This document shows positions 1-64,000 of a stretch of 64,000 bases of DNA, piece after piece (position 1 is the first letter of the stretch; each line of letters begins with the position of its first letter). Source of the DNA: Pseudanabaena galeata CCNP1313. GTDB taxonomy: Bacteria > Cyanobacteriota > Cyanobacteriia > Pseudanabaenales > Pseudanabaenaceae. The position numbers and the translations under genes are program-made. The stretch spans positions 1,426,001 to 1,490,000 of the forward strand of contig NZ_CP112874.1 of the NCBI RefSeq assembly GCF_029910235.1, given 5' to 3'. The notes below the pieces were generated by a model. That model was not told the origin of the DNA. It searched no databases and was given only the letters and a program-made list of their open reading frames with translations.

Positions 1-541
1 GAGTTCTGAGCATCTTCCCGATGAGCTAAAAGAAAAAATTGCCGCCCATACAATTCCCACTCGCTACGTTGCACCCCTAGTACGCGAAATCGATAAACTG
101 CCTGAAGCTTATCAAACTCCACTCAAACAAGCGATCGCTGATGGTTCTGATTTGGATAATATTAAACTTGTCACGGCTGATGCTCAAAGGCTGACTAAAT
201 ATTTGAATAATACTGGTCAAGTCCAAGCGATCGCTAACCGTTCAGTTAATATCGATCTTGCCCTCGAAGAAGCCCTCAGATTGGGATGCCTCAAACTTGC
301 CTCGGATTTAGTTAGCCAAGCCTCACAACTGGAACAGGCGATCGCTAAGCTGTACAGCACATGGAAGCGTGTCTCGACATCGGCCGATCAGTTATATGTG
401 GAGGCGGGTGCAAGCACACCCAATTTAATCGATTTACTTAATTCCCTTGATTCGTTAGCTAGTCAAAATGTCGCGGTACAGATTGGGAGCGATCGCTCAG
501 GGCGCACAATTCGCTTGCAAATCACCGAAGAAGATCAATAG
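1..541 (+). CDS. Unknown protein, 3' part only
   Basis: The reading frame is open from the left edge of the window to a stop at 539-541, so this is the C-terminal part of a gene that begins outside. About 179 codons are visible. A TTG at 152 could start a shorter protein, but the coding sequence upstream of it reads smoothly (for example APLVREIDKLPEAYQ) and shows no obvious start signal at the TTG. The protein looks soluble and mostly helical, with no membrane segment or cysteine motif, and ends TEEDQ. I do not recognise the family. A 12-bp-stem hairpin at 595-621 follows. Confidence 0.7.
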   Translation, partial: SSEHLPDELKEKIAAHTIPTRYVAPLVREIDKLPEAYQTPLKQAIADGSDLDNIKLVTADAQRLTKYLNNTGQVQAIANRSVNIDLALEEALRLGCLKLASDLVSQASQLEQAIAKLYSTWKRVSTSADQLYVEAGASTPNLIDLLNSLDSLASQNVAVQIGSDRSGRTIRLQITEEDQ

Positions 542-594
542 ATGTGGAGATAGAGATTCTCGACTTTTTTCGATCAAATCTTCAGGTAATTGTG

Positions 595-621
595 TGAGAC
601 TCTGCCTTTGGCAGAGTCTCA
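595..621. terminator. Hairpin downstream of the first gene
   Basis: A perfect 12-bp stem (TGAGACTCTGCC pairing with GGCAGAGTCTCA) with a 3-base loop lies 54 bp after the stop. No T-run follows, so the terminator role is inferred from position and stem strength only. Confidence 0.4.
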
Positions 622-719
622 GTTGAAAACCGCATTGTTTAAGCCATTGCCAAATGCGAAAGCGCTCTTGAAAACCGCTATGTTAAAATCATCAACAATC
701 AAACCTAACTGAGTTAATT

Positions 720-1406
720 ATGACTATTACGGTTAGCGCAAAGGCAAACGATCCCCAAAATAGCGTAGAATTCAAGCCAGAAATTGAGTCTGATGTTTGG
801 TTAAAAGCATCTTGGGATAAATTTCTAGCTCTTACTGAAGATCCAAGCTTAGATAAGGCTCGATTTTACTACGACCAGAATTTAATGAGGATTGAAATGT
901 CACCCGTTGGACCAATTCACGCTCATGAGAATGGAGTTGTTTATAAAGTAATTAGCATATTTGCATCGTTTGCAGATATTTGTATTTATGAGTATTTAAA
1001 TTGTAGTTTCAGGAAAAATGGTGATGCTGAATTTCAGCCTGATATGGTTTTCTATCTTGGCAATGGGTTAAAAATCCCCCCTAGAAATAATGCCATAGTT
1101 GATGTGAATGAGTTTGATTTACCGAGTCTAGTTGTAGAAATTTCCGCTACAACTATTCAAGATGATTTAGGTTACAAGAGGTTGCTATACGAACGTTTAG
1201 GAATTCAGGAATACTGGGCAGTAAATGCTAGTACATCAGAGGTATTTGCTTTTGCGATCGCTGATGGTCGTAGTGGTAGAATTACAGAGTCACGAGTTCT
1301 CAAAGGGCTAGATATATCTAAAGTTGAGGAAGCATTACAGCTAAGTTATGTGCAAGATGATGGTGCAATTACAAAATGGATATTTCAGACTTTTGCCAAA
1401 TCTTGA
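720..1406 (+). CDS. Uma2 family protein (DUF820)
   Basis: 228 residues of the Uma2 family, which is greatly expanded in cyanobacteria and has a PD-(D/E)XK nuclease-like fold; its cellular role is unknown. The family pattern is clear: an MSPVGPIHAHEN segment near residues 60-70, FQPDMVFYLG around 107-116, LVVEISATTIQDD with the acidic catalytic-type residue near 140-150, and YKRLLYERLGIQEYWAVN near 152-170. The stop is 3 bp before recQ, so the two are probably co-transcribed, although Uma2 genes are scattered so widely that this may mean little. Confidence 0.85.
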   Translation: MTITVSAKANDPQNSVEFKPEIESDVWLKASWDKFLALTEDPSLDKARFYYDQNLMRIEMSPVGPIHAHENGVVYKVISIFASFADICIYEYLNCSFRKNGDAEFQPDMVFYLGNGLKIPPRNNAIVDVNEFDLPSLVVEISATTIQDDLGYKRLLYERLGIQEYWAVNASTSEVFAFAIADGRSGRITESRVLKGLDISKVEEALQLSYVQDDGAITKWIFQTFAKS

Positions 1407-1409
1407 TCT

Positions 1410-3635
1410 ATGACAAATAGCGATTCTCTACAGCAAGCGCTGAAACAATATTTTGGGTACGAATCTTTTCGGGCAGGGCAGCGCGAGATTATTGAAGCAA
1501 GCATGGCGGGGCGCGACACTTTGGCAATTATGCCCACGGGTGGCGGTAAATCGATTTGTTTTCAATTACCTGCCTTGCTCAAAACTGGTGTAACAATCGT
1601 CGTTTCACCATTGATTGCTTTAATGCAAGATCAAGTTACGGCGCTCAAAGAAAATGGCATTGGCGCAACTTTTCTCAATAGTACTTTATCAGGAAGAGAG
1701 ACTAATCAGCGATCGCAAGCTATTTTAAATGGAGCGATTAAGTTAATTTATGTTGCTCCCGAACGTCTATTTGCGGAACAGTTTCTCGAATTTCTGAATA
1801 TTATTAAAAACAAAATTGGGATTGCAGGATTTGCGATCGATGAGGCTCATTGTGTCTCCGAATGGGGACATGATTTTCGCCCCGAATACCGTCAACTCAG
1901 TCGAATTCGGCAAATATTTCCCGATGTACCGATGATTGGATTGACTGCTACGGCAACCGAAAGAGTCCGCGAAGATATTAGCCAGCAGTTAGAACTAAAA
2001 AATCCCTATATTCATGTTGCCAGTTTCAATCGGTCTAATCTCTATTATGAAGTTGTTCCGAAGCAAGGTAATGAGCAAACCTATGTCAATCTCTTACGTC
2101 AAATCAAGCGCCTACAGGGTTCAGGCATAGTTTATTGCCTCAGTCGCAAGCGCGTCGATGAAATAGCTAGCCGTCTCCAAGAAGATGGTATCGAAGCAAT
2201 TCCCTATCACGCAGGACTGGGAAATAAAGAACGGGAAGAAAATCAAACTCGATGGATTCGCGACGATGTACAGGTAATGGTCGCAACTGTTGCTTTTGGA
2301 ATGGGAATCAATAAACCTGATGTAAGGTTTGTAATTCATTACGATTTACCGCGAAATATTGAAGGATATTATCAAGAATCTGGACGGGCGGGACGTGATG
2401 GTGAGGATTCTCACTGTACTTTATTTTTGGGCTATGGAGATCTAGAAACGATCAAGTATCTCATCGCTCAAAAGGTCGATCCGCACACTAATGAGCCATT
2501 AGAAGCAGAACAGAGAATTGCTCAACAGCAACTCCGTCAAGTTGTAGACTATGCCGAAGGTGTCGCCTGTCGCCGTACAATTCTCCTGCGCTATTTTGGC
2601 GAACATTTTCAAGGTGATTGTGCTAATTGTGATAATTGCCTCACACCTAAGCCTATGGAAGACTGGACAGTGGAATCTCAGAAATTCCTGTCCTGTGTGG
2701 CAAGGACAAAAGAGCGATTTGGCGCAGGGCATATTATTGATGTATTGCGAGGTTCGCGCAAAGAGAAGGTATTGCAGCATGGTCATGAGAACCTCTCAAC
2801 CTATGGTATTGGTAAAGATCGCAGTCTTGATGAATGGCGGCAATTAGGGCGATCGCTAATTCATCAAGGGCTATTAACCCAAACCACTGATGGCTATGGC
2901 ATTCTCAAACTCAATGATCGCAGTTGGGAAGTAATGCGAAACCAGCGGAATGTATTGTTACCAATAGAACGCGATACTGAGCCTACATCTGTTGCTGATC
3001 GCGAAAGCGTAAAAGAAAGATCCGTTGATGTGGATATTCTCTTTGAGAGATTGCGACTATTACGCAAAAATCTTGCCGATGAGCAGGAAGTACCGCCCTA
3101 TGTGATTTTTAGTAATGCGACTCTTAATCAAATGGCTGAGCAGCAACCCACTGATCGCAAAGATTTCGCTAAATTGTCAGGGGTTGGTGCAAAGAAGCTA
3201 GAGCAATATGCTGATGACTTCATCGCGATTATTCTCGAACATCATCTCAAATATCCTCCTGCGGAACCTACTGAATCAACTGCATCTAGAGTTAAACAGG
3301 AATCTACACCAAAATCAAAACTATCAAAAGCGAGTACACAGCGTGAAACCCTAGCTATGTATGAGAATGGCTTAGATATCGATGAAATAGCTCGCGATCG
3401 CGGACTTAAACCCGCAACAGTCTGGACGCATCTCGTCCAATTAATTGAAGCTGGTTATGCAATTAACTGCGATCGCCTTGTGCCACCTGAGCGTCAAACT
3501 GTAATTTATGAAGCACTAGATGCGATCGGTGGGGATTCCTTACGCAATCTCTTTGATCACCTGCGCGAGGAATATACCTACGATGAAATTAAAATCATTC
3601 GCGCCATTTGGCAAAACGAAAAAGAACCGTTATAG
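1410..3635 (+). CDS. recQ: ATP-dependent DNA helicase RecQ
   Basis: 741 residues. RecQ is a 3'-5' superfamily 2 helicase used in recombination and replication-fork repair. Visible parts in order: Q-motif and Walker A (MPTGGGKSICFQLPAL, about residue 40), DEAH box (AIDEAHCVSEWGHDFRPEY, about 142), TATA motif, motif VI (YYQESGRAGRDG, about 320), a zinc-binding RQC segment with four cysteines (CRRTILLRYF...C..C..C, about 380-405), an HRDC domain (about 540-615) and a further helix-turn-helix region at the C-terminus (DIDEIARDRGLKPATVWTHL). Length and order match bacterial RecQ of the long, helix-turn-helix-carrying type. HIP1 octamers occur in the gene, as expected for resident DNA. Confidence 0.95.
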   Translation: MTNSDSLQQALKQYFGYESFRAGQREIIEASMAGRDTLAIMPTGGGKSICFQLPALLKTGVTIVVSPLIALMQDQVTALKENGIGATFLNSTLSGRETNQRSQAILNGAIKLIYVAPERLFAEQFLEFLNIIKNKIGIAGFAIDEAHCVSEWGHDFRPEYRQLSRIRQIFPDVPMIGLTATATERVREDISQQLELKNPYIHVASFNRSNLYYEVVPKQGNEQTYVNLLRQIKRLQGSGIVYCLSRKRVDEIASRLQEDGIEAIPYHAGLGNKEREENQTRWIRDDVQVMVATVAFGMGINKPDVRFVIHYDLPRNIEGYYQESGRAGRDGEDSHCTLFLGYGDLETIKYLIAQKVDPHTNEPLEAEQRIAQQQLRQVVDYAEGVACRRTILLRYFGEHFQGDCANCDNCLTPKPMEDWTVESQKFLSCVARTKERFGAGHIIDVLRGSRKEKVLQHGHENLSTYGIGKDRSLDEWRQLGRSLIHQGLLTQTTDGYGILKLNDRSWEVMRNQRNVLLPIERDTEPTSVADRESVKERSVDVDILFERLRLLRKNLADEQEVPPYVIFSNATLNQMAEQQPTDRKDFAKLSGVGAKKLEQYADDFIAIILEHHLKYPPAEPTESTASRVKQESTPKSKLSKASTQRETLAMYENGLDIDEIARDRGLKPATVWTHLVQLIEAGYAINCDRLVPPERQTVIYEALDAIGGDSLRNLFDHLREEYTYDEIKIIRAIWQNEKEPL

Positions 3636-3683
3636 ACCTTAAGCATCTTTAAGCATACCTTCTTGCAAAGTCTTCAAAACTGT

Positions 3684-3827
3684 TTACATATCTCCTGCTA
3701 ATAAAGCCCCTACATTTAGCCACAATCCCGCAACCTCCTGACTGCGAAAGATTCCCTGCTCATCAGATTGCATCAAAATATATTTTCCATCTTCCAAAAC
3801 AAACCAATCAATCTCACGATTAATTTT
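3684..3827 (-). pseudogene. Remnant of a Uma2 C-terminus
   Basis: On the minus strand about 47 codons are open and end in TAA at 3684-3686. They read IDWFVLEDGKYILMQSDEQG, then a segment ending GLWLNVGALLAGDM. This matches the C-terminal pattern of Uma2/DUF820 proteins (WYxLxDGxYxxL ... GLWLxxxALL). A TGA at 3828-3830 interrupts the frame and nothing recognisable lies upstream, so this is a decayed fragment. It is not a copy of the 720-1406 gene, whose C-terminus differs. Confidence 0.6.
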
Positions 3828-3852
3828 TCAATCGTTACCCTATTCCAAGTAT

Positions 3853-4188
3853 CTACACAACAGCATAGCCTGTATGCTTCCTTACATCAGGCGGATAAAA
3901 CCCTAAAACAATCTTGTCTTTCGGGACACCTGCTGCTACTAACTCCTCAGTTATACTATCTTCAATTCCATCATAATGAATCCAGATCTTATCATTGATA
4001 ATTTGTCCATGGAATAAACAACCATGCACTCTTAATCCTTTTTCCCAGCCTTGATCCATTAGTAAAAATTGATTGTGATCTTCGCTGATAATAAGAGTTG
4101 TTGTGATATCTCCATATCGATAGGGTATCTGAGTATATTGCTCGAGGATCTTTTTTAAAAGATTTTGGTATTCAACTAGAGTTTCCAT
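3853..4188 (-). CDS. xisI: XisI-like protein
   Basis: 111 residues matching the XisI family, first described as a controlling factor for excision of the nifD/fdxN elements in heterocystous cyanobacteria. Typical features: the N-terminal YQNLLKKILEQY helix, the DQGWEKGLRVHGCLFHGQI...KIWIHYDGIEDSI core and the C-terminal FYPPDVRKHTGYAVV. The start overlaps the end of xisH by 13 bp, so the pair is translationally coupled. No excision element or XisF recombinase is seen nearby. Such pairs are common in cyanobacteria that lack those elements, so the name reflects homology only. Confidence 0.88.
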   Translation of the reverse strand: METLVEYQNLLKKILEQYTQIPYRYGDITTTLIISEDHNQFLLMDQGWEKGLRVHGCLFHGQIINDKIWIHYDGIEDSITEELVAAGVPKDKIVLGFYPPDVRKHTGYAVV

Positions 4189-4589
4189 TGTACTATCTCC
4201 TCCTTTTCTGAATCAAATATGACTAGCCTCAAGTCAGTTTCATTAAGCATAAGCTGACCAATTTCTTCCGAGAAAATTTCGCTAAACACAAGGCGAGTTA
4301 TTGCTAAATATATTACCCTGTCTGGTTCTTGCTGAGCTAAAACTTTGGAATACAGTATAAATTGTCCTACAGCCTGTTCTAAATCATGAAGTGGTGATGG
4401 ATTAAGGAATCTCTTAATTTCAATAGCAATTTTTTGTCCCTCTCGTTCGGCTGCTAATAATTTCTCTGCACCTAAATCTACTAAAGCTTTCCGACGACCA
4501 ATTTTCAAAGTCAGAGGATCGTTTGTAATCTGCCAACCATCCTTTTGTAAAGCTGTTCTCACAGTACTATGGTAAATGTTTTTTGCCAC
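4176..4589 (-). CDS. xisH: XisH-like protein (endonuclease-like fold)
   Basis: The XisH family normally begins just before the segment (A)K(D/N)IYHxxVxxALxKDGWxITxDPL. Here that segment starts at a GTG at 4589, preceded by an AGG about 8 bases upstream. An ATG at 4676 gives 29 extra residues that do not look like the family and would overlap the peptidase gene by 53 bp, so I prefer the GTG (137 residues). A PD-(D/E)XK-like core is visible: DLGAEKLLAAEREGQKIAIEIKRF. It is encoded upstream of, and overlapping, xisI. In-cell function is unknown. Confidence 0.85.
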   Translation of the reverse strand: MAKNIYHSTVRTALQKDGWQITNDPLTLKIGRRKALVDLGAEKLLAAEREGQKIAIEIKRFLNPSPLHDLEQAVGQFILYSKVLAQQEPDRVIYLAITRLVFSEIFSEEIGQLMLNETDLRLVIFDSEKEEIVQWKL

Positions 4590-4623
4590 TTTAGAACCTA
4601 TGTATATAGATGGAATTATAGCT

Positions 4624-5460
4624 CTAATTCTGCCATTGTTGAGGATCGAGGCGATAGTATCTTTGTAGGAGTTCATAAAGAGATGGATGCTTTTGGCTTA
4701 ACTGTTTTGGCTTCTCGAAGAATGTCTCCGTTGCCACTGCAAAAAACTCCGCAGGATTAGTTGCACCATAACTATCGAGGATTGTCTTTTGACCATTTTC
4801 GACGCGATCGCATAGTTGCAAATATTCCGCCGACATTACCTGCTTCCATATCTCATAATCCAATGCTCGCGCTAAAATTGGCACACCTTCCGCTTGCCCA
4901 TCCTCTTGATCAAGCTGATGCGCGAACTCATGCAAAATCACGTTATGTCCATCTTTCCAATTGCGAATATCTTGCTGAACTTGTTCCCAAGAGAGAACTA
5001 ATTGATCCCTTGTCCATGACTCTCCTAATCTGGCGACACGACGTTCTTCTACCACATAGCTATTCATTGTTAGCTCATTTACAATATAAGCATGGGGATA
5101 TACGAGAATCGATCGCAGGTTGGGGAAGTAAGTTTTGCGATCGCCAAATAACAACAAACAAGCGATCGCGGCGATCGTGACTTTAATCTCTTCTGTAATT
5201 TGCAATCCTAGACAGCCAATAAATTGCTTCTCTTTCAGAAATACTTGTATATAGCCGAGTAATTCTTTTTGCTGCTCAGAAGTCAAATCCCTATAAATAG
5301 AAAGATTACTTTCGATAATGCTTAACCATGACTTAGGAAATTGCTGCGCCATGAGGCGATCGCGTTGCCACTTCACAAACAATGGATAGCACAAAATTCC
5401 TATGGCGATCGCACTGATCACAATAGAAAAGATAATTGCTACAACATTTGGAGGAACCAC
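4624..5460 (-). CDS. mtfA: MtfA-like zinc metallopeptidase (M90 family)
   Basis: 278 residues. The N-terminus has one membrane segment (about residues 4-27, VVAIIFSIVISAIAIGILCYPLF), then a cytoplasmic part. The zinc site HEFAHQLDQEDG at about 176-187 gives HExxH, and the downstream NPAEFFAVATETFFEKP supplies the third ligand, as in MtfA (Mlc titration factor) peptidases. The usual DUF980/M90 pattern and length fit. The gene stops 34 bp before the proposed GTG of xisH on the same strand and could be the first gene of a three-gene unit. The substrate in cyanobacteria is unknown. Confidence 0.85.
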   Translation of the reverse strand: MVPPNVVAIIFSIVISAIAIGILCYPLFVKWQRDRLMAQQFPKSWLSIIESNLSIYRDLTSEQQKELLGYIQVFLKEKQFIGCLGLQITEEIKVTIAAIACLLLFGDRKTYFPNLRSILVYPHAYIVNELTMNSYVVEERRVARLGESWTRDQLVLSWEQVQQDIRNWKDGHNVILHEFAHQLDQEDGQAEGVPILARALDYEIWKQVMSAEYLQLCDRVENGQKTILDSYGATNPAEFFAVATETFFEKPKQLSQKHPSLYELLQRYYRLDPQQWQN

Positions 5461-5478
5461 TGAGGTGAAATTAGTTAA

Positions 5479-5543
5479 AAAATAAAGAACTAATTCTTTG
5501 TGGCGCGGCGTAGCCGCGCCACAAAGAATTAGTTCTTTATTTT
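5479..5543. repeat. 65-bp perfect palindrome (31-bp stem)
   Basis: The left arm 5479-5509 pairs exactly with 5513-5543 around a GTA loop. The inner part (GTGGCGCGGC/GCCGCGCCAC) is the GC-rich core seen in many hairpins of this window. The outer arm (AAAATAAAGAACTAATTCTT) is AT-rich. The right arm runs directly into the tandem array that follows. Confidence 0.9.
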
Positions 5544-5674
5544 ACTGCTAGTCACTAGGTAAAGAATTAGTTCTTTATTTTACTGCTAGTCACTAGGTAA
5601 AGAATTAGTTCTTTATTTTACTGCTAGTCACTAGGTAAAGAATTAGTTCTTTATTTTACTGCTAGTCACTAGGT
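5531..5674. repeat. 38-bp tandem repeat, 3.8 copies
   Basis: Units start at 5531, 5569, 5607 and 5645 (the last is 30 bp) and are identical. Each contains the outer arm of the preceding palindrome (AGTTCTTTATTTTAC) followed by TGCTAGTCACTAGGT and AAAGAATT. The segment CTAGTCACTAG is itself a short near-palindrome. There are no spacers, so this is not a CRISPR array. With the palindrome it fills most of the 327-bp gap between the peptidase and the efflux operon; the last 110 bp would hold the promoter of the plus-strand efflux genes. Confidence 0.95.
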
Positions 5675-5787
5675 ATTGATGACAACAAGCGTTTATTAAC
5701 TAAAAGATTTATCGTGGGAATCTCGCGCAAAATAAAGTAACATCGCTTAGAATGACTTTAGAAAACTAAACATTTGCCATCACACCT

Positions 5788-7131
5788 ATGAAAGCTATTT
5801 GGATGTTAGCGGCGATCACAGGCTTATCAGTTGGAATTACTAGCTGTGGTGCAGCTAAAGATGCAACTCAAGCCCAGACCCAAAGCCAAAAACCATCTAC
5901 AGCCGTAGATGTGGCGATCGCTAAGTTTGATACTCTCCAAGCTGGGACAGAGTACACAGGCACAACTGCACCAATCAGAGAAGTGTCGGTCAAATCGCGA
6001 TTGGAAGGGCGTTTGCTAGATTTAAATGTAGATGTCGGCGATCGCGTTGCCGCAGGACAAGCAATCGCCCAATTGGATGATGCAGTTCTATCTGCAACTG
6101 TGCTACAAGCTGAAGCAGAAGTTGCGGCAAGGGAAGCAGAAGTGTCGCAAGCAAGTGCGGGTGTGGGAAATGCTCGCGCCCAAGTAGAACGAGCCAGACT
6201 GGAATATCAACAAGCACAAGCTGATGCGAATCGCTTCACCCAATTGGCTAAAGATGGAGCCGTATCTTCCCAAACTGCGGAAACTGCAATTACCCGTGCG
6301 CGAACTGCCGAGCAATCATTGCGATCGGCGGAGCAGCAAGTCAGTCTTCAGCAACAAACGGTGGGAGCAAGTTCACAAAGAGTTCTAGCTCAAGAAGCCA
6401 TCAGATTAAGGGAACAGGAGCGTCAATCCTATACTACGATTACTGCACCAATTAGTGGTGTTGTGTTAGAGCGAGTAAGTGAAACTGGCAATCTTCTATT
6501 CGCAGGGAATGACGTTATAAAATTAGGTGATTTTAGTCAAGTTAAGGTAATTGTGCTGATTTCGGAACTGGAAATTAGTAAGGTTCGTTTAAATCAATCG
6601 GTTGACGTGCGATTTGACACATTCCCCAATCAAAAGTTTACAGGAACAGTAAGAAGGATTTCACCAGTAGCTGATCCCGTAGCCCGTCTCATCCCAGTGG
6701 AAGTTGTAGTTCCTAACCGTGACAATAAACTGGGTAGCGGTCAATTAGCGAGAGTGCAGTTTTCAAGTAGTCAGGCTCGCCAGATTGTGATCGCCGAAAC
6801 TGCTCTAGAAGCAGCAGGACGACCGACTCAAGCACCTAAAGATGCAAATACCCAGCCTAATCAACAAGCAAGGCCGAAAACAGATACCAAGTCTAATGCT
6901 AATGGTGCTGAAAAAGGAAAGCCGAAAACTGGCTCAGTTTTTGTGATTACGGGTGATCCGAAAGAGCCAAAAGTGGCGGCGCGGAAGGTTACTCTTGGCG
7001 ATCGCCGTGATGGCAAAGTTGTGATTCTCTCTGGCTTGCAAGAAGGCGATCGCATTGTGGTTAGGAGTGGTGGCAAGTTACAGGATGGTGATGCTGTCAA
7101 GCTCAGCGTGTTATCGGAATCTTCTAAGTAA
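5788..7131 (+). CDS. RND efflux periplasmic adaptor (membrane fusion lipoprotein)
   Basis: 447 residues. The N-terminus MKAIWMLAAITGLSVGITSC ends in a lipobox (ITSC), so the mature protein is probably anchored to a membrane through Cys20. The order is typical of HlyD/AcrA adaptors: a lipoyl-like half (RLEGRLLDLNVDVGDRVAAGQ), a long Ala/Gln/Glu-rich coiled-coil hairpin (about 105-205), the second lipoyl half (ITAPISGVVLERVSETGN), and beta-barrel and membrane-proximal domains. A Pro/Lys/Asn-rich linker of about 35 residues (about 345-385) interrupts the distal domain. It is followed by the pump gene 158 bp downstream. Confidence 0.9.
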   Translation: MKAIWMLAAITGLSVGITSCGAAKDATQAQTQSQKPSTAVDVAIAKFDTLQAGTEYTGTTAPIREVSVKSRLEGRLLDLNVDVGDRVAAGQAIAQLDDAVLSATVLQAEAEVAAREAEVSQASAGVGNARAQVERARLEYQQAQADANRFTQLAKDGAVSSQTAETAITRARTAEQSLRSAEQQVSLQQQTVGASSQRVLAQEAIRLREQERQSYTTITAPISGVVLERVSETGNLLFAGNDVIKLGDFSQVKVIVLISELEISKVRLNQSVDVRFDTFPNQKFTGTVRRISPVADPVARLIPVEVVVPNRDNKLGSGQLARVQFSSSQARQIVIAETALEAAGRPTQAPKDANTQPNQQARPKTDTKSNANGAEKGKPKTGSVFVITGDPKEPKVAARKVTLGDRRDGKVVILSGLQEGDRIVVRSGGKLQDGDAVKLSVLSESSK

Positions 7132-7135
7132 TTTA

Positions 7136-7222
7136 GATCCCCCCCAGCCCCCCTTGTAAAGGGGGGAGAATCAACTGAATTTTCTTCTTCCCCCTTTACA
7201 AGGGGGATTGAGGGGGATCTCT
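7136..7222. repeat. G/C-tract inverted repeat between adaptor and pump genes
   Basis: Imperfect arms AGATCCCCCCCAGCCCCCCT...GTAAAGGGG and CCCCTTTACAAGGGGG...GGGGGATCT surround a loop rich in T and C. It lies within the gap between two genes that should be co-expressed, so it may be an attenuating or RNA-processing structure, or just a mobile repeat. Confidence 0.75.
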
Positions 7223-7289
7223 TAGAGCTTTTGACTATAGGAAGTAATTCTTAAACAGTTTCTTACATCATTATTTTTAGAAGGTAACT

Positions 7290-10200
7290 ATGAGCAACCA
7301 AAACTCGTCCAGTCCCAAGCCGACAGGATTTAGTATCAGCGCCACAGCAATTCGCCGCCACATCGGGACGCTGATGCTGACGATCGCTATTTTTGTGATG
7401 GGCGCATTTTATGTAACGCGATTACAAGTGGATTTGCTACCATCAATTGTTTATCCCCGTATCGGCGTACAGATTGATGTTCCGGGGGTGTCTCCAGAGG
7501 TCGCCATTACCGAAGTCACCAAACCTCTAGAAGAATCGCTGGCCCTTACTGAAGGTGTGAATCAGCTTTTTTCGCGTACTCGCGAAGGACAAGTGCGAGT
7601 TGATTTGTTTTTTGAAGCAGGTAGTGATGTTGATCAGGCTCTTAATGACGCTGTTGCTAGTTTCAACCGTGGGCGGAGTCGTCTCCCTGATGTGGTTGAG
7701 AATGAAAGAATTTTTAAATTTGATCCGTCCCAACTTCCGATCTATGAGTTTGCACTCACATCACCTTCCTTGTCATTGCCAGAGTTGCGGCTATTCGCGG
7801 ATGAGGAGTTGGGGCGGGAACTGGCAATCGTACCTGGGGTTGCAGGTGTTGACGTGGTTGGTGGGGTAAAGGAAGAAGTAAAGGTGAATCTCGATCTGCC
7901 ACGATTACAGTCAGCAGGTGTCAGCGTTAATGATGTTTTGAACGCATTGCGCGATCGCAATATTGATGTTTCGGGTGGGCGGTTACGCAATGGTGCAGTG
8001 GAGCCACTGACTCGGGCGATCGGTAAGTTTAAAAATGCTAAAGAACTAGAAAATTTATCCTTTGTTGTCAGTAATCCTACAGCTACGACCCCGCCTAGGC
8101 AAGTCTATTTGCGAGACTTTGCGGAAATCATTGATAGTACTGAAGAACAGAGGGTTTTCACTACTTTAAATGGACAGGAAGCGGTGCGGCTACTAGTAAC
8201 TAAGCAACCCGACGCAAATACGATTGAGGTCGTTGATCGCGTCAAGGAAAAGATTGCCACACTTCAGGAAAATGGCTTGATTCCCAGTGATGCTGAACTA
8301 ACAGCCACCATTGATGAGTCAAGACTGATCAGGGCTTCGGTCACCAACGTGGCTTGGTCGGGGATTATTGGAGCGGGCTTAGCAGCGATCGCGGTATTTT
8401 TATTTCTAGGATCGTTACGCCAGACATTAATTATTTCTCTTGCAATTCCCTTAGCGACCCTTGCGGCGGTCATCTGTATGGGTATTTTTGGTTTCTCTCT
8501 GAACCTATTCAGTTTAGGAGGACTCGCTCTCGGCGTGGGTATTGTCGTGGATAACTCGATTGTGATGTTAGAGAACATTACCGTCGGCATTGCCAAAATC
8601 CGCAAGCGTAATGGTGGTGAAGTTGGTTTTGACGAAATTATTGACCAATCACAGGCGAATAGTACAGAAATTGAATCAGCCCTAATTGCTTCTACTAGCA
8701 CCAACCTTGTCGTAATTTTCCCATTCTTACTGTTAGGTGGATTTCTCTCTCTACTATTCAATGAACTAATTCTTACCATTAGCTTTGCCGTAGGTGCTTC
8801 GATTGTGATTGCGGTAACTGTTGTACCAATGCTAGCTTCGCGACTATTAGCAATCCCTTGGTCGAGTCGTTTAAATGAATCTTGGTTTATGCGCGGATTT
8901 GAGCGTCGTTTTGCGGCAGCTACTCTGGGCTATGCAGGATTTTTAGCAAGGATTGTCCATTATCGTCTCTTGGTTGTAATTGCATTGTTTGCGATCCTTG
9001 GCGGTGGCGGCTTTTTGATGGCGCGACAACTTCCCCAAGAAATCATCCCTCAAGTTAAAACAGGTGATGTCAGTGTCAATGCTCAATTTCCAGCAGGGAC
9101 AACCCTTGCCCAGAACATTAAGGTGATGGAGCTAGTTGATGAGATTTTGCTCAAGCAACCTGAAACAGCCTACTCATTCGCAACTATTGGTGGTGGTTCA
9201 TTTGGCAATAACGTTACTGCTAATCCTTTGCGTAGTGGAAGCACAGTTACACTTAAGCCAAAAGCTAACCTGACTGGCTTTGTGCGTAACGTTAATCGAG
9301 AAATTGCCAAACTCAATCTCGCAGGCATAAGAGTACGGGTTAATCCTGGGCAAGTGCGCGGGATTATCGTCAACAATTCCCCTGTACCCAGAACGGATAT
9401 TGATGTCGTTTTGCAAGGTAGTAATCCAGATATATTGACGCAAGCAGGTTTAGAAGTTCTAGGAGCCTTAGAGAAGTCAGTCAAAGGCGCAACCTTCCGT
9501 CCTGATACCGATGCTCGTCAGCCTGAAGTCCAAATTGTTCCTGATTGGGAACGTCTGCAAGCATTAGGACTATCCACCCAAGCGATCGGTTCCATTCTGC
9601 AAACTGCAATTACAGGTTCAGTCCCAACGCAATTACAACGCGGCGATCGCCTTGTCGATGTGCGGGTACAGCTTGATCCTGAGTTACGCAAAAACTCTTC
9701 GCAATTGCAGCAAGTCCCTTTGTTTGTCAGCAATAATCGTCCAGTCCGCCTCGCTGATGTGGCAACTTTGCGGGAAGGTCGCGCCCCAGGAGAGATTCAA
9801 CGAATTAACCAACGTCAGGTTTACCTAGTTCTCGGTAGTGTGGAGCGCGGCGCAAGTCTGAGTGACGCTCTCAAACAAACTGAACAGGCGATCGCGGAAA
9901 TTAAGTTGCCCGATGGTGTCACCGTATTACCTAGTTCTGCCAAAGCTGCTAATGAAAATTTATCAAAATCCTTTGGAGTATTAGGATTACTTGCCTCATT
10001 CCTCGTATTTGTGGTGATGGCAGTACAGTACAACTCATTGCTCGATCCACTTGTGATCATGCTGACAATTCCCCTTGCACTGGCTGGCGGTGTTGTGGGT
10101 CTATACGTGACCAATAGCTCGATCAATGTGATGGTAGTCATCGGCGTAATCTTGCTGATCGGGATTGTGGTTAACAATGCGATCGTCCTAGTTGAATTGG

Positions 10201-10505
10201 CGAACCAAATCCGTGAAGAGGAAAAATGTAGTCGGATTCAAGCCATGTTAAAAGCTGCACCTACACGCCTCCGCCCGATCCTGATGACTACGATTACAAC
10301 TGTAGTTGGTGCATTTCCGCTAGCTCTAGGGGGTGGCGATGGCGGCGAGTTTTTGCAACCTCTAGGAATTGTGATTTTCTCAGGTTTAGCCCTTGCCACA
10401 GTGCTGACCTTATTTCTAATTCCTTGCTCCTATGTGCTTTTGCATGAGTTTAGCTGGGCAAAAGTGAGTAAGTTAGTACCAATTAAGACCTCATCAAGAG
10501 ATTAA
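7290..10505 (+). CDS. RND efflux pump permease (AcrB/HAE1 family)
   Basis: 1071 residues, full length for an inner-membrane RND pump that exports hydrophobic compounds by proton antiport with the upstream adaptor and an outer-membrane channel. Seen: the first membrane helix (IGTLMLTIAIFVMGAFYVTRLQ), the porter motif (PGVSPEVAITEVTKPLEESL), the TM4 signature GGLALGVGIVVDNSIVMLENI with the paired acidic relay residues, a second periplasmic porter half (about 560-860), and TM8-12 with GIVVNNAIVLVELANQ and RLRPILMTTITTVVGAFPLALG. AAGGTAAC just before the ATG is a good ribosome site. No outer-membrane factor gene is nearby. Confidence 0.93.
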   Translation: MSNQNSSSPKPTGFSISATAIRRHIGTLMLTIAIFVMGAFYVTRLQVDLLPSIVYPRIGVQIDVPGVSPEVAITEVTKPLEESLALTEGVNQLFSRTREGQVRVDLFFEAGSDVDQALNDAVASFNRGRSRLPDVVENERIFKFDPSQLPIYEFALTSPSLSLPELRLFADEELGRELAIVPGVAGVDVVGGVKEEVKVNLDLPRLQSAGVSVNDVLNALRDRNIDVSGGRLRNGAVEPLTRAIGKFKNAKELENLSFVVSNPTATTPPRQVYLRDFAEIIDSTEEQRVFTTLNGQEAVRLLVTKQPDANTIEVVDRVKEKIATLQENGLIPSDAELTATIDESRLIRASVTNVAWSGIIGAGLAAIAVFLFLGSLRQTLIISLAIPLATLAAVICMGIFGFSLNLFSLGGLALGVGIVVDNSIVMLENITVGIAKIRKRNGGEVGFDEIIDQSQANSTEIESALIASTSTNLVVIFPFLLLGGFLSLLFNELILTISFAVGASIVIAVTVVPMLASRLLAIPWSSRLNESWFMRGFERRFAAATLGYAGFLARIVHYRLLVVIALFAILGGGGFLMARQLPQEIIPQVKTGDVSVNAQFPAGTTLAQNIKVMELVDEILLKQPETAYSFATIGGGSFGNNVTANPLRSGSTVTLKPKANLTGFVRNVNREIAKLNLAGIRVRVNPGQVRGIIVNNSPVPRTDIDVVLQGSNPDILTQAGLEVLGALEKSVKGATFRPDTDARQPEVQIVPDWERLQALGLSTQAIGSILQTAITGSVPTQLQRGDRLVDVRVQLDPELRKNSSQLQQVPLFVSNNRPVRLADVATLREGRAPGEIQRINQRQVYLVLGSVERGASLSDALKQTEQAIAEIKLPDGVTVLPSSAKAANENLSKSFGVLGLLASFLVFVVMAVQYNSLLDPLVIMLTIPLALAGGVVGLYVTNSSINVMVVIGVILLIGIVVNNAIVLVELANQIREEEKCSRIQAMLKAAPTRLRPILMTTITTVVGAFPLALGGGDGGEFLQPLGIVIFSGLALATVLTLFLIPCSYVLLHEFSWAKVSKLVPIKTSSRD

Positions 10506-10509
10506 TTCA

Positions 10510-10634
10510 ACGTCAGTTCGACAAAAGATGAGATTGGGGCTTGGTCTCCAAGCCCTCTTTCTAACTTAACGCCAGTTCGATATTGCCATTTGCGTCGTGC
10601 TTCGCACGACGCAAATGGCAATATCGAACTCACT
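10510..10634. repeat. Degenerate MITE-like hairpin cluster with IS982-type ends
   Basis: A terminus ACGTCAGTTCGACAAAAG begins at 10510 after TAATTCA, but no matching right end with a duplication is present. A second end ACGCCAGTTCGATAT at 10569 opens a near-perfect palindrome around GCGTCGTGC/GCACGACGC and closes with ATATCGAACTCAC at about 10632. The ends match the IS982 and MITE termini described elsewhere, so this looks like one truncated and one shortened copy. A separate GGGCTTGGTCTCCAAGCCC repeat lies between them. Confidence 0.7.
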
Positions 10635-10671
10635 ATATCTTGCATTGCTATGTGACTTCAGTCATAACAAT

Positions 10672-10710
10672 AGCAAAGCAGAAAATGGATAAGTCATTTT
10701 CTGCTTTGCT
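10672..10710. terminator. Probable terminator of smc
   Basis: The stem AGCAAAGCAGAAAATG pairs with CATTTTCTGCTTTGCT around a 7-base loop. It ends at the first base of the smc stop codon (TAA, 10710-10712 on the minus strand), in the position of an smc terminator. Confidence 0.55.
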
Positions 10711-13700
10711 TATGAAGTTGCGATTGAAGGCGATCGCAGTTCTAATCCCAAAACTTGCGTATGCTCACCCCTTGCTTGAGTTACCCCAATAGTTCGTTCT
10801 GAGGCTTCGATCATTGGGCGGCGCAGACTGACCACGATAAATTGGGCGAGGTTAGCTTGCTTCCGTACCATCTTCGATAGACGTTCCACATTCGAGCCAT
10901 CGAGGAACATATCTACCTCATCAAAGGCATAGAAGGGGGACGGGCGATAGCGTTGCAAAGCGAAGATAAAGCTGAGGGCAGTGAGAGACTTTTCGCCTCC
11001 AGACATAGATGCAAGATGCTGAACTTGTTTGCCTTTGGGATGAGCAACGAGAGTCAGCCCACCACTCAGAGGCGCATTGGGATTTTCTAGTTGCAGATAG
11101 CCATCACCGTCGGAAAGTTCGGCAAAGATCTCTTTGAAATGACCATTGACAGCATCAAAGGCTTGCATGAAAGCGCGTTGACGTAAAGTTGTGAAGTTCT
11201 CAATTCTGATTAAAAGTTCAGTACGTTCTTGATTAAGGGTTTCCAGACGGTTACTAAGTTCCTCAAGGCGTTGGGATGTCGCTTCGTATTCAGAGATCGC
11301 CATCATATTGACTGGCTCCATGGACTGAATGCGCTTGAGCAATCGACGTTGCTCTAGTTGTAACTGTTCGAGAGTCATGGTTTCAGGAACTTCAGGAACA
11401 ATGTCAGGAAGTTCTATTTGATCGAGTTGTTCCGTGAATTGAACAATTTGCTGTTCGAGTTCAGTTTGACGTTCGCGATTTTTTTGGAGTTGCCATTGCT
11501 GCTGTTGTTGTTGTTGTTGCTGAGTACGCAGCGATCGCTCACAGGCATCACGTTCTTGTTTGGCGGAGCCAATGGTTTGTTCGAGAACTTCCAAGCGAGA
11601 TTGATAGGAGGCGATCGCTGCTTCAGTTTGTTTGATTTGATGCTGAATTTGTGAAGTGCTATTAATTAGTTCGGCTTGGGTGCTGCGTAATTCTTGGAGA
11701 CGAGTTTGACGTTGCGCCATTTTCTCCAATGCTAATTTATGCTGATTTTCTAATTCTCCTAGCTGTTGCTTGGCTGTCCGCAGTTCAATTTCCGCACTAT
11801 TGAGCAGAGCTTCTTGACCTTGTAGAGCATCTTGAGCTTGGAGCCAACGGGTATGGGTTCCCGATTTTTCGAGTTCCGTAAGTTCGGCACGCTTGACTAA
11901 AAGTTTTGCTTCTAGTTCAGCAATATTGCCATCAAGGGTACTTAATTGGGACTGTCCAATTTCAATGGCGGCGCGGGTTTTTTGAATTTGATCTTGTAAG
12001 CGAGAGCGATCGCGACTGTTGCGTTCGATTTGTTCGTAGATGCGATCGCGTTGGAGTTGGGCTTCGCGATGAGTCGTCCTTGCTGCTTGCAATTGCTCTT
12101 CATATTTAGCAATTCCCGTTAATGCACCACGCAAACGTTGGTTCAGTCGCGCTAACATCTGATCGATTTCCAACAGGCGATCGCGTAGTTGCTTTGTTTC
12201 CGAAGATTCCGCAGGTTTAGTATTGCCAAAATGAAGACTGGTATGTAGGGGAGCGCTACCACCTGTCATCGCGCCTGATGTTTCCAGAATTTCTCCTTCT
12301 AATGTCACCATACGGTATTTACCGATATGAAATCGCGCTTGGTCAAGATGCTCAAATACAAGGGTATTCCCAAATACGAAGGAGAATACATCTTGATAGC
12401 GATCTTCGTAGGTGACCAGATTGAAGGCGTAGTCGATCGCCCCTAGCTTTTGTGCTTCAGTACGCGAAGGAAACCTAGCGGATTGTAATTTGTTTAGAGG
12501 TAAGAAGGTAGCTCGACCTGCGCGTTCGCGTTTAAGCAGTGCGATCGCCTCGGCAGCAACCGCATCATTTTCAACCACCAAGTTTCCTAAGCGTCCACCT
12601 GCACAGATTTCTAGAGCCAATTGATAGCGAGGTTCCACCAGTCCCAACTGAGCGACTAATCCATATACCCCCGACAGATCCGCTTCGATTACTACCTGTG
12701 AAGCTTTTGTTCCCTGTACTTCGCGGCTAGCCTGTACTTGAGCCTCCAATTTATCAAGTTGGCGAGTTTTGACGCGCTGTTCTTGAGTAATTCGGTCAAT
12801 AGTCTCATTTTGAAGTTGTACTTCTAATTGAGCCTCGGCAAGATTTTTGGCTAGAGTCTGTACTAAAGTCTCGGCTCCACTTACTTCTACTTCTTGCAGG
12901 CGTAGAGCATCTTCAAGGGACTGGTTGGACAACATGTCAACTGCATAGCGACCTTCGCCAGCCATGACTTCTTGCAGTTCACGCTCCTGTGATTCCAATT
13001 GAATAGAGCGTTGGTTAAGAACTTCTCGAAGTCGAGTTTGCTCTTGCTTTTGGGGATCGAGTTCTGCTTGGGCTTGATCGACATCCTGACGCAATTGTGT
13101 TTGTTGGCGCACCCATTCCGATGAAGCCGAGGCGATCGCTTGAACTTCCTTGCGATATTGTGAAACAATCGATGACTGTTGATCACGGGATTTTTCGGTA
13201 GTAATTACCGATTCTTCTTTAAATTGCTTTTGTGATTCTAGTTCTTCAGCTTCACGCAAGAGTCGATCAATTTCCTCTTGGGTGCTGACAATATGGTTTT
13301 GATTGTTTTGATAGGAGCTAGTCAGAGATTGCTGCTGACGTTGTAAACCGCGTAGTTCCGCCTGTTGTGCCGATAAGTTACTAGAAACCGAGAGGTATTC
13401 TTCTTCACCGAGAGTATGGACGCGATCGCTTAATTCATTAAGTTGGACAGTGCCTGTCTCAATCACCTGCGATAGTTCGGCTAGAGACTTTTCTAAATTG
13501 CTGCATTGTTCCTTATTATTAACCAGTTCAACATTGCGAAGCGATTGCTGATAGAGGATCTCACGCTGTTGAAGAACTGCCTCCGAAGCTTCCATCCGTT
13601 CGTATTCTAGTCGTAGCGCCTTATATTTTTCAGCTTTAACGCGATCGCCTTTTAGTTTCTCTTTATTGGCAATTAGTTCTTGCTCAACTATCCGAAATCG

Positions 13701-14327
13701 CTCTTCCTGAGCTTTGACATCATCCAACTTATCTTTGGCGGTAGCAATTTTGCGATCAAATTCACCCACTCCTGCTAATTCGTCAATAATTTCTCGACGC
13801 TCTCGTGAATTCATCGAGATAATGCCCGTTACATCCCCCTGTAAAACAACGTTATAACCTTCAGGATAAATACGGAATTTAGCTAATTGTTCATGTAACT
13901 CACTTAAATTACAAGGAGTTCCATTGATGTAATAAGTAGAAGTGTAAGTCCCCTGACTAGTAACCCGTAACTTTCGCATCACCGTCCATTCACCCACAGA
14001 CTGCCCCTCTGCTGTAGGTATTTCTACGCCTTCAGCCTGTAAAGCCGTCACTTCAGCCTCTTCAAGAGCAAAGGTAACCGTAACGATCGCCTCGACCATT
14101 CGACCTTTTTTACTATGGGCTTGGTTTACTAAGTCTGGTAAGCGATCGGCTCGCATCCCCTTTGAACCTGCAAGTCCTAGCGCAAACAGCAATGCATCAA
14201 GAATATTTGACTTACCCGAACCATTGGGACCTGAAACAACCGTAAACCCAGTCATCAATGGGATGGACACAGTTGAGCCAAAGGACTTAAATCTGGTGAG
14301 TTCTACATTTTTAATGTACATATGCAA
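10710..14327 (-). CDS. smc: Chromosome segregation protein SMC
   Basis: 1205 residues, the usual SMC length. SMC dimers with ScpA/ScpB load at the origin and organise the chromosome. Seen: Walker A (SGPNGSGKSNILDALLFALG, about 33-52), first coiled coil (about 170-510), hinge with a glycine-rich core (ICAGGRLGNLVVEND, about 575-590) ending near 700, second coiled coil, ABC signature (MSGGEKSLTALSFIFAL, about 1120) and Walker B (PFYAFDEVDMFLD). A run of nine glutamines (11496-11522) sits in the distal coiled coil. The start used is MHMYIKNVELTRFKSFG; M3 is an alternative. Confidence 0.97.
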   Translation of the reverse strand: MHMYIKNVELTRFKSFGSTVSIPLMTGFTVVSGPNGSGKSNILDALLFALGLAGSKGMRADRLPDLVNQAHSKKGRMVEAIVTVTFALEEAEVTALQAEGVEIPTAEGQSVGEWTVMRKLRVTSQGTYTSTYYINGTPCNLSELHEQLAKFRIYPEGYNVVLQGDVTGIISMNSRERREIIDELAGVGEFDRKIATAKDKLDDVKAQEERFRIVEQELIANKEKLKGDRVKAEKYKALRLEYERMEASEAVLQQREILYQQSLRNVELVNNKEQCSNLEKSLAELSQVIETGTVQLNELSDRVHTLGEEEYLSVSSNLSAQQAELRGLQRQQQSLTSSYQNNQNHIVSTQEEIDRLLREAEELESQKQFKEESVITTEKSRDQQSSIVSQYRKEVQAIASASSEWVRQQTQLRQDVDQAQAELDPQKQEQTRLREVLNQRSIQLESQERELQEVMAGEGRYAVDMLSNQSLEDALRLQEVEVSGAETLVQTLAKNLAEAQLEVQLQNETIDRITQEQRVKTRQLDKLEAQVQASREVQGTKASQVVIEADLSGVYGLVAQLGLVEPRYQLALEICAGGRLGNLVVENDAVAAEAIALLKRERAGRATFLPLNKLQSARFPSRTEAQKLGAIDYAFNLVTYEDRYQDVFSFVFGNTLVFEHLDQARFHIGKYRMVTLEGEILETSGAMTGGSAPLHTSLHFGNTKPAESSETKQLRDRLLEIDQMLARLNQRLRGALTGIAKYEEQLQAARTTHREAQLQRDRIYEQIERNSRDRSRLQDQIQKTRAAIEIGQSQLSTLDGNIAELEAKLLVKRAELTELEKSGTHTRWLQAQDALQGQEALLNSAEIELRTAKQQLGELENQHKLALEKMAQRQTRLQELRSTQAELINSTSQIQHQIKQTEAAIASYQSRLEVLEQTIGSAKQERDACERSLRTQQQQQQQQQWQLQKNRERQTELEQQIVQFTEQLDQIELPDIVPEVPETMTLEQLQLEQRRLLKRIQSMEPVNMMAISEYEATSQRLEELSNRLETLNQERTELLIRIENFTTLRQRAFMQAFDAVNGHFKEIFAELSDGDGYLQLENPNAPLSGGLTLVAHPKGKQVQHLASMSGGEKSLTALSFIFALQRYRPSPFYAFDEVDMFLDGSNVERLSKMVRKQANLAQFIVVSLRRPMIEASERTIGVTQARGEHTQVLGLELRSPSIATS

Positions 14328-14410
14328 TATACGCGATAGTGATATGCGAGTTTTGGTCTGAAAGAAAGTGCCAATACGTTATCACAACTTGGCAAAAATG
14401 GCATAGATAT

Positions 14411-14473
14411 TCTCAAAACCCAAAAGAGTAATGACAACGCTTCGCGTTGTCATTACTCTTTTGGGTTTTGAGA
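14411..14473. repeat. 63-bp perfect palindrome
   Basis: TCTCAAAACCC at the left end pairs with GGGTTTTGAGA at the right, with a core GACAACGC/GCGTTGTC. It lies between smc and the small gene upstream of it on the minus strand, so it may terminate that small gene's transcript. It belongs to the window's AAACCC...GGGTTT hairpin family. Confidence 0.9.
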
Positions 14474-14477
14474 TGCT

Positions 14478-14738
14478 TTAGCTCTGACGATTAATTTCTT
14501 GTAATAACCATTCGTCAACTGGCTGACCATCTTTACGAGTAAGTTCTATTTCTATGATTACTGGAAAATTGGAGCCGACGGGAGCCATTTTTTGATGGAA
14601 GCGAATTACATAATCCTTAGAATTATGATTGCGCTCTTTGAGCCAGTCTTGAACTTTTAGTTCTGCAAATAATGATTGACCTTGCTCAAACATTCTTGCA
14701 ACTTGCATTCTGATTGTAAAAGGATTGACTTGTGGCAT
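14478..14738 (-). CDS. Small protein of unknown function
   Basis: 86 residues if started at the ATG at 14738 (MPQVNPFTIRMQV); GGAG lies 6 bases upstream of it, which favours it over the ATG at 14750. The protein is soluble with an alternating helix/strand look: a helix around VARMFEQGQSLFAELKVQDWL, then YVIRFHQK and FPVIIEIELTRKDG strands and a final short helix. I do not recognise the family. It lies between smc and mltA on the same strand, separated from both by hairpins, so it is probably transcribed alone. Confidence 0.65.
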   Translation of the reverse strand: MPQVNPFTIRMQVARMFEQGQSLFAELKVQDWLKERNHNSKDYVIRFHQKMAPVGSNFPVIIEIELTRKDGQPVDEWLLQEINRQS

Positions 14739-14772
14739 AAAATTCTCCATCCATCCATAACAGGCGATACTT

Positions 14773-14807
14773 TAATGAAGTGTGGCGCGGAGCGCCGCAC
14801 TTCATTA
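14773..14807. terminator. Hairpin after mltA
   Basis: TAATGAAGTG...CACTTCATTA with a GGCGCGGAGCGCC core lies immediately downstream of the mltA stop (minus strand). A terminator role is likely; the GC-rich core is shared with other hairpins in the window. Confidence 0.55.
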
Positions 14808-14808
14808 C

Positions 14809-16068
14809 TTATTTTTTTAATACCAGATAATACAACTCACCGTCACCCTTGATCAGTCCAGCCCTTTGTTTAGCCCGATCGCCAGTACCCATAAAAATAT
14901 CCACACGCCCCGCTCCCCGAATTGCGCCGCCAGTATCTTGATCAAGGACAAAGCGCTGTACTTGTCGGAGTTCAAGTTTGCCAGTGGCGGGATTTTCAAA
15001 GGGAATTTCGGTACGGATCAAGGCAATACCTCCAGAGGGGAAAATCTTTTTGTCGGTGGCAATTGATCGCTCGGTAATGACGGGCGTTCCTATACTGCCA
15101 GTTGCTGGTCTGCCATTGGTCTCGCGAAAAAAGACAAAACTAGGATTGCGATTTAGGTACATGACTAAATCTTGGGGATTTTTTTGGAAATATTCGAGCA
15201 TGGTTTGTAAAGTCACATCTTCGAGACGCATTTTGCCATCACGGACTAGCTCAGCCCCAACAGAGCGATAGGGTTGATTAGTTTTACCCGCATAGCCCAC
15301 GGTCAATAGGTTGCCATCGGGTAATTCAAATCTCGCCGATCCTTGCACATGTACTAAGAAAGCCTGAAAGCGATCGCTTAACCATGCTATTTCCAATCCT
15401 GCTAACCGCTTACTACCTTCGAGCATGGCGCGGGTGGGATGGGGCGATCGCCATTGAGCAAAGTCAGCAGGCAGACGATAAAGAGGATATTTAAACTCCT
15501 CAGTGCGAGTACGACTCGCCTTGTAAACTGCTTCGTAATAGCCCGTAAACTGTACGCTGCCTTTGCCATCACGTCCAACAGACTGATAGAGATCAAATTC
15601 ACGATTCACGGCTTGCTGTAAATCTTTAGCAGTGCGAGATACCTGCACGAGGCGGCGAAATCTCACCAAACTACGCTCCATCAGATCTTGACTAATTCCT
15701 GCCACAGGATAACGTTTAGCAGCCGATGGAGTACGAATATATTGAATGCTGTGATCGATCGCTTGCAACAGATTTTGGCGATCGCTTTCTAAAAGATCGT
15801 CCGTAATATCAAGGGTAAGCGGATTAACCGCCCGTGGAGACATCGGCACTATGGCTTGGGCAAGTTTCAGCTCGGCTGCTTCGGCAGGGCTTTGAAAATG
15901 GGCTTGCATATAGCAAGGTGGCACGGCACAGATCAGCCCGACCCAAGTTGCAAATAAGATATCCCCACCCCGATATAAGGTCGATCTCCAAGACCTCTGC
16001 TTTGGCGATCGCTTGGTCTTGCCTAATTGGTCATATTTATTTTTGCCGAAACTATGAGAACCAATCAC
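14809..16068 (-). CDS. mltA: Membrane-bound lytic transglycosylase A (MltA)
   Basis: 419 residues. MltA cleaves peptidoglycan with formation of 1,6-anhydromuropeptides. An N-terminal basic stretch is followed by one hydrophobic segment (DILFATWVGLICAVPPCYM, about 33-51), a signal or anchor without a clean lipobox. The MltA barrel is recognisable (GKGSVQFTGYYEAVYKASRT, EIAWLSDRFQAFLVHVQGSARF), as is the C-terminal 3D domain (QDTGGAIRGAGRVDIFMG) with its conserved aspartates. Cyanobacterial members share this layout. Neighbouring genes are unrelated in function. Confidence 0.92.
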   Translation of the reverse strand: MIGSHSFGKNKYDQLGKTKRSPKQRSWRSTLYRGGDILFATWVGLICAVPPCYMQAHFQSPAEAAELKLAQAIVPMSPRAVNPLTLDITDDLLESDRQNLLQAIDHSIQYIRTPSAAKRYPVAGISQDLMERSLVRFRRLVQVSRTAKDLQQAVNREFDLYQSVGRDGKGSVQFTGYYEAVYKASRTRTEEFKYPLYRLPADFAQWRSPHPTRAMLEGSKRLAGLEIAWLSDRFQAFLVHVQGSARFELPDGNLLTVGYAGKTNQPYRSVGAELVRDGKMRLEDVTLQTMLEYFQKNPQDLVMYLNRNPSFVFFRETNGRPATGSIGTPVITERSIATDKKIFPSGGIALIRTEIPFENPATGKLELRQVQRFVLDQDTGGAIRGAGRVDIFMGTGDRAKQRAGLIKGDGELYYLVLKK

Positions 16069-16112
16069 CCTTAAAAACTCCTCATTAAATAGTCTTTGCT
16101 AATCAACAATCC

Positions 16113-16163
16113 AAAACCCGAATATTAAATGAGCGTAAAGCACTCATTTAATATTCGGGTTTT
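16113..16163. repeat. Palindrome between mltA and glycosyltransferase
   Basis: AAAACCCGAATATTAAATGA pairs with TCATTTAATATTCGGGTTTT. It touches the stop of the glycosyltransferase gene and could terminate it. Confidence 0.85.
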
Positions 16164-16914
16164 ATTTGACTTGCTCATCATACTTGACGTTAATACTAGC
16201 CTTTTGTTCATACAAACGATTGAGCCAACTGGGATCAATGTTGAAGTGATAGCACATTTTTAGCAACTGATTGAGCATAGCATGACGATATATTCCCCTC
16301 TGGTGAAATCGTCTTGCTGAGGTAATCACCTTACCTTGAGCCATTACAGGCTTCGAGAATTTGCTGAGGCGATCACTTAACACCGTGTCCTCAAAAATAT
16401 CTAGATCAGGGACATTTCCAATTTCAGCTAAAACTCGACGATTAATAAATGGGCAATGATCGAGATAGACAATCCCTTTTTGCTTAACACGCACATGATT
16501 AGAGTACCAAGACGTAAAATGCAGTAACCAATGGGAAAAATCAAAACTATGACAAAATGCACCCCAATCACCACCAGAGCCTAAACTCTGCTCAATTAGT
16601 TGTATAGCTATACTTTCTGGCAAAAGTGTTGCAGGATGATGTAACAAAATAATATCCCCTGTACTGACAGCAATCCCCTCATTTAGTCTTTGGGCGCGGT
16701 TGTTGGCAAGCGATCGCACAACTTGGATTTCAGGCGATCGGGCTGCATAATTTTCTAAAATTAGCTCAGTTCCATCATTACTGGCACTGACCACTGCAAT
16801 AATTTCTTTTTCACAATTTGGGGGAACTAATTGATTAACTAAGTTGTCGAGAATTCGGTCTAAATACCCATGCCGAATTTCATTGAGACAAGGCAGAATT
16901 ATGGACAAGCGCAT
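16162..16914 (-). CDS. Family 2 glycosyltransferase (TIGR04283-like)
   Basis: 250 residues with a GT-A fold: MRLSIILPCLNE at the N-terminus, VVSASNDGTELIL, then NRAQRLNEGIAVSTGDIILLHHPATLLP, where the usual DxD-like acidic triad is replaced by LLHHPAT. That replacement is typical of the TIGR04283/arsenosugar-type group (LFLHADT in many members). CPFINRRVLAEIG and DIFEDTVLSDRLSKF fit the acceptor and catalytic region. The substrate cannot be told from sequence. Despite the family name, no arsenic gene is seen nearby. No membrane helices. Confidence 0.8.
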   Translation of the reverse strand: MRLSIILPCLNEIRHGYLDRILDNLVNQLVPPNCEKEIIAVVSASNDGTELILENYAARSPEIQVVRSLANNRAQRLNEGIAVSTGDIILLHHPATLLPESIAIQLIEQSLGSGGDWGAFCHSFDFSHWLLHFTSWYSNHVRVKQKGIVYLDHCPFINRRVLAEIGNVPDLDIFEDTVLSDRLSKFSKPVMAQGKVITSARRFHQRGIYRHAMLNQLLKMCYHFNIDPSWLNRLYEQKASINVKYDEQVK

Positions 16915-17018
16915 ATAGTTTATATAGCAAATCTCAAACTAATTAAGTACGAGATTATTCTGTCGCCAAAAACGGGGAATAATCTTATATATAGTGATCA
17001 CTATAGCAATCCTAAATA

Positions 17019-17059
17019 GGTTGTGAGAGAGCGCCCCGAAGGGGCGCTCTCTCACAACC
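17019..17059. repeat. GC-rich hairpin
   Basis: GGTTGTGAGAGAGCGCCCC pairs perfectly with GGGGCGCTCTCTCACAACC around GAA. It lies in the divergent gap (16915-17119) upstream of the split kinase gene; nothing else is recognised there. Confidence 0.9.
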
Positions 17060-17979
17060 CTCAAAATCTTACAACTCATTTAGGAGTGCTATATATATGA
17101 TAACAACAACGTTAAATAGATGTTTATTATGACAAATCAAAACTTAATGCAAACCGAATCGATTGAGCAATCTGAAGATTCTCAACAGGTTGGTAATGCC
17201 TCTATTCTCATCGTTGACGATACTATTTATAATATCCAACTTTTATCGTTGATGTTAATTAGACAAGGCTATAAAGTACAACAAGCTACTAGTGGGTTAG
17301 AAGCATTAGATAAAGTTAATGAACAATTACCTGACATAATTTTACTAGATATTCGGATGCCAGACTTAAATGGCTATGAAGTATGCACAAGATTAAAAAC
17401 TAATCCAGCAACTAAAGATATCCCAATTATTTTTATTAGCTCAATCGAAGAGCCATCTGAAAAAGTAGAAGCATTCTCTGTAGGTGGGGTAGACTATATT
17501 AGTAAACCGTTTCAGCTAATTGAAGTTTTAGCTCGTATCGAAACCCATTTGCGCCTATGTTCATTACAAAAAAAGCTACAAGAGCAGAATGAACAGTTAC
17601 AACTTTCGGCGGAGGTATTGTCGCGATCGCTTAAGCATGAGCGCGAACTTAGTCAAATGAAAACAGACTTTATATCCGTAGTTTCCCATGAATTTCGGAC
17701 ACCGCTAACAACGATTCAAAGTGCATCAGAGCTTCTAGAATATTACGAATGGACAAAACAAGAACAGGTAGAACAACTGCATCAAATTCAATCAGAAGTT
17801 AAGCATATGACGGCTCTGATGGAAGATGTATTATTTCTGAGTCGAAGTAATACCAATAAAGCAAAACTAACTCTTATTCAATTTGACCTTTTAAGCTTTT
17901 GTAGTCAAATTCTACGTCAGATGCAAAGGACTTTTGCCCAAGACTATACTCTTAATTCATCTATATACATATCTTCAAG

Positions 17980-19155
17980 CAGAAGTGTTGAATGATAGAA
18001 AAAAGCTAGAAAAACACGCTTCTAATTTGATAAATTAGAAGCGTCAAAACAAAAAATAATGTTAACAATGTTATCTAACTTCCCTAAGATTGTCAAACAA
18101 CTACTCAAAAACTTGCCCCAAAACGATTATCCAAAGTTAAGTACATTTTTATTTGTATCTTGCTGGCTTAGTTATGTACTTGACCAAGGTCAAACAAGTA
18201 TGAGAAGTCTATTCCAACGGTTGAATATGAGAGGAATTGATATAGACATATCAACATTTTCCAAAGCCAGTAAAACGAGATGTTCTAATATTTTTTATAA
18301 TTTGTTTGTAGATTTAAGAAGGCAGCTAAAGAAAGAGAAAAAATTAGGTAAAGAAGATTTAGTATTATTTCCTCTAGATTCAACCATAGTTACCCTAACT
18401 AGTAAACTAATGTGGAATCAAGGATATGGACAAGTAAAACTGTTCAGTGGCATCAATATTTGCAACAATGAACCTGATGGTATAGTGATACATTTTGGTG
18501 CTGGACATGACAGTAAATATGGTGAACCAACAATAAGAGCAATACCAGAAAATGGAGTTGGGATAATGGATCGAGGTTTTGCTAAGCTTGAACGTATCAG
18601 GAATTTAATAAAATTAAAAGACCGCTATTTTGTAATTAGGGTGAAGAACAACATTAACCTAGAATTATTAGATAATGGTAATGCTATATTAGGGACAGGT
18701 AAAGATAAAGTAGAAGTAAGATTAGTTATTTTTTCAGATTTAGAAACCCGTAGTGAATTTCGACTAGCAACAAACTTGTCAGAGACAGACAATCAAACAG
18801 TAAGTAATGACGAAATTGCAGAGATATATAAAAAGCGATGGCAAATTGAACTGCTTTGGAAGTTCTTGAAAATGCATTTGAAGTTAGATCGATTGATCAC
18901 TAAAAATGTCAATGGTATTACTATTCAAATTTACACTTGCTTAATTGCTTATGTTTTACTAGAGCTAGTCAATATACCAAAAGAGTTTGGTTCAAAGATG
19001 TTAGATAAACTGCGATATTTACAAGCATTTATGTGTGAGAATATTAGCTACTTACATTGGTTTAGGAGGATAGTGATTTTAAGCTGAAATCACTATTTTG
19101 ATAGGTGTAGTGTATCCATTTTTGGTGTTTCTTCACTTTTGATTCAACACTTCTG
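17980..19155 (+). mobile_element. IS4-family insertion sequence, complete
   Basis: 1176 bp. The terminal inverted repeat CAGAAGTGTTGAAT at 17980 matches ATTCAACACTTCTG at 19142-19155 exactly over 14 bp. The target duplication is ATCTTCAAG at 17971-17979 and 19156-19164. It carries one transposase gene. A hairpin (ACGCTTCTAATTT/AAATTAGAAGCGT, 18016-18044) lies just inside the left end before the ORF, and another (AGTGATTT...AAATCACT, about 19070-19094) surrounds the transposase stop. Such structures typically limit read-through from the host gene. Confidence 0.93.
18059..19087 (+). CDS. IS4-family transposase
   Basis: 342 residues, intact. DDE catalytic residues: first D in FPLDSTIVTL (about 105), second D in GIMDRGFAKL (about 172), and E in the YKKRWQIELLWKFLK signature (about 258-272), which fits the Y-(2)-R-(3)-E-(6)-K pattern of the IS4 family. 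The N-terminal 70 residues are the family's small DNA-binding region. No frameshift or stop, and both element ends are intact, so it may be active. AT-richer than neighbouring genes and without HIP1 octamers, consistent with transferred DNA. Confidence 0.92.
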   Translation: MLTMLSNFPKIVKQLLKNLPQNDYPKLSTFLFVSCWLSYVLDQGQTSMRSLFQRLNMRGIDIDISTFSKASKTRCSNIFYNLFVDLRRQLKKEKKLGKEDLVLFPLDSTIVTLTSKLMWNQGYGQVKLFSGINICNNEPDGIVIHFGAGHDSKYGEPTIRAIPENGVGIMDRGFAKLERIRNLIKLKDRYFVIRVKNNINLELLDNGNAILGTGKDKVEVRLVIFSDLETRSEFRLATNLSETDNQTVSNDEIAEIYKKRWQIELLWKFLKMHLKLDRLITKNVNGITIQIYTCLIAYVLLELVNIPKEFGSKMLDKLRYLQAFMCENISYLHWFRRIVILS

Positions 19156-19580
19156 ATCTTCAAGTAATATATCAATTGAAAATCTTCATTTTCAAAATGA
19201 TCTGCCAACCCTAATCGTGAAAATGGATGAGAAACTATTGCGCCAAATCTTAACTAATCTCCTCACAAACGCAATTAAATATTCTCCACAAAATAAAATA
19301 GTTGATTTCCAACTTACCGTACAGCAAGATCATGCGATCTTTACCATAAGCGATCATGGCATTGGCATTCCTGACGAAGATTTAGAACATTTATTTGGTG
19401 CGTTCCATCGAGGTAAAAATGTGGGAATATTACCTGGCACTGGATTGGGGCTATCAATTGTTAAAAAATGTGTTGATATTCATGGTGGCTTAATATCAGT
19501 AGAAAGTAAGTTAGATATTGGTACTAAATTTACAGTTGTTTTACCAATTTCTGATGAAGAACTTCTATCTGAATAATTTG

Positions 19581-19635
19581 CCAAGCGCTAAGATGAGAGG
19601 CAATGCTAAGCATTGCCTCTCATCTTAGCGCTTGG
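19581..19635. terminator. Strong hairpin after the split kinase
   Basis: CCAAGCGCTAAGATGAGAGG pairs with CCTCTCATCTTAGCGCTTGG, starting 4 bp after the stop. Likely terminator. The 115 bp that follow, up to 19751, hold no recognised feature and probably contain the next promoter. Confidence 0.6.
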
Positions 19636-19750
19636 TTATTAATACTTAGTACTAAAAACGATATATCTTAATACTTTTTATGTGTTATATCTTAGATTTA
19701 CTATTGATCGCTGTCGGTATAATGTTGCTTAAAGATATTAGCCATCTAGC

Positions 19751-20851
19751 ATGAAAAAAATTCTCCTCATCGAAGATAATCCAAATGTCTTACTAAATAC
19801 CTCTAGAATGCTACAAGCTGAGGGTTATATGGTGATCAGCGCCGATAATGGTCGTGCTGGTTTAGAGATGGCGCAGCAGCATATACCTAGCTTGATCATC
19901 TGCGATATTATGATGCCTGAAATTGATGGCTATGGAGTTATCACATCTCTCCGTAATAATCCAGCGACAACGACAATCCCTTTTATATTTCTCAGCGCCA
20001 AATCTGACAAAAATGATTTTCGTCAGGGCATGGAATTGGGATCAGATGACTATTTGACTAAACCTTTTACTAGGGATGAACTATTGGGGGCTATCAATGC
20101 TCAGTTTAAGAAACAAGAAATAATTAATAGTTATTACAGACAAGAGTTAGCTAACTTACGTGGCAATATCTCTAAATCACTACCTCACCAGTTGTTGTTC
20201 CCTGCGATCGAAGTCATGGGTTTGGCAGATATTTTGGTCAAAAATTATCATGCGATGCAAGCCCATGAAGTACCTGATATTGGTAAGCGTATTCGGAACG
20301 CGGGGCGGGATATGCATGAAATGGTCAAGAAATTTCTGATGTATGCCGAGTTAGAATCAACGGAGAACAATACGGAATGGCTTAACCAAATCCGCAATAG
20401 TAAAGCAACTTTTGTTGACATTGAGATTTCTAGCTGTGCCAAAAAGATTGCCGAGAACTATGGTCGTAATTCTGATTTGCATGTTGATATTAAAGATGCC
20501 AGTATTCAAATCTCAGACTCTTACTTAAATGTAATTGTTAAGGAACTTGTTGATAATGGGTTCAAGTTTTCTCCTGAAGGAACTGGAGTAAATGTTTTAG
20601 GAAGTTACGATGACAAAGAATTTTGTCTGAGTGTAACCGATCATGGTCAGGGGATCGAACCAGAACAGATTGCTAATTTTGGTGCATATATCAAATTTGA
20701 GAAAAAGCTCTATATTCAGCAAGGAACTGGGCTGGGCTTGGCAATCGCTAAGCGTCTGCTCGATCTGCATGGTGGTAGGTTAGAAATTGAAAGCATTCCC
20801 TACGAGGTGACTGTAGTAAGAGCTTTTTTGCCTTTAATCAATCGTAAGTAA
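19751..20851 (+). CDS. Response regulator/histidine kinase fusion with atypical H box
   Basis: 366 residues: REC at about 2-120 (ILLIEDNPNVLLN, IICDIMMPEIDG, FLSAKSD, TKPF), a short helical region, and a C-terminal ATPase domain with VKELVDNGFKFSPEG (N box), VTDHGQGIEPEQI (G1) and GTGLGLAIAKRLLDLHGG (G2). The dimerisation helix reads ISKSLPHQLLFPAIEVMGL; the histidine would be the H in LPHQLLFP, unlike the usual SHELRTP. This form is seen in a group of cyanobacterial REC-kinases and may still phosphorylate. Same architecture as the split gene just upstream, but only distantly related. Confidence 0.85.
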   Translation: MKKILLIEDNPNVLLNTSRMLQAEGYMVISADNGRAGLEMAQQHIPSLIICDIMMPEIDGYGVITSLRNNPATTTIPFIFLSAKSDKNDFRQGMELGSDDYLTKPFTRDELLGAINAQFKKQEIINSYYRQELANLRGNISKSLPHQLLFPAIEVMGLADILVKNYHAMQAHEVPDIGKRIRNAGRDMHEMVKKFLMYAELESTENNTEWLNQIRNSKATFVDIEISSCAKKIAENYGRNSDLHVDIKDASIQISDSYLNVIVKELVDNGFKFSPEGTGVNVLGSYDDKEFCLSVTDHGQGIEPEQIANFGAYIKFEKKLYIQQGTGLGLAIAKRLLDLHGGRLEIESIPYEVTVVRAFLPLINRK

Positions 20852-21034
20852 TACCAAAACACAAAATGGCTACGCCATTTTGTGTTTTTAAAACCCTCAC
20901 TGGGTTTGGTTTTCAATGCACAAAAGTGTGGCAACACTTTTGTGCATTGGTATAAAAGTGGCGGTGCGAAGCGCCGCCACTTTTATTGGGTTTTAAAACA
21001 GGTAACGGCTTAGCCATTGTCTGTTTTGGTATTA
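20851..21034. repeat. Cluster of nested palindromes (cloverleaf-like)
   Basis: Inner hairpins: 20856-20888 (AAAACACAAAATGGC...), 20914-20949 (CAATGCACAAAAGTGT...) and 20952-20985 (ATAAAAGTGGCGG...CCGCCACTTTTAT). A looser CAGG..GGCTTAGCC hairpin follows. The outermost arms ATACCAAAACA (20851) and TGTTTTGGTAT (21022-21032) enclose them all. This suggests successive insertion of palindromic elements into one another. It fills most of the 20852-21117 gap. Confidence 0.85.
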
Positions 21035-21117
21035 GGGGTGATTGCAGTCACTTGTTTATACTTAAAACTGTCACAAGCTAGACCATTTAGCCATCACAGT
21101 TTGCTAAAGCTAATTAG

Positions 21118-21432
21118 TTGAACATAGGAGATGTGAAGAGCGTCCTGTGTCAGCTAGTTATGATTATTCTATCTTTATCTGAAATTCAAATAACTAATTT
21201 CTCAACGCCGTGGGGAGATGAGCAAGGAATTAATTATTTAGGAAAGACTTTTTTGCCGATCAATATCCATGCGAATCAACAGGAAGCGATCGCCGCCTGT
21301 CGTCGTGACTTAGATTTAGGAATGCTTTCCATCATTGTTGATGAGGGCGATCGCGTATCCCTATGGTGGTATTTCTCGGAATCGATCCACTCTGAATCTA
21401 GTGATTTTGAGGATTGCTTTATAAAGCTATAG
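21118..21432 (+). CDS. Small protein of unknown function
   Basis: 104 residues from a TTG at 21118. A GTG at 21133 (AGGAG lies only 2 bases ahead of it) and an ATG at 21160 (MIILSLSEIQI) are alternatives, and the ATG is the most natural protein start. The product would be about 90 residues, acidic, with TPWGDEQGINYLGKTF and QEAIAACRRDLDLGMLSIIVDEGDRVSLWWYF. It contains a HIP1 octamer (GAAGCGATCGCCGCC) in frame, so it behaves as resident coding DNA. I do not recognise the family. Confidence 0.6.
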   Translation: MNIGDVKSVLCQLVMIILSLSEIQITNFSTPWGDEQGINYLGKTFLPINIHANQQEAIAACRRDLDLGMLSIIVDEGDRVSLWWYFSESIHSESSDFEDCFIKL

Positions 21433-21459
21433 GCAAGTTTTGCTGACCCAAATAAATAA

Positions 21460-21571
21460 ACGTAAGTTCGATATAGCCATTAGCGGCGTGCGAAGCACGC
21501 CGCTAATGGCGAAAGATGGTAAGAATCGCTAAGCGATTCTTACCATCTTTCGCTTTCGTCGAACTGACGTT
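21460..21571. mobile_element. MITE (IS982-type ends), copy B
   Basis: 112-bp element starting ACGTAAGTTCGATATAGCC and ending GTCGAACTGACGT, with two internal hairpins: GCCATTAGCGGCGTGC and its complement, and a GATGGTAAGAATCGCT palindrome. It is flanked by the 7-bp direct repeat TAAATAA (21453-21459 and 21572-21578). It is the same element as that at 49127-49237 in the opposite orientation. It has split a host palindrome, CCCAAATAAATAAAGGCGG and its complement, which is otherwise intact around it. No coding capacity. Confidence 0.85.
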
Positions 21572-21572
21572 A

Positions 21573-21607
21573 AATAAAGGCGGCGCTTCGCGCCGCCTTT
21601 ATTTATT
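21573..21607. terminator. Hairpin at the 3' end of phzF-like gene
   Basis: AAATAAAGGCGGCG...CGCCGCCTTTATTT, the right-hand part of the palindrome disrupted by MITE copy B, overlaps the last codons of the minus-strand gene and could terminate its transcript. Confidence 0.5.
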
Positions 21608-22430
21608 TGGGTTTTATGGTGATCTGACCACGCAAAAAGGTTATGGCTTCACCTTTCAGCAAAACTCTAGTACCGCGATCGCCAACTTGAAGCTCACCAG
21701 TACGTGCTGATAGCTGTTTGGCTTTGAGATCACTTTTACCGAGATGGTTTGCCCAATAGGGGGTGAGACTGCAATGGGCGGAGCCAGTGACTGGATCTTC
21801 AGGAATTCCCGCTTTAGGCGCAAAAAATCGCGACACAAAGTCGTAGGGGCTTTCAGGATCAGCGATCGCCGTAATAATAAATCCAAACCCATCTAATTTG
21901 GCGATAAGGTCAAATTGCGGCTGAAAGTTTTTGACTAGGGATTCCGACTCTAATAATACCGTTAAGTAATCTTCAGCCTGTCCAAGGACTTGATAGGGGT
22001 GATCGCAGAATATTTCTGCTAATACTTGGAGCGATCGCTCTGAGCAAGTTTTATAAAATATAGCGGGAAAATCCATCACAATTAGCTGCTCTTCAAAGCT
22101 AATTGCTAAATCGCCGCTCAATGTGGAGAAAATGAGAGGTAATTGGGGATCAATTACCTCTAGTTCGCGCAAATAATGGGCGATCGCAAGTGTGGCATGA
22201 CCACAGAGCGGTACTTCTTGGGTCGGCGTAAACCATCGCAATTGAAAATGATTTTGTGAAGAATTTTTGTCTAAAGGCTTAACAAATGCGGTTTCTGAGA
22301 GATTCATCTCCGCAGCAATTTGCTGCATTTGAGCATCTTCAGGAAATTGCTCAACCAATGTCGTAGCGGCGGGATTACCGCGAAATGATTGATTAGTAAA
22401 TGCGTCAATAATAGCGATCGATAGTTGCAT
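21603..22430 (-). CDS. PhzF-family isomerase-like protein
   Basis: 275 residues, the length of the PhzF/diaminopimelate-epimerase fold. Seen: IDAFTNQSFRGNPAATTLV near the N-terminus, the catalytic-type glutamate in AAEMNLSETAFV (about 45), FTPTQEVPLCGHATLAIAHYL (about 70-90), and in the second half GFGFIITA, DFVSRFFAPKAGIPEDPVTGSAHCSLTPYWA. The phenazine pathway itself is absent, and most PhzF homologues in other bacteria have no known substrate. The last residues (TIKPK) lie in a repeat hairpin. Confidence 0.9.
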   Translation of the reverse strand: MQLSIAIIDAFTNQSFRGNPAATTLVEQFPEDAQMQQIAAEMNLSETAFVKPLDKNSSQNHFQLRWFTPTQEVPLCGHATLAIAHYLRELEVIDPQLPLIFSTLSGDLAISFEEQLIVMDFPAIFYKTCSERSLQVLAEIFCDHPYQVLGQAEDYLTVLLESESLVKNFQPQFDLIAKLDGFGFIITAIADPESPYDFVSRFFAPKAGIPEDPVTGSAHCSLTPYWANHLGKSDLKAKQLSARTGELQVGDRGTRVLLKGEAITFLRGQITIKPK

Positions 22431-22454
22431 AAGTAGCTGGTTGCAATTAAATGT

Positions 22455-22570
22455 AAAACCCTAAAACCTGTGGCGCAAGCGCAGCTTGCGCCACAGGTTT
22501 TGGCTCTGGGTTTTAATTATGCCCACCAGCTCAATATTTTGTAGTAGCGCCCCTTTGGGACGCTACTACT
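22455..22570. repeat. Two intergenic palindromes
   Basis: 22463-22501 is AAAACCTGTGGCGCAAGC plus its exact complement around GCA, with outer AAAACCC/GGGTTTT arms to 22514. 22541-22569 is a smaller GTAGTAGCGCCCC hairpin adjoining the stop of the lipoprotein gene. They fill the gap between phzF and the lipoprotein gene. Confidence 0.85.
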
Positions 22571-22576
22571 AACGAA

Positions 22577-23308
22577 CTAAGGGATTGCTAGCTCTGCGTT
22601 TATAACTTGATTGTTAGATATTCTGAAGAAGTAATCTTTTAATTGTGTAAATCTTGGCTCGATCGCGCCAAAAGTTAAAATCGCTAACTTGTTATTACGA
22701 CGTTGTAATTTACTATTAGCCTGAAATTTAATTTGCTGACCGCCAATTGTCACCGTCGATGTCCAGACAATCACGATATTACCCGTTGACTCAACTACAG
22801 GCGATCGCATCTCAAAATCAGTCTGATCGCCATACATACCCTTAATCATTACCGCAAAAACATCACTCAAACGATTCTCTGGGATTTCGCTCGGCGGTAC
22901 AAAAATATTGGTGGAAATTGTCGCTCGTCCCGCCTGTTCATTCCAAGTCACCAGTAACTCACCTGTTTGGCTTTTATCAATCAGCTTCCAGCCCTTCGGT
23001 ACATCCATTTCCAAAATCCCCGAACGATGTTTGTAAGGTTCGAGTTCTTTTATTTCTAGTTCGGGTAAAGTACTTGGAGCGATCGCAGGTTTAGGGCTTG
23101 ACGTAGGGACGCTAGTTGATGCAGGAGTTGCCGTTGTAGTATTTGTATTTGTAGGCGTAGGTGTTGGGGAAACTTTGGTGGTATCGTTCGCAGGCATAGA
23201 GAAATTATTACCATTCTCAGAGTTACCACAGGCGTTAAATAATCCTGTGGCGATCGCTGATAGTAATAAAACCGATAGCCTGATCGATATTTTTCGCAAA
23301 AGAAACAT
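22577..23308 (-). CDS. Putative lipoprotein with Pro/Thr-rich linker
   Basis: 243 residues. The N-terminus has a basic start and a hydrophobic segment ending in a lipobox (LFNAC, Cys27), so a membrane-anchored lipoprotein is expected. A low-complexity linker of Thr/Pro/Ser (about 40-80) leads to a globular domain beginning LEMDVPKGWKLIDKSQ and ending AILTFGAIEPRFTQLKDYFFRISNNQ. The pattern of a GW near the start and a terminal FxxxxxYFxxI helix recalls PsbP/DcrB-like folds common in cyanobacterial lipoproteins, but this is only a suggestion. Confidence 0.7.
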   Translation of the reverse strand: MFLLRKISIRLSVLLLSAIATGLFNACGNSENGNNFSMPANDTTKVSPTPTPTNTNTTTATPASTSVPTSSPKPAIAPSTLPELEIKELEPYKHRSGILEMDVPKGWKLIDKSQTGELLVTWNEQAGRATISTNIFVPPSEIPENRLSDVFAVMIKGMYGDQTDFEMRSPVVESTGNIVIVWTSTVTIGGQQIKFQANSKLQRRNNKLAILTFGAIEPRFTQLKDYFFRISNNQVINAELAIP

Positions 23309-23428
23309 AATGTTGCGCCCTCAAGCAGACCCAGATAGTTTATAGCAGTTATGGTTGTCGCCTTACAAGCTAATACCAAAACACAAAATGGCGTAGCCAT
23401 TTAGCTGTCGCCAAACCAAACTAATTGA

Positions 23429-24431
23429 ACGTCAGTTCGACAGAGTAGACAAAAGCAAAAGAAAAGCTGAGACTAGGTTTGACAAACTAAAAGCCTCAGC
23501 AATATGAACAGTATCGTATCGCACTTGGATATCACGCGAATCTTCTGTGAAGTGGATGATTTCTGCGAAAGCTTTGAAAAACACTGGCAAGAGCAACCAA
23601 TGTTGCCATCAATGCAGGGAGAAAGGAAAAGTCGCTCAAGAATGAGGTTGAGTGAAGTGATGACCATCGCGATCGCCTTTCATGGGTCAGGATACAAGAC
23701 CTTCAAAGACTTCTATACCCTAACTGTAATACCGTTTTGGCGGAAAGCTTTTCCCCACTTGGTAAGCTACACCCGCTTTGTGGAGCTAATGCCTTGGACA
23801 ATGATGTTGTTATGTTGCTTTCTGCATACACGCAAAGGCGAAGTGACAGGAATATCATTCATCGACTCCACACCGATCAATGTCTGTGTACCATGCCGTG
23901 CCCATGCCCATAAAGTATTCAAAGGTATGGTCAATTGGGGCAAAAACTCAGTGGGTTGGCACTTTGGCTTCAAGCTACATTTGATTATCAACGACAAAGG
24001 GGAATTGCTTGCCTTCAAGCTCACACCAGCCAATGTTGATGACCGACAACCTGTGCCTGAGATGGCTCAAGACCTCTTTGGTCAATTGTTTGGTGACCGT
24101 GGTTATATCTCCCAAAAGTTGTTTGAGAAGCTCTATGAACAAGGTTTACAACTGATTACTAAGCGCAAGAAAAATATGAAAAACTGTTTGGTCAAGTTGA
24201 TTGACAAGATTTTGCTGCGTAAGCGCGCAATTATTGAGTCCGTCAATGACCAACTCAAAAACATTTCTCAGATTGAGCATTCAAGACATCGCAGTTTTTT
24301 TAATTTTCTTGTCAACCTTTTAGCTGGGTTGGTTGCTTATACATATCGAGAGACTAAACCTGCTTTAGATCTTCTCTTCAAAGGCTTGCCTGCTCTTCCT
24401 CCTGCCATCTTTTAGTGCGTCGAACTCACGT
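23429..24431 (+). mobile_element. IS982-family insertion sequence, complete
   Basis: 1003 bp. It starts ACGTCAGTTCGACAGAG and ends GCGTCGAACTCACGT, giving inverted ends of about 13 bp with one mismatch (ACGT(C/G)AGTTCGAC). A perfect 7-bp target duplication TAATTGA lies at 23422-23428 and 24432-24438. Rejoining the flanks regenerates part of a hairpin whose body (GAGTGGCGGCG...CGCCGCCACTC) is now on the right side. One intact transposase gene inside. Size and ends fit IS982. Confidence 0.92.
23504..24415 (+). CDS. IS982-family transposase
   Basis: 303 residues, full length. Residues fitting the DDE triad: FIDSTPINVC (about 125), LFGDRGYISQKL (about 196) and RAIIESVNDQLKNI (about 245). The motifs HGSGYKTFKDFY and WHFGFKLHLIIN are characteristic of the family. 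Intact frame and intact ends suggest a functional element. It probably also moves the short MITEs with the same ends at 21460-21571 and 49127-49237 (inference). Confidence 0.94.
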   Translation: MNSIVSHLDITRIFCEVDDFCESFEKHWQEQPMLPSMQGERKSRSRMRLSEVMTIAIAFHGSGYKTFKDFYTLTVIPFWRKAFPHLVSYTRFVELMPWTMMLLCCFLHTRKGEVTGISFIDSTPINVCVPCRAHAHKVFKGMVNWGKNSVGWHFGFKLHLIINDKGELLAFKLTPANVDDRQPVPEMAQDLFGQLFGDRGYISQKLFEKLYEQGLQLITKRKKNMKNCLVKLIDKILLRKRAIIESVNDQLKNISQIEHSRHRSFFNFLVNLLAGLVAYTYRETKPALDLLFKGLPALPPAIF

Positions 24432-24518
24432 TAATTGAGTGGCGGCGCTCCGCGCCGCCACTCAATTAGTTTGGTTAGTAATGAGGCGGCGCTCTGCACC
24501 GCCTCATTACTAACCAAA
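24432..24518. repeat. Two adjacent GC-core palindromes after dihydroorotase
   Basis: TAATTGAGTGGCGGCGCTC... (to 24469) and TTGGTTAGTAATGAGGCGGC...GCCTCATTACTAACCAA (24471-24518). The second includes the last codons and stop of the dihydroorotase gene (stop 24510-24512). The first was the target of the IS982 element. Confidence 0.9.
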
Positions 24519-25898
24519 CTGCAACGCTTGACCACGCACATCAGGATTAACTTTGCCATTAGCATACACGACCTGACCACCGACAATCGTAGTATCAGCC
24601 CAGCCTGTGAGTTCCCATCCAGCGAAGGAACTCCAGCCACATTTAGTCAACAAATCTTCATTTTTTACAGGTTTATAGTTAAGAAGATCTACTAATACTA
24701 AATCAGCATCCCAACCAATCCGAATCTCGCCTTTATTGGCGATTTTGTACCCTGTAGCTACATTTCTGCTCATCCATTCACTGACCTGATGCACAGTACA
24801 ACGTCCTTTCATTGCTTCCGTCAACATCAGCGCTAGAGAAGTTTCTACCCCTGGCATTCCTGATGGCACATTAGCTGGCTCTAGCAATACAGTCTCCTTA
24901 GAGGATTTTTCGGATTGGTTGGATTGATGATCTTCACTGGCGGCTAGTCCTTTTTCCACTAAGGTATGCGGCGCATGATCAGTGGCAATAAAGTCGATTA
25001 CACCATCTAACAGGGCTTGCCACAATATTTCTTGATCGCGGGGCGATCGCAAGGGGGGATTCATTTGCGCTAGAGAGCCAATTTTCTCGTAAGCCCCAAT
25101 ATTCATTAGCAAATGCTGCGGTGTCACTTCGGCTGTCACCCATGCAGGTTTTTCTTGACGCAAAAATTCTGCCTCTTCCCCTGTGGACATATGCAAGATA
25201 TGCAACCGTCGCTGATATTTTTTAGAAAGCTTTACGGCTAGTTTGGTTGCATTGAGCGCCGCTTGATTGTCCTGAATTAAGGAATGCTTAGCAGGATCTT
25301 TACTATCGGCAAATTCAATGCGGCGTTGAGCAATTCTGGCTTGATCCTCAGCATGAACTGCGATTAGGCGATCGCCCTGCGAGAAAATCTTATCTAACAG
25401 ATCCTCTTGATCGATCAACAAATCACCATGCATCGATCCCATAAATATTTTGATGCCACAGGTAGGATTAGCCGAGAGCAAGTCTGGTAATACTTCGCCT
25501 GTCGCCCCAATAAAAAAGCCGTAATTAACTACACATTTGCTAGCCGCTCGACTAAGTTTGTCATCCAACGCCGCCTGTGTAATCGTCAATGGGCGCGTAT
25601 TCGGCATTTCTAAAAAGCTAGTCACGCCACCCTTCGCACAGGCATGACTCGCCGATCGCAAATCCTCTTTATGCTCTAACCCTGGTTCCCGAAAATGCAC
25701 TTGCGGATCGATGACTCCCGCTAGCAAAGTCAAACCCTGTGCTTCGATGATTTCTAAAGGCTGATCATCAGTACTTAGCTCAGTGGGATTGAGGGAAGGG
25801 GCGATCGCTGCAATCTTGCCATGTTGAATATATACATCGCCAATTAAAGTTTGGCGATCGGGCAAAATAATCGTGCTTTGTCTAATTAATATACTCAA
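24510..25898 (-). CDS. pyrC: Dihydroorotase (class I)
   Basis: 462 residues. It closes carbamoyl-aspartate to dihydroorotate in pyrimidine synthesis. The metal site VIDPQVHFREPG carries Q in place of the first histidine of the usual DxHxH. GIKIFMGS holds the bridging lysine. HAED, ILHMSTGEEAEFL and FIATDHAPHT are also present. Between DHAPHT and PSGMPGVETSL there is an insertion of about 25 hydrophilic residues (EDHQSNQSEKSSKE). The altered first metal residue makes an inactive paralogue or allantoinase-like relative possible. The last codons lie in a repeat palindrome. Confidence 0.82.
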   Translation of the reverse strand: MSILIRQSTIILPDRQTLIGDVYIQHGKIAAIAPSLNPTELSTDDQPLEIIEAQGLTLLAGVIDPQVHFREPGLEHKEDLRSASHACAKGGVTSFLEMPNTRPLTITQAALDDKLSRAASKCVVNYGFFIGATGEVLPDLLSANPTCGIKIFMGSMHGDLLIDQEDLLDKIFSQGDRLIAVHAEDQARIAQRRIEFADSKDPAKHSLIQDNQAALNATKLAVKLSKKYQRRLHILHMSTGEEAEFLRQEKPAWVTAEVTPQHLLMNIGAYEKIGSLAQMNPPLRSPRDQEILWQALLDGVIDFIATDHAPHTLVEKGLAASEDHQSNQSEKSSKETVLLEPANVPSGMPGVETSLALMLTEAMKGRCTVHQVSEWMSRNVATGYKIANKGEIRIGWDADLVLVDLLNYKPVKNEDLLTKCGWSSFAGWELTGWADTTIVGGQVVYANGKVNPDVRGQALQFG

Positions 25899-25927
25899 AA
25901 TAAAATTCCTTATAAAATTCTTTTAAA

Positions 25928-26135
25928 TGTGTCTTGTAGGATGCGTTAGTGCAACGTAACGCATCCATTAGCTTTAAATGTAGGATGCGTTAGTGCAACG
26001 TAAAGCATCCATTAGTAGCCAGCAATTAGTCAACAATGATGGGTTACGCGATCCCATCCTACGTTTAATTCCCACAACTTTAGGCTGTGTTGCAAAGAAC
26101 CAGATTTTCGGTAGTGCGGCGCAGCCGCGCCACCA
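25928..26135. repeat. TAGGATGCGTTA-type repeats and a small hairpin
   Basis: Two direct copies of GTAGGATGCGTTAGTGCAAC (25937 and 25980) each form a hairpin with the following ACGCATCC/AAGCATCC. A third, inverted partial copy (GGGTTACGCGATCCCATCC) ends near 26063. GTGCGGCGCAGCCGCGCCAC follows at 26113-26132. No gene is seen in 25899-26145. Confidence 0.8.
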
Positions 26136-26145
26136 AACGAAGTAG

Positions 26146-27243
26146 TTAAAAATTAAGATACTCCTTAATAATCTCAATTTGCTTTTCTTCGATCAGCTTT
26201 TGGTCGGGATATTTAGGGAGTTTGGTATTTTTCATCGCTGATTCCATCTCCTGCTCTAGCTTACTGACCTCAGCGATGAGGGTGTCATAGGGTACTTCGC
26301 CATTACGGATTTGACGGATAAATTGAGCATCACCTGTGATTTCTCGGTTAGGAATCACGCCCTCTCCCTTCAAAATCTCAATCCCAGATTTGAGGAGGCG
26401 ATAGCAATGCCCAGAATGCTTGCTGTCATATCCCACCTTCTCCTCAATCTCTGCACGTTTGGAATTACGATTTTTGCGCCATGACTGGAAAGCTTCGTAT
26501 TCTTGTAGTGCTTGTCGATAGGTTTGAGTATTGTGTAGCAAGGTAATAAATTCATTGGTTGACCTCGTGTAGTACTGCACTGCGGGAAGCAATTCTTCAG
26601 CTAATGGATATTGCTTGAGTAAACCCTTGTAATCAACATGGGTTAGCAATTCGGTAGCCACTTCGCTATATTGGCTAGCATCCTTAATTAAAATATAGAG
26701 AAACTCAAGAAAGGCATTTAACTGTTCTTTGCGTAAGGGATTTTCCTCTAGTCCGTAGTCTTTGGGGTTTGGTGGCAACGAGAAAAAATCTGGGTCTTCT
26801 TTATACCGCAGTAACCATTTTCTGTGGGTCTGCACCTTTTTTATTTGGGCGTGAGCATAGCCAGAATAGCTATAGAAAACTTTTTGGCTTAAAAAAGCAT
26901 CACGGATTTCAATTAAAGATTCGCCAAATCTAGTTAGAATCAGATAGTCACTTCTATCTATCCATAACAATTCAAGAATATTGGGATTGTTGAGTGTTGC
27001 CAAATGACAAAATTTTTTGATGTTGTAGATATTACTATCGGTATCGGTCAAAGCTGAATACAGACAATTTGGGTCAGAGAAACTATCTAATTGCTCAAAG
27101 TTCTGTGTGCCAATAAAATAAGGCAGCGTGGGAATGCAGATTCCTTTGTAGTCATAGTCGCTATTCTCATTGTGAACCCTATATAGCCTAGAGCCTGTCA
27201 AAGCTAGTAAAATTGTTCTTGTTTCAACTTCTAGTCTTTTCAT
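26146..27243 (-). CDS. Nucleotidyltransferase of the COG3541/RlaP type
   Basis: 365 residues. The polymerase-beta nucleotidyltransferase core is at the N-terminus: LLALTGSRLYRVHNENSDYDYKG, a GS motif followed by the DxD metal site (about 14-33). The next part (DIYNIKKF-like region, NPNILELLW) fits the COG3541 group of predicted nucleotidyltransferases, and a helical C-terminus contains GYDSKHSGHCYRLLKSG (about 270-288), also typical. Some relatives sit in RNA-repair operons. Here the partner is a small RHH-like gene ending 3 bp upstream, so a two-gene module is likely. Substrate unknown. Confidence 0.82.
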   Translation of the reverse strand: MKRLEVETRTILLALTGSRLYRVHNENSDYDYKGICIPTLPYFIGTQNFEQLDSFSDPNCLYSALTDTDSNIYNIKKFCHLATLNNPNILELLWIDRSDYLILTRFGESLIEIRDAFLSQKVFYSYSGYAHAQIKKVQTHRKWLLRYKEDPDFFSLPPNPKDYGLEENPLRKEQLNAFLEFLYILIKDASQYSEVATELLTHVDYKGLLKQYPLAEELLPAVQYYTRSTNEFITLLHNTQTYRQALQEYEAFQSWRKNRNSKRAEIEEKVGYDSKHSGHCYRLLKSGIEILKGEGVIPNREITGDAQFIRQIRNGEVPYDTLIAEVSKLEQEMESAMKNTKLPKYPDQKLIEEKQIEIIKEYLNF

Positions 27244-27246
27244 AAT

Positions 27247-27459
27247 TTATCTTTTGACAATAGTATAGGAACTACCTCTTTCATTAGCTCTTTGCAAAGG
27301 TTTATTCCTAGCATTGCTTTCAATTACTTCCCAATCAGCATTCTCTAGCACAGCATCCAAGACATCGGATAGATTACAACGCTGCTCATAGGCAATGCGT
27401 CTTAGAATATCGTGATGTTCTGGCAGAACATATACAGGCTTTCTCTGTGTTTGCGCCAT
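27247..27459 (-). CDS. Small ribbon-helix-helix-like protein
   Basis: 70 residues: MAQTQRKPVYVLPEHHDILRR, then a helix IAYEQRCNLSDVLDAVLENADW and a basic tail. A strand followed by two helices, with the second starting NLSDVLDAVLE, resembles small ribbon-helix-helix DNA-binding proteins, including plasmid-type antitoxins. The stop is 3 bp before the nucleotidyltransferase start, so the two are co-transcribed and probably translationally linked. An antitoxin or repressor role is inference only. Confidence 0.65.
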   Translation of the reverse strand: MAQTQRKPVYVLPEHHDILRRIAYEQRCNLSDVLDAVLENADWEVIESNARNKPLQRANERGSSYTIVKR

Positions 27460-27601
27460 TTTTAACTTAGCAATAAATGGATTGTTGTTATCCTAACATA
27501 GCTAAGTGCGTAATTTGACAATTGGCTAATTAGCTATTTTAATATAAGTAGTCCATATTGTTCCTCTATTTAATTGATTTGATTGGTATATCAATAAACT
27601 T

Positions 27602-28150
27602 CTAGGGAACGAGCAATATTCGATTTAAGTCTTTCCATGCCTCATTTTCTTCTTCGCTAAGCCAGTCTTTCGCTAAGGAGGATTCTAGTAAGTGAGGTTG
27701 CTCTCTAGTTTCCATAAAGTCATCGGAGAAGAGATCGAGGCTACTCCAGAGGGTTTGCCAAGGGTTGTTTTTGGGGATTAGGCGATCGCGGTTACAGTCT
27801 AAAGCTTTCACAGTGGCGCGTCCTGTTGGTGTATTGCCTAATAATCGCAGTTTATCGTTAGACCAGACAAAATGATCTTGCCAGCGATCGCTGCGTGGAT
27901 TAAATAGAGGAGTTTCTATTTTTGTTTCGGGATCGATCACAGTATTTTTTGTGTACTTCTGGCGATTGCAATGGAAGCAAGCAAGGGCAAGGTTATCAAG
28001 ATTATCATTACCTCCTTGAGATTTAGGCAGGACATGATCTATGGTGAATTGAACGAATTGCCATTTTTCTACAGCATGACAGTATTCGCACAGTCCGTTT
28101 GCACGATCTCGAACTTGGGCTTTGATGGTTTCGGTTATGTTACGCGCCAT
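27602..28150 (-). CDS. HNH endonuclease
   Basis: 182 residues. HNH/McrA-type nuclease domain: CEYCHAVEKWQF, then TIDHVLPKSQGGNDNLDNLALACFHCNRQKY, which holds two CxxC zinc pairs, the catalytic DH and the NL..L...CNxxK. The C-terminal 90 residues (WQDHFVWSNDKLRLLGNTPTGRATVKALDCNRDRLI) are the usual tail of this cyanobacterial HNH group. The start overlaps the 100-residue gene upstream by 11 bp. It is last in the minus-strand run that begins with the toxin at 33070. Confidence 0.9.
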   Translation of the reverse strand: MARNITETIKAQVRDRANGLCEYCHAVEKWQFVQFTIDHVLPKSQGGNDNLDNLALACFHCNRQKYTKNTVIDPETKIETPLFNPRSDRWQDHFVWSNDKLRLLGNTPTGRATVKALDCNRDRLIPKNNPWQTLWSSLDLFSDDFMETREQPHLLESSLAKDWLSEEENEAWKDLNRILLVP

Positions 28151-28442
28151 GTTGGATTTCTGGCTGAGTTGTGGCGATGTTTTCGAGTAAGAAGTTATTG
28201 CGAATCATCCGATTTACAAAGCTGAGATAGTCATCGATCGCGGCAAAATCATCTAGTTCTTGTTCTTCTGTTTCAGTGAGTGGGTTTTCTTCGCGTTTGT
28301 CGAGTAAGTTCTCGATACGTTGTTGGATCTTTTTCGATGCGCGAAAGATCATTACTCCGTCTTGTAGTGTTATAGCGATCGCGCCATCAAGGGGAAGATT
28401 TTTGGGTAATGTGGTAATTGGGGCAATTGTTGAAGTATTCAT
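28140..28442 (-). CDS. Small protein paired with HNH nuclease
   Basis: 100 residues. N-terminal PLDGAIAITLQDGVMIFRAS strands, a helix IQQRIENLLDKREE, an acidic stretch TETEEQELDDFAAIDDYLSFVNRMIRN. This protein followed by an overlapping HNH gene is, to my knowledge, a recurring pair in cyanobacteria, but no function is known to me. The acidic, helical character and coupling would suit an inhibitor or adaptor of the nuclease (inference). Confidence 0.7.
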   Translation of the reverse strand: MNTSTIAPITTLPKNLPLDGAIAITLQDGVMIFRASKKIQQRIENLLDKREENPLTETEEQELDDFAAIDDYLSFVNRMIRNNFLLENIATTQPEIQHGA

Positions 28443-28457
28443 TTTATTTCTCCTGTC

Positions 28458-28631
28458 TTACATTTCAGATAGCCAAGCTTTGATTTGATTGATGAGTTCT
28501 TGGGTGGTTTGTCCTCCAGTAAATGGGCGTATTTGGATTGGTACTAGGCTTTGGCATAGTTGCGCGATCGCCTCGTTAGCACTTTTGCCATAAAGGGCGA
28601 TCGCTAATTCATTTATCCATTTAAACTCCAT
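28458..28631 (-). CDS. 57-residue small protein after the RM enzyme
   Basis: A short frame with ATG at 28631 (CTCTATGGAGTTTAA: the start overlaps the last codons of the RM gene) and TAA at 28458-28460. It reads MEFKWINELAIALYGKSANE, then AIAQLCQSLVPIQI, ending INQIKAWLSEM. It carries two in-frame HIP1-like sites and fits exactly between the RM gene (11-bp overlap) and the 100-residue gene (15-bp gap). I do not recognise the family. It may be a small subunit or a remnant of one. Confidence 0.6.
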   Translation of the reverse strand: MEFKWINELAIALYGKSANEAIAQLCQSLVPIQIRPFTGGQTTQELINQIKAWLSEM

Positions 28632-31600
28632 AGAGCTTATTCACCATTTGGTCTAATTCTTGATATGTATCTCGAATATCTTCAATTTTTTGTTTAATTT
28701 CGGCGGTTAGGCGATCGCATTCTGCAAACACTCTGGCAATATCAGCATCAGTTCTAGGAATTCTTCCTTCATCCAATAAACTCTGCCAAGTAAATCCACA
28801 ATCTGCAAATTTAGGTAAATAATTTTTCAGATACTCTAATACGAGAGGACTATCTGATTGTAAAAGCTCAGTACGTCCTAGCAGAAGCTTATTATCATTA
28901 ACTTTCACCTTAGAAATCAACTGATTGTAATCTCCAATCACTTCAAAATTGACTGATTCGGCACTAACAAAATCCCAACTAGGAGGATTTACTAAGTCTA
29001 GTACCGTAAAGAAATTAACTTCTATTCTAATACTGTCATTTCTATAATTGAATTGAATTTTATGCCCTATATTCACTAACTCATGAATTTCCCAATTCCA
29101 TGCAATCAAATTATCAACTGAGTCAATAAATGGCTGTTGTTTTTTTAAAGAGATATTTTTAATTGGAAACTCTTTTAAATCATCTGGATAAATACGACTC
29201 TTCGCAGGTTTTCCTACAGTGGTCGTCATAATATTTTCATCACGGTTATTTTCCAGTAAAAATCTCTTACCAAAGCTAGACGCTAGGATTGCCGAGATAT
29301 AGCGCAAGTCAAATTTTTTCGATAAAGATGCTTGCTGTTTAGCGCGATCAAAAATCTTAACTTTTTTGCCTTGTCCATCTCCTAAAGTACGCTGATACTT
29401 TTTCGAGAATTCATACATTTGCCTAGGTTCATCTTCTAATCTTTTGATTTTATAAATGTCTTCCCATTTGACGCAAATTCTGACACTATCAGGGACATAA
29501 AAACCATCACCAGCAGTGGCTCCACGATCATAAGTTGGGAAAGAGGTCATGCCAAATAAAATCTTAGGAAGATCATATAATTCAGGAATTGTTATTCTAC
29601 TAACTTTACTAGGCACTCTTTCTGTATTCCATTCCAAATATCTAATTTTATCTACAGAGAATTCGGCAATTATATTTTCTCCATCTAGATATTTTTTTAA
29701 ATTAATATCTGTTGGAGTATCGGACAACAAATCATCTTTGCGAAATTCTCCTTGCTCAGAGTGTAGAACCATCGCTTTAGAACAATAACAAATATCTTCT
29801 AAATCAGTTATATTCTCAAAAGTGTTTGTTACTGTAAATTGCTTAAACACTTTGGCAGTATGTTCACTCTGAGCTAGAGATTCTAAATTTTCTACTTTGT
29901 CAAAAGAGCTTGCATGTAATAATCTTTTCGTTTGATGACTATCACTTGGTTCTACATTTTTCAAAAAGAAAATTGTATTATGTACAACAGCATCAGGAAA
30001 AAGCTTAATATTATTCAAAAAATCAACTTGAGTAATCGTTAAAGAATTGGCTAGATAATCTCGAAGCTTTTCGGCATAATTATTTGATTGAATCCCTCTA
30101 GATACAATTAAACCAAGCTTGCCATTTGGTGCAGTTAATTTACAAGAAAGTTCTACAAATGGTACAAATAAATCCCATTTTTCATGCAAAGTTTCATATC
30201 TACCACTTTGCTCGATAGTGCGTCGGTATTTATCAACATTTGGTTCATCAGCTTTGACATAGGGAGGATTACCAACCACAAAATCAAATCCATTAGAAAA
30301 TAATTCACCTCTACGGTTTTTTATCTGCGATACAGTCGAAAGTTCTTGATCTAAAACAGGATTGAGAAGATTTGAACGAATATTTTCTACTCTTGGCAAC
30401 AAAAGAGAATCCGTATTGTAAACATTAAATCTATCTATAGAACAGTCTCGTAAGTCTCCTGATTCTTTAATCTGTTTGAGTAAATCAATGACTTGAATTA
30501 ATAAGTTAGTCTCAGCCAAATAACAAGCAAATGGATTAATATCCATACAAAATAATGAGTCTTTAATCTGTTGAACGATTCTAGGAATAATACTAATCTT
30601 GGGGTTTTTATAGCTTTTAATCAATCGCTGTGCCGCATGAACTAAAAAACTACCTGAACCACCAGATAAATCTAAAATCTTCTTATTACGAATACCCGCA
30701 GGATTATCTGAAGTATAACCAATGGTATCTAAAATATATTCCACTACTTTCTGTGGTGTGAAATATCTTCCCTGTTCATGTTTTCCTGCTGTAACATAGC
30801 GACTATAAACCATGCCTATAATATCACTGTCAATTTTTTTTAAATTGAAATCATTCAGAATATACAAAACCTCAATTAAGGTATTTGCATTCATATGATA
30901 CCAATTAAATAAATCTTCATTACTAAAGAAATGGGCATAAATACTTTGAGCAGATCGATAGGACATTTCTAAGAGATAATCCATCGACATTCCTCGGGCA
31001 AAGTCTAAATATTGTGGTTCAACTTCGTCTTTCCATTTTTTAAACCCGCCATTAGAAAACTTACGTTTAATCAAACCCTTATCTTCACAAATTCTCACCA
31101 TCAATAGCCTAATTACATATACATAGGCAGTCTGACGGGCAAATTCAGTTTTTAATTTCAATTCATCAGCATCTTGAAAAATTGTTTTCGTAACTAAGTC
31201 TTTCCAAGAATTGAAAAACTGATGTGCTTTAATCGCTCGCTCATATTTAATACTTTGCTGAGCTTGCCAAGCTTGCCAACTAATTACTGTATCTTGATAT
31301 TCTTCTAACTTCTCCACTAGTTTGGCATCTAGTTTTGTGATTTTACGCTGTGGTTTGATTTTAATACCTAGCTCTTTTTGTTTCGATTCAGAAATTGGTG
31401 ATAGTAAATCTAACTGATCGGCTTTAAGACTCTTGCCTGAATTGTTGGGTAGAGATTCTCGTTTTTGCTCAGCCTCTTTCAGTCTTGCCAAAAACTTTTC
31501 ACCTAATAAACTAATTGTACCGCTAGGATTTTGAGCATATTCAAGTAATTTTTTATCTGCCCAAGAATAATCATCAACTTCTGCTAAACCAGATACTCTT

Positions 31601-32442
31601 AAATAATTAAGAATTTCTTTGTGTAATCTTGTAATAACTTGAGATGTAGTTAGTTCTTCATTGTCTTTGCTATTGCCATTCCCATTAACTAAATAGGTTG
31701 ACTTAATATAATCTTCATATTCACCTAAAAGTAATTCTAGTTGATATAAAACATCACCTTCTAGTAAAGCGATCGCCTTTTTTAAGTCACTAATTAAAAG
31801 CTCATCAAAATTGGAATTGTTCGATTGAGAATGGGCTTCTATTTCCCATTCTTCTATCGGGCGGCAAATCTTATCAATCTTCCTGTTAATTCCTTCAAAA
31901 TTTTGCCTATGAAATCTCCGAAATAAACCGTTAAGTGCTTGCTGTTGTTCAAAAGTTAAAGCTACAATCCCTCCTTCGACAAAAGTTTGTACAACTTGTT
32001 GAATATCTAAATGTAAAACTGGAGTCGAATAACTAGGATTTGACAAATCCCAACCTAGCAGCAATTTGCCATTACAGACTAAACCCAAGCTATAGCCTCG
32101 GCTAGTTGCATAAGTTGCCAATTGCTTTAGAGGAGCAGATTTTCTTAGGTCATAGGCAGTATGCTTGTCTTCGACTAAAAAGCATCGACAATCATCCGAT
32201 AATTTCACTTGAAAGTCGGGTCGGGAACTATCTTTGGTTCCACCTGTTTGATTTTGGGTAATATGCCCAGACTCAAAACCCAAAGCCTTAATTAAAGGAT
32301 CGATAATCTTTGCATCAACAATGTTTGCTTCATCATTAGTTTGAGGCTCTGCAACGTATTCTAAGTAAGTTTTACCATCATAAAAATTATTGCTAGTAAA
32401 TATTTCAAAAAAATTAGCTGCAAACTCTTCAAACGTATTCAT
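28621..32442 (-). CDS. Type IIG-like restriction enzyme/N6-adenine methyltransferase fusion
   Basis: 1273 residues. The N-terminus (about 20-160) resembles an HsdR-N nuclease: DEANIVDAKIIDPLIKALGF, SSRPDFQVKLSDDCRCFLVEDKHT (D...ExK). A long helical spacer follows. The gamma-type N6-adenine methyltransferase has GRYFTPQKVVEYILD, motif I ILDLSGGSGSFLVHAA and motif IV FDFVVGNPPYVKAD (about 550-735). The C-terminal 450 residues should be the target-recognition part (TaqI/Eco57I-like). Everything needed to cut and modify is in one chain, as in type IIG systems. AT-rich compared with housekeeping neighbours. The target sequence cannot be predicted. Confidence 0.88.
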   Translation of the reverse strand: MNTFEEFAANFFEIFTSNNFYDGKTYLEYVAEPQTNDEANIVDAKIIDPLIKALGFESGHITQNQTGGTKDSSRPDFQVKLSDDCRCFLVEDKHTAYDLRKSAPLKQLATYATSRGYSLGLVCNGKLLLGWDLSNPSYSTPVLHLDIQQVVQTFVEGGIVALTFEQQQALNGLFRRFHRQNFEGINRKIDKICRPIEEWEIEAHSQSNNSNFDELLISDLKKAIALLEGDVLYQLELLLGEYEDYIKSTYLVNGNGNSKDNEELTTSQVITRLHKEILNYLRVSGLAEVDDYSWADKKLLEYAQNPSGTISLLGEKFLARLKEAEQKRESLPNNSGKSLKADQLDLLSPISESKQKELGIKIKPQRKITKLDAKLVEKLEEYQDTVISWQAWQAQQSIKYERAIKAHQFFNSWKDLVTKTIFQDADELKLKTEFARQTAYVYVIRLLMVRICEDKGLIKRKFSNGGFKKWKDEVEPQYLDFARGMSMDYLLEMSYRSAQSIYAHFFSNEDLFNWYHMNANTLIEVLYILNDFNLKKIDSDIIGMVYSRYVTAGKHEQGRYFTPQKVVEYILDTIGYTSDNPAGIRNKKILDLSGGSGSFLVHAAQRLIKSYKNPKISIIPRIVQQIKDSLFCMDINPFACYLAETNLLIQVIDLLKQIKESGDLRDCSIDRFNVYNTDSLLLPRVENIRSNLLNPVLDQELSTVSQIKNRRGELFSNGFDFVVGNPPYVKADEPNVDKYRRTIEQSGRYETLHEKWDLFVPFVELSCKLTAPNGKLGLIVSRGIQSNNYAEKLRDYLANSLTITQVDFLNNIKLFPDAVVHNTIFFLKNVEPSDSHQTKRLLHASSFDKVENLESLAQSEHTAKVFKQFTVTNTFENITDLEDICYCSKAMVLHSEQGEFRKDDLLSDTPTDINLKKYLDGENIIAEFSVDKIRYLEWNTERVPSKVSRITIPELYDLPKILFGMTSFPTYDRGATAGDGFYVPDSVRICVKWEDIYKIKRLEDEPRQMYEFSKKYQRTLGDGQGKKVKIFDRAKQQASLSKKFDLRYISAILASSFGKRFLLENNRDENIMTTTVGKPAKSRIYPDDLKEFPIKNISLKKQQPFIDSVDNLIAWNWEIHELVNIGHKIQFNYRNDSIRIEVNFFTVLDLVNPPSWDFVSAESVNFEVIGDYNQLISKVKVNDNKLLLGRTELLQSDSPLVLEYLKNYLPKFADCGFTWQSLLDEGRIPRTDADIARVFAECDRLTAEIKQKIEDIRDTYQELDQMVNKLYGV

Positions 32443-32466
32443 GCTGCTTTGTGTGTTGAGTTGATT

Positions 32467-32754
32467 TTATTTAACTGTTACAGTCAATTGTAGTCCCAAA
32501 CTATCCAACCACGCCGCCAACTCATACACCGCTTGACTTTTATCACTTGCGCCAAAATCTTTCACCCATTGCCGATCGCAATCATCACCTAATGCGATCG
32601 CCACATCATCAAGCGCCGAAGCCAACAACTCAGGCTCAGGATCGGATTCCTCCAAAATTGCCGCAATATAGCCAGCCGCCCTTTCAGGATCTTTGAGCGA
32701 ATTAACTAAATACTCTTGATAATCTCTACTAGTCGGAACCTTCACGCTTTGCAT
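32467..32754 (-). CDS. Antitoxin-like protein (HigA/addiction-module type)
   Basis: 95 residues: DYQEYLVNSLKDPERAAGYIAAILEESDPEPELLASALDDVAIALG. This matches the N-terminus of addiction-module HTH antitoxins (YxxYLxxxLKDPExAAxYxxAxLEExDP). The usual second helix and recognition region are replaced by a shorter acidic segment, and the end (WLDSLGLQLTVTVK) fits the family's terminal strand. It overlaps the toxin gene by 26 bp and ends 24 bp before the RM gene. Confidence 0.78.
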   Translation of the reverse strand: MQSVKVPTSRDYQEYLVNSLKDPERAAGYIAAILEESDPEPELLASALDDVAIALGDDCDRQWVKDFGASDKSQAVYELAAWLDSLGLQLTVTVK

Positions 32755-33070
32755 AGTCTCTCCAATACTCCTTAGCTAACTTAATATCTCGATCCTGCGT
32801 ACTCTTATCACCACCACACAGCAACAGCACCACCACAGAGCCAACTTGCCCAAAATAAACCCGATAACCCGCACCATAATCGATCTTGAGTTCGCATACA
32901 CCCTCACCAGCAGATCTGTAATTGCCTAAATTTCCCAGCGTTACTCTTTTAAGTCTAGCCGCTATTTTATCCTGTGCCACGCGATCGCGTAAGCCATCAA
33001 GCCACTGAGTAAAAGGACGCGAGCCATCAGACCTTGCATATTCACGAATTTTCTTGGGTTGTGACTCCAT
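32729..33070 (-). CDS. RelE/ParE/HigB-like toxin
   Basis: 113 residues. It matches the 'addiction module killer protein' subgroup of RelE/HigB toxins: REYARSDGSRPFTQWLDGLRD, IAARLKRVTLGNLGNYRSAG, GVCELKIDYGAGYRVYFGQ, VVLLLCGGDKSTQDRDIKLAKEYW. Members are ribosome-dependent mRNA interferases. The toxin precedes the antitoxin (the HigBA order) and both share the run with the RM enzyme. The 120-bp gap to the divergent gene at 33191 presumably holds promoters for both directions. Confidence 0.88.
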   Translation of the reverse strand: MESQPKKIREYARSDGSRPFTQWLDGLRDRVAQDKIAARLKRVTLGNLGNYRSAGEGVCELKIDYGAGYRVYFGQVGSVVVLLLCGGDKSTQDRDIKLAKEYWRDYAKREGSD

Positions 33071-33190
33071 AAAATAAATGCTTGAGTGGGGACAGATAAC
33101 GACATTTAAGACAGATATTATCTTCCCTCAAATGTCCTTCACTTCCACAATTACAAACGCTAAGTTAAGCACATCGAACTCAACTTAGTT

Positions 33191-33547
33191 ATGAACACCC
33201 ACAAACAAATCCAACAGATCGCCGCAACCGATGAACTCCTCGATCAAGCGATCGCCCTTACCCCCATCCGCAAACCCAAAGACCTCAACCACCTCCAACG
33301 CCGCCAACAACAACGCGCCATTAGCAACGACATGATCCGCGTCGCGATCGCCTACGGACAACAACGCAGCGATCGGCACGGCGCGATCGTCTACACATTA
33401 AGCGATCGCCAACTCAAAACCAGTCCCTACGCCAAATTCACCGACACCCTCAGAGGATTGCAAGTCATCTGTTTACCAGACCTGCAAACCCTCCAAATCC
33501 TCACCACCTATTGGAACTTCGACAGCAAACGCAAAGCCAGAAAATAA
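33191..33547 (+). CDS. DUF4258-like protein
   Basis: 118 residues. The central part, QRRQQQRAISNDMIRVAIAYGQQ, and the later strands (GAIVYTLSDRQL, LRGLQVICLPDLQTLQILTTYW) resemble DUF4258 proteins, which often lie in toxin-antitoxin contexts with a RelE-like fold; the match is by eye. It is richer in C-ending codons and HIP1-type sites than the AT-rich RM gene. The downstream PLD-like gene starts 4 bp after the stop, so the two form an operon. Confidence 0.6.
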   Translation: MNTHKQIQQIAATDELLDQAIALTPIRKPKDLNHLQRRQQQRAISNDMIRVAIAYGQQRSDRHGAIVYTLSDRQLKTSPYAKFTDTLRGLQVICLPDLQTLQILTTYWNFDSKRKARK

Positions 33548-33551
33548 ACCT

Positions 33552-34241
33552 ATGCAAAACTCCAAAGACCTCAGAGCCATCTCCCAACTGCTCAAACAAG
33601 CCCAAACCATGATCGACAAATACAATCTCCCGCCGCAAAAATTTCTCGAACAATTAGGATTGCTGCAAACTCAACCCGAAACCGAAATTGTCTTTGAAAG
33701 AACTGGCGGACGGTTCCATCTCTTCAAAGCCCTCGAAGAAGCCAAAGAACGAGTCGTGATCAAATGTCCTTGGGCAAGCGATCGCGCCATCGACAACGAC
33801 CTGATGCTACGGCTCAACTATGCCCTCGACCAAGGCGTACAGATCGATCTCGGCTGGGGCTACCAATACGACATCGGCACTGTCATCAAACAAGACCGTC
33901 ACGGCAACCTCACCTTCGCCGCCGAAGGACAATATCGCTATAGCGCCATGTCCAAACTCTTCCAACTGCAAAAAAGCTACAGCGATCGCCTCCACCTCAA
34001 ACTCACAGGCGGACATAGCAAATACTTTGTCTGCGATCGTCAATTCGCCTATGTCGGCAGTCACAATATTCTCAGTTCCACCATTCCCAATCTCAAAAGC
34101 ACCTATCCCGACCTCCAAGGCGATGAAACAGGAACAATCCATCGAAATCTCGAAATGATTCAAAAACTGATTAACCGCTACGATCAAGCGATCGATCTCA
34201 CAGGCTCCGATTTGTTCTCAACCGCAAGATTGACAGCATGA
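33552..34241 (+). CDS. PLD-like (single HKD) protein
   Basis: 229 residues. One phospholipase D-type motif is visible: HSKYFVCDRQFAYVGSHN (about 155-172; H, K and GS-N present). Upstream strands RVVIKCPWASD and GVQIDLGWGYQYDIG fit the first half of a single PLD domain. Single-HKD proteins such as Nuc and BfiI dimerise to form an active site and are often nucleases; this one may act on DNA or RNA (inference). The N-terminal 45 residues are helical. Codon use matches the upstream gene, so the pair probably travels together. Confidence 0.75.
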   Translation: MQNSKDLRAISQLLKQAQTMIDKYNLPPQKFLEQLGLLQTQPETEIVFERTGGRFHLFKALEEAKERVVIKCPWASDRAIDNDLMLRLNYALDQGVQIDLGWGYQYDIGTVIKQDRHGNLTFAAEGQYRYSAMSKLFQLQKSYSDRLHLKLTGGHSKYFVCDRQFAYVGSHNILSSTIPNLKSTYPDLQGDETGTIHRNLEMIQKLINRYDQAIDLTGSDLFSTARLTA

Positions 34242-34263
34242 ATTTTATGTTGCAAAGCGATCA

Positions 34264-34332
34264 AGATCTCCGACTTTTTCTTTGCTATTACAGAACAATT
34301 CTGCTAATCACAAAAAAAGTTGGAGATCTGAG
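34264..34332. repeat. Long hairpin with AGATCTCCGACTTTTTC arms
   Basis: AGATCTCCGACTTTTTCTT pairs (one mismatch) with AAAAAAGTTGGAGATCT around an AT-rich loop of about 30 bases. It follows the PLD-like gene and may terminate it. Related arm sequence occurs alone at about 52940 and in part near 555-575. Confidence 0.65.
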
Positions 34333-34409
34333 CCTTTACTCTTTCAGCTTTATTTAGCCACCGTTGCGTGATATGAGAGATAATTGGATTTTATAACGTT
34401 TACAAATTC

Positions 34410-35846
34410 ATGTCTGTTCGAGTTCGTATTGCACCAAGCCCAACGGGTAACTTACACATCGGCACAGCCCGTACCGCCGTATTTAACTGGCTGTATGCCC
34501 GTAACCAAGGCGGGACATTTATCCTCAGAGTCGAAGACACCGATCGCGAAAGATCTAAGGATGAATATACCCAAAATATCTTAGAAGGCTTGGCTTGGTT
34601 GGGGATTGACTTTGATGAGGGGCCATTTTTTCAAACACAACGTAGCGATCGCTATATTGCCACCGTACATAAACTTTTAGCCGAGAAAAAAGCCTACTTT
34701 TGCTACTGCACCGAAGCTGAGCTAGAGACAATGCGTGAGGCTCAAAAAGCCAACAAACAAGCACCACGCTACGACAATCGCCATCGCAATCTTACCGACG
34801 AGCAACGTCAAGCCTTTGAAGCCGAAGGTCGTCGCCCCGTAGTTCGCTTCATCATTGAGGAACCACGCACAGTTGCATGGAATGACCTAGTACGCGGCAA
34901 TGTCTCATGGAGCAGCAGCGATCTTGGTGGTGATATGGTCATTGCCCGTGTTGATGAGCAAGGCAATATCGGCTTGCCACTGTATAACTTTGCCGTAGTT
35001 GTCGATGACATCGATATGGAGATCACCCAAGTTATTCGTGGAGAAGATCATATTGCTAACACCGCCAAGCAAATTCTCATTTATGAAGCATTAGGAGCAA
35101 CACCACCGCAGTTTGGTCATACGCCACTAATTCTTAATCAGCAAGGCGCAAAAATCTCCAAACGTGATGGCGCAACTTCCGTTTGGGAATTTCGGAATAT
35201 GGGCTATATTCCTGAAGCATTCAATAACTACATGGCTCTGCTCGGTTGGTCACCTAGCGATGGCAAGGAACTCTTCACCCTCCAAGAAGCATCCCAAATC
35301 TTCAGCTTCGATCGCGTCAATAAGGCAGGAGCAAAATTTGATTGGGATAAACTCAATTGGATTAATAGCCAATATTTGCATTCTTTACCAACAGAAGACG
35401 TATGCGATCGCCTAACTCCATTTCTCAAGGAAGCTGGCTATGATTTAGCATCTGTCGATCGCCAATGGTTGCTCGACTTGACTAAACTAATCGCACCAAG
35501 TTTAACCCTCTTGACCGATGCCGCCACGATTAGCAAGTTCTTCTTCACTGAGTTTGAAGACTATACCGATGAAGCGAAGGCTACACTACAAGGTGATGCG
35601 ATCGCAGGTATCATTACCGCTCTCATTGAAGCGCTCAAAGAAACTACGGATCTTGACGCTGATAGTGCTGGCGAAGTAATTAAAACAGTCACTAAGTCTC
35701 AAGGTGTCAAGAAAGGAGTTGTGATGAAGTCTCTAAGGGCTTCCCTCACAGGCGATCTGCATGGGCCAGAAATCTTGCCCTCGTTTGTACTACTTCAGCG
35801 TAAAGGTTTAGCATTGTCCCGTTTACAACGCGCCTTAACTGTATAA
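34410..35846 (+). CDS. gltX: Glutamyl-tRNA synthetase
   Basis: 478 residues, normal for bacterial GluRS, which charges tRNA-Glu; in cyanobacteria that product also feeds tetrapyrrole synthesis. Class I signatures: PSPTGNLHIGTARTAVFNWL near the N-terminus and KISKRDGATSVWEF (KMSKS-type) at about 248. GEDHIANTAKQILIYEALG and the helical anticodon-binding C-terminus (SQGVKKGVVMKSLRASLTG ... RLQRAL) are present. It stands alone between the PLD-like gene and the NACHT gene. Confidence 0.97.
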   Translation: MSVRVRIAPSPTGNLHIGTARTAVFNWLYARNQGGTFILRVEDTDRERSKDEYTQNILEGLAWLGIDFDEGPFFQTQRSDRYIATVHKLLAEKKAYFCYCTEAELETMREAQKANKQAPRYDNRHRNLTDEQRQAFEAEGRRPVVRFIIEEPRTVAWNDLVRGNVSWSSSDLGGDMVIARVDEQGNIGLPLYNFAVVVDDIDMEITQVIRGEDHIANTAKQILIYEALGATPPQFGHTPLILNQQGAKISKRDGATSVWEFRNMGYIPEAFNNYMALLGWSPSDGKELFTLQEASQIFSFDRVNKAGAKFDWDKLNWINSQYLHSLPTEDVCDRLTPFLKEAGYDLASVDRQWLLDLTKLIAPSLTLLTDAATISKFFFTEFEDYTDEAKATLQGDAIAGIITALIEALKETTDLDADSAGEVIKTVTKSQGVKKGVVMKSLRASLTGDLHGPEILPSFVLLQRKGLALSRLQRALTV

Positions 35847-35885
35847 CTGATGTTACGTGGAAGGAATTCTTGTGATCGCGTAAGC

Positions 35886-35962
35886 CTAGGGCTGGCACGG
35901 GGGCGCAGCCCCTACAAGATCTAAAATTTATAGGTAGGGGCAATCCCCCCGTGGTTGCCCTG
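35886..35962. repeat. Inverted GTAGGGGC-type repeat
   Basis: GGCACGGGGGCGCAGCCCCT and AGGGGCAATCCCCCCGTGG form imperfect inverted arms around an AT-rich loop. This type of palindromic repeat is widespread between cyanobacterial genes. It separates the convergent gltX and NACHT genes. Confidence 0.7.
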
Positions 35963-36013
35963 TCATGCTAGCAGCAAGAGATTCATCATCTAAATTCCAC
36001 GTAATATCAGTGA

Positions 36014-38317
36014 TTAAGTAACAGGTAATAGCAAACTTTGCTCGATCGCCTGTCTGACCGATTGACGGATATAGCAATCACTTTCGAGGCATTCGACTAA
36101 TAGACGATTAGCATTACAGTATTGACGTAGAAGTTCTATTTGATGGGGGGTGAAGTCCCAGCTTTGACCAATGTTACGATGATTGACGGTCTGTAGACGT
36201 AAATCATTTGCCCAAAGTTGCCATTGCACATCACTATCAGCATCGTCAGGACAGTTAGCAATTAACTCTGTTAAAGCATTTGCTAAGTGAGGTTCTTGCA
36301 TCTCTTGGGCGTACTCTAGAGCTAGACTAAGATCAAGATCAAGATCAAGACCCAGATCTTCTCCATCTTTAGTTTCTAACGCCCGCGCCAAATCAAAGGC
36401 TAGATCAAGATTGAGATTGCGATTTTGACAGAGATCAAGGTCAAGTACGAGAGTTCTCGTTAATACGTTTGCCAAATTAATCGGATCGCTCTGAGCGATC
36501 GCTCTGCCCAGTGTCAAATAGAAAGCGCGTACCGACTGAAGGCGATCGGGAACTTGAGAAGTTTCCGCTTTTAGTTTGACCCATTGCAACAAGCCTTGTA
36601 ATTGTTGATCTCCAGCTATCAGGCGATCGCATTGCTCTTTCATTAACTGTAATAATTCATCAGCCGATCGCATCATCCCCACCGCCAGACGCAAAATGTC
36701 ATGCCAACGGTGATCGGTGATTTTACTCGCTAGCAAGGTCAGCGTATCTTGATTGCCATTGTAAACAAGCTCCCGCGCCGCTAGATATTCCTGAAAAGTT
36801 AAATGCGAAAAAGAATAAATTCCCTTAGCACGTTCCACAAACAATCCATGTTGAGATTCTATCGCTTTGATAATTGCTTCACTATCTAGTTGCAACGCCT
36901 CCTCATCGATATGCGCCTTAGGCAAATTGCGAATGTAATCGGTGATATAACGTTCCAGATCGACTTGCCGAAAGAAATAATCACCTTGATAAAAGGTTGT
37001 ACAAGCAACCTGCGCCAAGAGATCTTCTTTCCGTTGCATCGATAGATTTTTGTAAATCTGATGTCGTTCGATATTGCGTTTGGCATCCCATTTTTTGAGC
37101 AATACATCTAACCCCTCGCGATAGAGTTCCGAACGATTGGTGGGGAAATCACCAAATTCATCAAATACTAAACATAGGAGCGTGAGCAGTAAAGGATTTG
37201 TCGCCAATTCTTGAATAGGGCGATTGTCTTCGACTTTTCGCAGAAAAAGCTCAATATGTCGGGAATTACCAGCAAACCAACGCTGAGCAAACTGAGAAAT
37301 CTGCAATGGTCGGAAGTTCGCCACCTCAACTTCCGTAAACTTCTCAAATACATATTCCTGCGCTCCCAATCGACTTGTAATTACGAAGCGATTGCTATAG
37401 TACTGCTCTGAGAAACTCCGCAGATCTTCGAGAACACGATGCAAATCATCTTCGCGAACTTCATCCAGTCCATCCCAAAATAGAATCGCTCGTCCATGTT
37501 GTAAAAGTTGTTTAATCGTTAGCTCATCACCAATGTTATAAGCATGAAAGTCTTGGGCAATATAATCTATTAGCCTTGGCTGAATTTCCACGCCTGCATA
37601 CTGACGCAATGTCACAAAAATCGGTACTAAATCGCCAAAAATCTCACCTTGCGAACATTTCAAGGCGGTATATTTTAACAGCGTCGTTTTGCCTGCCCCC
37701 GGTTTGCCTAGCAACATCAGTTTGCGATAACGATTTAAAGCCTCTATGCTCGACACACGATCTTCATTAATCACGCCCATTTCAATGCGATCGCGTCCAT
37801 GATAGGTAGCCAGTAAATCCGCAATTCCTAAACGTCGACGGCTTGTAATTTTTTCGAGAACATCAGTTCCTGTATAAATGTTTTCCAGATCAATCGGGTG
37901 CGACATATCTAAAACTCGCATGGTGGCACAGCGTTCTTGGATAATCTGGCGACTGCGATAGCGCAGTTGCTGCACCAGTTCTTCGATATCAATATCTAAG
38001 GAAACAACACCCTGAGTAGATGGAGCTTGGTTACCAAGCAATAAGGTTTGTTCACTCTGTGGACTGGTTTCGGCATCTAGATAATTTTGCAAAATATGCA
38101 AGAGGCGATTATTTTTACCAGGTCCCTTACCACTGATGTCAAACTTCCGATAAATTTCTCCCATGCGTTTGCGATAGGCTTCTTCAGAAATACCCAAAAA
38201 ACTAGCAACTTCGCGATCTTCGCGATTTTCCCCAAATCTTAATAGGAAAACACTTTCCTGATCGGCAGAAAGCTGATGGGTTTGCGCCATTCGCATCAGA
38301 AATTTTTGGGGAAACAT
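36014..38317 (-). CDS. NACHT NTPase with N-terminal HTH
   Basis: About 767 residues from the ATG at 38317 (MFPQKFLMRMAQTHQLS; 38296 and 38290 also possible). The frame extends to an ATG at 38422, but those 35 residues come from a repeat palindrome, so I leave them out. Numbering from 38317: a sigma-70-like HTH (QESVFLLRFGENREDREVASFLGISEEAYRKRM, about 20-55), a linker with CDS-typical IYTGTDVLEKITS, Walker A LLGKPGAGKTTLLK (about 204-213), Walker B ILFWDGLDEV (about 278), the NACHT winged-helix region, a Leu/Asp-rich repeat (DLDLDLDL) and a C-terminal helical domain (HQIELLRQYCNANRLLVECL) like that of cyanobacterial NACHT proteins. Related bacterial NACHT proteins defend against phage. Confidence 0.85.
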   Translation of the reverse strand: MFPQKFLMRMAQTHQLSADQESVFLLRFGENREDREVASFLGISEEAYRKRMGEIYRKFDISGKGPGKNNRLLHILQNYLDAETSPQSEQTLLLGNQAPSTQGVVSLDIDIEELVQQLRYRSRQIIQERCATMRVLDMSHPIDLENIYTGTDVLEKITSRRRLGIADLLATYHGRDRIEMGVINEDRVSSIEALNRYRKLMLLGKPGAGKTTLLKYTALKCSQGEIFGDLVPIFVTLRQYAGVEIQPRLIDYIAQDFHAYNIGDELTIKQLLQHGRAILFWDGLDEVREDDLHRVLEDLRSFSEQYYSNRFVITSRLGAQEYVFEKFTEVEVANFRPLQISQFAQRWFAGNSRHIELFLRKVEDNRPIQELATNPLLLTLLCLVFDEFGDFPTNRSELYREGLDVLLKKWDAKRNIERHQIYKNLSMQRKEDLLAQVACTTFYQGDYFFRQVDLERYITDYIRNLPKAHIDEEALQLDSEAIIKAIESQHGLFVERAKGIYSFSHLTFQEYLAARELVYNGNQDTLTLLASKITDHRWHDILRLAVGMMRSADELLQLMKEQCDRLIAGDQQLQGLLQWVKLKAETSQVPDRLQSVRAFYLTLGRAIAQSDPINLANVLTRTLVLDLDLCQNRNLNLDLAFDLARALETKDGEDLGLDLDLDLSLALEYAQEMQEPHLANALTELIANCPDDADSDVQWQLWANDLRLQTVNHRNIGQSWDFTPHQIELLRQYCNANRLLVECLESDCYIRQSVRQAIEQSLLLPVT

Positions 38318-38355
38318 AAGTTGTAGAAGTTTTAGCAAGCCAACAGGTTTAGTAC

Positions 38356-38460
38356 TACAGCGTTTAGCACTTAAACGAACCAAAAGAAGATTTTTGAAAG
38401 CGTTGCAAAGCAACGCTTTCAAAAATCTTCTTGGTTTGGGTTTAAGTGATAAACGCTGTA
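38356..38460. repeat. 105-bp compound palindrome
   Basis: The inner perfect stem ACCAAAAGAAGATTTTTGAA...(38380-38436) has the core AAAGCGTTGC/GCAACGCTTT. Looser outer arms ACAGCGTTTAGCACTTAAAC and GTTTAAGTGATAAACGCTGT extend it to 38356 and 38460. It covers the apparent upstream ATG of the NACHT gene and the region between it and the hydrolase gene's stop. Confidence 0.88.
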
Positions 38461-38487
38461 AAATGCAAAGCGGCTATGCCGCTTTAC

Positions 38488-39351
38488 CTATGATAAATGC
38501 CGATCGCACCATGTATCAATATCTGTTAGTAAGCGATCGCCAATTTCCCAAGGCAATAAATGAGCTGTATTTGGATAACAAATAAATTCGCAATTAGGTA
38601 ATAGTTTTGCTGTCTCTAGGGTTGATGCAGCCGTAATATGTCGATCTTGCTCAGCCGCGATCGCTAGACAAGGAACTTGAATTTTAGATAAATCATTAGT
38701 GCGATCATATCCCTGTCGCAGCGCTTGCATTAAGGCTCTTTGGGCATAGCGCGAGGTTTGTAAATAGGCTTTTGCCCCAGTATGAGAAATTTGATCGTAG
38801 GCTGACTTTGTATGTTGCTGAATCAAATATTTGATCAGCGATCGCTTACCAAACCATTCAATATGCCATCGACGCTTTGGCAAAATCCAATGCAACCCAA
38901 CGGCGATTACTAAATTGACATATTCCCACCAAGCGATTTTGGGTAAGCTACTGCGGGGCTTGGCAGCCGTGGCTATTAAAACTAAACCGATAATCTTGGG
39001 ACTGAAGTTATTTTGCGATGAACCTCGGAACTCCATCGCCCGAAGTGTCAACTCTATCGCTAAAATCCCACCTAAAGACCATCCTAAAATCAGATATTCC
39101 GTAGATGACTGATCGTTTAATGCATCTTGCTGCGCTGATTGATGATCACTTTCCAAAAGATCCCACAGATCTTGTATGTGATCTAACATTGTGAAAGTCG
39201 CAATTGCCTTACAATTTCCATAACCACGCAAGTCAGGCGAAATCGCCCTAACACCTCGATCATGAAAATGTTGCGCGAATATCTGCATTGCTTCGCTATT
39301 TCCGGGGTGTCCGTGCAAGCATAAAACTTTTAATTTGCGATCGCTACTCAT
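38488..39351 (-). CDS. Alpha/beta hydrolase
   Basis: 287 residues from the ATG at 39351 (MSSDRKLKVLCLHGHPGNSEAM); the ATG at 39393 adds 14 poorly matching residues. Fold: LCLHGHPGN (oxyanion strand), RAISPDLRGYG, nucleophile elbow ILGWSLGGILAIEL (Ser about 97), acid in AIAAEQDRHITAA and terminal histidine in YPNTAHLLPWEIGD. No signal peptide. The substrate is unknown; it looks like the broad haloperoxidase/esterase class. Divergent from the chemotaxis-type genes on the plus strand, 65 bp away. Confidence 0.85.
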   Translation of the reverse strand: MSSDRKLKVLCLHGHPGNSEAMQIFAQHFHDRGVRAISPDLRGYGNCKAIATFTMLDHIQDLWDLLESDHQSAQQDALNDQSSTEYLILGWSLGGILAIELTLRAMEFRGSSQNNFSPKIIGLVLIATAAKPRSSLPKIAWWEYVNLVIAVGLHWILPKRRWHIEWFGKRSLIKYLIQQHTKSAYDQISHTGAKAYLQTSRYAQRALMQALRQGYDRTNDLSKIQVPCLAIAAEQDRHITAASTLETAKLLPNCEFICYPNTAHLLPWEIGDRLLTDIDTWCDRHLS

Positions 39352-39416
39352 TAGAAATACATTAGAAATACATTTGAATTTGAAATAAATCAAGTCTTAC
39401 TTACCTTAACTTGACA

Positions 39417-40637
39417 ATGGCGCAGACTTTACAAGAGAACGACGCTTCCAAGCTCCCAATAGATAAAAGCGTTAGTCAAAATCAACCAATCAATATCATC
39501 CCAGTTGGTGAAGTTATCGCTAACTTAACTTATGAAAGTCTCATAGGAATGTTGCGATTACTCAAAAACCATACAGGGATTGCCAATATTCAAACACCTC
39601 ATTTCAGTTGGAAAGTATTTATTAACGATGGGAGTATCGCTTTTATTGAAGACAAAAATGAATTTTTACCCACATTAAATCGCAAATTAAAAATCCAAAA
39701 AGTTCATATTTCGCAAGATCTTTTGCGTAGTAATGCCAATAAGCCAATTAATAGTATTGATACGTATAGTTTACTAGGTAAAATTTATGCCCAAGATCGG
39801 GAAAATTGTCTATCAATTTTTAAAGAAATATTATTAGAAAACTTTTTAGCAATTTCTTTAGAGAAAAAGTTTTCCCTAATATGGAAGCACTTGCCATTAG
39901 ATCCCCAAATTATTCTGCCAATTTGGCAATTACCCGACCTCGAAAAAGCGATCGCTAAAGCAACTGCTCAATGGCGCACCTTTGCTTATGTTCGTCATCC
40001 CTACCAAACAGTACAACTACTAGATCCCGAATGTAGCATCGCCCAAGTGCCACTGTTTACCCAAGTCACCAATGGGAAGTATCGGATTAGTGAAATTGCT
40101 GATCGCTTTCAACAACATATCACTCGCACTGCTCTCAAACTCGATAAACTAGCTGAAAATCGCACCGTGGCTATCTTGCCATTAACATTAAGCGGCTCCG
40201 ATGCAAATGAGGGGTTAAACCTTGATGAAATAGTAGAAACGCGATCGCGCCCCAAAGTGATGATCGTTGATGATTCCCCTGTGTTGTTAAAGCAATTTGG
40301 CAATTTACTCACAAGTTGGGGATATCAATTAAGCCTAGTCAGTGACTCCGCTAACGCGACTAAGCAAATGTTGTCAGAAAAACCCAACATTGTATTTATG
40401 GATATAAACATGCCTAACTTAAATGGGTTTGAACTGATTAAACAAATTCGTCGTCAACCATCATTAGCTGGCATCCCTTTGGTTTTAGTCACATCCGAAA
40501 ATACGATCACTAACAACTTTCGCGCAAAATGGGCAAATTGTCGGTTTTTAAGTAAACCGCGCACCACCAATGATATTCAAGAATTTCGTGAGCAAGTTCG
40601 GGCGATTTTGCAAGATTTGATCGCCCCATCATCATAG
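39417..40637 (+). CDS. PATAN-REC response regulator (PatA/PixG/PilG type), copy 1
   Basis: 406 residues from the ATG at 39417 (MAQTLQENDASK); a TTG at 39411 is less likely. The N-terminal 250 residues are a PATAN-type domain (LIGMLRLLKNHTGIANIQTPHFSWKVFIN ... WQLPDLEKAIAKATAQWRTF). The C-terminal REC (about 280-400) has VMIVDDSPVLLKQF, FMDINMPNLNGFELI with the phospho-acceptor Asp, VTSENT and FLSKPR. Relatives steer phototaxis and pilus activity with PilH/PilI/PilJ. It is similar in order and motifs to the gene at 41014, so the pair looks like a tandem duplication. Confidence 0.88.
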   Translation: MAQTLQENDASKLPIDKSVSQNQPINIIPVGEVIANLTYESLIGMLRLLKNHTGIANIQTPHFSWKVFINDGSIAFIEDKNEFLPTLNRKLKIQKVHISQDLLRSNANKPINSIDTYSLLGKIYAQDRENCLSIFKEILLENFLAISLEKKFSLIWKHLPLDPQIILPIWQLPDLEKAIAKATAQWRTFAYVRHPYQTVQLLDPECSIAQVPLFTQVTNGKYRISEIADRFQQHITRTALKLDKLAENRTVAILPLTLSGSDANEGLNLDEIVETRSRPKVMIVDDSPVLLKQFGNLLTSWGYQLSLVSDSANATKQMLSEKPNIVFMDINMPNLNGFELIKQIRRQPSLAGIPLVLVTSENTITNNFRAKWANCRFLSKPRTTNDIQEFREQVRAILQDLIAPSS

Positions 40638-40640
40638 ATA

Positions 40641-40820
40641 CATAAGAGTGGCGGCACAAAGCACCACTACTCTTATGAGGAGTAAGCAGCAATTCTCATT
40701 ATGAAACCGATTTTGGTGTTTCCAGCGCCGAAGGCGCTGGAAACACCAAAATCGGTTTTTTGAAAGCCCGCCGTCGGCGGGCTTTCAAAAAAAACGATTT
40801 TTATAATTAGAATTGCGATG
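40641..40820. repeat. Palindrome cluster between the PATAN genes
   Basis: 40641-40677 is a CATAAGAGTGG hairpin. 40704-40758 is a 26-bp perfect stem (AAACCGATTTTGGTGTTTCC...). 40761-40787 is TGAAAGCCCGCC/GGCGGGCTTTCA, followed by A8. Outer arms GCAATTCTCATTAT (40689) and ATAATTAGAATTGC (40804-40817) enclose the last two. The remaining gap up to 41014 has no gene and probably carries the promoter of the chemosensory operon. Confidence 0.85.
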
Positions 40821-41013
40821 GAGTGAATGGCAAGCTATAACTAAGTAGAATTGCTTACAGACGATACGGTGCTAACCTGAATACAATTTGAGATAATGTA
40901 TCTGAGACAACCAATCGAATTTCTCTCTAGTTGCTACGATCTATAATAAAGTGATCCGTTTTTTGTAATATTTATAGTATTTTTCCCATCCAAGTGCCTC
41001 CCAGTCAAAAAAC

Positions 41014-42228
41014 ATGATTGCTATGACAGGTTCCTTGCCTAACTCAGACCTTGTGTCTAATAACTTGACAGACGGACAGGTAGTGAGGAATGCCACATTA
41101 CACATTCTGTTAGCAGCTATGCGTGTCATGAGTCGTTCTACAGGAGTAATCTGCGTAGAGACAAAATATCATCGGTGGAAATTATTACTCACGGGTGGAG
41201 GGTTAGTATTAGCAGAAGAAGAAGGTCAAGTCATCCCAACATTGGTTCGCAAATATAATAGTAAAGGTATTAATTTTTCACGCATTCCTGAATGGGAACA
41301 ACGCCAAAGCAATCGTCCTTACTGTTACCCTTTTGTGAACAATGTTTATAAAAAACATCCTGAAATTACCAAGGAAGTTTTAAAAGAGGTGATCTTAGAA
41401 AACCTATTGTCATTGCACCTAGAAGATAGTTTTTCATTTGTGTGGAAACCAGCTAATGATCTGCAAATACATCTACCGATTTGGCAGCTATCGTTACTAG
41501 AAAATACCATCGCTAACGAAGTGAGGCAATGGCAAAAATTTGATTGTGTCAAACATCCATATCAATTAGTGCAACTCGTTGATGCGGCTAATTTACTAGC
41601 AAGGGTGGGCAATGATAATTTTCCACTTTTTGCCAAGGTCACAACGGGGCAGGATCGTATCTCTGCGATCGCCGATACCTTTAAGCAGCCGATTTATCGC
41701 ACGGCATTATTGCTAGACAAGTTAGCTCAAAAAAATATTGTGTCAATTGTGCCTCTACAGGAGCGAAAATCCGACAGTGACATTGGTGCACGTATCCAGG
41801 CTAATGCCCCATCTGCCCCTAAGGATGAACCTAGAGTTTTTATTGTAGATGACTCACCTGTTTTACTGCAACAAATGCAACGTTTGCTGATTAGCTGGGG
41901 TTATCAAGTTGACTTAACCGATCATGCAGAAACCGCAACCGACAGAATCTTAGAATACAAGCCGACGATTGTATTTATTGATATTAATATGCCTAGCTTA
42001 AATGGATTTGATTTGATCAAACAAATTCGTCGCCAGCGTGAATTAGCTTCACTATCTTTAGTGTTAGTTACTGCTGAAAATAGTATGACTAATAACTTTA
42101 GGGCAAGGTGGGCAAATTGTCGTTTTCTCGCCAAGCCAAGATCGTCGTCAGATACACCTAAATTTCGCGACGAATTGCGTAACTTATTGAGAGAACTTGC
42201 ACCTTTATCGACGGATACATTAGTCTAG
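41014..42228 (+). CDS. PATAN-REC response regulator (PatA/PixG/PilG type), copy 2
   Basis: 404 residues with the same architecture as copy 1: PATAN-type N-terminus (LLAAMRVMSRSTGVICVETKYHRWKLLLT ... WQLSLLENTIANEVRQWQKF) and REC (VFIVDDSPVLLQQMQRLL, FIDINMPSLNGFDLIKQIRRQ, VTAENS, FLAKPR). By position, directly before the pilH/pilI/pilJ-like genes, this is the expected PilG equivalent of the operon. M4 (MTGSLPNSD) is an alternative start. Confidence 0.9.
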   Translation: MIAMTGSLPNSDLVSNNLTDGQVVRNATLHILLAAMRVMSRSTGVICVETKYHRWKLLLTGGGLVLAEEEGQVIPTLVRKYNSKGINFSRIPEWEQRQSNRPYCYPFVNNVYKKHPEITKEVLKEVILENLLSLHLEDSFSFVWKPANDLQIHLPIWQLSLLENTIANEVRQWQKFDCVKHPYQLVQLVDAANLLARVGNDNFPLFAKVTTGQDRISAIADTFKQPIYRTALLLDKLAQKNIVSIVPLQERKSDSDIGARIQANAPSAPKDEPRVFIVDDSPVLLQQMQRLLISWGYQVDLTDHAETATDRILEYKPTIVFIDINMPSLNGFDLIKQIRRQRELASLSLVLVTAENSMTNNFRARWANCRFLAKPRSSSDTPKFRDELRNLLRELAPLSTDTLV

Positions 42229-42357
42229 GAGCGGGATTTATATCGATTTTATAAAGTTAAACTTGTGATTAATCAAGAATGTGGGGGGTATATTCATTTT
42301 CAAATTAAGCATGAGTAGCAGCATTTAATTAACTGTACAAAATATAGGATGAAAATC

Positions 42358-42735
42358 ATGAGTGAGCATTTTCTAATAATTGACGATTCCGCAATTCAAA
42401 GACATTTATTAACTTCTTTTTTGAAGGATCTTGGCCATTCTGTAGATTTTTGCGAATCAACTATTGGCGCTTTGGATAAAATCATCAACAATTCCTACAC
42501 AGCTATTTTTTTGGATATTGTTTTGCCTGAACAAGATGGTTATAAGTTTTTGCGAGAACTGCGATCGCATCAGCAGCTTGCCGATCAGTACGTGATTTTA
42601 TGCTCAACCAAAAGTACCAAACTGGAAATTGACTATGGTTTAAAACGAGCCAAAGCTAATGACTATCTACCTAAGCCCGTTAGTCGTGAGTCACTGTCTG
42701 AAGTCTTGAAGAAATTACCACAACGTGTGAAATGA
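42358..42735 (+). CDS. PilH/CheY-like single-domain response regulator
   Basis: 125 residues from the ATG at 42358; AGGA about 9 bases upstream favours it over the ATG at 42349. A lone REC domain: FLIIDDSAIQRHLL, FLDIVLPEQDGYKFL, LCSTKST and YLPKPVS. As in PilH/PixH, it should be a phosphate sink or second output regulator in the pilus/phototaxis pathway. The stop overlaps the next start by 4 bp (ATGA), so it is translationally coupled to the CheW-like gene. Confidence 0.9.
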   Translation: MSEHFLIIDDSAIQRHLLTSFLKDLGHSVDFCESTIGALDKIINNSYTAIFLDIVLPEQDGYKFLRELRSHQQLADQYVILCSTKSTKLEIDYGLKRAKANDYLPKPVSRESLSEVLKKLPQRVK

Positions 42736-43313
42736 GCATTCCTGCCAACACAGAGAACTTACTTGATCTTCAAGTTGCACCAAGTAATCGATATATTGTG
42801 GCAAAAGTTGGCGATCGCTCAGTTACTTTTCCTGATGTTCTAATATCAGAAATTATCATTCTCGAACGCAAGTCCATTTTAGTTTTGCCCTTTTACGAAA
42901 CGGCAATAATTGGTGTAACCCATCACCAAGCAACTGTGATGCCTTTACTATTATTAAGATTGTTAATGGGGGAGCAACGCACTTTAATTACTGAATCTCT
43001 AACAGTGGTGAGGTTAAGTAAACTTGCCGATAATTTGGGCAATAAAAATCTTGGTGGGGTCGGGATAATCGTGGATCGCGTAGTCAATAGTCTCACTATT
43101 AATGAGTATCAAGAGCTAGATGTACAAGCATCGGACTCAGTTGATCCAACGCTCCCATCCCTTAGCTTTACCGATTCTATCAAGAACGCTCCAAAAAAAG
43201 TAAACCAAACAGTAGCGTATATTAAGGAGAACGAGTATACTCCCATTGAAATTATCCTATCGAGTATTCCTACTGATATTTGGCAACCACAACGCTGGCA
43301 GATTTCTAGCTAA
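42732..43313 (+). CDS. CheW-like adaptor (PilI/PixI type)
   Basis: 193 residues. CheW fold: YIVAKVGDRSVTFPDVLISEII, LPFYETAIIGVTHHQATVMPLLLLRLLMG and GGVGIIVDRVVNSLTINEYQEL. The loop and motif order fit PilI/PixI, which links the chemoreceptor to the CheA-type kinase. The CheA partner is not in the window. It sits between pilH-like and pilJ-like genes, the usual order. Confidence 0.88.
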   Translation: MSIPANTENLLDLQVAPSNRYIVAKVGDRSVTFPDVLISEIIILERKSILVLPFYETAIIGVTHHQATVMPLLLLRLLMGEQRTLITESLTVVRLSKLADNLGNKNLGGVGIIVDRVVNSLTINEYQELDVQASDSVDPTLPSLSFTDSIKNAPKKVNQTVAYIKENEYTPIEIILSSIPTDIWQPQRWQISS

Positions 43314-43437
43314 AGCTAAGTAATTGCTATATGTACAGGTGAAGACATACCTATTTGGCTACATGATTTACATGATTGTGGCAAGTATAGTGTAGGATGA
43401 TTCTCACAAAAATGCTACGATCCTTTCCCTATAGCGA

Positions 43438-46400
43438 ATGCATATGGCAAGCACATCTAATAAAAATCGAGCGACCTCTTTAGGTAAGAGCAATCAGTCA
43501 TCTGCAAAGCGATCGCCTAAGTCGCCGAACACATCCAAACCAAATAAGCCTAAAGGCTCAATGGGGCTGGGGTTATTGCTGATTGTGATCGGGACATCGC
43601 TAATTGGGTTGGGTGGTTTAGGATATTTTGTCTATCAAGAATTATTAAGTAGTTCTCGGCGGGAAGTTGATCGATCTGCCGAAGCTCAAACCCGTCAGCT
43701 TGAATCAAAACTCACAAATGTGCAGCAGACCGTCGATGGAGTCGCGATTGCGTCAAAAGTTTTATTGCAACAACAGCCGCGTCCAAGGGTAGCGGCTCCG
43801 TTTCAAAGAATATTGGTAGAGAGTTTGCAAAATGCCAACTCTGTCTCAGGTATGGGGATCACATCAAATGGCAATTTACTATTCCCACCCGCCAAACCAC
43901 TTGTACCCTATGTCTGGAAAGAACAGTCTGGCTTAAAGCCTGAAACCTCTGGGCAAAAACTGGCTGCTCCCAATGACAAATTATTGTCAGGCGATCGCCC
44001 CGATATTCCCAAAGCCGCCTTTTATCAAGAAACATTGAAGGGCAAAGCTTCTTGGTCACAGCCATATAGCGCTGTGGGCAAAACGATTATTACCTATAGC
44101 GCTCCCATCAGTGACGGACAAAAAGTAGTCGGTATCGTTAACGCAGATGCGATCGCCAGTGAGATTTTGTCAGTGGTTGATACAGCCACCCAAAATCCTA
44201 CTGAAGAAAGCAAAATTGGTTTTGTTGTGGCTAGCAGTAGTGGCAAAGTAATTTCTGCCTCTTCCCAGTTTCAGGCATCTGAGACCCAAAATCCTTCAGT
44301 TACGCAGGCTCTCACTAGTCTGGCTCAACAAGCTAAAACTGAACCATCAGGAATTACTCAAACTGGAGGTTATATCTGGGCTTACCGCAAAATCGCAGGC
44401 AGCGATTTGCTCGTTGCCGCACAGTTACCTGAATCAGAAATCACCAATAAACTAATAATTTTGGTCGGTGGTGCGGCGGTGGGCATCAGTGTGATCTTAG
44501 CGATCGCCATCTTAGGATTTGTCAATTCCCTCAAAAAGCGACTTCAGCCCCTTACAGAAGAATGCGATCGGTTCCTAAGTCAACAAGGAAGTTCAGGTGT
44601 CAATATTGCAGGCAAAGATGAAATTGATCATCTTGGACTCTCACTCAAAAGTACTTTCCAACAAGTCAAAACCAATGAAATTCGCTTACGTAGTGAATTA
44701 AGTCAAGCATCTTCCGCCGATGACATCTCGATGACCGCGCAAATCCAACAGAACTTTGCAGAAACAGAACTAATGGAAGCGGAAGTTGGGGATCTCCTTG
44801 ATGTGGTCTCATCAATGGAAGAGGGAGATCTGACCATTGAAGCTCAAGTAAATGATCGCGCCACAGGACTAGTTGCCGATACACTCAACCGTTTACGCGA
44901 AAAACTGGTGGAGATTATTTCCAGCGTTTTGGGGACAGCCCAACAGGTAGCACAGGGAGCTGCTGATCTTGAAGAGTTAACCAGAACTGTGGTGTTAAAC
45001 ACCGCCGAACAAGCTCAATCGGTTACCCAAGGTCAAGCCTTAACCGAACAAGTAGCAGCGATCGCCGAGCGATCGGCTGCACAGGTCAATGTTGCTAACC
45101 AATCACTGCAAGAAGTTCGTGACACAGTTGCTTCTGGACAAACATCAATTAATACTCTAACTGACAGTATCAGTGTCTTGCAGACAGGTTCAGCCCAGAT
45201 CGTACAGAGGATGAAAACGCTGGGTGAATTCGTCGGCTTAGCAGAACAGTTCGTACAAGATCAGGGACAAATTGCTTCGTTAACCCAAGTGCTAGCCCTT
45301 AATGCCACCCTTGTCGCCGCCCGCGCTGCTGAACAAAAAGACCCCAAACAATTTTCTAGTGTGGCTCGTGAATTTGAATCGATCGCAGGTCAAGTTAATG
45401 ATTTGGCAACGCAAACTAATGACGGACTGACGGTGCTACAACAGCGCACATCTCAAATCCAAACCGTGGTAACGGCGATCGATGCTGAAGTGCAGAATTT
45501 GAGTGGACTGGTAGCTGGATTCACTTCAGGCGTAGAGTCATCGCAATCTGCCTTCAATAGCATCCAAGTAGCTACGGAGGAAGTTGTGCAAATTGGACAA
45601 GCTATTACTGAGTCTAGCGCCGAAATCGCTGATGCCGCAGGATCTACAGCAAGTTATATCAGTGAAATTGCCCAACTAGCTGATCGTACTGCTGACCTCA
45701 CGCGATCGGCCAGACAGCAAGCCGAGGCAATGGGAAATCAGGCTCAACAATTATTACAAGGCATTCAATTTTTCCGCTTGCCAGAATCCTCAGGGTTTGT
45801 CATCTCTGCAAATAATGCGATCGCTTCAGACGCTTTTGACAGCCCCGATACATCTGCCAACAATTTGTTTGATTCATCGACAGAATCCAGTAGTACTGAA
45901 GCTAATAATTTAGGTTTGGTTGTACCTGCGATCGCTGTAGCTGCGACAGCATTCACCTTATCTCAGACAGAACAGAATAAAACGGCAGGCAAATATGCAT
46001 CCCCAGAAGAGGAAGACAACACTGCTACTGATGGTCAATACCTTGAAAATCTACTTGACGAAGGCATTGGTAACGATTTTGCCGAAAGTCATGCAAATCA
46101 GTTATCAGTAGAGCAAAGTCTTGATTCTATTTCAGAAGATTTCATTTCAGAAGAGTTTCTTGACAATCAAAATCAAGAACAAACAGTATACTCTGATCAA
46201 ACGGAGATATCTTTAATCGAAGAATCACTTCTTGCCGATCTCAAGCAAGAAATCTATGATGAATCTTCACTTGATGAGATTTCTCTTACTGAAGCGTCGT
46301 TCAAAAATCCCATGGAGGGGGTTAACGAGTCGGCAATCCACGATGCAGCAAGTGATCCAATGATTGTCTCTGCTACTTCTTCATTCTTAGAAGATACAGC

Positions 46401-49008
46401 TTTTGGAATTCCCTCACCGCTTGCTGAAGATGCAAATCTTCATTTACCAGCGTTTGTCGATTTTACAATTCCCGATCTAGATGATGAAGATTTTCATATC
46501 CCAAAAATGAATATAGAGTCTACGTTAGATAATTCTAACTCATTCTTTGACAGTAGCGATTTAATCCAAGATACAGCCGTGGATACCTATAGAGCGGATT
46601 TCGATCCATTTACGATGGATGATCAAACATCTATGCAGCCATTAATAGCATCTGATGATTTAGCGATCGCCGCTAGCGATCATATTTTAACTACATCAGA
46701 TACAAGTATTCCTGTAAATAATTTGGAGAATATTGCTGACAATATTGAATTTTCTGAGCTTGAAGATTATAGCCAGTTCTCATCAGATAATACAAATGAA
46801 TCCTTAGAGCAATCTATAGAAAGCTCCTCTAACGAGGCTTTTAGCAATACTTTCGATATATCTTTTGACGAATCCCCATTTGATCGAGCTTTAGATGAAG
46901 CCCTGAGTGACTCTCTAGATCAGACTTTTACTGCTGATAATACTTTTGACGAATCGGCTCAAGATGTATTGAATATTGAACTAGCTGATTTGCCATCACA
47001 AATTCCAGACATGTATCTTGATTCATCTTCCGACGATGATTTTATAGAAGAGTTTACTTTTGATGTAGATGAAAATCCCTTAACAAATGAAACTAATTCG
47101 ACCGAAATTGATAGTTTATTTGATTCGAGCCTGAATCAAGGAGAAGATAGATTTACAGAGGAAATCATTGGAGATTTTGAAGATCAAACAGATGATTACG
47201 TAGTATCAATGGAATCTTCAGATTTAACTGAAGCAGAAATCTTTTCTGAAGGATTTTTTGATGACAGTTCTAGTCAAGACATGTCTAATCAAGAAATTGA
47301 CGAACTTATCCCTAACCCATTTGATTTCTCTTCAGGTATTCAAGATGATGACTCTCTTACTTCAGACCCTCAGCATTCAGAAACATCGCTGCTATACCTA
47401 CCCGATGAGCAATTAGAAGATCTCTCTCCCTTACTTAATGAAATCAACGTAATTGCTTCAGAAAATATTAAAGATCCATTTGATGGTTCTATGGATCTTC
47501 AAGAAGACATCCTAAATATAGAGATGGATCTAGAAGCCGATACACAAGAAAATGCGTTATTAGATGCAGCAGAACAACCGCCAGTCAGTCTACCTGAAGA
47601 TATTTCTGAGAGCCTTTCATTTGAGTTAGAAGACAACTTGACAGCTACTCAACTCTCTCTAACTAATGCTAATCAATTGTTTAATGAGTCTAAAGTAATA
47701 GAATCTATTGAGCAGGATGTTTTAGAAGATATCGATCCCTTTACTGTACAACTCAATCCTCAAGAGATTATTAACAGTGATGAAGCATTTGTTTCAGAAT
47801 TCACACAATCGTATTCTGAAAATGATGATGCAGATGTCTCAACTATGCCAGAGCAAGATTCTGAGACGGCTTTTCCTTCATTGTTTGGCGCAAGTGAGGA
47901 TCTAGAAGAATTGGATGACTTTGAGCAAAACTGGCAATCTGACATTCAAGAAGAGTTGCCTGAAGCTCAAGATTCAGTTGTGAATAATAGTCCTAATGAA
48001 ATCTTCGATCTAGTAGACTTTGCACAGATTGAAGAAATGGACAATGCAATGGACAATGATTTATCAGATGAAACATTTGATGAAGTATTTAGTTTAGATG
48101 TAACTGAAGATTTTAGTACTTTAACAGGTTCTCTAAATGAAACATCTTCTATGGACTTAGCAGAAGGTTTGTCGATTGACGAACAAGAGTTAGACTATCA
48201 AGAATTTATTAATCGTTCCGAAGCTAATAACTTCAATGTCGATGAGAATACATCGGATTTTGCAGGATTTACTGAAGATTCAGAAACTGATGAAGAATCA
48301 ATTCTATTTAGCGAAATATCAGAAATAGGAAATTCCATAGACAACTCTGAAGAACTTGAAGAATCAGTTGTTTTTGGGGCGATCACCGAAAATCTAGTTG
48401 AAGATTCTTCAGTAGTCTTTCCAGAATTTAGTATCTCTGAAACTAGTAATTTAGAATTAGATTCTCTATCTATTGAATCCATACCTGATCATTCCCTAGA
48501 ATTTTCAGATAATTGGTTTGATGAAATTGCAGGAAAAGATCAAGACAATACAGAAGTTACCAGCTTAGATGATGAAGATATATCTATTGGATATCCATCT
48601 AAAGATGCAATTGTTGAAATTTCAGATATTGAGTCCTATGGATTTGCTGATAATTTACTGAATAGTCTACTGGATGAATCTGATGAAAAGTTTGATAATG
48701 TATCTATGGGTTTACCAGATTTAGAAACATTGCCAGACTTTTCCGATCTTAGCCATGATCCTTTTGCAATTGAAGATAGCGAAAATGAATTTGGAAAGGA
48801 GCCTAAGTTTGACTTTTCGGACTTTGATGCACCAATAATAGATCCAGTTAATACAGCAAGAGCAGAAATTGATGATTTCCTTTCGGGGGATTTAGGGATA
48901 CCAGATATCTTTGAGGAAAATTTTAAACCTAAACCTCAAGAAACTAAATCTTTAGATGCCGACAATAATCCGCTTCAAACAGACAAACCACATACAAACG
49001 AAGCTTAA
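43438..49008 (+). CDS. PilJ-like methyl-accepting chemoreceptor with giant acidic tail
   Basis: 1856 residues, about twice a normal PilJ. A basic cytoplasmic start (1-40), TM1 (about 42-66), a periplasmic dCache-like sensor (about 70-335, SGMGITSNGNLLFPP ... KTIITYSAPIS), TM2 (about 338-363), HAMP, and a signalling coiled coil with the tip SLTQVLALNATLVAARAAEQ (about 618-637). It ends near residue 790. The last ~1060 residues (from about 45810) are dominated by D, E, S, N and L/F, with almost no K/R and many short (D/E)xxF or SLDE-like motifs, so it is probably disordered and strongly negative. The frame is intact and both halves are in one ORF. M3 is an alternative start. Confidence 0.92.
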   Translation: MHMASTSNKNRATSLGKSNQSSAKRSPKSPNTSKPNKPKGSMGLGLLLIVIGTSLIGLGGLGYFVYQELLSSSRREVDRSAEAQTRQLESKLTNVQQTVDGVAIASKVLLQQQPRPRVAAPFQRILVESLQNANSVSGMGITSNGNLLFPPAKPLVPYVWKEQSGLKPETSGQKLAAPNDKLLSGDRPDIPKAAFYQETLKGKASWSQPYSAVGKTIITYSAPISDGQKVVGIVNADAIASEILSVVDTATQNPTEESKIGFVVASSSGKVISASSQFQASETQNPSVTQALTSLAQQAKTEPSGITQTGGYIWAYRKIAGSDLLVAAQLPESEITNKLIILVGGAAVGISVILAIAILGFVNSLKKRLQPLTEECDRFLSQQGSSGVNIAGKDEIDHLGLSLKSTFQQVKTNEIRLRSELSQASSADDISMTAQIQQNFAETELMEAEVGDLLDVVSSMEEGDLTIEAQVNDRATGLVADTLNRLREKLVEIISSVLGTAQQVAQGAADLEELTRTVVLNTAEQAQSVTQGQALTEQVAAIAERSAAQVNVANQSLQEVRDTVASGQTSINTLTDSISVLQTGSAQIVQRMKTLGEFVGLAEQFVQDQGQIASLTQVLALNATLVAARAAEQKDPKQFSSVAREFESIAGQVNDLATQTNDGLTVLQQRTSQIQTVVTAIDAEVQNLSGLVAGFTSGVESSQSAFNSIQVATEEVVQIGQAITESSAEIADAAGSTASYISEIAQLADRTADLTRSARQQAEAMGNQAQQLLQGIQFFRLPESSGFVISANNAIASDAFDSPDTSANNLFDSSTESSSTEANNLGLVVPAIAVAATAFTLSQTEQNKTAGKYASPEEEDNTATDGQYLENLLDEGIGNDFAESHANQLSVEQSLDSISEDFISEEFLDNQNQEQTVYSDQTEISLIEESLLADLKQEIYDESSLDEISLTEASFKNPMEGVNESAIHDAASDPMIVSATSSFLEDTAFGIPSPLAEDANLHLPAFVDFTIPDLDDEDFHIPKMNIESTLDNSNSFFDSSDLIQDTAVDTYRADFDPFTMDDQTSMQPLIASDDLAIAASDHILTTSDTSIPVNNLENIADNIEFSELEDYSQFSSDNTNESLEQSIESSSNEAFSNTFDISFDESPFDRALDEALSDSLDQTFTADNTFDESAQDVLNIELADLPSQIPDMYLDSSSDDDFIEEFTFDVDENPLTNETNSTEIDSLFDSSLNQGEDRFTEEIIGDFEDQTDDYVVSMESSDLTEAEIFSEGFFDDSSSQDMSNQEIDELIPNPFDFSSGIQDDDSLTSDPQHSETSLLYLPDEQLEDLSPLLNEINVIASENIKDPFDGSMDLQEDILNIEMDLEADTQENALLDAAEQPPVSLPEDISESLSFELEDNLTATQLSLTNANQLFNESKVIESIEQDVLEDIDPFTVQLNPQEIINSDEAFVSEFTQSYSENDDADVSTMPEQDSETAFPSLFGASEDLEELDDFEQNWQSDIQEELPEAQDSVVNNSPNEIFDLVDFAQIEEMDNAMDNDLSDETFDEVFSLDVTEDFSTLTGSLNETSSMDLAEGLSIDEQELDYQEFINRSEANNFNVDENTSDFAGFTEDSETDEESILFSEISEIGNSIDNSEELEESVVFGAITENLVEDSSVVFPEFSISETSNLELDSLSIESIPDHSLEFSDNWFDEIAGKDQDNTEVTSLDDEDISIGYPSKDAIVEISDIESYGFADNLLNSLLDESDEKFDNVSMGLPDLETLPDFSDLSHDPFAIEDSENEFGKEPKFDFSDFDAPIIDPVNTARAEIDDFLSGDLGIPDIFEENFKPKPQETKSLDADNNPLQTDKPHTNEA

Positions 49009-49044
49009 CTTATTCTTACAGCAATTACCGATCAAGCGAAACAT

Positions 49045-49093
49045 AAGAAAAAATTAGAAAGCGTTGCTTTGCAACGCTTTCTAATTTTTTCTT
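49045..49093. terminator. Hairpin after pilJ-like gene
   Basis: AAGAAAAAATTAGAAAGCGT pairs with ACGCTTTCTAATTTTTTCTT around the core GCTTTGC, 37 bp after the stop. Strong stem with a T-rich 3' arm, so a probable terminator. The core AAAGCGTTGC/GCAACGCTTT is the same as in the hairpin at 38380. Confidence 0.65.
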
Positions 49094-49126
49094 CGATTGG
49101 GTTTAAGCGTAAAGCATTGTAATTTA

Positions 49127-49237
49127 ACGTCAGTTCGACAAAAGCGAAAAATGGTAAGAATCGCTAAGCGATTCTTACCATTTTTCGCCATTTGCGGCAT
49201 GCGAAGCACGCCGCAAATGGCTATATCGAACTCACGT
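49127..49237. mobile_element. MITE (IS982-type ends), copy C
   Basis: 111 bp, starting ACGTCAGTTCGACAAAAGCG and ending TATATCGAACTCACGT. Internal hairpins AAATGGTAAGAATCGCT/AGCGATTCTTACCATTT and GCCATTTGCGGC...GCCGCAAATGGC. Perfect 7-bp target duplication TAATTTA at 49120-49126 and 49238-49244. The body matches copy B in inverse orientation with scattered base changes. It does not encode protein. A separate AAAACACAAC hairpin follows at 49259-49290. Confidence 0.88.
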
Positions 49238-49430
49238 TAATTTAGTATGAGGGTCTTCAAAACACAACATAGCTTCACCTGTTGTGTTTTAGCATAGCTC
49301 CTTCAAAGCTATAGGCTGAAAATAATAACATTTTTAGAAAAGTAAAACCACACAAACCGCGTCATCTCTTTTCTGAGTTAGCGATCGCTATATACTAAGA
49401 TTTACGCGCCTAAATTACAAATTTCTATTC

Positions 49431-50561
49431 ATGCTTGCCGCCAGCCCCGATCTAGTAGCCCTAGCCAGATCTCAAATTATATTACTGACCCAAAGTCTGG
49501 GTGCAGTTGCTAGTGCTATCTATATCACTGAAAATGTCGCCGACGGGATGCCTACCAATCTAATTGAGGTTGCCGTATTCCCTGAAGATGATTTGGCAGC
49601 GCTGCCAGAAACTTTTCCAGAAAATTTGCCCTTGTTATCAATAGAGGTTGGTGGTCTAGTAAAACAACGCCGATTTGTACTGCCCTTGATTTATGAGGAA
49701 ACAATTTTAGGCTTTCTGATGACAGGAAGAGACGATCGCGACTGGCAGGAATATGAACAATCGCAAATTCAACAAATTGCCAATACTTTAGCGATCGCCT
49801 GTGCTTTAGATCGTCGCAATCAATGGTTAGTCGCGAACCAACAGCGCCACTATGAAGAGCAAAGCAATTTTTTTGCTTCTTTATTGCATCAACTTCGCAA
49901 TCCTCTGACAGCAATTCGCACTTTTGCTCAACTTTTATCACGGCGCATCATTGAGTCAGATCCTAATCAAAAATTTGTAACGGGGATTTTGCGCGAGACT
50001 CAGCATATTCAAGATCTGCTTAATGAAGCAGATCGCCCTGAACCATTGCTACTACCGCAAGCCGAACATGAAAAAGCCCTATTACCTGCGGCAACTATAG
50101 ATCTTGCACCTGTAAATTTAAACGGAATTTTGGAGGCGATCGCTAATTTTGCCAGTGCGATCGCTCAAGATCGCAATATTCAGTTTCTATCTAATATTCC
50201 ATCTCATTTACCAAAAGTAGTAGGTAATGAATCAGGGTTAAGAGAAGCGATCGGTAATTTGGTAGAGAATGCCCTTAAGTACACCCCTGAACGTGGCTAT
50301 GTGTTGCTGGGTGCAGATGTGAAACCTGACACAGTTTATATCTATGTTCAAGATACAGGGGTGGGAATTCCTGATGCTGATTTACCAAGGCTATTTGAAC
50401 GTAGTTTTCGCGGTAGACAAGCGGATGGCGATATTTCTGGTACGGGGCTAGGGCTAGCGATCGCCAATGAATTGGTACAGAAAATGGAAGGAAGTATTCA
50501 TGTGATTAGCCAAGTGGGTAAGGGAAGTACTTTTGCGGTGACACTCAAGCGATCGGCATAA
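49431..50561 (+). CDS. Sensor histidine kinase with GAF-like N-terminus
   Basis: 376 residues. The N-terminal 135 residues look GAF-like (LARSQIILLTQSLGAVASAIYIT ... FVLPLIYEETILGFLMTGRD). Then HisKA with FFASLLHQLRNPLTAIRTFAQLL (His in LLHQLRNP), and an ATPase domain with N box IGNLVENALKYTPERG, G1 VQDTGVGIPDADL, F box RLFERSFRG and G2 GTGLGLAIANEL. Soluble, with no membrane helices. Its location after the chemosensory genes is separated by hairpins and a MITE, so it is probably an independent unit. Confidence 0.9.
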   Translation: MLAASPDLVALARSQIILLTQSLGAVASAIYITENVADGMPTNLIEVAVFPEDDLAALPETFPENLPLLSIEVGGLVKQRRFVLPLIYEETILGFLMTGRDDRDWQEYEQSQIQQIANTLAIACALDRRNQWLVANQQRHYEEQSNFFASLLHQLRNPLTAIRTFAQLLSRRIIESDPNQKFVTGILRETQHIQDLLNEADRPEPLLLPQAEHEKALLPAATIDLAPVNLNGILEAIANFASAIAQDRNIQFLSNIPSHLPKVVGNESGLREAIGNLVENALKYTPERGYVLLGADVKPDTVYIYVQDTGVGIPDADLPRLFERSFRGRQADGDISGTGLGLAIANELVQKMEGSIHVISQVGKGSTFAVTLKRSA

Positions 50562-50600
50562 AACACAAAAGCCCCGCAATGCGGGGCTTTTGTGTTTTAT
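50558..50600. terminator. Bidirectional terminator
   Basis: ATAAAACACAAAAGCCCCGC pairs perfectly with GCGGGGCTTTTGTGTTTTAT around AAT, including the kinase stop region, and lies between convergent genes (kinase on plus, DUF4912 gene on minus). T-rich arms on both sides fit rho-independent termination both ways. Confidence 0.85.
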
Positions 50601-50608
50601 GTGTAACT

Positions 50609-51892
50609 TTAGCTAATCCATTCAGGAATAGCTTCTTCTTTGGTGTTGGTACGACGCTCAAGGGTTTGACGCTCGAACTTCATGTGAATGGCTCGATTTT
50701 GTTCGCCATCCGCAGCAACCGCAAAGATGGGATAGTCTTGAATACCATCTTGGAAAGAAGTATGGAAGCGGAATGTACCGTCAGCATTGAGCTTAATCGG
50801 ACGACCGCCAATGGTGACGGAAGCATCAGGCTCAGTTGCACCATAGACGATTAATTCAGCATCAGCAACTAACCAGAATTGGCGAGGACGAATTGGCGCT
50901 TCGCTAGAGAAGAAACTATAGCTGGACATACCAATGCCAGAGTAGTTAATGCCGCTAGCACTGATTGCACCTGCCGCACCTGCAAACAATCCTGCCCCAG
51001 AGGGGAAGACGTAGGAGCTGATAGACTCAGGAGCCATACCAATGCCCGACTCATGCTGCATAGAGCCATAGAGAGAGCCAGAGATTCTCTGAACTTCAGC
51101 TTCACGGGCAATATTGAAGATTTCGTCGTAGGAAGTATCGCTGCTGGTAGTAGCCGTTTCTTCGGGAGCAGGAGCAACCTTCTTAGCTGGAGGAACCAAA
51201 GTGAAGAAGGTTTGACCCTTGAGTGTTTGATCCCAAGGTACAGTAATGAAGTTGTCTTCTACCCATTCTGATGGGAATACTGGGGGAACATGAACAACCT
51301 TGGAGCGAGTTAGCACTAACCAACGTCCATCGGCACAACGATAGCCAAGTTCCGCTACATAGTCGCGATCGCTAATCGGAATTGGTAAGTACCATTCGCG
51401 AGCAAGTTCATCGCTGTTGTATTCCTGTAAGTTATTGGGAGTTTGGTAATCCAAATTAACATCAGTGGCATCATATAGACGTAGAGCCAACTGCTGTCCA
51501 CCTTGACGGCGTAACTCTTCTTTTTGAGAATTAGGCACGTCCCAATACACGTAAGCCCATTGGGGATCACGAGGTAATAGAACGATACGACTTTCCCCAT
51601 AACCACTTGGTAAATCACCGATACTTTGATCAATGGCAGCAAGTGATTCTAGGTTTTCTTCTGTTTCTTCACTACCCACATTAAACTTTGATGCTTCCAC
51701 GATTTCCTGTGTCTCCGAGTTACTACTATCTGCTTGGGTTGAGGCTGCACCTTGAGCCGTAAGAATAGTTTGAATATCAGCGAGTAGCTGAGATTTTCGC
51801 ATTCGACTGTAACGAGAAATCTCTAGCTCTGCTGCTACTTTGCGAAGCTGACGCAAGGTCATTTCTTCTAGGGGAGGACGTTCCCTCGCCAT
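50609..51892 (-). CDS. DUF4912 protein with N-terminal Rho-N/SAP-like motif
   Basis: 427 residues from ATG at 51892 (MARERPPLEEM); ATG at 51907 adds five residues. The first 45 residues (EMTLRQLRKVAAELEISRYSRMRKSQLLADIQ) are a Rho N-terminal/SAP-type helical motif. A DUF4912 domain follows (RIVLLPRDPQWAYVYWDVPN ... REWYLPIPISDRDYVAELGYR), and the C-terminal segment FWLVADAELIVYGATEPDASVTIGGRPIKLNADGTF is also family-typical. Widespread in cyanobacteria, function unknown. A Gly/Ala/Ser-rich flexible segment (FPSGAGLFAGAAGAISASG) separates the two conserved parts. Confidence 0.88.
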   Translation of the reverse strand: MARERPPLEEMTLRQLRKVAAELEISRYSRMRKSQLLADIQTILTAQGAASTQADSSNSETQEIVEASKFNVGSEETEENLESLAAIDQSIGDLPSGYGESRIVLLPRDPQWAYVYWDVPNSQKEELRRQGGQQLALRLYDATDVNLDYQTPNNLQEYNSDELAREWYLPIPISDRDYVAELGYRCADGRWLVLTRSKVVHVPPVFPSEWVEDNFITVPWDQTLKGQTFFTLVPPAKKVAPAPEETATTSSDTSYDEIFNIAREAEVQRISGSLYGSMQHESGIGMAPESISSYVFPSGAGLFAGAAGAISASGINYSGIGMSSYSFFSSEAPIRPRQFWLVADAELIVYGATEPDASVTIGGRPIKLNADGTFRFHTSFQDGIQDYPIFAVAADGEQNRAIHMKFERQTLERRTNTKEEAIPEWIS

Positions 51893-52115
51893 ACAATTAA
51901 CCTCCAACTGCTTTTAATGGTATCTACCTTAGTTTCACTGAACTGAGGTTTCGGTCTGTAGCTAAGTACATTCTGCCAAATTTTCAGAGAAGGTCAATGG
52001 CTGAAAGGGTTATCTTCTATCGGTTTAGGCAAGTTTATTGATGATTTTTAGTACAAATACTTAGCTAAAACCAAATACCTGTCATTGTTGTGGCGATCGC
52101 CTTGGCAAATTTAAT

Positions 52116-52157
52116 AGGGGATCGCAATGTTATGAAATCATGACATTGCGATCCCCT
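52116..52157. repeat. Hairpin upstream of psb27
   Basis: AGGGGATCGCAATGT pairs with ACATTGCGATCCCCT around a 12-base loop. It sits 74 bp before the psb27 start, within a 323-bp divergent gap (51908-52230) that should hold both promoters. No other structure is recognised there. Confidence 0.75.
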
Positions 52158-52230
52158 CCTTTGGATACTAGGGGAGGTTGCCCGAAAAGCCATAAGATTA
52201 AAGGGACAACAAATATGTATTTTTATAAAT

Positions 52231-52749
52231 ATGAAGGCAAAATACGAGTCTTTATTTAAGTCTTTAAAAGTTTTAAAAGGTGCTTTAAAAGGCTTATGTC
52301 GTTCGGCGATCGCTTTTACATTAGCTGCCCTAGTGGTACTTGGCGGTTTTACACCCGCAGCAAATGCTGCATTGTTTGCTAAAAAGGCTGATGCGTTATC
52401 AACAAAAGAAATACAAACGCTTGTCAATGCAGGTTTGACAGGTAATTACATCGCTGATACAACCGATACGATCAAAACGTTGCGAGAAGCGATTAATCTA
52501 CCAGAAGATGCCGAAACCCGTGCTGCGATCAAAACATCGGCAAGATATAAAATCAATGCCTATGTATCCCGTTATCGTGCCGATCGCGACAAGAGTGGTT
52601 TGTACTCCTATACAACGATGCTGACCGCATTGAATACGCTAGCAGGATATTACAACGGCTCGATCAAGCGTGCAATACCTGCTAAGGTTCGCGATCGCCT
52701 ATTACAAGAGTTTGACCGTGCAGAAACTGCGCTAACTCAAGGACGGTAA
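52231..52749 (+). CDS. psb27: Photosystem II assembly protein Psb27
   Basis: 172 residues. The mature four-helix Psb27 pattern is clear: LTGNYIADTTDTIKTLREAINLPEDAETR, INAYVSRYRADRDKSGLYSYTTMLTALNTLAGYYNG, IPAKVRDRLLQEFDRAE. Psb27 binds CP43 on the luminal side during assembly and repair of photosystem II. The N-terminus is a signal peptide (AIAFTLAALVVLGGFTPAANA, about 27-47) with an ANA/A cleavage site and no lipobox cysteine, whereas many cyanobacterial Psb27 proteins are lipoproteins. The extra 20 basic residues before the hydrophobic core may mean the true start is further in, but no better ATG exists. Confidence 0.92.
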   Translation: MKAKYESLFKSLKVLKGALKGLCRSAIAFTLAALVVLGGFTPAANAALFAKKADALSTKEIQTLVNAGLTGNYIADTTDTIKTLREAINLPEDAETRAAIKTSARYKINAYVSRYRADRDKSGLYSYTTMLTALNTLAGYYNGSIKRAIPAKVRDRLLQEFDRAETALTQGR

Positions 52750-52847
52750 TTTTATTTTGAGGAAACTGCACTGATTGCATTTTTTTACATTGTCCCTACC
52801 AATGTAAGACCGAAAATAAAAAATATGATTTTTTGCATTATTCAAGC

Positions 52848-53040
52848 AGAAGCTGAGATTTAGGCTTGGAGACCAAGCCCCCCTACCTGTAAAAAAAATG
52901 TAGGGATTTGGTCTCCAAATCATCCTATCCTTGCTTGTTTAGAAAAAGTCGGAGATCTAAGTCTATGTTTCTTTATTTTACTTAGGCTTAGTTACTTCCC
53001 AAAACACAAAAGTGGCATGACACTTTTTGTGTTTTGGGGT
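52848..53040. repeat. Repeats between psb27 and the next kinase
   Basis: The 344-bp gap 52750-53093 contains a hairpin GATTTAGGCTTGGAGACCAA with GGTCTCCAAATC (52857-52921), a single arm AAAAAGTCGGAGATCT (52943-52958) and a palindrome CCAAAACACAAAAGTG/CACTTTTTGTGTTTTGG (52999-53037). No gene is seen. The GGCTTGGAGACC repeat also occurs at about 10536-10554. Confidence 0.75.
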
Positions 53041-53093
53041 AAGCCCACTTAAATAATGGCTTAAGTGCAGTTTCTTAAATAGATATAACTAGC

Positions 53094-54389
53094 TTGCCTG
53101 AGGATGGCGAAACATTGGCAACAGGATTGGCAACAATATACGAAGCACTGCATCAAGACATACAAACCCGCGAGTTTGTTGAAGAGTTGCATCAAACTGA
53201 CGCAAAGGAATTTTGGTATAAGCTAATTGCCGTCCTCCAGCAATTTTCGATGCAGCGACAGCTTAAGGGGCTTTTGTTAACTCATCATCCATATATTTTC
53301 CCGAATGCAGTCTATCGACAACCCGATTTACATACTTGGGTATTTACTACTAGTAAATCTTCCCTATTTCCCACTGGCTCTTTACCAATTAGCAACACTC
53401 AAGTTGTCTCGATTCCTAAAGCCGATCCCCTTAATCAAGAATGGTTTTGTATTTTAGTCACAGAAATTTTTAGTGTTGTAGTTCTAGCCTCTGCAAAAAG
53501 TCATAGCTGTATTTGGTCGCTGCATCCTGTGGCTATTCAAGCGGCGATCGCTGTACTTCTAATGCGGATTCGGCGTACTGATCAACAAAATTTATTACAA
53601 ACAAAGCTGCAACAATTTCCGCTTAGCTTGCCGCCCTATCAAGTCATGGCAAGATTCTGCACAGTTTTAATGGCGCAATCTTCAATTCATCAAGAGTTAG
53701 CGATCCCTGAAATCCAAGAAGTTGATATCATCAAGGCGATTACCCATGAGGTGCGAACTCCGCTGACGACGATCCGTATGTTGGTGCGATCGCTAAAACG
53801 ACGCAAAGATATCTCGGCGGAAGTAAAAGCGCGATTAGATCGAGTTGATGCGGAATGTACGGAGCAGATCGAGAGATTTAATTTGATTTTTGAAGCCGCA
53901 CAACTCGATAGTTACGCCATTATGTTGGAAGCGACCCAAATTGAACAAATCTTAAGTGATGGATTTATGCGTTGGCAAGACCATGCAGGACGGAGACAGA
54001 TCTCTTTAGAAATGATATTACCGACAGAGATTCCTGCGATTTTGAGCAATGCTCTCCTGCTTTCTCAAGTTCTCAACGGACTCATCGATCGCCTAGTTCG
54101 CAGTTTTCCTCCCGATAGTCATATTCAGCTTATTTTAACCAGTGCGGGTGAGTATCTAAAGCTACAGTTTCAATCACAAGTAACTCAACAAGGCGGCGGT
54201 GACTTGCCCTTACTCAAGGCTGTAGGACAATGGCTGATGCTACAACCTGAGACTGGAACCTTAAGTTTGAGTTTGCCAACTACAAAAACTTTGCTAAAAG
54301 CGCTGGGCGGAAAACTGACCGTCAGAATGCATTCCACTAGTGCCGCCTACGATGGCGAAATTTTGACAATCTTTTTGCCATTTATTTGA
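53094..54389 (+). CDS. Histidine kinase-like protein with degraded ATP-binding domain
   Basis: 431 residues from a TTG at 53094 (MPEDGETLATGL); no ATG lies between it and an in-frame TAA at 53076. The N-terminal 170 residues are an uncharacterised sensor region (LKGLLLTHHPYIFPNAVYRQPDLHTWVF). The HisKA helix is good: IIKAITHEVRTPLTTIRMLVRSL. In the C-terminus, the position expected to hold the N box reads LSQVLNGLIDRLVRSFPPDS (no NAxK), no DxGxG is seen and the G2 region lacks GxGLGL. It may bind a partner kinase or phosphorylate without classic motifs. Similar kinases with divergent ATPases occur in cyanobacteria. Confidence 0.72.
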   Translation: MPEDGETLATGLATIYEALHQDIQTREFVEELHQTDAKEFWYKLIAVLQQFSMQRQLKGLLLTHHPYIFPNAVYRQPDLHTWVFTTSKSSLFPTGSLPISNTQVVSIPKADPLNQEWFCILVTEIFSVVVLASAKSHSCIWSLHPVAIQAAIAVLLMRIRRTDQQNLLQTKLQQFPLSLPPYQVMARFCTVLMAQSSIHQELAIPEIQEVDIIKAITHEVRTPLTTIRMLVRSLKRRKDISAEVKARLDRVDAECTEQIERFNLIFEAAQLDSYAIMLEATQIEQILSDGFMRWQDHAGRRQISLEMILPTEIPAILSNALLLSQVLNGLIDRLVRSFPPDSHIQLILTSAGEYLKLQFQSQVTQQGGGDLPLLKAVGQWLMLQPETGTLSLSLPTTKTLLKALGGKLTVRMHSTSAAYDGEILTIFLPFI

Positions 54390-54443
54390 GTATTAAGATA
54401 ATCAAGGAACTTGAAAAAAACAAGTAAATAATCTCTTCTATAT

Positions 54444-55337
54444 TTGCCACAAATTGAATTAAGTGAATTTACAATAATGACTAACTTACTAGAAGCAATC
54501 TTAAATATCGTAAATAATAATCAATTAGATTTAGCTAATCATTCTAAAAGCAGCAACAAGATTAATGCTATTGGGGATAGCCTAGAGTTTTTTATCAAAG
54601 ATGCTTTTTGTAATTCTTTTAATGTTGAACTAGCAAACAAAGAAATAAGTATCTATCCTCAATACTTTTCATATATTGGCAACTCTAGCAATCCTCCAGA
54701 TTTAATCTTACAAAATGGAGATGCTGTAGAAGTTAAGAAGATTGAATCGCTCAAAACATCGATCGCTTTAAATAGTTCATATCCAAAGTCAAAACTCTTG
54801 GCTAATGATCCCATGATTACTAAGGCTTGTCGTAATTGCGAGGAGGGGTGGAATAGCAAAGACATTATTTATGCAATTGGAGTAGTTCCAAAAGAGGAGA
54901 AAAGATTAAAATTACTATGGCTCGTCTATGGAGATTGCATTGCCGCAGACAAACAAATATACGAGAGAATTAGAAGTGGTATCTGTAATGGGATTAATCA
55001 AATAGCAGGAATTGAATTTGCTGACACTAATGAATTAGCTAGAGTTAATAAGGTTGATCCTCTTGGCATCACTTATCTGAGAGTAAGAGGAATGTGGGGA
55101 ATCGAAAATCCTATTAACATCTTTAATTATATAGATATAGAATATAACGAGAAAGATAATTTTCAAATGATTGTGTTATTGCAAGAGAATAAATATTTGG
55201 ACTTTCCTGAGCAGGTTCGACAATCTTTAGAAACTCTATCAAATACCACAAAGCTAGAGATTAAAGACATTCAAATTAAATCCCCTAATAATCCTGCTAA
55301 GTTATTAAAATCAAAAATCATCATTTATAGAAGATAA
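54444..55337 (+). CDS. Type II restriction endonuclease, NgoPII-like (predicted GGCC)
   Basis: The likely start is the ATG at 54477 (MTNLLEAILNIVNNNQLDL); the frame opens earlier with a TTG at 54444. About 286 residues. SSNKINAIGDSLEFFIKDAF, PPDLILQNGDAVEVKKIESL (PD...ExK-type) and CRNCEEGWNSKDIIYAIGVVPK resemble the R.NgoPII/MjaII group of endonucleases. The methyltransferase starts 9 bp downstream and is close to M.HaeIII, which methylates GGCC. NgoPII also recognises GGCC, so the pair should too. AT-rich and HIP1-poor, which suggests transfer. Confidence 0.82.
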   Translation: MPQIELSEFTIMTNLLEAILNIVNNNQLDLANHSKSSNKINAIGDSLEFFIKDAFCNSFNVELANKEISIYPQYFSYIGNSSNPPDLILQNGDAVEVKKIESLKTSIALNSSYPKSKLLANDPMITKACRNCEEGWNSKDIIYAIGVVPKEEKRLKLLWLVYGDCIAADKQIYERIRSGICNGINQIAGIEFADTNELARVNKVDPLGITYLRVRGMWGIENPINIFNYIDIEYNEKDNFQMIVLLQENKYLDFPEQVRQSLETLSNTTKLEIKDIQIKSPNNPAKLLKSKIIIYRR

Positions 55338-55346
55338 AAAATAAAT

Positions 55347-56405
55347 ATGAATGTAGTTTCTCTTTTTTCAGGATGTGGTGGATTAGATCTTGGTTTCTAT
55401 AGAGCAGGATTTAATATTATTCTTGCTAATGAATATGACAAATCAATCTGGGAAACTTATGAGTTTAATCATCCCAATACTAATCTAGATAAAAGAGATA
55501 TTAGAAATATTAAATCTTCGGAAATACCAGATTGCATTGGAATTATTGGTGGTCCACCTTGTCAGAGTTGGAGTGAGGCAGGTGCAGGAAGAGGAATTAA
55601 TGACTCAAGAGGGCAACTTTTTTATGAATATATAAGAATTGTTCAGGATAAACAACCACTTTTTTTTGTTGCTGAAAATGTAAGCGGTATTCTTTCTGAG
55701 CGTCATAGTCAAGCATTTGCCAATATTTTAGCGATGTTTAAAGAAGCTGGCTATGAAGTAGCTTATAAGCTTCTAAATGCGGTCAATTTTAATGTGCCTC
55801 AAGATCGAAAAAGAGTAATTATTATTGGATATCGGCAGGACATTGGCGGTGTTTTTGATTTTCCTAAGGGTGAAGATAAAATACTGACACTTAAAGATAC
55901 GATCTATGATTTAAGCTTAGTAGAAGCTATTCCTAATAAAAATTCAAGCTCAATAGCTCCTATTATACCCAATCATGAATACTTGGATAGCAGCTTTTCT
56001 AGCATTTATATGTCAAGAAATCGGGTGCGGAATTGGTGTGAACCATCCTTCACAATTCAAGCAGGTGGAAGACATGCACCGATACATCCTCAGGCGAACA
56101 AAATGATATTTGTGGAGAAAGATAAAAGAATATTTGACCCAAATTCATTTAAGCCTTATCGCAGATTATCTGTTAGGGAATGTGCTAGAATTCAAACTTT
56201 TCCTGATGAATTTGTTTTTAAATATCGCAATATTAATGATGGATATAAGATGGTTGGAAATGCCGTTCCAATAAATTTTGCTGAGGCGATCGCTAGCAAA
56301 ATTATCTTAGATATTCAAGATTATCAATCTATTGGTATTTGTCATCGTTTGCGCCAGTTGAAATATCCTGAACAAATAACATTGTTTAGTCCAACTCTTG
56401 TTTAA
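55347..56405 (+). CDS. DNA cytosine-5 methyltransferase, HaeIII-like (predicted GGCC)
   Basis: 352 residues with all key C5-MTase motifs: motif I VVSLFSGCGGLDLGFYRAGF, motif IV GIIGGPPCQSWSEAG (catalytic Cys), motif VI FFVAENVSGIL, motif VIII VPQDRKRVIIIGYR, IX/X RRLSVRECARIQTFPDEF and GYKMVGNAVPINFAEAIA. The motif neighbourhoods (PPCQSWSEAGAGRGINDSRG, YMSRNRVRNWCEPSFTIQAGGRHAPIHPQA) are very close to M.HaeIII as I remember it, which supports GGCC as target. It protects the host from the endonuclease encoded just upstream. Confidence 0.93.
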   Translation: MNVVSLFSGCGGLDLGFYRAGFNIILANEYDKSIWETYEFNHPNTNLDKRDIRNIKSSEIPDCIGIIGGPPCQSWSEAGAGRGINDSRGQLFYEYIRIVQDKQPLFFVAENVSGILSERHSQAFANILAMFKEAGYEVAYKLLNAVNFNVPQDRKRVIIIGYRQDIGGVFDFPKGEDKILTLKDTIYDLSLVEAIPNKNSSSIAPIIPNHEYLDSSFSSIYMSRNRVRNWCEPSFTIQAGGRHAPIHPQANKMIFVEKDKRIFDPNSFKPYRRLSVRECARIQTFPDEFVFKYRNINDGYKMVGNAVPINFAEAIASKIILDIQDYQSIGICHRLRQLKYPEQITLFSPTLV

Positions 56406-56455
56406 TACGCCGTAGTTTAAGATATATTGTTCAAAATCGTCTGACTAGTTTTCCG

Positions 56456-58246
56456 ATGCGTGACGAGAGATATAAATTACTTTTAATAGATGCCGATCGC
56501 ATTTTTCGGATGGGAATGCGATCATGGTTGGCACAATTTCCAGAGTTGGAAGTGGTGGCTGAAGCAGAGACGGTGGCTGAAGCCGTAGAGTTTTTGCAAG
56601 GAGCAGGAGAACTTGATTTAGTTATTCTCGATCTAAATATAGGCGCAAAAAATTCGGAATCAGCAGCAATTGATCGGCAATCTGGTTTAGAACTGTGTCA
56701 GCGTTTAAAGTCTGAATATCCCCAATTGCCAATTTTGGTATTAAGTTCCCCACAGCCGTCTGAGCTAGTGGAAATGGTTTTACTCGCTGGTGTTGAGGGA
56801 TATTGTCTGAAGGGCAATAATCCCGATGAATTAACAACCGCGATTCGCCTAGTTGCTTCAGGAAATCAGTATCTAGACGATCGCCAAAGACTTGTTAGCC
56901 AGCCCTCTAACCAAGCTAATCGCTTAATGCGAAATTTGCCTGAGCAAACGGTGGTGGCGATCGTCAAGCGTAATTTCTATTTGTCGGGAATGCGGGGCAT
57001 CGATCGGGTGTTAGCTGAAGTCAAGGCAAATTTAGCCAATGCCAATAGTGACCAGATTAGCGATCAGATTACCAAAATGGTTTTAGCGGGGCAGGCTAGA
57101 GAATTACAAGCAGCGCGTTGGTTAGTGAATCGGTTATGGGGACAAAAAACAGACCCAGCTATGCCAGCAGCAAATGCAGATCCTAATCTGGACGAAATAT
57201 TTGCTAGTCCTGTGGAACTTAGCGATCGCTCGACTCAAAAAGCGAATAACTCTTCACAAGAGCAATCTGAGGAGCAATCCAGAAATAATGCTTTAGCTGT
57301 CCAAGCAAGTCTATGGGACAAGACGGTTAACAAATTACAATCTAGCCTATTAAATATAAGCAAAACTCCTTTAGAAATAGATATTTTGAAAGACGAGAAA
57401 AAGCGACAACTTCTATATATAGCTTTGCGTCAAATCGAACAAAGTATCGCTGATTTGCGGTTTTCTCAAATTCAACCATCACAGTTAGAGCTAAAAATAT
57501 CTGATATTTTAAAAAGTATTTGGCAGGATACGGTAATTAATTTTTTTGGCAAATATTATGTACTGAGTAATGCTGATTCTGAAGTTAATGTTGTGGATGT
57601 CTTACTCAAGGATGAAGAGATCGTTCAGACAGAATTTTTAGATAAAATCCCCCAGTTTGATAATTTACTGTCCCATCTGTTATTTGAGACAGAATTAGTC
57701 ATCGACGACTCTAGCGCTGCTATTGGAACGCCTGAAGCAATGCAGAGGGTCGAGATGATCTTGGATAATTTGATTATTCAAATTGCTAATGCCGTAATTC
57801 AACCCCTCTTAAATAATTTTGCAAATATTGAAGAAATCAAACATAATTTCTATCGCTATAACTTACTTGCAACTCGTGAGATCGAACGATTTCGCAATGA
57901 TTTATCTTGGAAATATCGCTTAGAGAAGTATATTAGTGAGCCGCAATTAATCTTTGAAAGTCGTCATGTTTTGCTGACCTTTGCCGATCGCGGCATCAAA
58001 AGAATAACTATATATACCCCTCGTAATCAGGAGCTACAACAGCTAGAAGGTGTGCAACTTGCTGTTACTTTGGTACTGGAATTACAAGATGCGATCGCCC
58101 CAAGATTGAAATCGGCGATCGCTTTCATTGGTAGTGGATTTGTGTATGTGTTAACCAATGTGATTGGTCGGGGTATTGGTTTAATTGGGCGTGGTGTAGT
58201 GCAAGGAATTGGCAATGCTTGGCAAGAAAACCGCAACAAAAAGTAG
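56456..58246 (+). CDS. REC-DUF3685 (Ycf55-like) response regulator
   Basis: 596 residues. N-terminal REC of the NarL type (KLLLIDADRIFRMGMRSWL, LVILDLNIGAKN, VLSSPQPSELVEMVLLAGVEGYCLKG, about 5-125) without the usual LuxR HTH. The rest is the DUF3685/Ycf55 domain of cyanobacteria and red-algal plastids (QTVVAIVKRNFYLSGMRGIDRVLAEVKANL ... FESRHVLLTFADRGIKRITIYTPRN). The C-terminus is glycine-rich and hydrophobic (FIGSGFVYVLTNVIGRGIGLIGRG), perhaps membrane-associated. Function unknown. The stop lies in the palindrome at 58234-58282. Confidence 0.88.
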   Translation: MRDERYKLLLIDADRIFRMGMRSWLAQFPELEVVAEAETVAEAVEFLQGAGELDLVILDLNIGAKNSESAAIDRQSGLELCQRLKSEYPQLPILVLSSPQPSELVEMVLLAGVEGYCLKGNNPDELTTAIRLVASGNQYLDDRQRLVSQPSNQANRLMRNLPEQTVVAIVKRNFYLSGMRGIDRVLAEVKANLANANSDQISDQITKMVLAGQARELQAARWLVNRLWGQKTDPAMPAANADPNLDEIFASPVELSDRSTQKANNSSQEQSEEQSRNNALAVQASLWDKTVNKLQSSLLNISKTPLEIDILKDEKKRQLLYIALRQIEQSIADLRFSQIQPSQLELKISDILKSIWQDTVINFFGKYYVLSNADSEVNVVDVLLKDEEIVQTEFLDKIPQFDNLLSHLLFETELVIDDSSAAIGTPEAMQRVEMILDNLIIQIANAVIQPLLNNFANIEEIKHNFYRYNLLATREIERFRNDLSWKYRLEKYISEPQLIFESRHVLLTFADRGIKRITIYTPRNQELQQLEGVQLAVTLVLELQDAIAPRLKSAIAFIGSGFVYVLTNVIGRGIGLIGRGVVQGIGNAWQENRNKK

Positions 58247-58282
58247 GCTGTAGCGCAAAGCGCTACAACCTACTTTTTGTTG
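58234..58282. terminator. Bidirectional terminator
   Basis: CAACAAAAAGTAGG and CCTACTTTTTGTTG enclose TGTAGCGC/GCGCTACA with a one-base bulge. It is located between convergent genes and contains the DUF3685 stop codon. Confidence 0.8.
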
Positions 58283-58306
58283 TGGTTAAGTCACGACATC
58301 AAAAAT

Positions 58307-59803
58307 CTACGGCAAAGTGCTAATTTGTTGGACTAAGATATTTTTCTGGATTTTCCCCATTGCATTGCGGGGAAGTTCAGCGACAAAAAATATTTGCTTA
58401 GGACATTTGTAGGTAGCGAGACGACTTTTGCAATGGGTAATTAACTCTTCATGGGTTGTAAGGCCATCTTTAAGGGCGATCGCGGCAACAACTTTTTCGC
58501 CAAAATCAGCATCTGGTAATCCTACTACTGCTGATTCTTTGACAGCTTCGTGGGATTCCAGAACATTTTCGATTTCTTTAGGATAGACATTAAATCCACC
58601 TGTAATAATTAGCTCTTTAGCACGACCGACTAAGTACAGCCTGTTGTGATCATCGGGATCTTGAAATCCCAGATCACCCGTGTGAAACCATCCATCCGTA
58701 AATGATTCAGCCGTTTTATCTGGCATACCCCAATAGCCTTGAAAGACATTTGCGCCACGAATCCAGACTTCACCGACCTCCGTGATCGCTACATCCTCAC
58801 CATCAAGATTAACGATCCGAATTTCTACACCATCCAAAGGAAATCCCACGCTCTTAGCTTTGCGATGTTCTGATTCAATATGATTGGAGGCATTCATCCC
58901 TGTTTCTGTCATGCCATACCGTTCAAGAATGCGAAAACCTGTGATGTTTTCAAATTGATAGAACTGTTGATCGCTGAGGGGTGCGGAACCAGAAATAAAT
59001 AGGCGCATATTCTGCAAATTTGGCTGAGGTTCTAGTTTTTCCCATTCATTGATCAGCCGTTGATAAATGGTGGGAACGCCCATGAATAGGGTGCAATTTG
59101 ATGATGTTAAGGTTTCCCAGACGCGGCGTGGTTCAAATCTCTCAAACACGATCATGGTTGCGCCTGCGTAGAGACATCCTAAAGCCGCCACATTCAAGCC
59201 ATGCACATGAAATAGAGGCAAGACATGGAGCAGAATATCGCGATCGCTCCATTCCCATGCTTTATGTAAAGCTTTCATGTTGGCGATGAGATTGTGATGG
59301 GAAATGGCTGCGCCTTTACAGCGTCCCGTTGTGCCTGATGTGTAGCAGATCATGGCAATATCATCACCACCTGCTGCATATTTGGGAAGAATAGCTTCCT
59401 CCGACGGTGGAAGTTGTTCTTCTTTGAGGAGAATTTGTAATTCTGATAAATGCTGGATTGTCGATTGTACTTTGCTAAAAATATCGCGAGTGGTCACATA
59501 TAAAGAACTACCTGAATCCGTCAAGAAATAGTCAACTTCTTCAGGGCGATAATCTGGATTGAGTGGTAGGGCGATCGCACCGATGGAGAGAATCGCAAAA
59601 TGAAAAAATAAGAATTCGATGCACTTTGGGAGTTGGACTGCGACGCGATCGCCTTTTTTGATACCTAAGCGATCAAGGTGAGCGGCATAATTCTGGACTT
59701 GCTGCTCGAAATCTTGGTAAGTCCAAGTTTTGCATCCAAATACGATCGCTGGTTTGTCAGCATATTTTGCTGCGGTTTCGGAAATTAGCCGAGCTAAATT
59801 CAT
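58307..59803 (-). CDS. Acyl-CoA synthetase of the malonyl-CoA synthetase (MatB/ACSF3) type
   Basis: 498 residues of the ANL superfamily: AMP-binding core YTSGTTGRCKGAAISHHNL (about 157-175), PLFHVHGLNVAALGCLYAGA, ERYGMTETGM (about 293), the hinge and hydrolytic motif FHTGDLGFQD, KELIITGGFNVYPKEIE and the C-terminal catalytic lysine in NAMGKIQKN. The PLFHVHGLNV and GMTETGM pattern points to the malonate/methylmalonate-CoA ligase subgroup rather than long-chain acyl-CoA or AMP-acid enzymes, but the acid specificity is an inference. It stands alone. Confidence 0.82.
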   Translation of the reverse strand: MNLARLISETAAKYADKPAIVFGCKTWTYQDFEQQVQNYAAHLDRLGIKKGDRVAVQLPKCIEFLFFHFAILSIGAIALPLNPDYRPEEVDYFLTDSGSSLYVTTRDIFSKVQSTIQHLSELQILLKEEQLPPSEEAILPKYAAGGDDIAMICYTSGTTGRCKGAAISHHNLIANMKALHKAWEWSDRDILLHVLPLFHVHGLNVAALGCLYAGATMIVFERFEPRRVWETLTSSNCTLFMGVPTIYQRLINEWEKLEPQPNLQNMRLFISGSAPLSDQQFYQFENITGFRILERYGMTETGMNASNHIESEHRKAKSVGFPLDGVEIRIVNLDGEDVAITEVGEVWIRGANVFQGYWGMPDKTAESFTDGWFHTGDLGFQDPDDHNRLYLVGRAKELIITGGFNVYPKEIENVLESHEAVKESAVVGLPDADFGEKVVAAIALKDGLTTHEELITHCKSRLATYKCPKQIFFVAELPRNAMGKIQKNILVQQISTLP

Positions 59804-59991
59804 GACTGGATTTACCTAAAATTATTAAAATTATTTTTAATGTGGCGATCGCCTAGAATTACAGCACATTGCGTTCACACCCGAACTAAGAATTTTTCTG
59901 CAAGGGTAGCAAATCCACCTTTGGTTTAAACGAAAATTACTATAGTTACCGCACAAAGCACTGCTCGTAATTTTATCAAAAACCAAAACAA

Positions 59992-60030
59992 AAAAGCGAT
60001 TGGCGGCGCTTCTCGCCACCAATCGCTTTT
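59992..60030. repeat. Hairpin upstream of thf1
   Basis: AAAAGCGATTGGCGGCG with its near complement CGCCACCAATCGCTTTT, around TTCT. It lies in the 319-bp divergent gap (59804-60122); no gene or clear promoter is recognised in the rest. Confidence 0.8.
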
Positions 60031-60122
60031 ATACATCAAAATTTATCTATAGCGATAGACCGATGCTATGGCTAACTGTGCGATGATAATTTGAACTATC
60101 TTGTCTTTAGGTTTTGTTGACT

Positions 60123-60842
60123 GTGAATACCGTTCGTACTGTTTCTGATACTAAAAAAGATTTTTATTTAGCTTTCCCCAAACCAGTCAATCAAGTCTAC
60201 AGACGGGTTGTGGATGAGCTTTTGGTGGAAGTCCATCTACTGAAAGTCAATCAAACATTTGTATATGACACAATTTTTGCATTAGGTTTTGTGACAACTT
60301 TCGATCGCTTTACAGTGGGTTACAAGCCTGAGACCGATCGCTTTGCGGTATTTCATGCATTGTGTTCGGCACTTCAGTTTGACTCTGATCGCATTCGCCA
60401 AGATGCGACGACTCTGAGCGACCTCGCCACGCGATCGCCTCAAGAAATTAAACCCCTGTTGACCAGCTTAGACTCTGGAATCAACCTTGAACCTTTATCT
60501 GGTCAATTAAGGGCGATTGCTAGCAAAGAAAATTTTAAATATAGCCGTTTGCTAGGTGTAGGGCTTTACGCATTGCTAGAAATTAGCGATCCTGACGATA
60601 TTGCTGACAATACCAAGCGTGAGGAATTGCTTAAATTAGTAGGTGAAACACTGAAATTTGGTAGCGATCGCTTACTCAAAGATGTTGATCTATATCGCTC
60701 CAATCTCGACAAGATCGAGCAAGCTCGTCAAATGATTGCGGACATGGTGGAAGCTGAACGCAAAAAACGCGCTCAGAAAGAATCTGCATCGCTCAGCGCA
60801 GCAACTACTGAAGCAGCTACGGAAAACACAGAAAACACATAA
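60123..60842 (+). CDS. thf1: Thf1/Psb29 photosystem II biogenesis protein
   Basis: 239 residues from a GTG at 60123 (MNTVRTVSDTKKDFYLAFPKPV, matching how the family begins); the TTG at 60114 adds three residues. Typical segments: INQVYRRVVDELLVEVHLL-like region, VYDTIFALGFVTTFDRFTVGYKPE, and a C-terminal coiled coil (LDKIEQARQMIADMVEAERKKRAQ). Thf1/Psb29 stabilises FtsH and supports PSII repair and thylakoid formation. Two hairpins (60844-60870, 60873-60917) separate it from cutA. Confidence 0.94.
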   Translation: MNTVRTVSDTKKDFYLAFPKPVNQVYRRVVDELLVEVHLLKVNQTFVYDTIFALGFVTTFDRFTVGYKPETDRFAVFHALCSALQFDSDRIRQDATTLSDLATRSPQEIKPLLTSLDSGINLEPLSGQLRAIASKENFKYSRLLGVGLYALLEISDPDDIADNTKREELLKLVGETLKFGSDRLLKDVDLYRSNLDKIEQARQMIADMVEAERKKRAQKESASLSAATTEAATENTENT

Positions 60843-60843
60843 A

Positions 60844-60917
60844 AAAATGGAAGGCTTTGCCTTCCATTTTAGAATAGAAGAGAATGGCGGCGTGAAGCGC
60901 CGCCATTCTCTTCTATT
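60844..60917. repeat. Two hairpins between thf1 and cutA
   Basis: AAAATGGAAGGC/GCCTTCCATTTT (60844-60870, probable thf1 terminator) and AATAGAAGAGAATGGCGGCG with its complement (60873-60917), which shows the usual GGCGGCG...CGCCGCC core. Confidence 0.85.
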
Positions 60918-60939
60918 GGTTATAGCGATAAAACTAATC

Positions 60940-61266
60940 ATGTCAAGCTCCGAACCAACTTTAATTGTTGTAATGACCACATTGCCTGATGTCAGTCAAG
61001 CCAATAGTATTGCCAAAATATTGGTTGAAGAAAAACTTGCTGCTTGTGTACAGGTGATGCCTAGCATGACTTCTACATACATGTGGCAAGGCAAACTATG
61101 CCAAGAATCAGAGCATTTAGTCTTGATCAAAACTCTGCAAGCCAATTATGAAGCATTGTTGTCTAGAATGCGATCGCTACATCCTTACGAAACCCCAGAA
61201 ATTATTGCTATACCTACGATCGCCGTCGATCAGGATTATCTTAATTGGGTAATCACGCAACCATAG
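60940..61266 (+). CDS. cutA: Divalent-cation tolerance protein CutA
   Basis: 108 residues from the ATG at 60940 (MSSSEPTLIVVMTTLPDVSQA). An open frame continues upstream to 60736 but only as a shadow inside thf1 and the hairpins. CutA1 pattern: AKILVEEKLAACVQVMPSMTSTYMWQGKL, HLVLIKT, LHPYETPEIIAIP and a final WV. CutA forms trimers. The link to copper tolerance comes from E. coli, and its real role is unclear. Confidence 0.95.
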   Translation: MSSSEPTLIVVMTTLPDVSQANSIAKILVEEKLAACVQVMPSMTSTYMWQGKLCQESEHLVLIKTLQANYEALLSRMRSLHPYETPEIIAIPTIAVDQDYLNWVITQP

Positions 61267-61293
61267 ATAATTCACCATCCTACGCACAGCCCA

Positions 61294-64000
61294 CTATTGC
61301 AAACTATTATACGCTTTTTCTAATGCTTGCATTAAATCCTGAACTTGAATCGGTTTACTGACATAATCTTGCATTCCCGCCTCCAAACAAATCTCGCGAT
61401 CGCCCTGTACTGCATTAGCTGTTAGAGCAATAATCCAAGGCTTTTGCGTAGATTCTGAGACGATTTTTTTGGCGGCTGTTAATCCATCCATTTCTGGCAT
61501 CAGTACATCCATCAGAATTACATCATATTTCTGGCGATATATTGACTCTAAAACTTCTAGTCCATTGGCTACGACATCGACGCGATATCCTAAGCGATTA
61601 AGAAACCGAGTCGCAACTTTTTGGTTAACAATATTATCTTCCGCTAATAAAATCTTTAAGGGAAAACTAGTAGCAAAGTTTTCATTAAAAGACGAAGTAT
61701 CTTTCTGTTTCGATTGATGGCCAATAAAGGGATCATAGTTACTAATCTTTAGCAAAGATTTATATAGATGCGATCGCTTAATTGGTTTGCTCAGACATAT
61801 TGTGATGGGGTCAGGATTACATAATTCACAACTGAATCGGTGAGAGAGCAAAACCATAGGCAGAAAACTTGATTCTGTCCGCATCAGTTGTTTGACAGCA
61901 CAGTTCTCGCAATTGCCTTTAGCATCCTGAGCAGTATGAGGTATGGGAATGCTAGCATCAACAATTGCCAAATCAAATTTTTGCTCACTTTGTAACCAAG
62001 CGATCGCTTGCTCCGTAGACTCAGTTGCCATCACTTCCATTTGTAATACTTGAGCAAATATAACTAAGTTTTCACGGCTAACATCATTATCTTCAAGAAC
62101 TAACAAGCGTTTCCCTATAAAACTGCGATTCCAATCCGCATACGCTAGCGGGGTAGTATCTGCCCCTGTAGAAATCGTAAAGGTAAAGACTGAACCAACC
62201 TCGACTTCGCTCTCCATAGACATTTCGCCACCCATCAGAAGAGTTAATTGGTGAGCGATCGCTAGTCCTAGCCCCGTGCCGCCATATTGACGAGTCGTAG
62301 ATGAATCCACTTGGCTAAAGGGTTTAAAGAGGCGAGCATAGCGATCTTTGGGAATGCCAATGCCTGTATCTGTGACTACAAATACTAATTGATAATTTTG
62401 ATATCGCCGATCAACTTCTTGCACCGATACTCTTAACGTTACCGATCCTTGATGCGTAAATTTAACAGCATTGCTAAATAGATTGACTAATATTTGTCTG
62501 AGGCGGGTTATATCACTGACAATTCGTTCAGGTACATCAACATCCATGCAGTATGCTAGTTCGATTCCTTTAGTAAATGCAGTAGCAGCCAAAAGATCTA
62601 GAGATTCTTCGATGCAATCGCGAAGGTTAAAGGGATGAATATCTAAGCTTAATTTTCCTGATTCAATCTTTGAAAAGTCGAGAATGTCGTTAATAATTGT
62701 GAGTAAATTATCCCCACTTGACCTGATGATTTCTGCAAACTCCAATTGATCTGGGCTGAGTTTTGAATCTAATAATAAACTAGCCATACCAATCACCGCA
62801 TTCATCGGTGTACGAATTTCATGACTCATCGTAGCGAGAAATTCACTCTTAGCGCGATTAGCAGTTTGCGCTGATTGCATTGCTTGCAACATTTCCATCT
62901 TGGCTTGCTGGCGTTCTAGATGCATTGCCAAAGAAGAGGCTGAAATCCTTAATAGACTTACTTCGACAGGATCGCGTAAGCGATCGCAAATATAGTCATG
63001 GAAACTCAAAAATCCCCAGAATTGTTCACTAACAACTATCGGTATCATTAAAATCGATTGAAGATTTTTAGATGCTAGGATCGGTTTTTCAATTTCGGTA
63101 ATTGTTGATATGGACTCATTGATGATTTGACCTTTGGCAAGGCGTGCTACCCATTGCCGATCAACTAGATTTTGCAGAAATCTAGTTTGTTCTAATTCAT
63201 CAGGGAACCTAATATTTTCGGCATACCAAGCAGAATGTAACTTAATGTCAGATAGCTCAAGAGCCTTGTCCTTGTAGTTACAGATAAATAGTTTAATGCT
63301 AGAGAAATCAGACACATTACCCAGTAATCTCAGAATATCGATATATTCTTGAATGCTGATACTTTCCGCTAGTAAGTGGCGTTGAATTTCAACCAGCATG
63401 GCTAAATAACTTTCCCGCTTTTCGAGGGCGGCGATCGCTAGTTTGCGGTCAGTAATATCCTTGTTTGTCCCAACAAGACGAATCGGCTCGCCTTGTTCAT
63501 TCCATAGAGCTTTTGCATGGGTTAATATCCATTTGTAGCTGCCATCTTGGCATAGCATCTGGTATTCAACAATATAGTGGGGATTTCTATGGGCTAAGTA
63601 ATCTGCTTGTAACTGCAACAGGTGAGCTTGATCGTCAGGATGAACCAGAGCGATCCAGTCGAATGAATACTCATTATCACAACTCATGCCGAGCATTGTC
63701 CGCCAACGTTCCGACCGAAAGATTATGCCTGTTTCAAGATTCCAGTCCCAAATACCATCATCAGCAGCTTGGATAGCCAATTGCCAACGCTCTTCACTTT
63801 TAAGAAGTTCAACAGTGCGTTCTTGGATGCGTCGTTCTAAACTTTGATTGGTCTGCTTAATTTCTTGAAACTTCTCTTGGAGTGCGATCGCCATAACTTG
63901 AAAATTGTAGCCAAGGGTATCAATTTCCTTCAAATTGCTAGTATCCCAAGTAAAATCATCTTCTGTTGCTAGATTTTGCTGGAGATCGGTGGTCAGTCTC
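61294..64000 (-). CDS. Hybrid sensor histidine kinase, 5' end outside the window
   Basis: The frame stays open to the right edge, so the gene continues; a TTG at 63933 could start it but the upstream codons (TTDLQQNLATEDDFTWDTSN) read as protein and look like the end of a HAMP-containing segment. Domains, numbered from 63933: PAS/PAC (about 48-165), GAF (about 185-335), HisKA FLATMSHEIRTPMNAVIGM, ATPase (LFSNAVKFTHQG, VTDTGIGIPKD, GTGLGLAIAHQL), REC1 (LLVLEDNDVSRENL, AIVDASIP, LSKPIK) and REC2 (ILLAEDNIVNQKVA, LMDVLMPEMDG, SKPIQ, to 877). A BarA-like layout with two receivers and, as seen, no Hpt domain. Confidence 0.9.
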   Translation of the reverse strand, partial: RLTTDLQQNLATEDDFTWDTSNLKEIDTLGYNFQVMAIALQEKFQEIKQTNQSLERRIQERTVELLKSEERWQLAIQAADDGIWDWNLETGIIFRSERWRTMLGMSCDNEYSFDWIALVHPDDQAHLLQLQADYLAHRNPHYIVEYQMLCQDGSYKWILTHAKALWNEQGEPIRLVGTNKDITDRKLAIAALEKRESYLAMLVEIQRHLLAESISIQEYIDILRLLGNVSDFSSIKLFICNYKDKALELSDIKLHSAWYAENIRFPDELEQTRFLQNLVDRQWVARLAKGQIINESISTITEIEKPILASKNLQSILMIPIVVSEQFWGFLSFHDYICDRLRDPVEVSLLRISASSLAMHLERQQAKMEMLQAMQSAQTANRAKSEFLATMSHEIRTPMNAVIGMASLLLDSKLSPDQLEFAEIIRSSGDNLLTIINDILDFSKIESGKLSLDIHPFNLRDCIEESLDLLAATAFTKGIELAYCMDVDVPERIVSDITRLRQILVNLFSNAVKFTHQGSVTLRVSVQEVDRRYQNYQLVFVVTDTGIGIPKDRYARLFKPFSQVDSSTTRQYGGTGLGLAIAHQLTLLMGGEMSMESEVEVGSVFTFTISTGADTTPLAYADWNRSFIGKRLLVLEDNDVSRENLVIFAQVLQMEVMATESTEQAIAWLQSEQKFDLAIVDASIPIPHTAQDAKGNCENCAVKQLMRTESSFLPMVLLSHRFSCELCNPDPITICLSKPIKRSHLYKSLLKISNYDPFIGHQSKQKDTSSFNENFATSFPLKILLAEDNIVNQKVATRFLNRLGYRVDVVANGLEVLESIYRQKYDVILMDVLMPEMDGLTAAKKIVSESTQKPWIIALTANAVQGDREICLEAGMQDYVSKPIQVQDLMQALEKAYNSLQ

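Follow-up and report, generated by a model that had tools for sequence, protein, structure and literature searches.

The window analysed here is a stretch of 64,000 nucleotides (C1:1426001-1490000) from a genome of the genus Pseudanabaena that comprises 5.84 Mb in six contigs (G000). It holds a complete insertion sequence (IS) of the IS982 family, two short hairpin elements with the same ends and the remains of others. Counted from the first letter of the window, the features are:

10510..10535, plus strand: lone left end ACGTCAGTTCGACAAAAGATGAGATT, remainder of the element lost
10569..10635, plus strand: degenerate 67-bp palindromic MITE, with hairpin 2 between two like ends and the duplication gone
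21453..21459, no strand: TAAATAA duplication of MITE 21460, left copy
21460..21570, minus strand: 111-bp MITE, hairpin-2 end first (evidence: ends, duplication, empty site in G012)
21476..21510, no strand: hairpin 2 of MITE 21460, GCCATTAGCGGCGTGC-GAA-GCACGCCGCTAATGGC (read from the sequence)
21509..21553, no strand: hairpin 1 of MITE 21460, GCGAAAGATGGTAAGAATCGC-TAA-GCGATTCTTACCATCTTTCGC (read from the sequence)
21571..21577, no strand: TAAATAA duplication of MITE 21460, right copy, which opens the remaining part of a host palindrome (21571-21611)
23422..23428, no strand: TAATTGA target duplication of the IS, left copy (read from the sequence)
23429..24431, plus strand: complete IS982-family insertion sequence, 1003 bp (evidence: shared ends, TAATTGA duplication, 17 full-length gene copies, empty sites)
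23504..24415, plus strand: transposase of the DDE type, 303 aa (evidence: NCBIfam and Pfam matches, alignment)
24432..24438, no strand: TAATTGA target duplication of the IS, right copy (read from the sequence)
24432..24474, no strand: right-hand portion of the host palindrome that the IS interrupts (CCAAACTAATTGAGTGGCGGCGC-TCC-GCGCCGCCACTCAATTAGTTTGG when rejoined)
49120..49126, no strand: TAATTTA duplication of MITE 49127, left copy
49127..49237, plus strand: 111-bp MITE, hairpin-1 end first, with hairpin 1 at 49144-49188 and hairpin 2 at 49187-49221 (evidence: ends, duplication)
49238..49244, no strand: TAATTTA duplication of MITE 49127, right copy

The IS starts with ACGTCAGTTCGAC and finishes with GTCGAACTCACGT, reading ACGT at both termini, and an earlier note on this DNA was right to describe it as an IS982 copy with a TAATTGA duplication. 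Its transposase scores 256.6 bits against the NCBIfam model transpos_IS982 (NF033520; cutoff 130) and matches Pfam DDE_Tnp_1_3 (2.3e-72) with a complete DDE domain. Candidate catalytic residues are D121, D198 and E245; in an alignment with six relatives, D121 and E245 are invariant and D198 occurs in five of the six. The closest named relative stems from Pseudanabaena mucicola FACHB-723 (94% identity). As described for the family, which is recognised by 5'-AC ends and direct repeats of variable length (PMC7335449), the element of about 1 kb carries one transposase gene between inverted repeats with 5'-AC ends, and its direct repeats vary in length, being mostly of 7 bp with 8 bp occurring too. 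From the wider end consensus AC(N)6T(N)5TT, the T at position 9 is present and the TT at positions 15-16 is absent; this consensus is a majority rule for IS982 ends and no requirement (PMC7335449). Genome-wide, there are 17 full-length transposase genes with 99-100% amino acid identity, besides fragments, and eight aligned IS copies are 98.7-100% identical at the nucleotide level. The element at 23429-24431 is thus apparently a recently active IS982-family insertion sequence.

The 12-bp end ACGTNAGTTCGA occurs 456 times in the genome (232 + 224 exact copies), compared to five times (1 + 4) for a reversed-pattern control. Element statistics were drawn from the directly read stretch C1:1-2400000, equal to 41% of the genome. 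There, 83 of 134 elements, a list that includes one overlapping pair at window 10510, are flanked by perfect duplications of 7-9 bp. Such duplications surround eight of the nine IS copies in the 2.4 Mb (7-8 bp) and 66 of 103 copies of the 111-bp MITE (7-9 bp). Within 1.2 Mb, perfect duplications of at least 7 bp were observed for 47 of 75 elements, whereas random re-pairing of the flanks yielded a mean of 1.6 and a maximum of six in 1000 trials. Given the reversed-pattern and re-pairing controls, the shared ends and duplications are not a product of chance. The genome-wide tabulation of ends and flanking 7-mers, named in the earlier note as the check on its reading, hence turned out in its favour.

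The hairpin elements have the hallmarks of MITEs, i.e., a length below 300 bp, hairpins only, no coding capacity, terminal inverted repeats and a high copy number, with 113 strict-pattern copies of ~111 bp in the genome. Their layout is a left end, hairpin 1 (21-bp arms and a 3-nt loop), hairpin 2 (16-bp arms and a 3-nt loop) and a right end. The two MITEs in the window have the ends, the TAAATAA and TAATTTA duplications and the opposite orientations originally noted, but the first ends at 21570 instead of 21571, and both measure 111 bp. Of the two degenerate copies proposed at 10510-10634, one is a lone left end and the other (10569-10635) is a degenerate copy of a separate 67-bp palindromic form and not of the 111-bp MITE. 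A repeat of ~110 bp at window ~49014-49125, unrelated to the MITE, adjoins the left side of MITE 49127. Its copies are 82-89% identical throughout the genus, and the MITE was inserted at or near its end.

For empty sites, flanks were joined and the genus was searched for unbroken matches over 1000 bp. The IS site is empty in G005 (92%) and G012 (91%), and that of MITE 21460 is empty in G012 (91%), where the target reads TAGATGA. These alignments contain a single target copy and the host palindrome without insertion. No relative in the genus spans the site of MITE 49127. The empty sites imply either insertion after the lineages parted or clean loss in G005 and G012; the perfect duplication in G000 favours insertion as the probable event. 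Across 58 genomes, the strict MITE pattern is confined to Pseudanabaena, where G002 follows G000 with 24 copies, ahead of G012 (n = 6), G022 (n = 4), G005 (n = 2) and G024 (n = 1). As both the MITE sub-type of G002 (GCGCGGCGC stem) and its IS (97% amino acid identity) are its own, the G002 copies point to a putative separate amplification. A looser search adds more diverged copies in G005 and G012, some of them at the same site as in G000. The pairing of IS and MITE is not obligatory, given that G012 and G022 have kept MITEs without an intact close IS and that G023 has eight intact IS copies and no strict-pattern MITE.

The outer 12-14 bp are common to IS and MITE, the left ends agreeing over 14 bp (for most IS copies) and the right ends over 12 bp. 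Further inward, the two are unrelated; the inverted repeat of the IS itself spans ~14 bp with one mismatch. Position 5 is a C at the hairpin-1 end and a G at the hairpin-2 end in 91 of 103 MITEs, the same as at the left and right ends of the IS, and both kinds of element have duplications of 7-9 bp with an edge TA. At C1:2060879-2061999, a MITE lies beside an IS with three copies of TAATCAA around the pair, which indicates that the later insertion took the duplication of the earlier one as its target. Together with the lone IS982 group described below, these observations support the transposase as the candidate mover of the MITEs, as originally proposed, and we infer that the MITEs are mobilised in trans. 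The DDE transposase produced by ~17 intact copies would bind the shared ends (ACGTCAGTTCGA left, ACGTGAGTTCGA right), cut out or copy either the IS or the MITE, with its two gene-free hairpins between the ends, and have it joined to staggered cuts ~7 bp (sometimes 8-9 bp) apart in an AT-rich, mostly intergenic, TA-edged target.

It is highly improbable that a different autonomous element moves the MITEs and that the likeness of their ends to IS982 reflects common ancestry only. The MITEs of G012 and G022, without an intact close relative of the window transposase, would fit such a scenario, as would other IS982 elements (L127, L129; ~52-58% identical) whose ends agree in the outer 11 bases, ACGTNAGTTCG. 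However, no second IS982 transposase group was found in G000, where all 31 transposase matches are at least 68% identical to the window transposase, and the 2.4 Mb yielded no further autonomous element bounded by these ends in a search for paired ends within 5 kb of each other that are flanked by matching duplications. This search returned only the 1003-bp IS, two 226-bp elements, the MITE-plus-IS pair, two short pairs that overlap (147 and 265 bp) and one split MITE. Mobilisation by the IS982 transposase is kept as the probable reading for G000; in species without the window-type IS, the related group of L127 and L129 (52-58% identity, ends ACGTNAGTTCGGG with the outer 11 bases in agreement) could move the same MITEs.

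Two further candidates were rejected. At 1133300, a 1497-bp candidate for another autonomous element proved to be a MITE split by an unrelated IS with its own ends, GGGTGCGACC, and the MITE is no visible internal deletion product of the window IS, as they share no interior sequence beyond the ends. The splitting IS (G000:C1:1133300-1134796) has the ends GGGTGCGACC/GGTCGCACCC and an open frame of 433 aa, and is apparently flanked by an 8-bp duplication, TATCGAAC. The two 226-bp elements (G000:C1:1596755 and 2269292) represent a second MITE type, without hairpins, which shares the ends of the IS982 element and has perfect duplications of 7 bp.

The 83 perfect duplications comprise 70 of 7 bp, 11 of 8 bp and two of 9 bp. 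All 70 duplications of 7 bp have TA as their first or last two bases (53 start and 45 end with TA), while independence predicts ~6 without an edge TA, the probability of none being ~0.002. Position 1 is a T in 65 of them and position 7 an A in 61. The target TAANNNA suggested by the earlier note fits 35 of the 70, but not the other 35, and duplications of 8-9 bp exist as well. A closer description is a target of 7-9 bp that mostly reads T-A-A-W-T-T-A and carries TA at one end or at both. The same duplications of 7-8 bp surround the IS in relatives down to ~52% protein identity (L121-L125, L127, L129, L141). Concerning genomic position, crude ORF calls enclose six of 133 elements. Convergent genes flank 52 elements, compared to 20.9 expected by length, and divergent genes flank 16, compared to 34.9 expected; all of these are approximate counts, as genes were called by longest-ORF choice. 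This bias may be due to targeting or to selection.

MITE 21460 and the IS at 23429 each split a long host palindrome, as would be seen if IS and MITEs targeted palindromes or terminators as such, which we consider unlikely. Insertion sites do fall within hairpin arms of at least 14 bp more often than expected, namely 14 out of 70 versus 6.3 without context matching and 14 out of 66 versus 8.4 in a matched intergenic context (P ~0.02). Yet, the excess shrinks after this matching for gene context and is not significant at arms of at least 16 bp, and the majority of insertions lie outside hairpins. Chance hits are moreover to be expected because the genome is rich in hairpins, with 1110 palindromes with arms of at least 12 bp in 2.4 Mb, whereas 600 kb of first-order random sequence contained no such palindrome. 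The apparent two-fold excess, reduced by context matching, is no more than suggestive of a preference for hairpin targets.

The behaviour of the hairpins inside the MITE was missed in the earlier note. Among 103 copies, loop 2 reads GAA (n = 53), AAA (n = 4), TTC (n = 37) or TTT (n = 9), i.e., two sequences and their exact inversions, while loop 1 reads TAA (n = 74), TTA (n = 23) or TAG (n = 4), with two others. The main orientations of loop 1 and loop 2 are found in all four possible pairings. The arms of hairpin 1 carry 41 matched two-sided changes versus 35 one-sided ones and those of hairpin 2 carry 31 versus 56; matched changes are far above what independent mutation would give, yet they are not always the majority. 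At MITE insertions that are shared between species, loops are inverted in four out of seven hairpins and unflipped in three. The four flips are:

Hairpin 1: TAA at 2312368 in G000, TTA in G005 and G012
Hairpin 2: TTC at 533523 in G000, GAA in G005
Hairpin 2: site at ~1105750, TTC in G005, GAA in G012
Hairpin 1: TTA at ~1832700 in G000, TAA in G012 (aligned orientation)

The in-place sample is small, with ~10 independent hairpins in all. Counting flips on a tree of MITE copies was dropped, as control characters left out of the tree were about as shuffled as the loops. Loop 2 showed 30 changes versus 31 when shuffled, which at first resembled saturation, but the tree carries too little signal.

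Loop inversion extends to host palindromes. In the one that the IS interrupts, the loop is TCC in G000 and its inverse, GGA, in G005. The palindrome after it, GAGGCGGCGCTCTGCACCGCCTC, occurs as its exact reverse complement in both G005 and G012, and further inverted loops occur at 1476557 and 2312287. An automated comparison that included MITE hairpins, in which one locus is counted twice via overlapping loci and the pair L283 may be a different repeat at that site, found 7 out of 11 equal-length loops to be exact inversions, four to be identical and none to differ otherwise, with 19 matched versus 10 one-sided arm changes. A high-copy palindromic repeat family occurs genus-wide, with the core GGCGGCGC-NNN-GCGCCGCC and variable AT-rich arms that often end in TTTGGGTT. 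It is represented in the window at 21447-21611 and 24432-24510, and also at 20960, 60002 and 60886. Hundreds of candidate sites are present per genome, and the copies differ in arms and loops in a matched way.

Both the loop flips and the matched arms would follow if, during DNA replication, the polymerase switched to the opposite hairpin arm and copied it, by which the arms stay matched and the 3-nt loop flips. Template switching gives arm homogenisation and spacer inversion in yeast (PMC8604942), and compensatory changes with loop inversion in RNA genes (PMC8794818); from the sequence patterns, it is the probable mechanism here too. It is distinctly unlikely that the loops instead flip by site-specific recombination, by cruciform cleavage or only during transposition. 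Cutting and rejoining of a cruciform also gives an exact inversion with intact arms, but loops are found flipped in situ at insertions that species have in common, as well as in non-transposon host palindromes, and matched arm changes fit template switching rather than simple inversion. Selection on an RNA hairpin, such as a bidirectional terminator or an mRNA-stabilising stem, is a very unlikely cause of the paired arm changes and loop states. The MITE hairpins are strong, and the excess of elements between convergent genes places them where terminators are useful; however, selection against insertions upstream of genes can yield the same bias. Exact inversions of a 3-nt loop, which account for most of the loop variation in the MITE and recur in host palindromes, are not predicted by RNA selection, and no Rfam family matched in the window.

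Template switching would likewise give rise to the 67-bp palindromic elements, with one end being copied across to the opposite side. Eight complete ones occur in the 2.4 Mb, in addition to the degenerate one in the window; they are near-perfect palindromes with hairpin 2 between like ends, and four have perfect 7-bp duplications. A strict search for symmetric elements of 37-67 bp found nine in G000 and two in G002 (a local sub-type), and G005 has one symmetric element of the 67-bp type with TCAATTA duplications. These forms resemble right halves of the 111-bp MITE that template switching has copied across to the left side, and they may then have been mobilised or converted in place. It is possible, and proposed here only tentatively, that template switching is so frequent in Pseudanabaena that it has scrambled the loop orientation between sister species and built minimal 67-bp transposons that are mobilised by IS982. 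A 37-bp element at G000:C1:2092382-2092418 (L119) consists of a pair of right ends placed back to back (ACGTGAGTTCGATATAGCAGCTATATCGAACTCACGT) and is flanked by a perfect TCTTTTA duplication; it is either what a deletion has left behind or a mobile unit of extremely small size.

Taken together, a recently active IS982 element, its 111-bp MITE partners and template switching in the hairpins form a joint reading that we hold to be very likely, with the shared ends, duplications, copy number, empty sites and, between species, loop inversion at the same insertion and paired arm changes as its directly observed basis. A genus with an apparently active IS982 element, more than 100 matching MITEs and clear target rules makes trans mobilisation by a little-studied family directly testable. 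In addition, more than 100 copies of two hairpins amount to a natural replicate experiment for the rates of loop flipping and arm matching, while template switching is usually inferred from single loci. Paired arm changes in such repeats are, by themselves, no evidence for a functional RNA.

To describe the locus as an autonomous/non-autonomous pair in a cyanobacterium, as was done at first, is fair, but an IS982-MITE pair is not new in kind since one has been published for Cardinium cOegib, in which ISCca4 (IS982 family) is accompanied by 169 copies of MITECca01 (PMC9769881). In the literature searched, the coverage of which is incomplete, no report was found of an IS982 MITE in cyanobacteria or of loop flipping across a MITE family. 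The interest lies in the testable system and the flipping hairpins more than in the IS-MITE pairing itself. Both the Cardinium and the Pseudanabaena system combine an intact IS982 parent with a high-copy, mostly intergenic MITE that has the inverted repeats in common with it (PMC9769881). MITECca01, however, measures ~240 bp and has extra parent sequence by its left repeat, whereas the Pseudanabaena MITE, of 111 bp, has only the ends in common with its parent and contains two near-perfect hairpins. With ISNsp1 of Nostoc and the IS982 family in general, the IS shares a size of ~1 kb, one DDE transposase of ~300 aa, AC ends and direct repeats of variable length (PMC7335449). It differs from them in its repeat of ~14 bp with one mismatch and in the absence of the consensus TT. 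Nezha and other cyanobacterial MITEs presumably have a different parent family, ends and host. They resemble the Pseudanabaena MITE in being short non-autonomous elements of cyanobacteria (cited in PMC10969869). As for the hairpins, exact spacer inversion with arms kept identical is likewise known from yeast genes and from rRNA and microRNA hairpins (PMC8604942, PMC8794818), and small hairpin-associated inversions of this kind are reported from chloroplast genomes. Pseudanabaena differs in that a dispersed MITE family and intergenic palindromes are affected, and in the high apparent frequency of the inversions between species that are ~90-96% identical at the loci.
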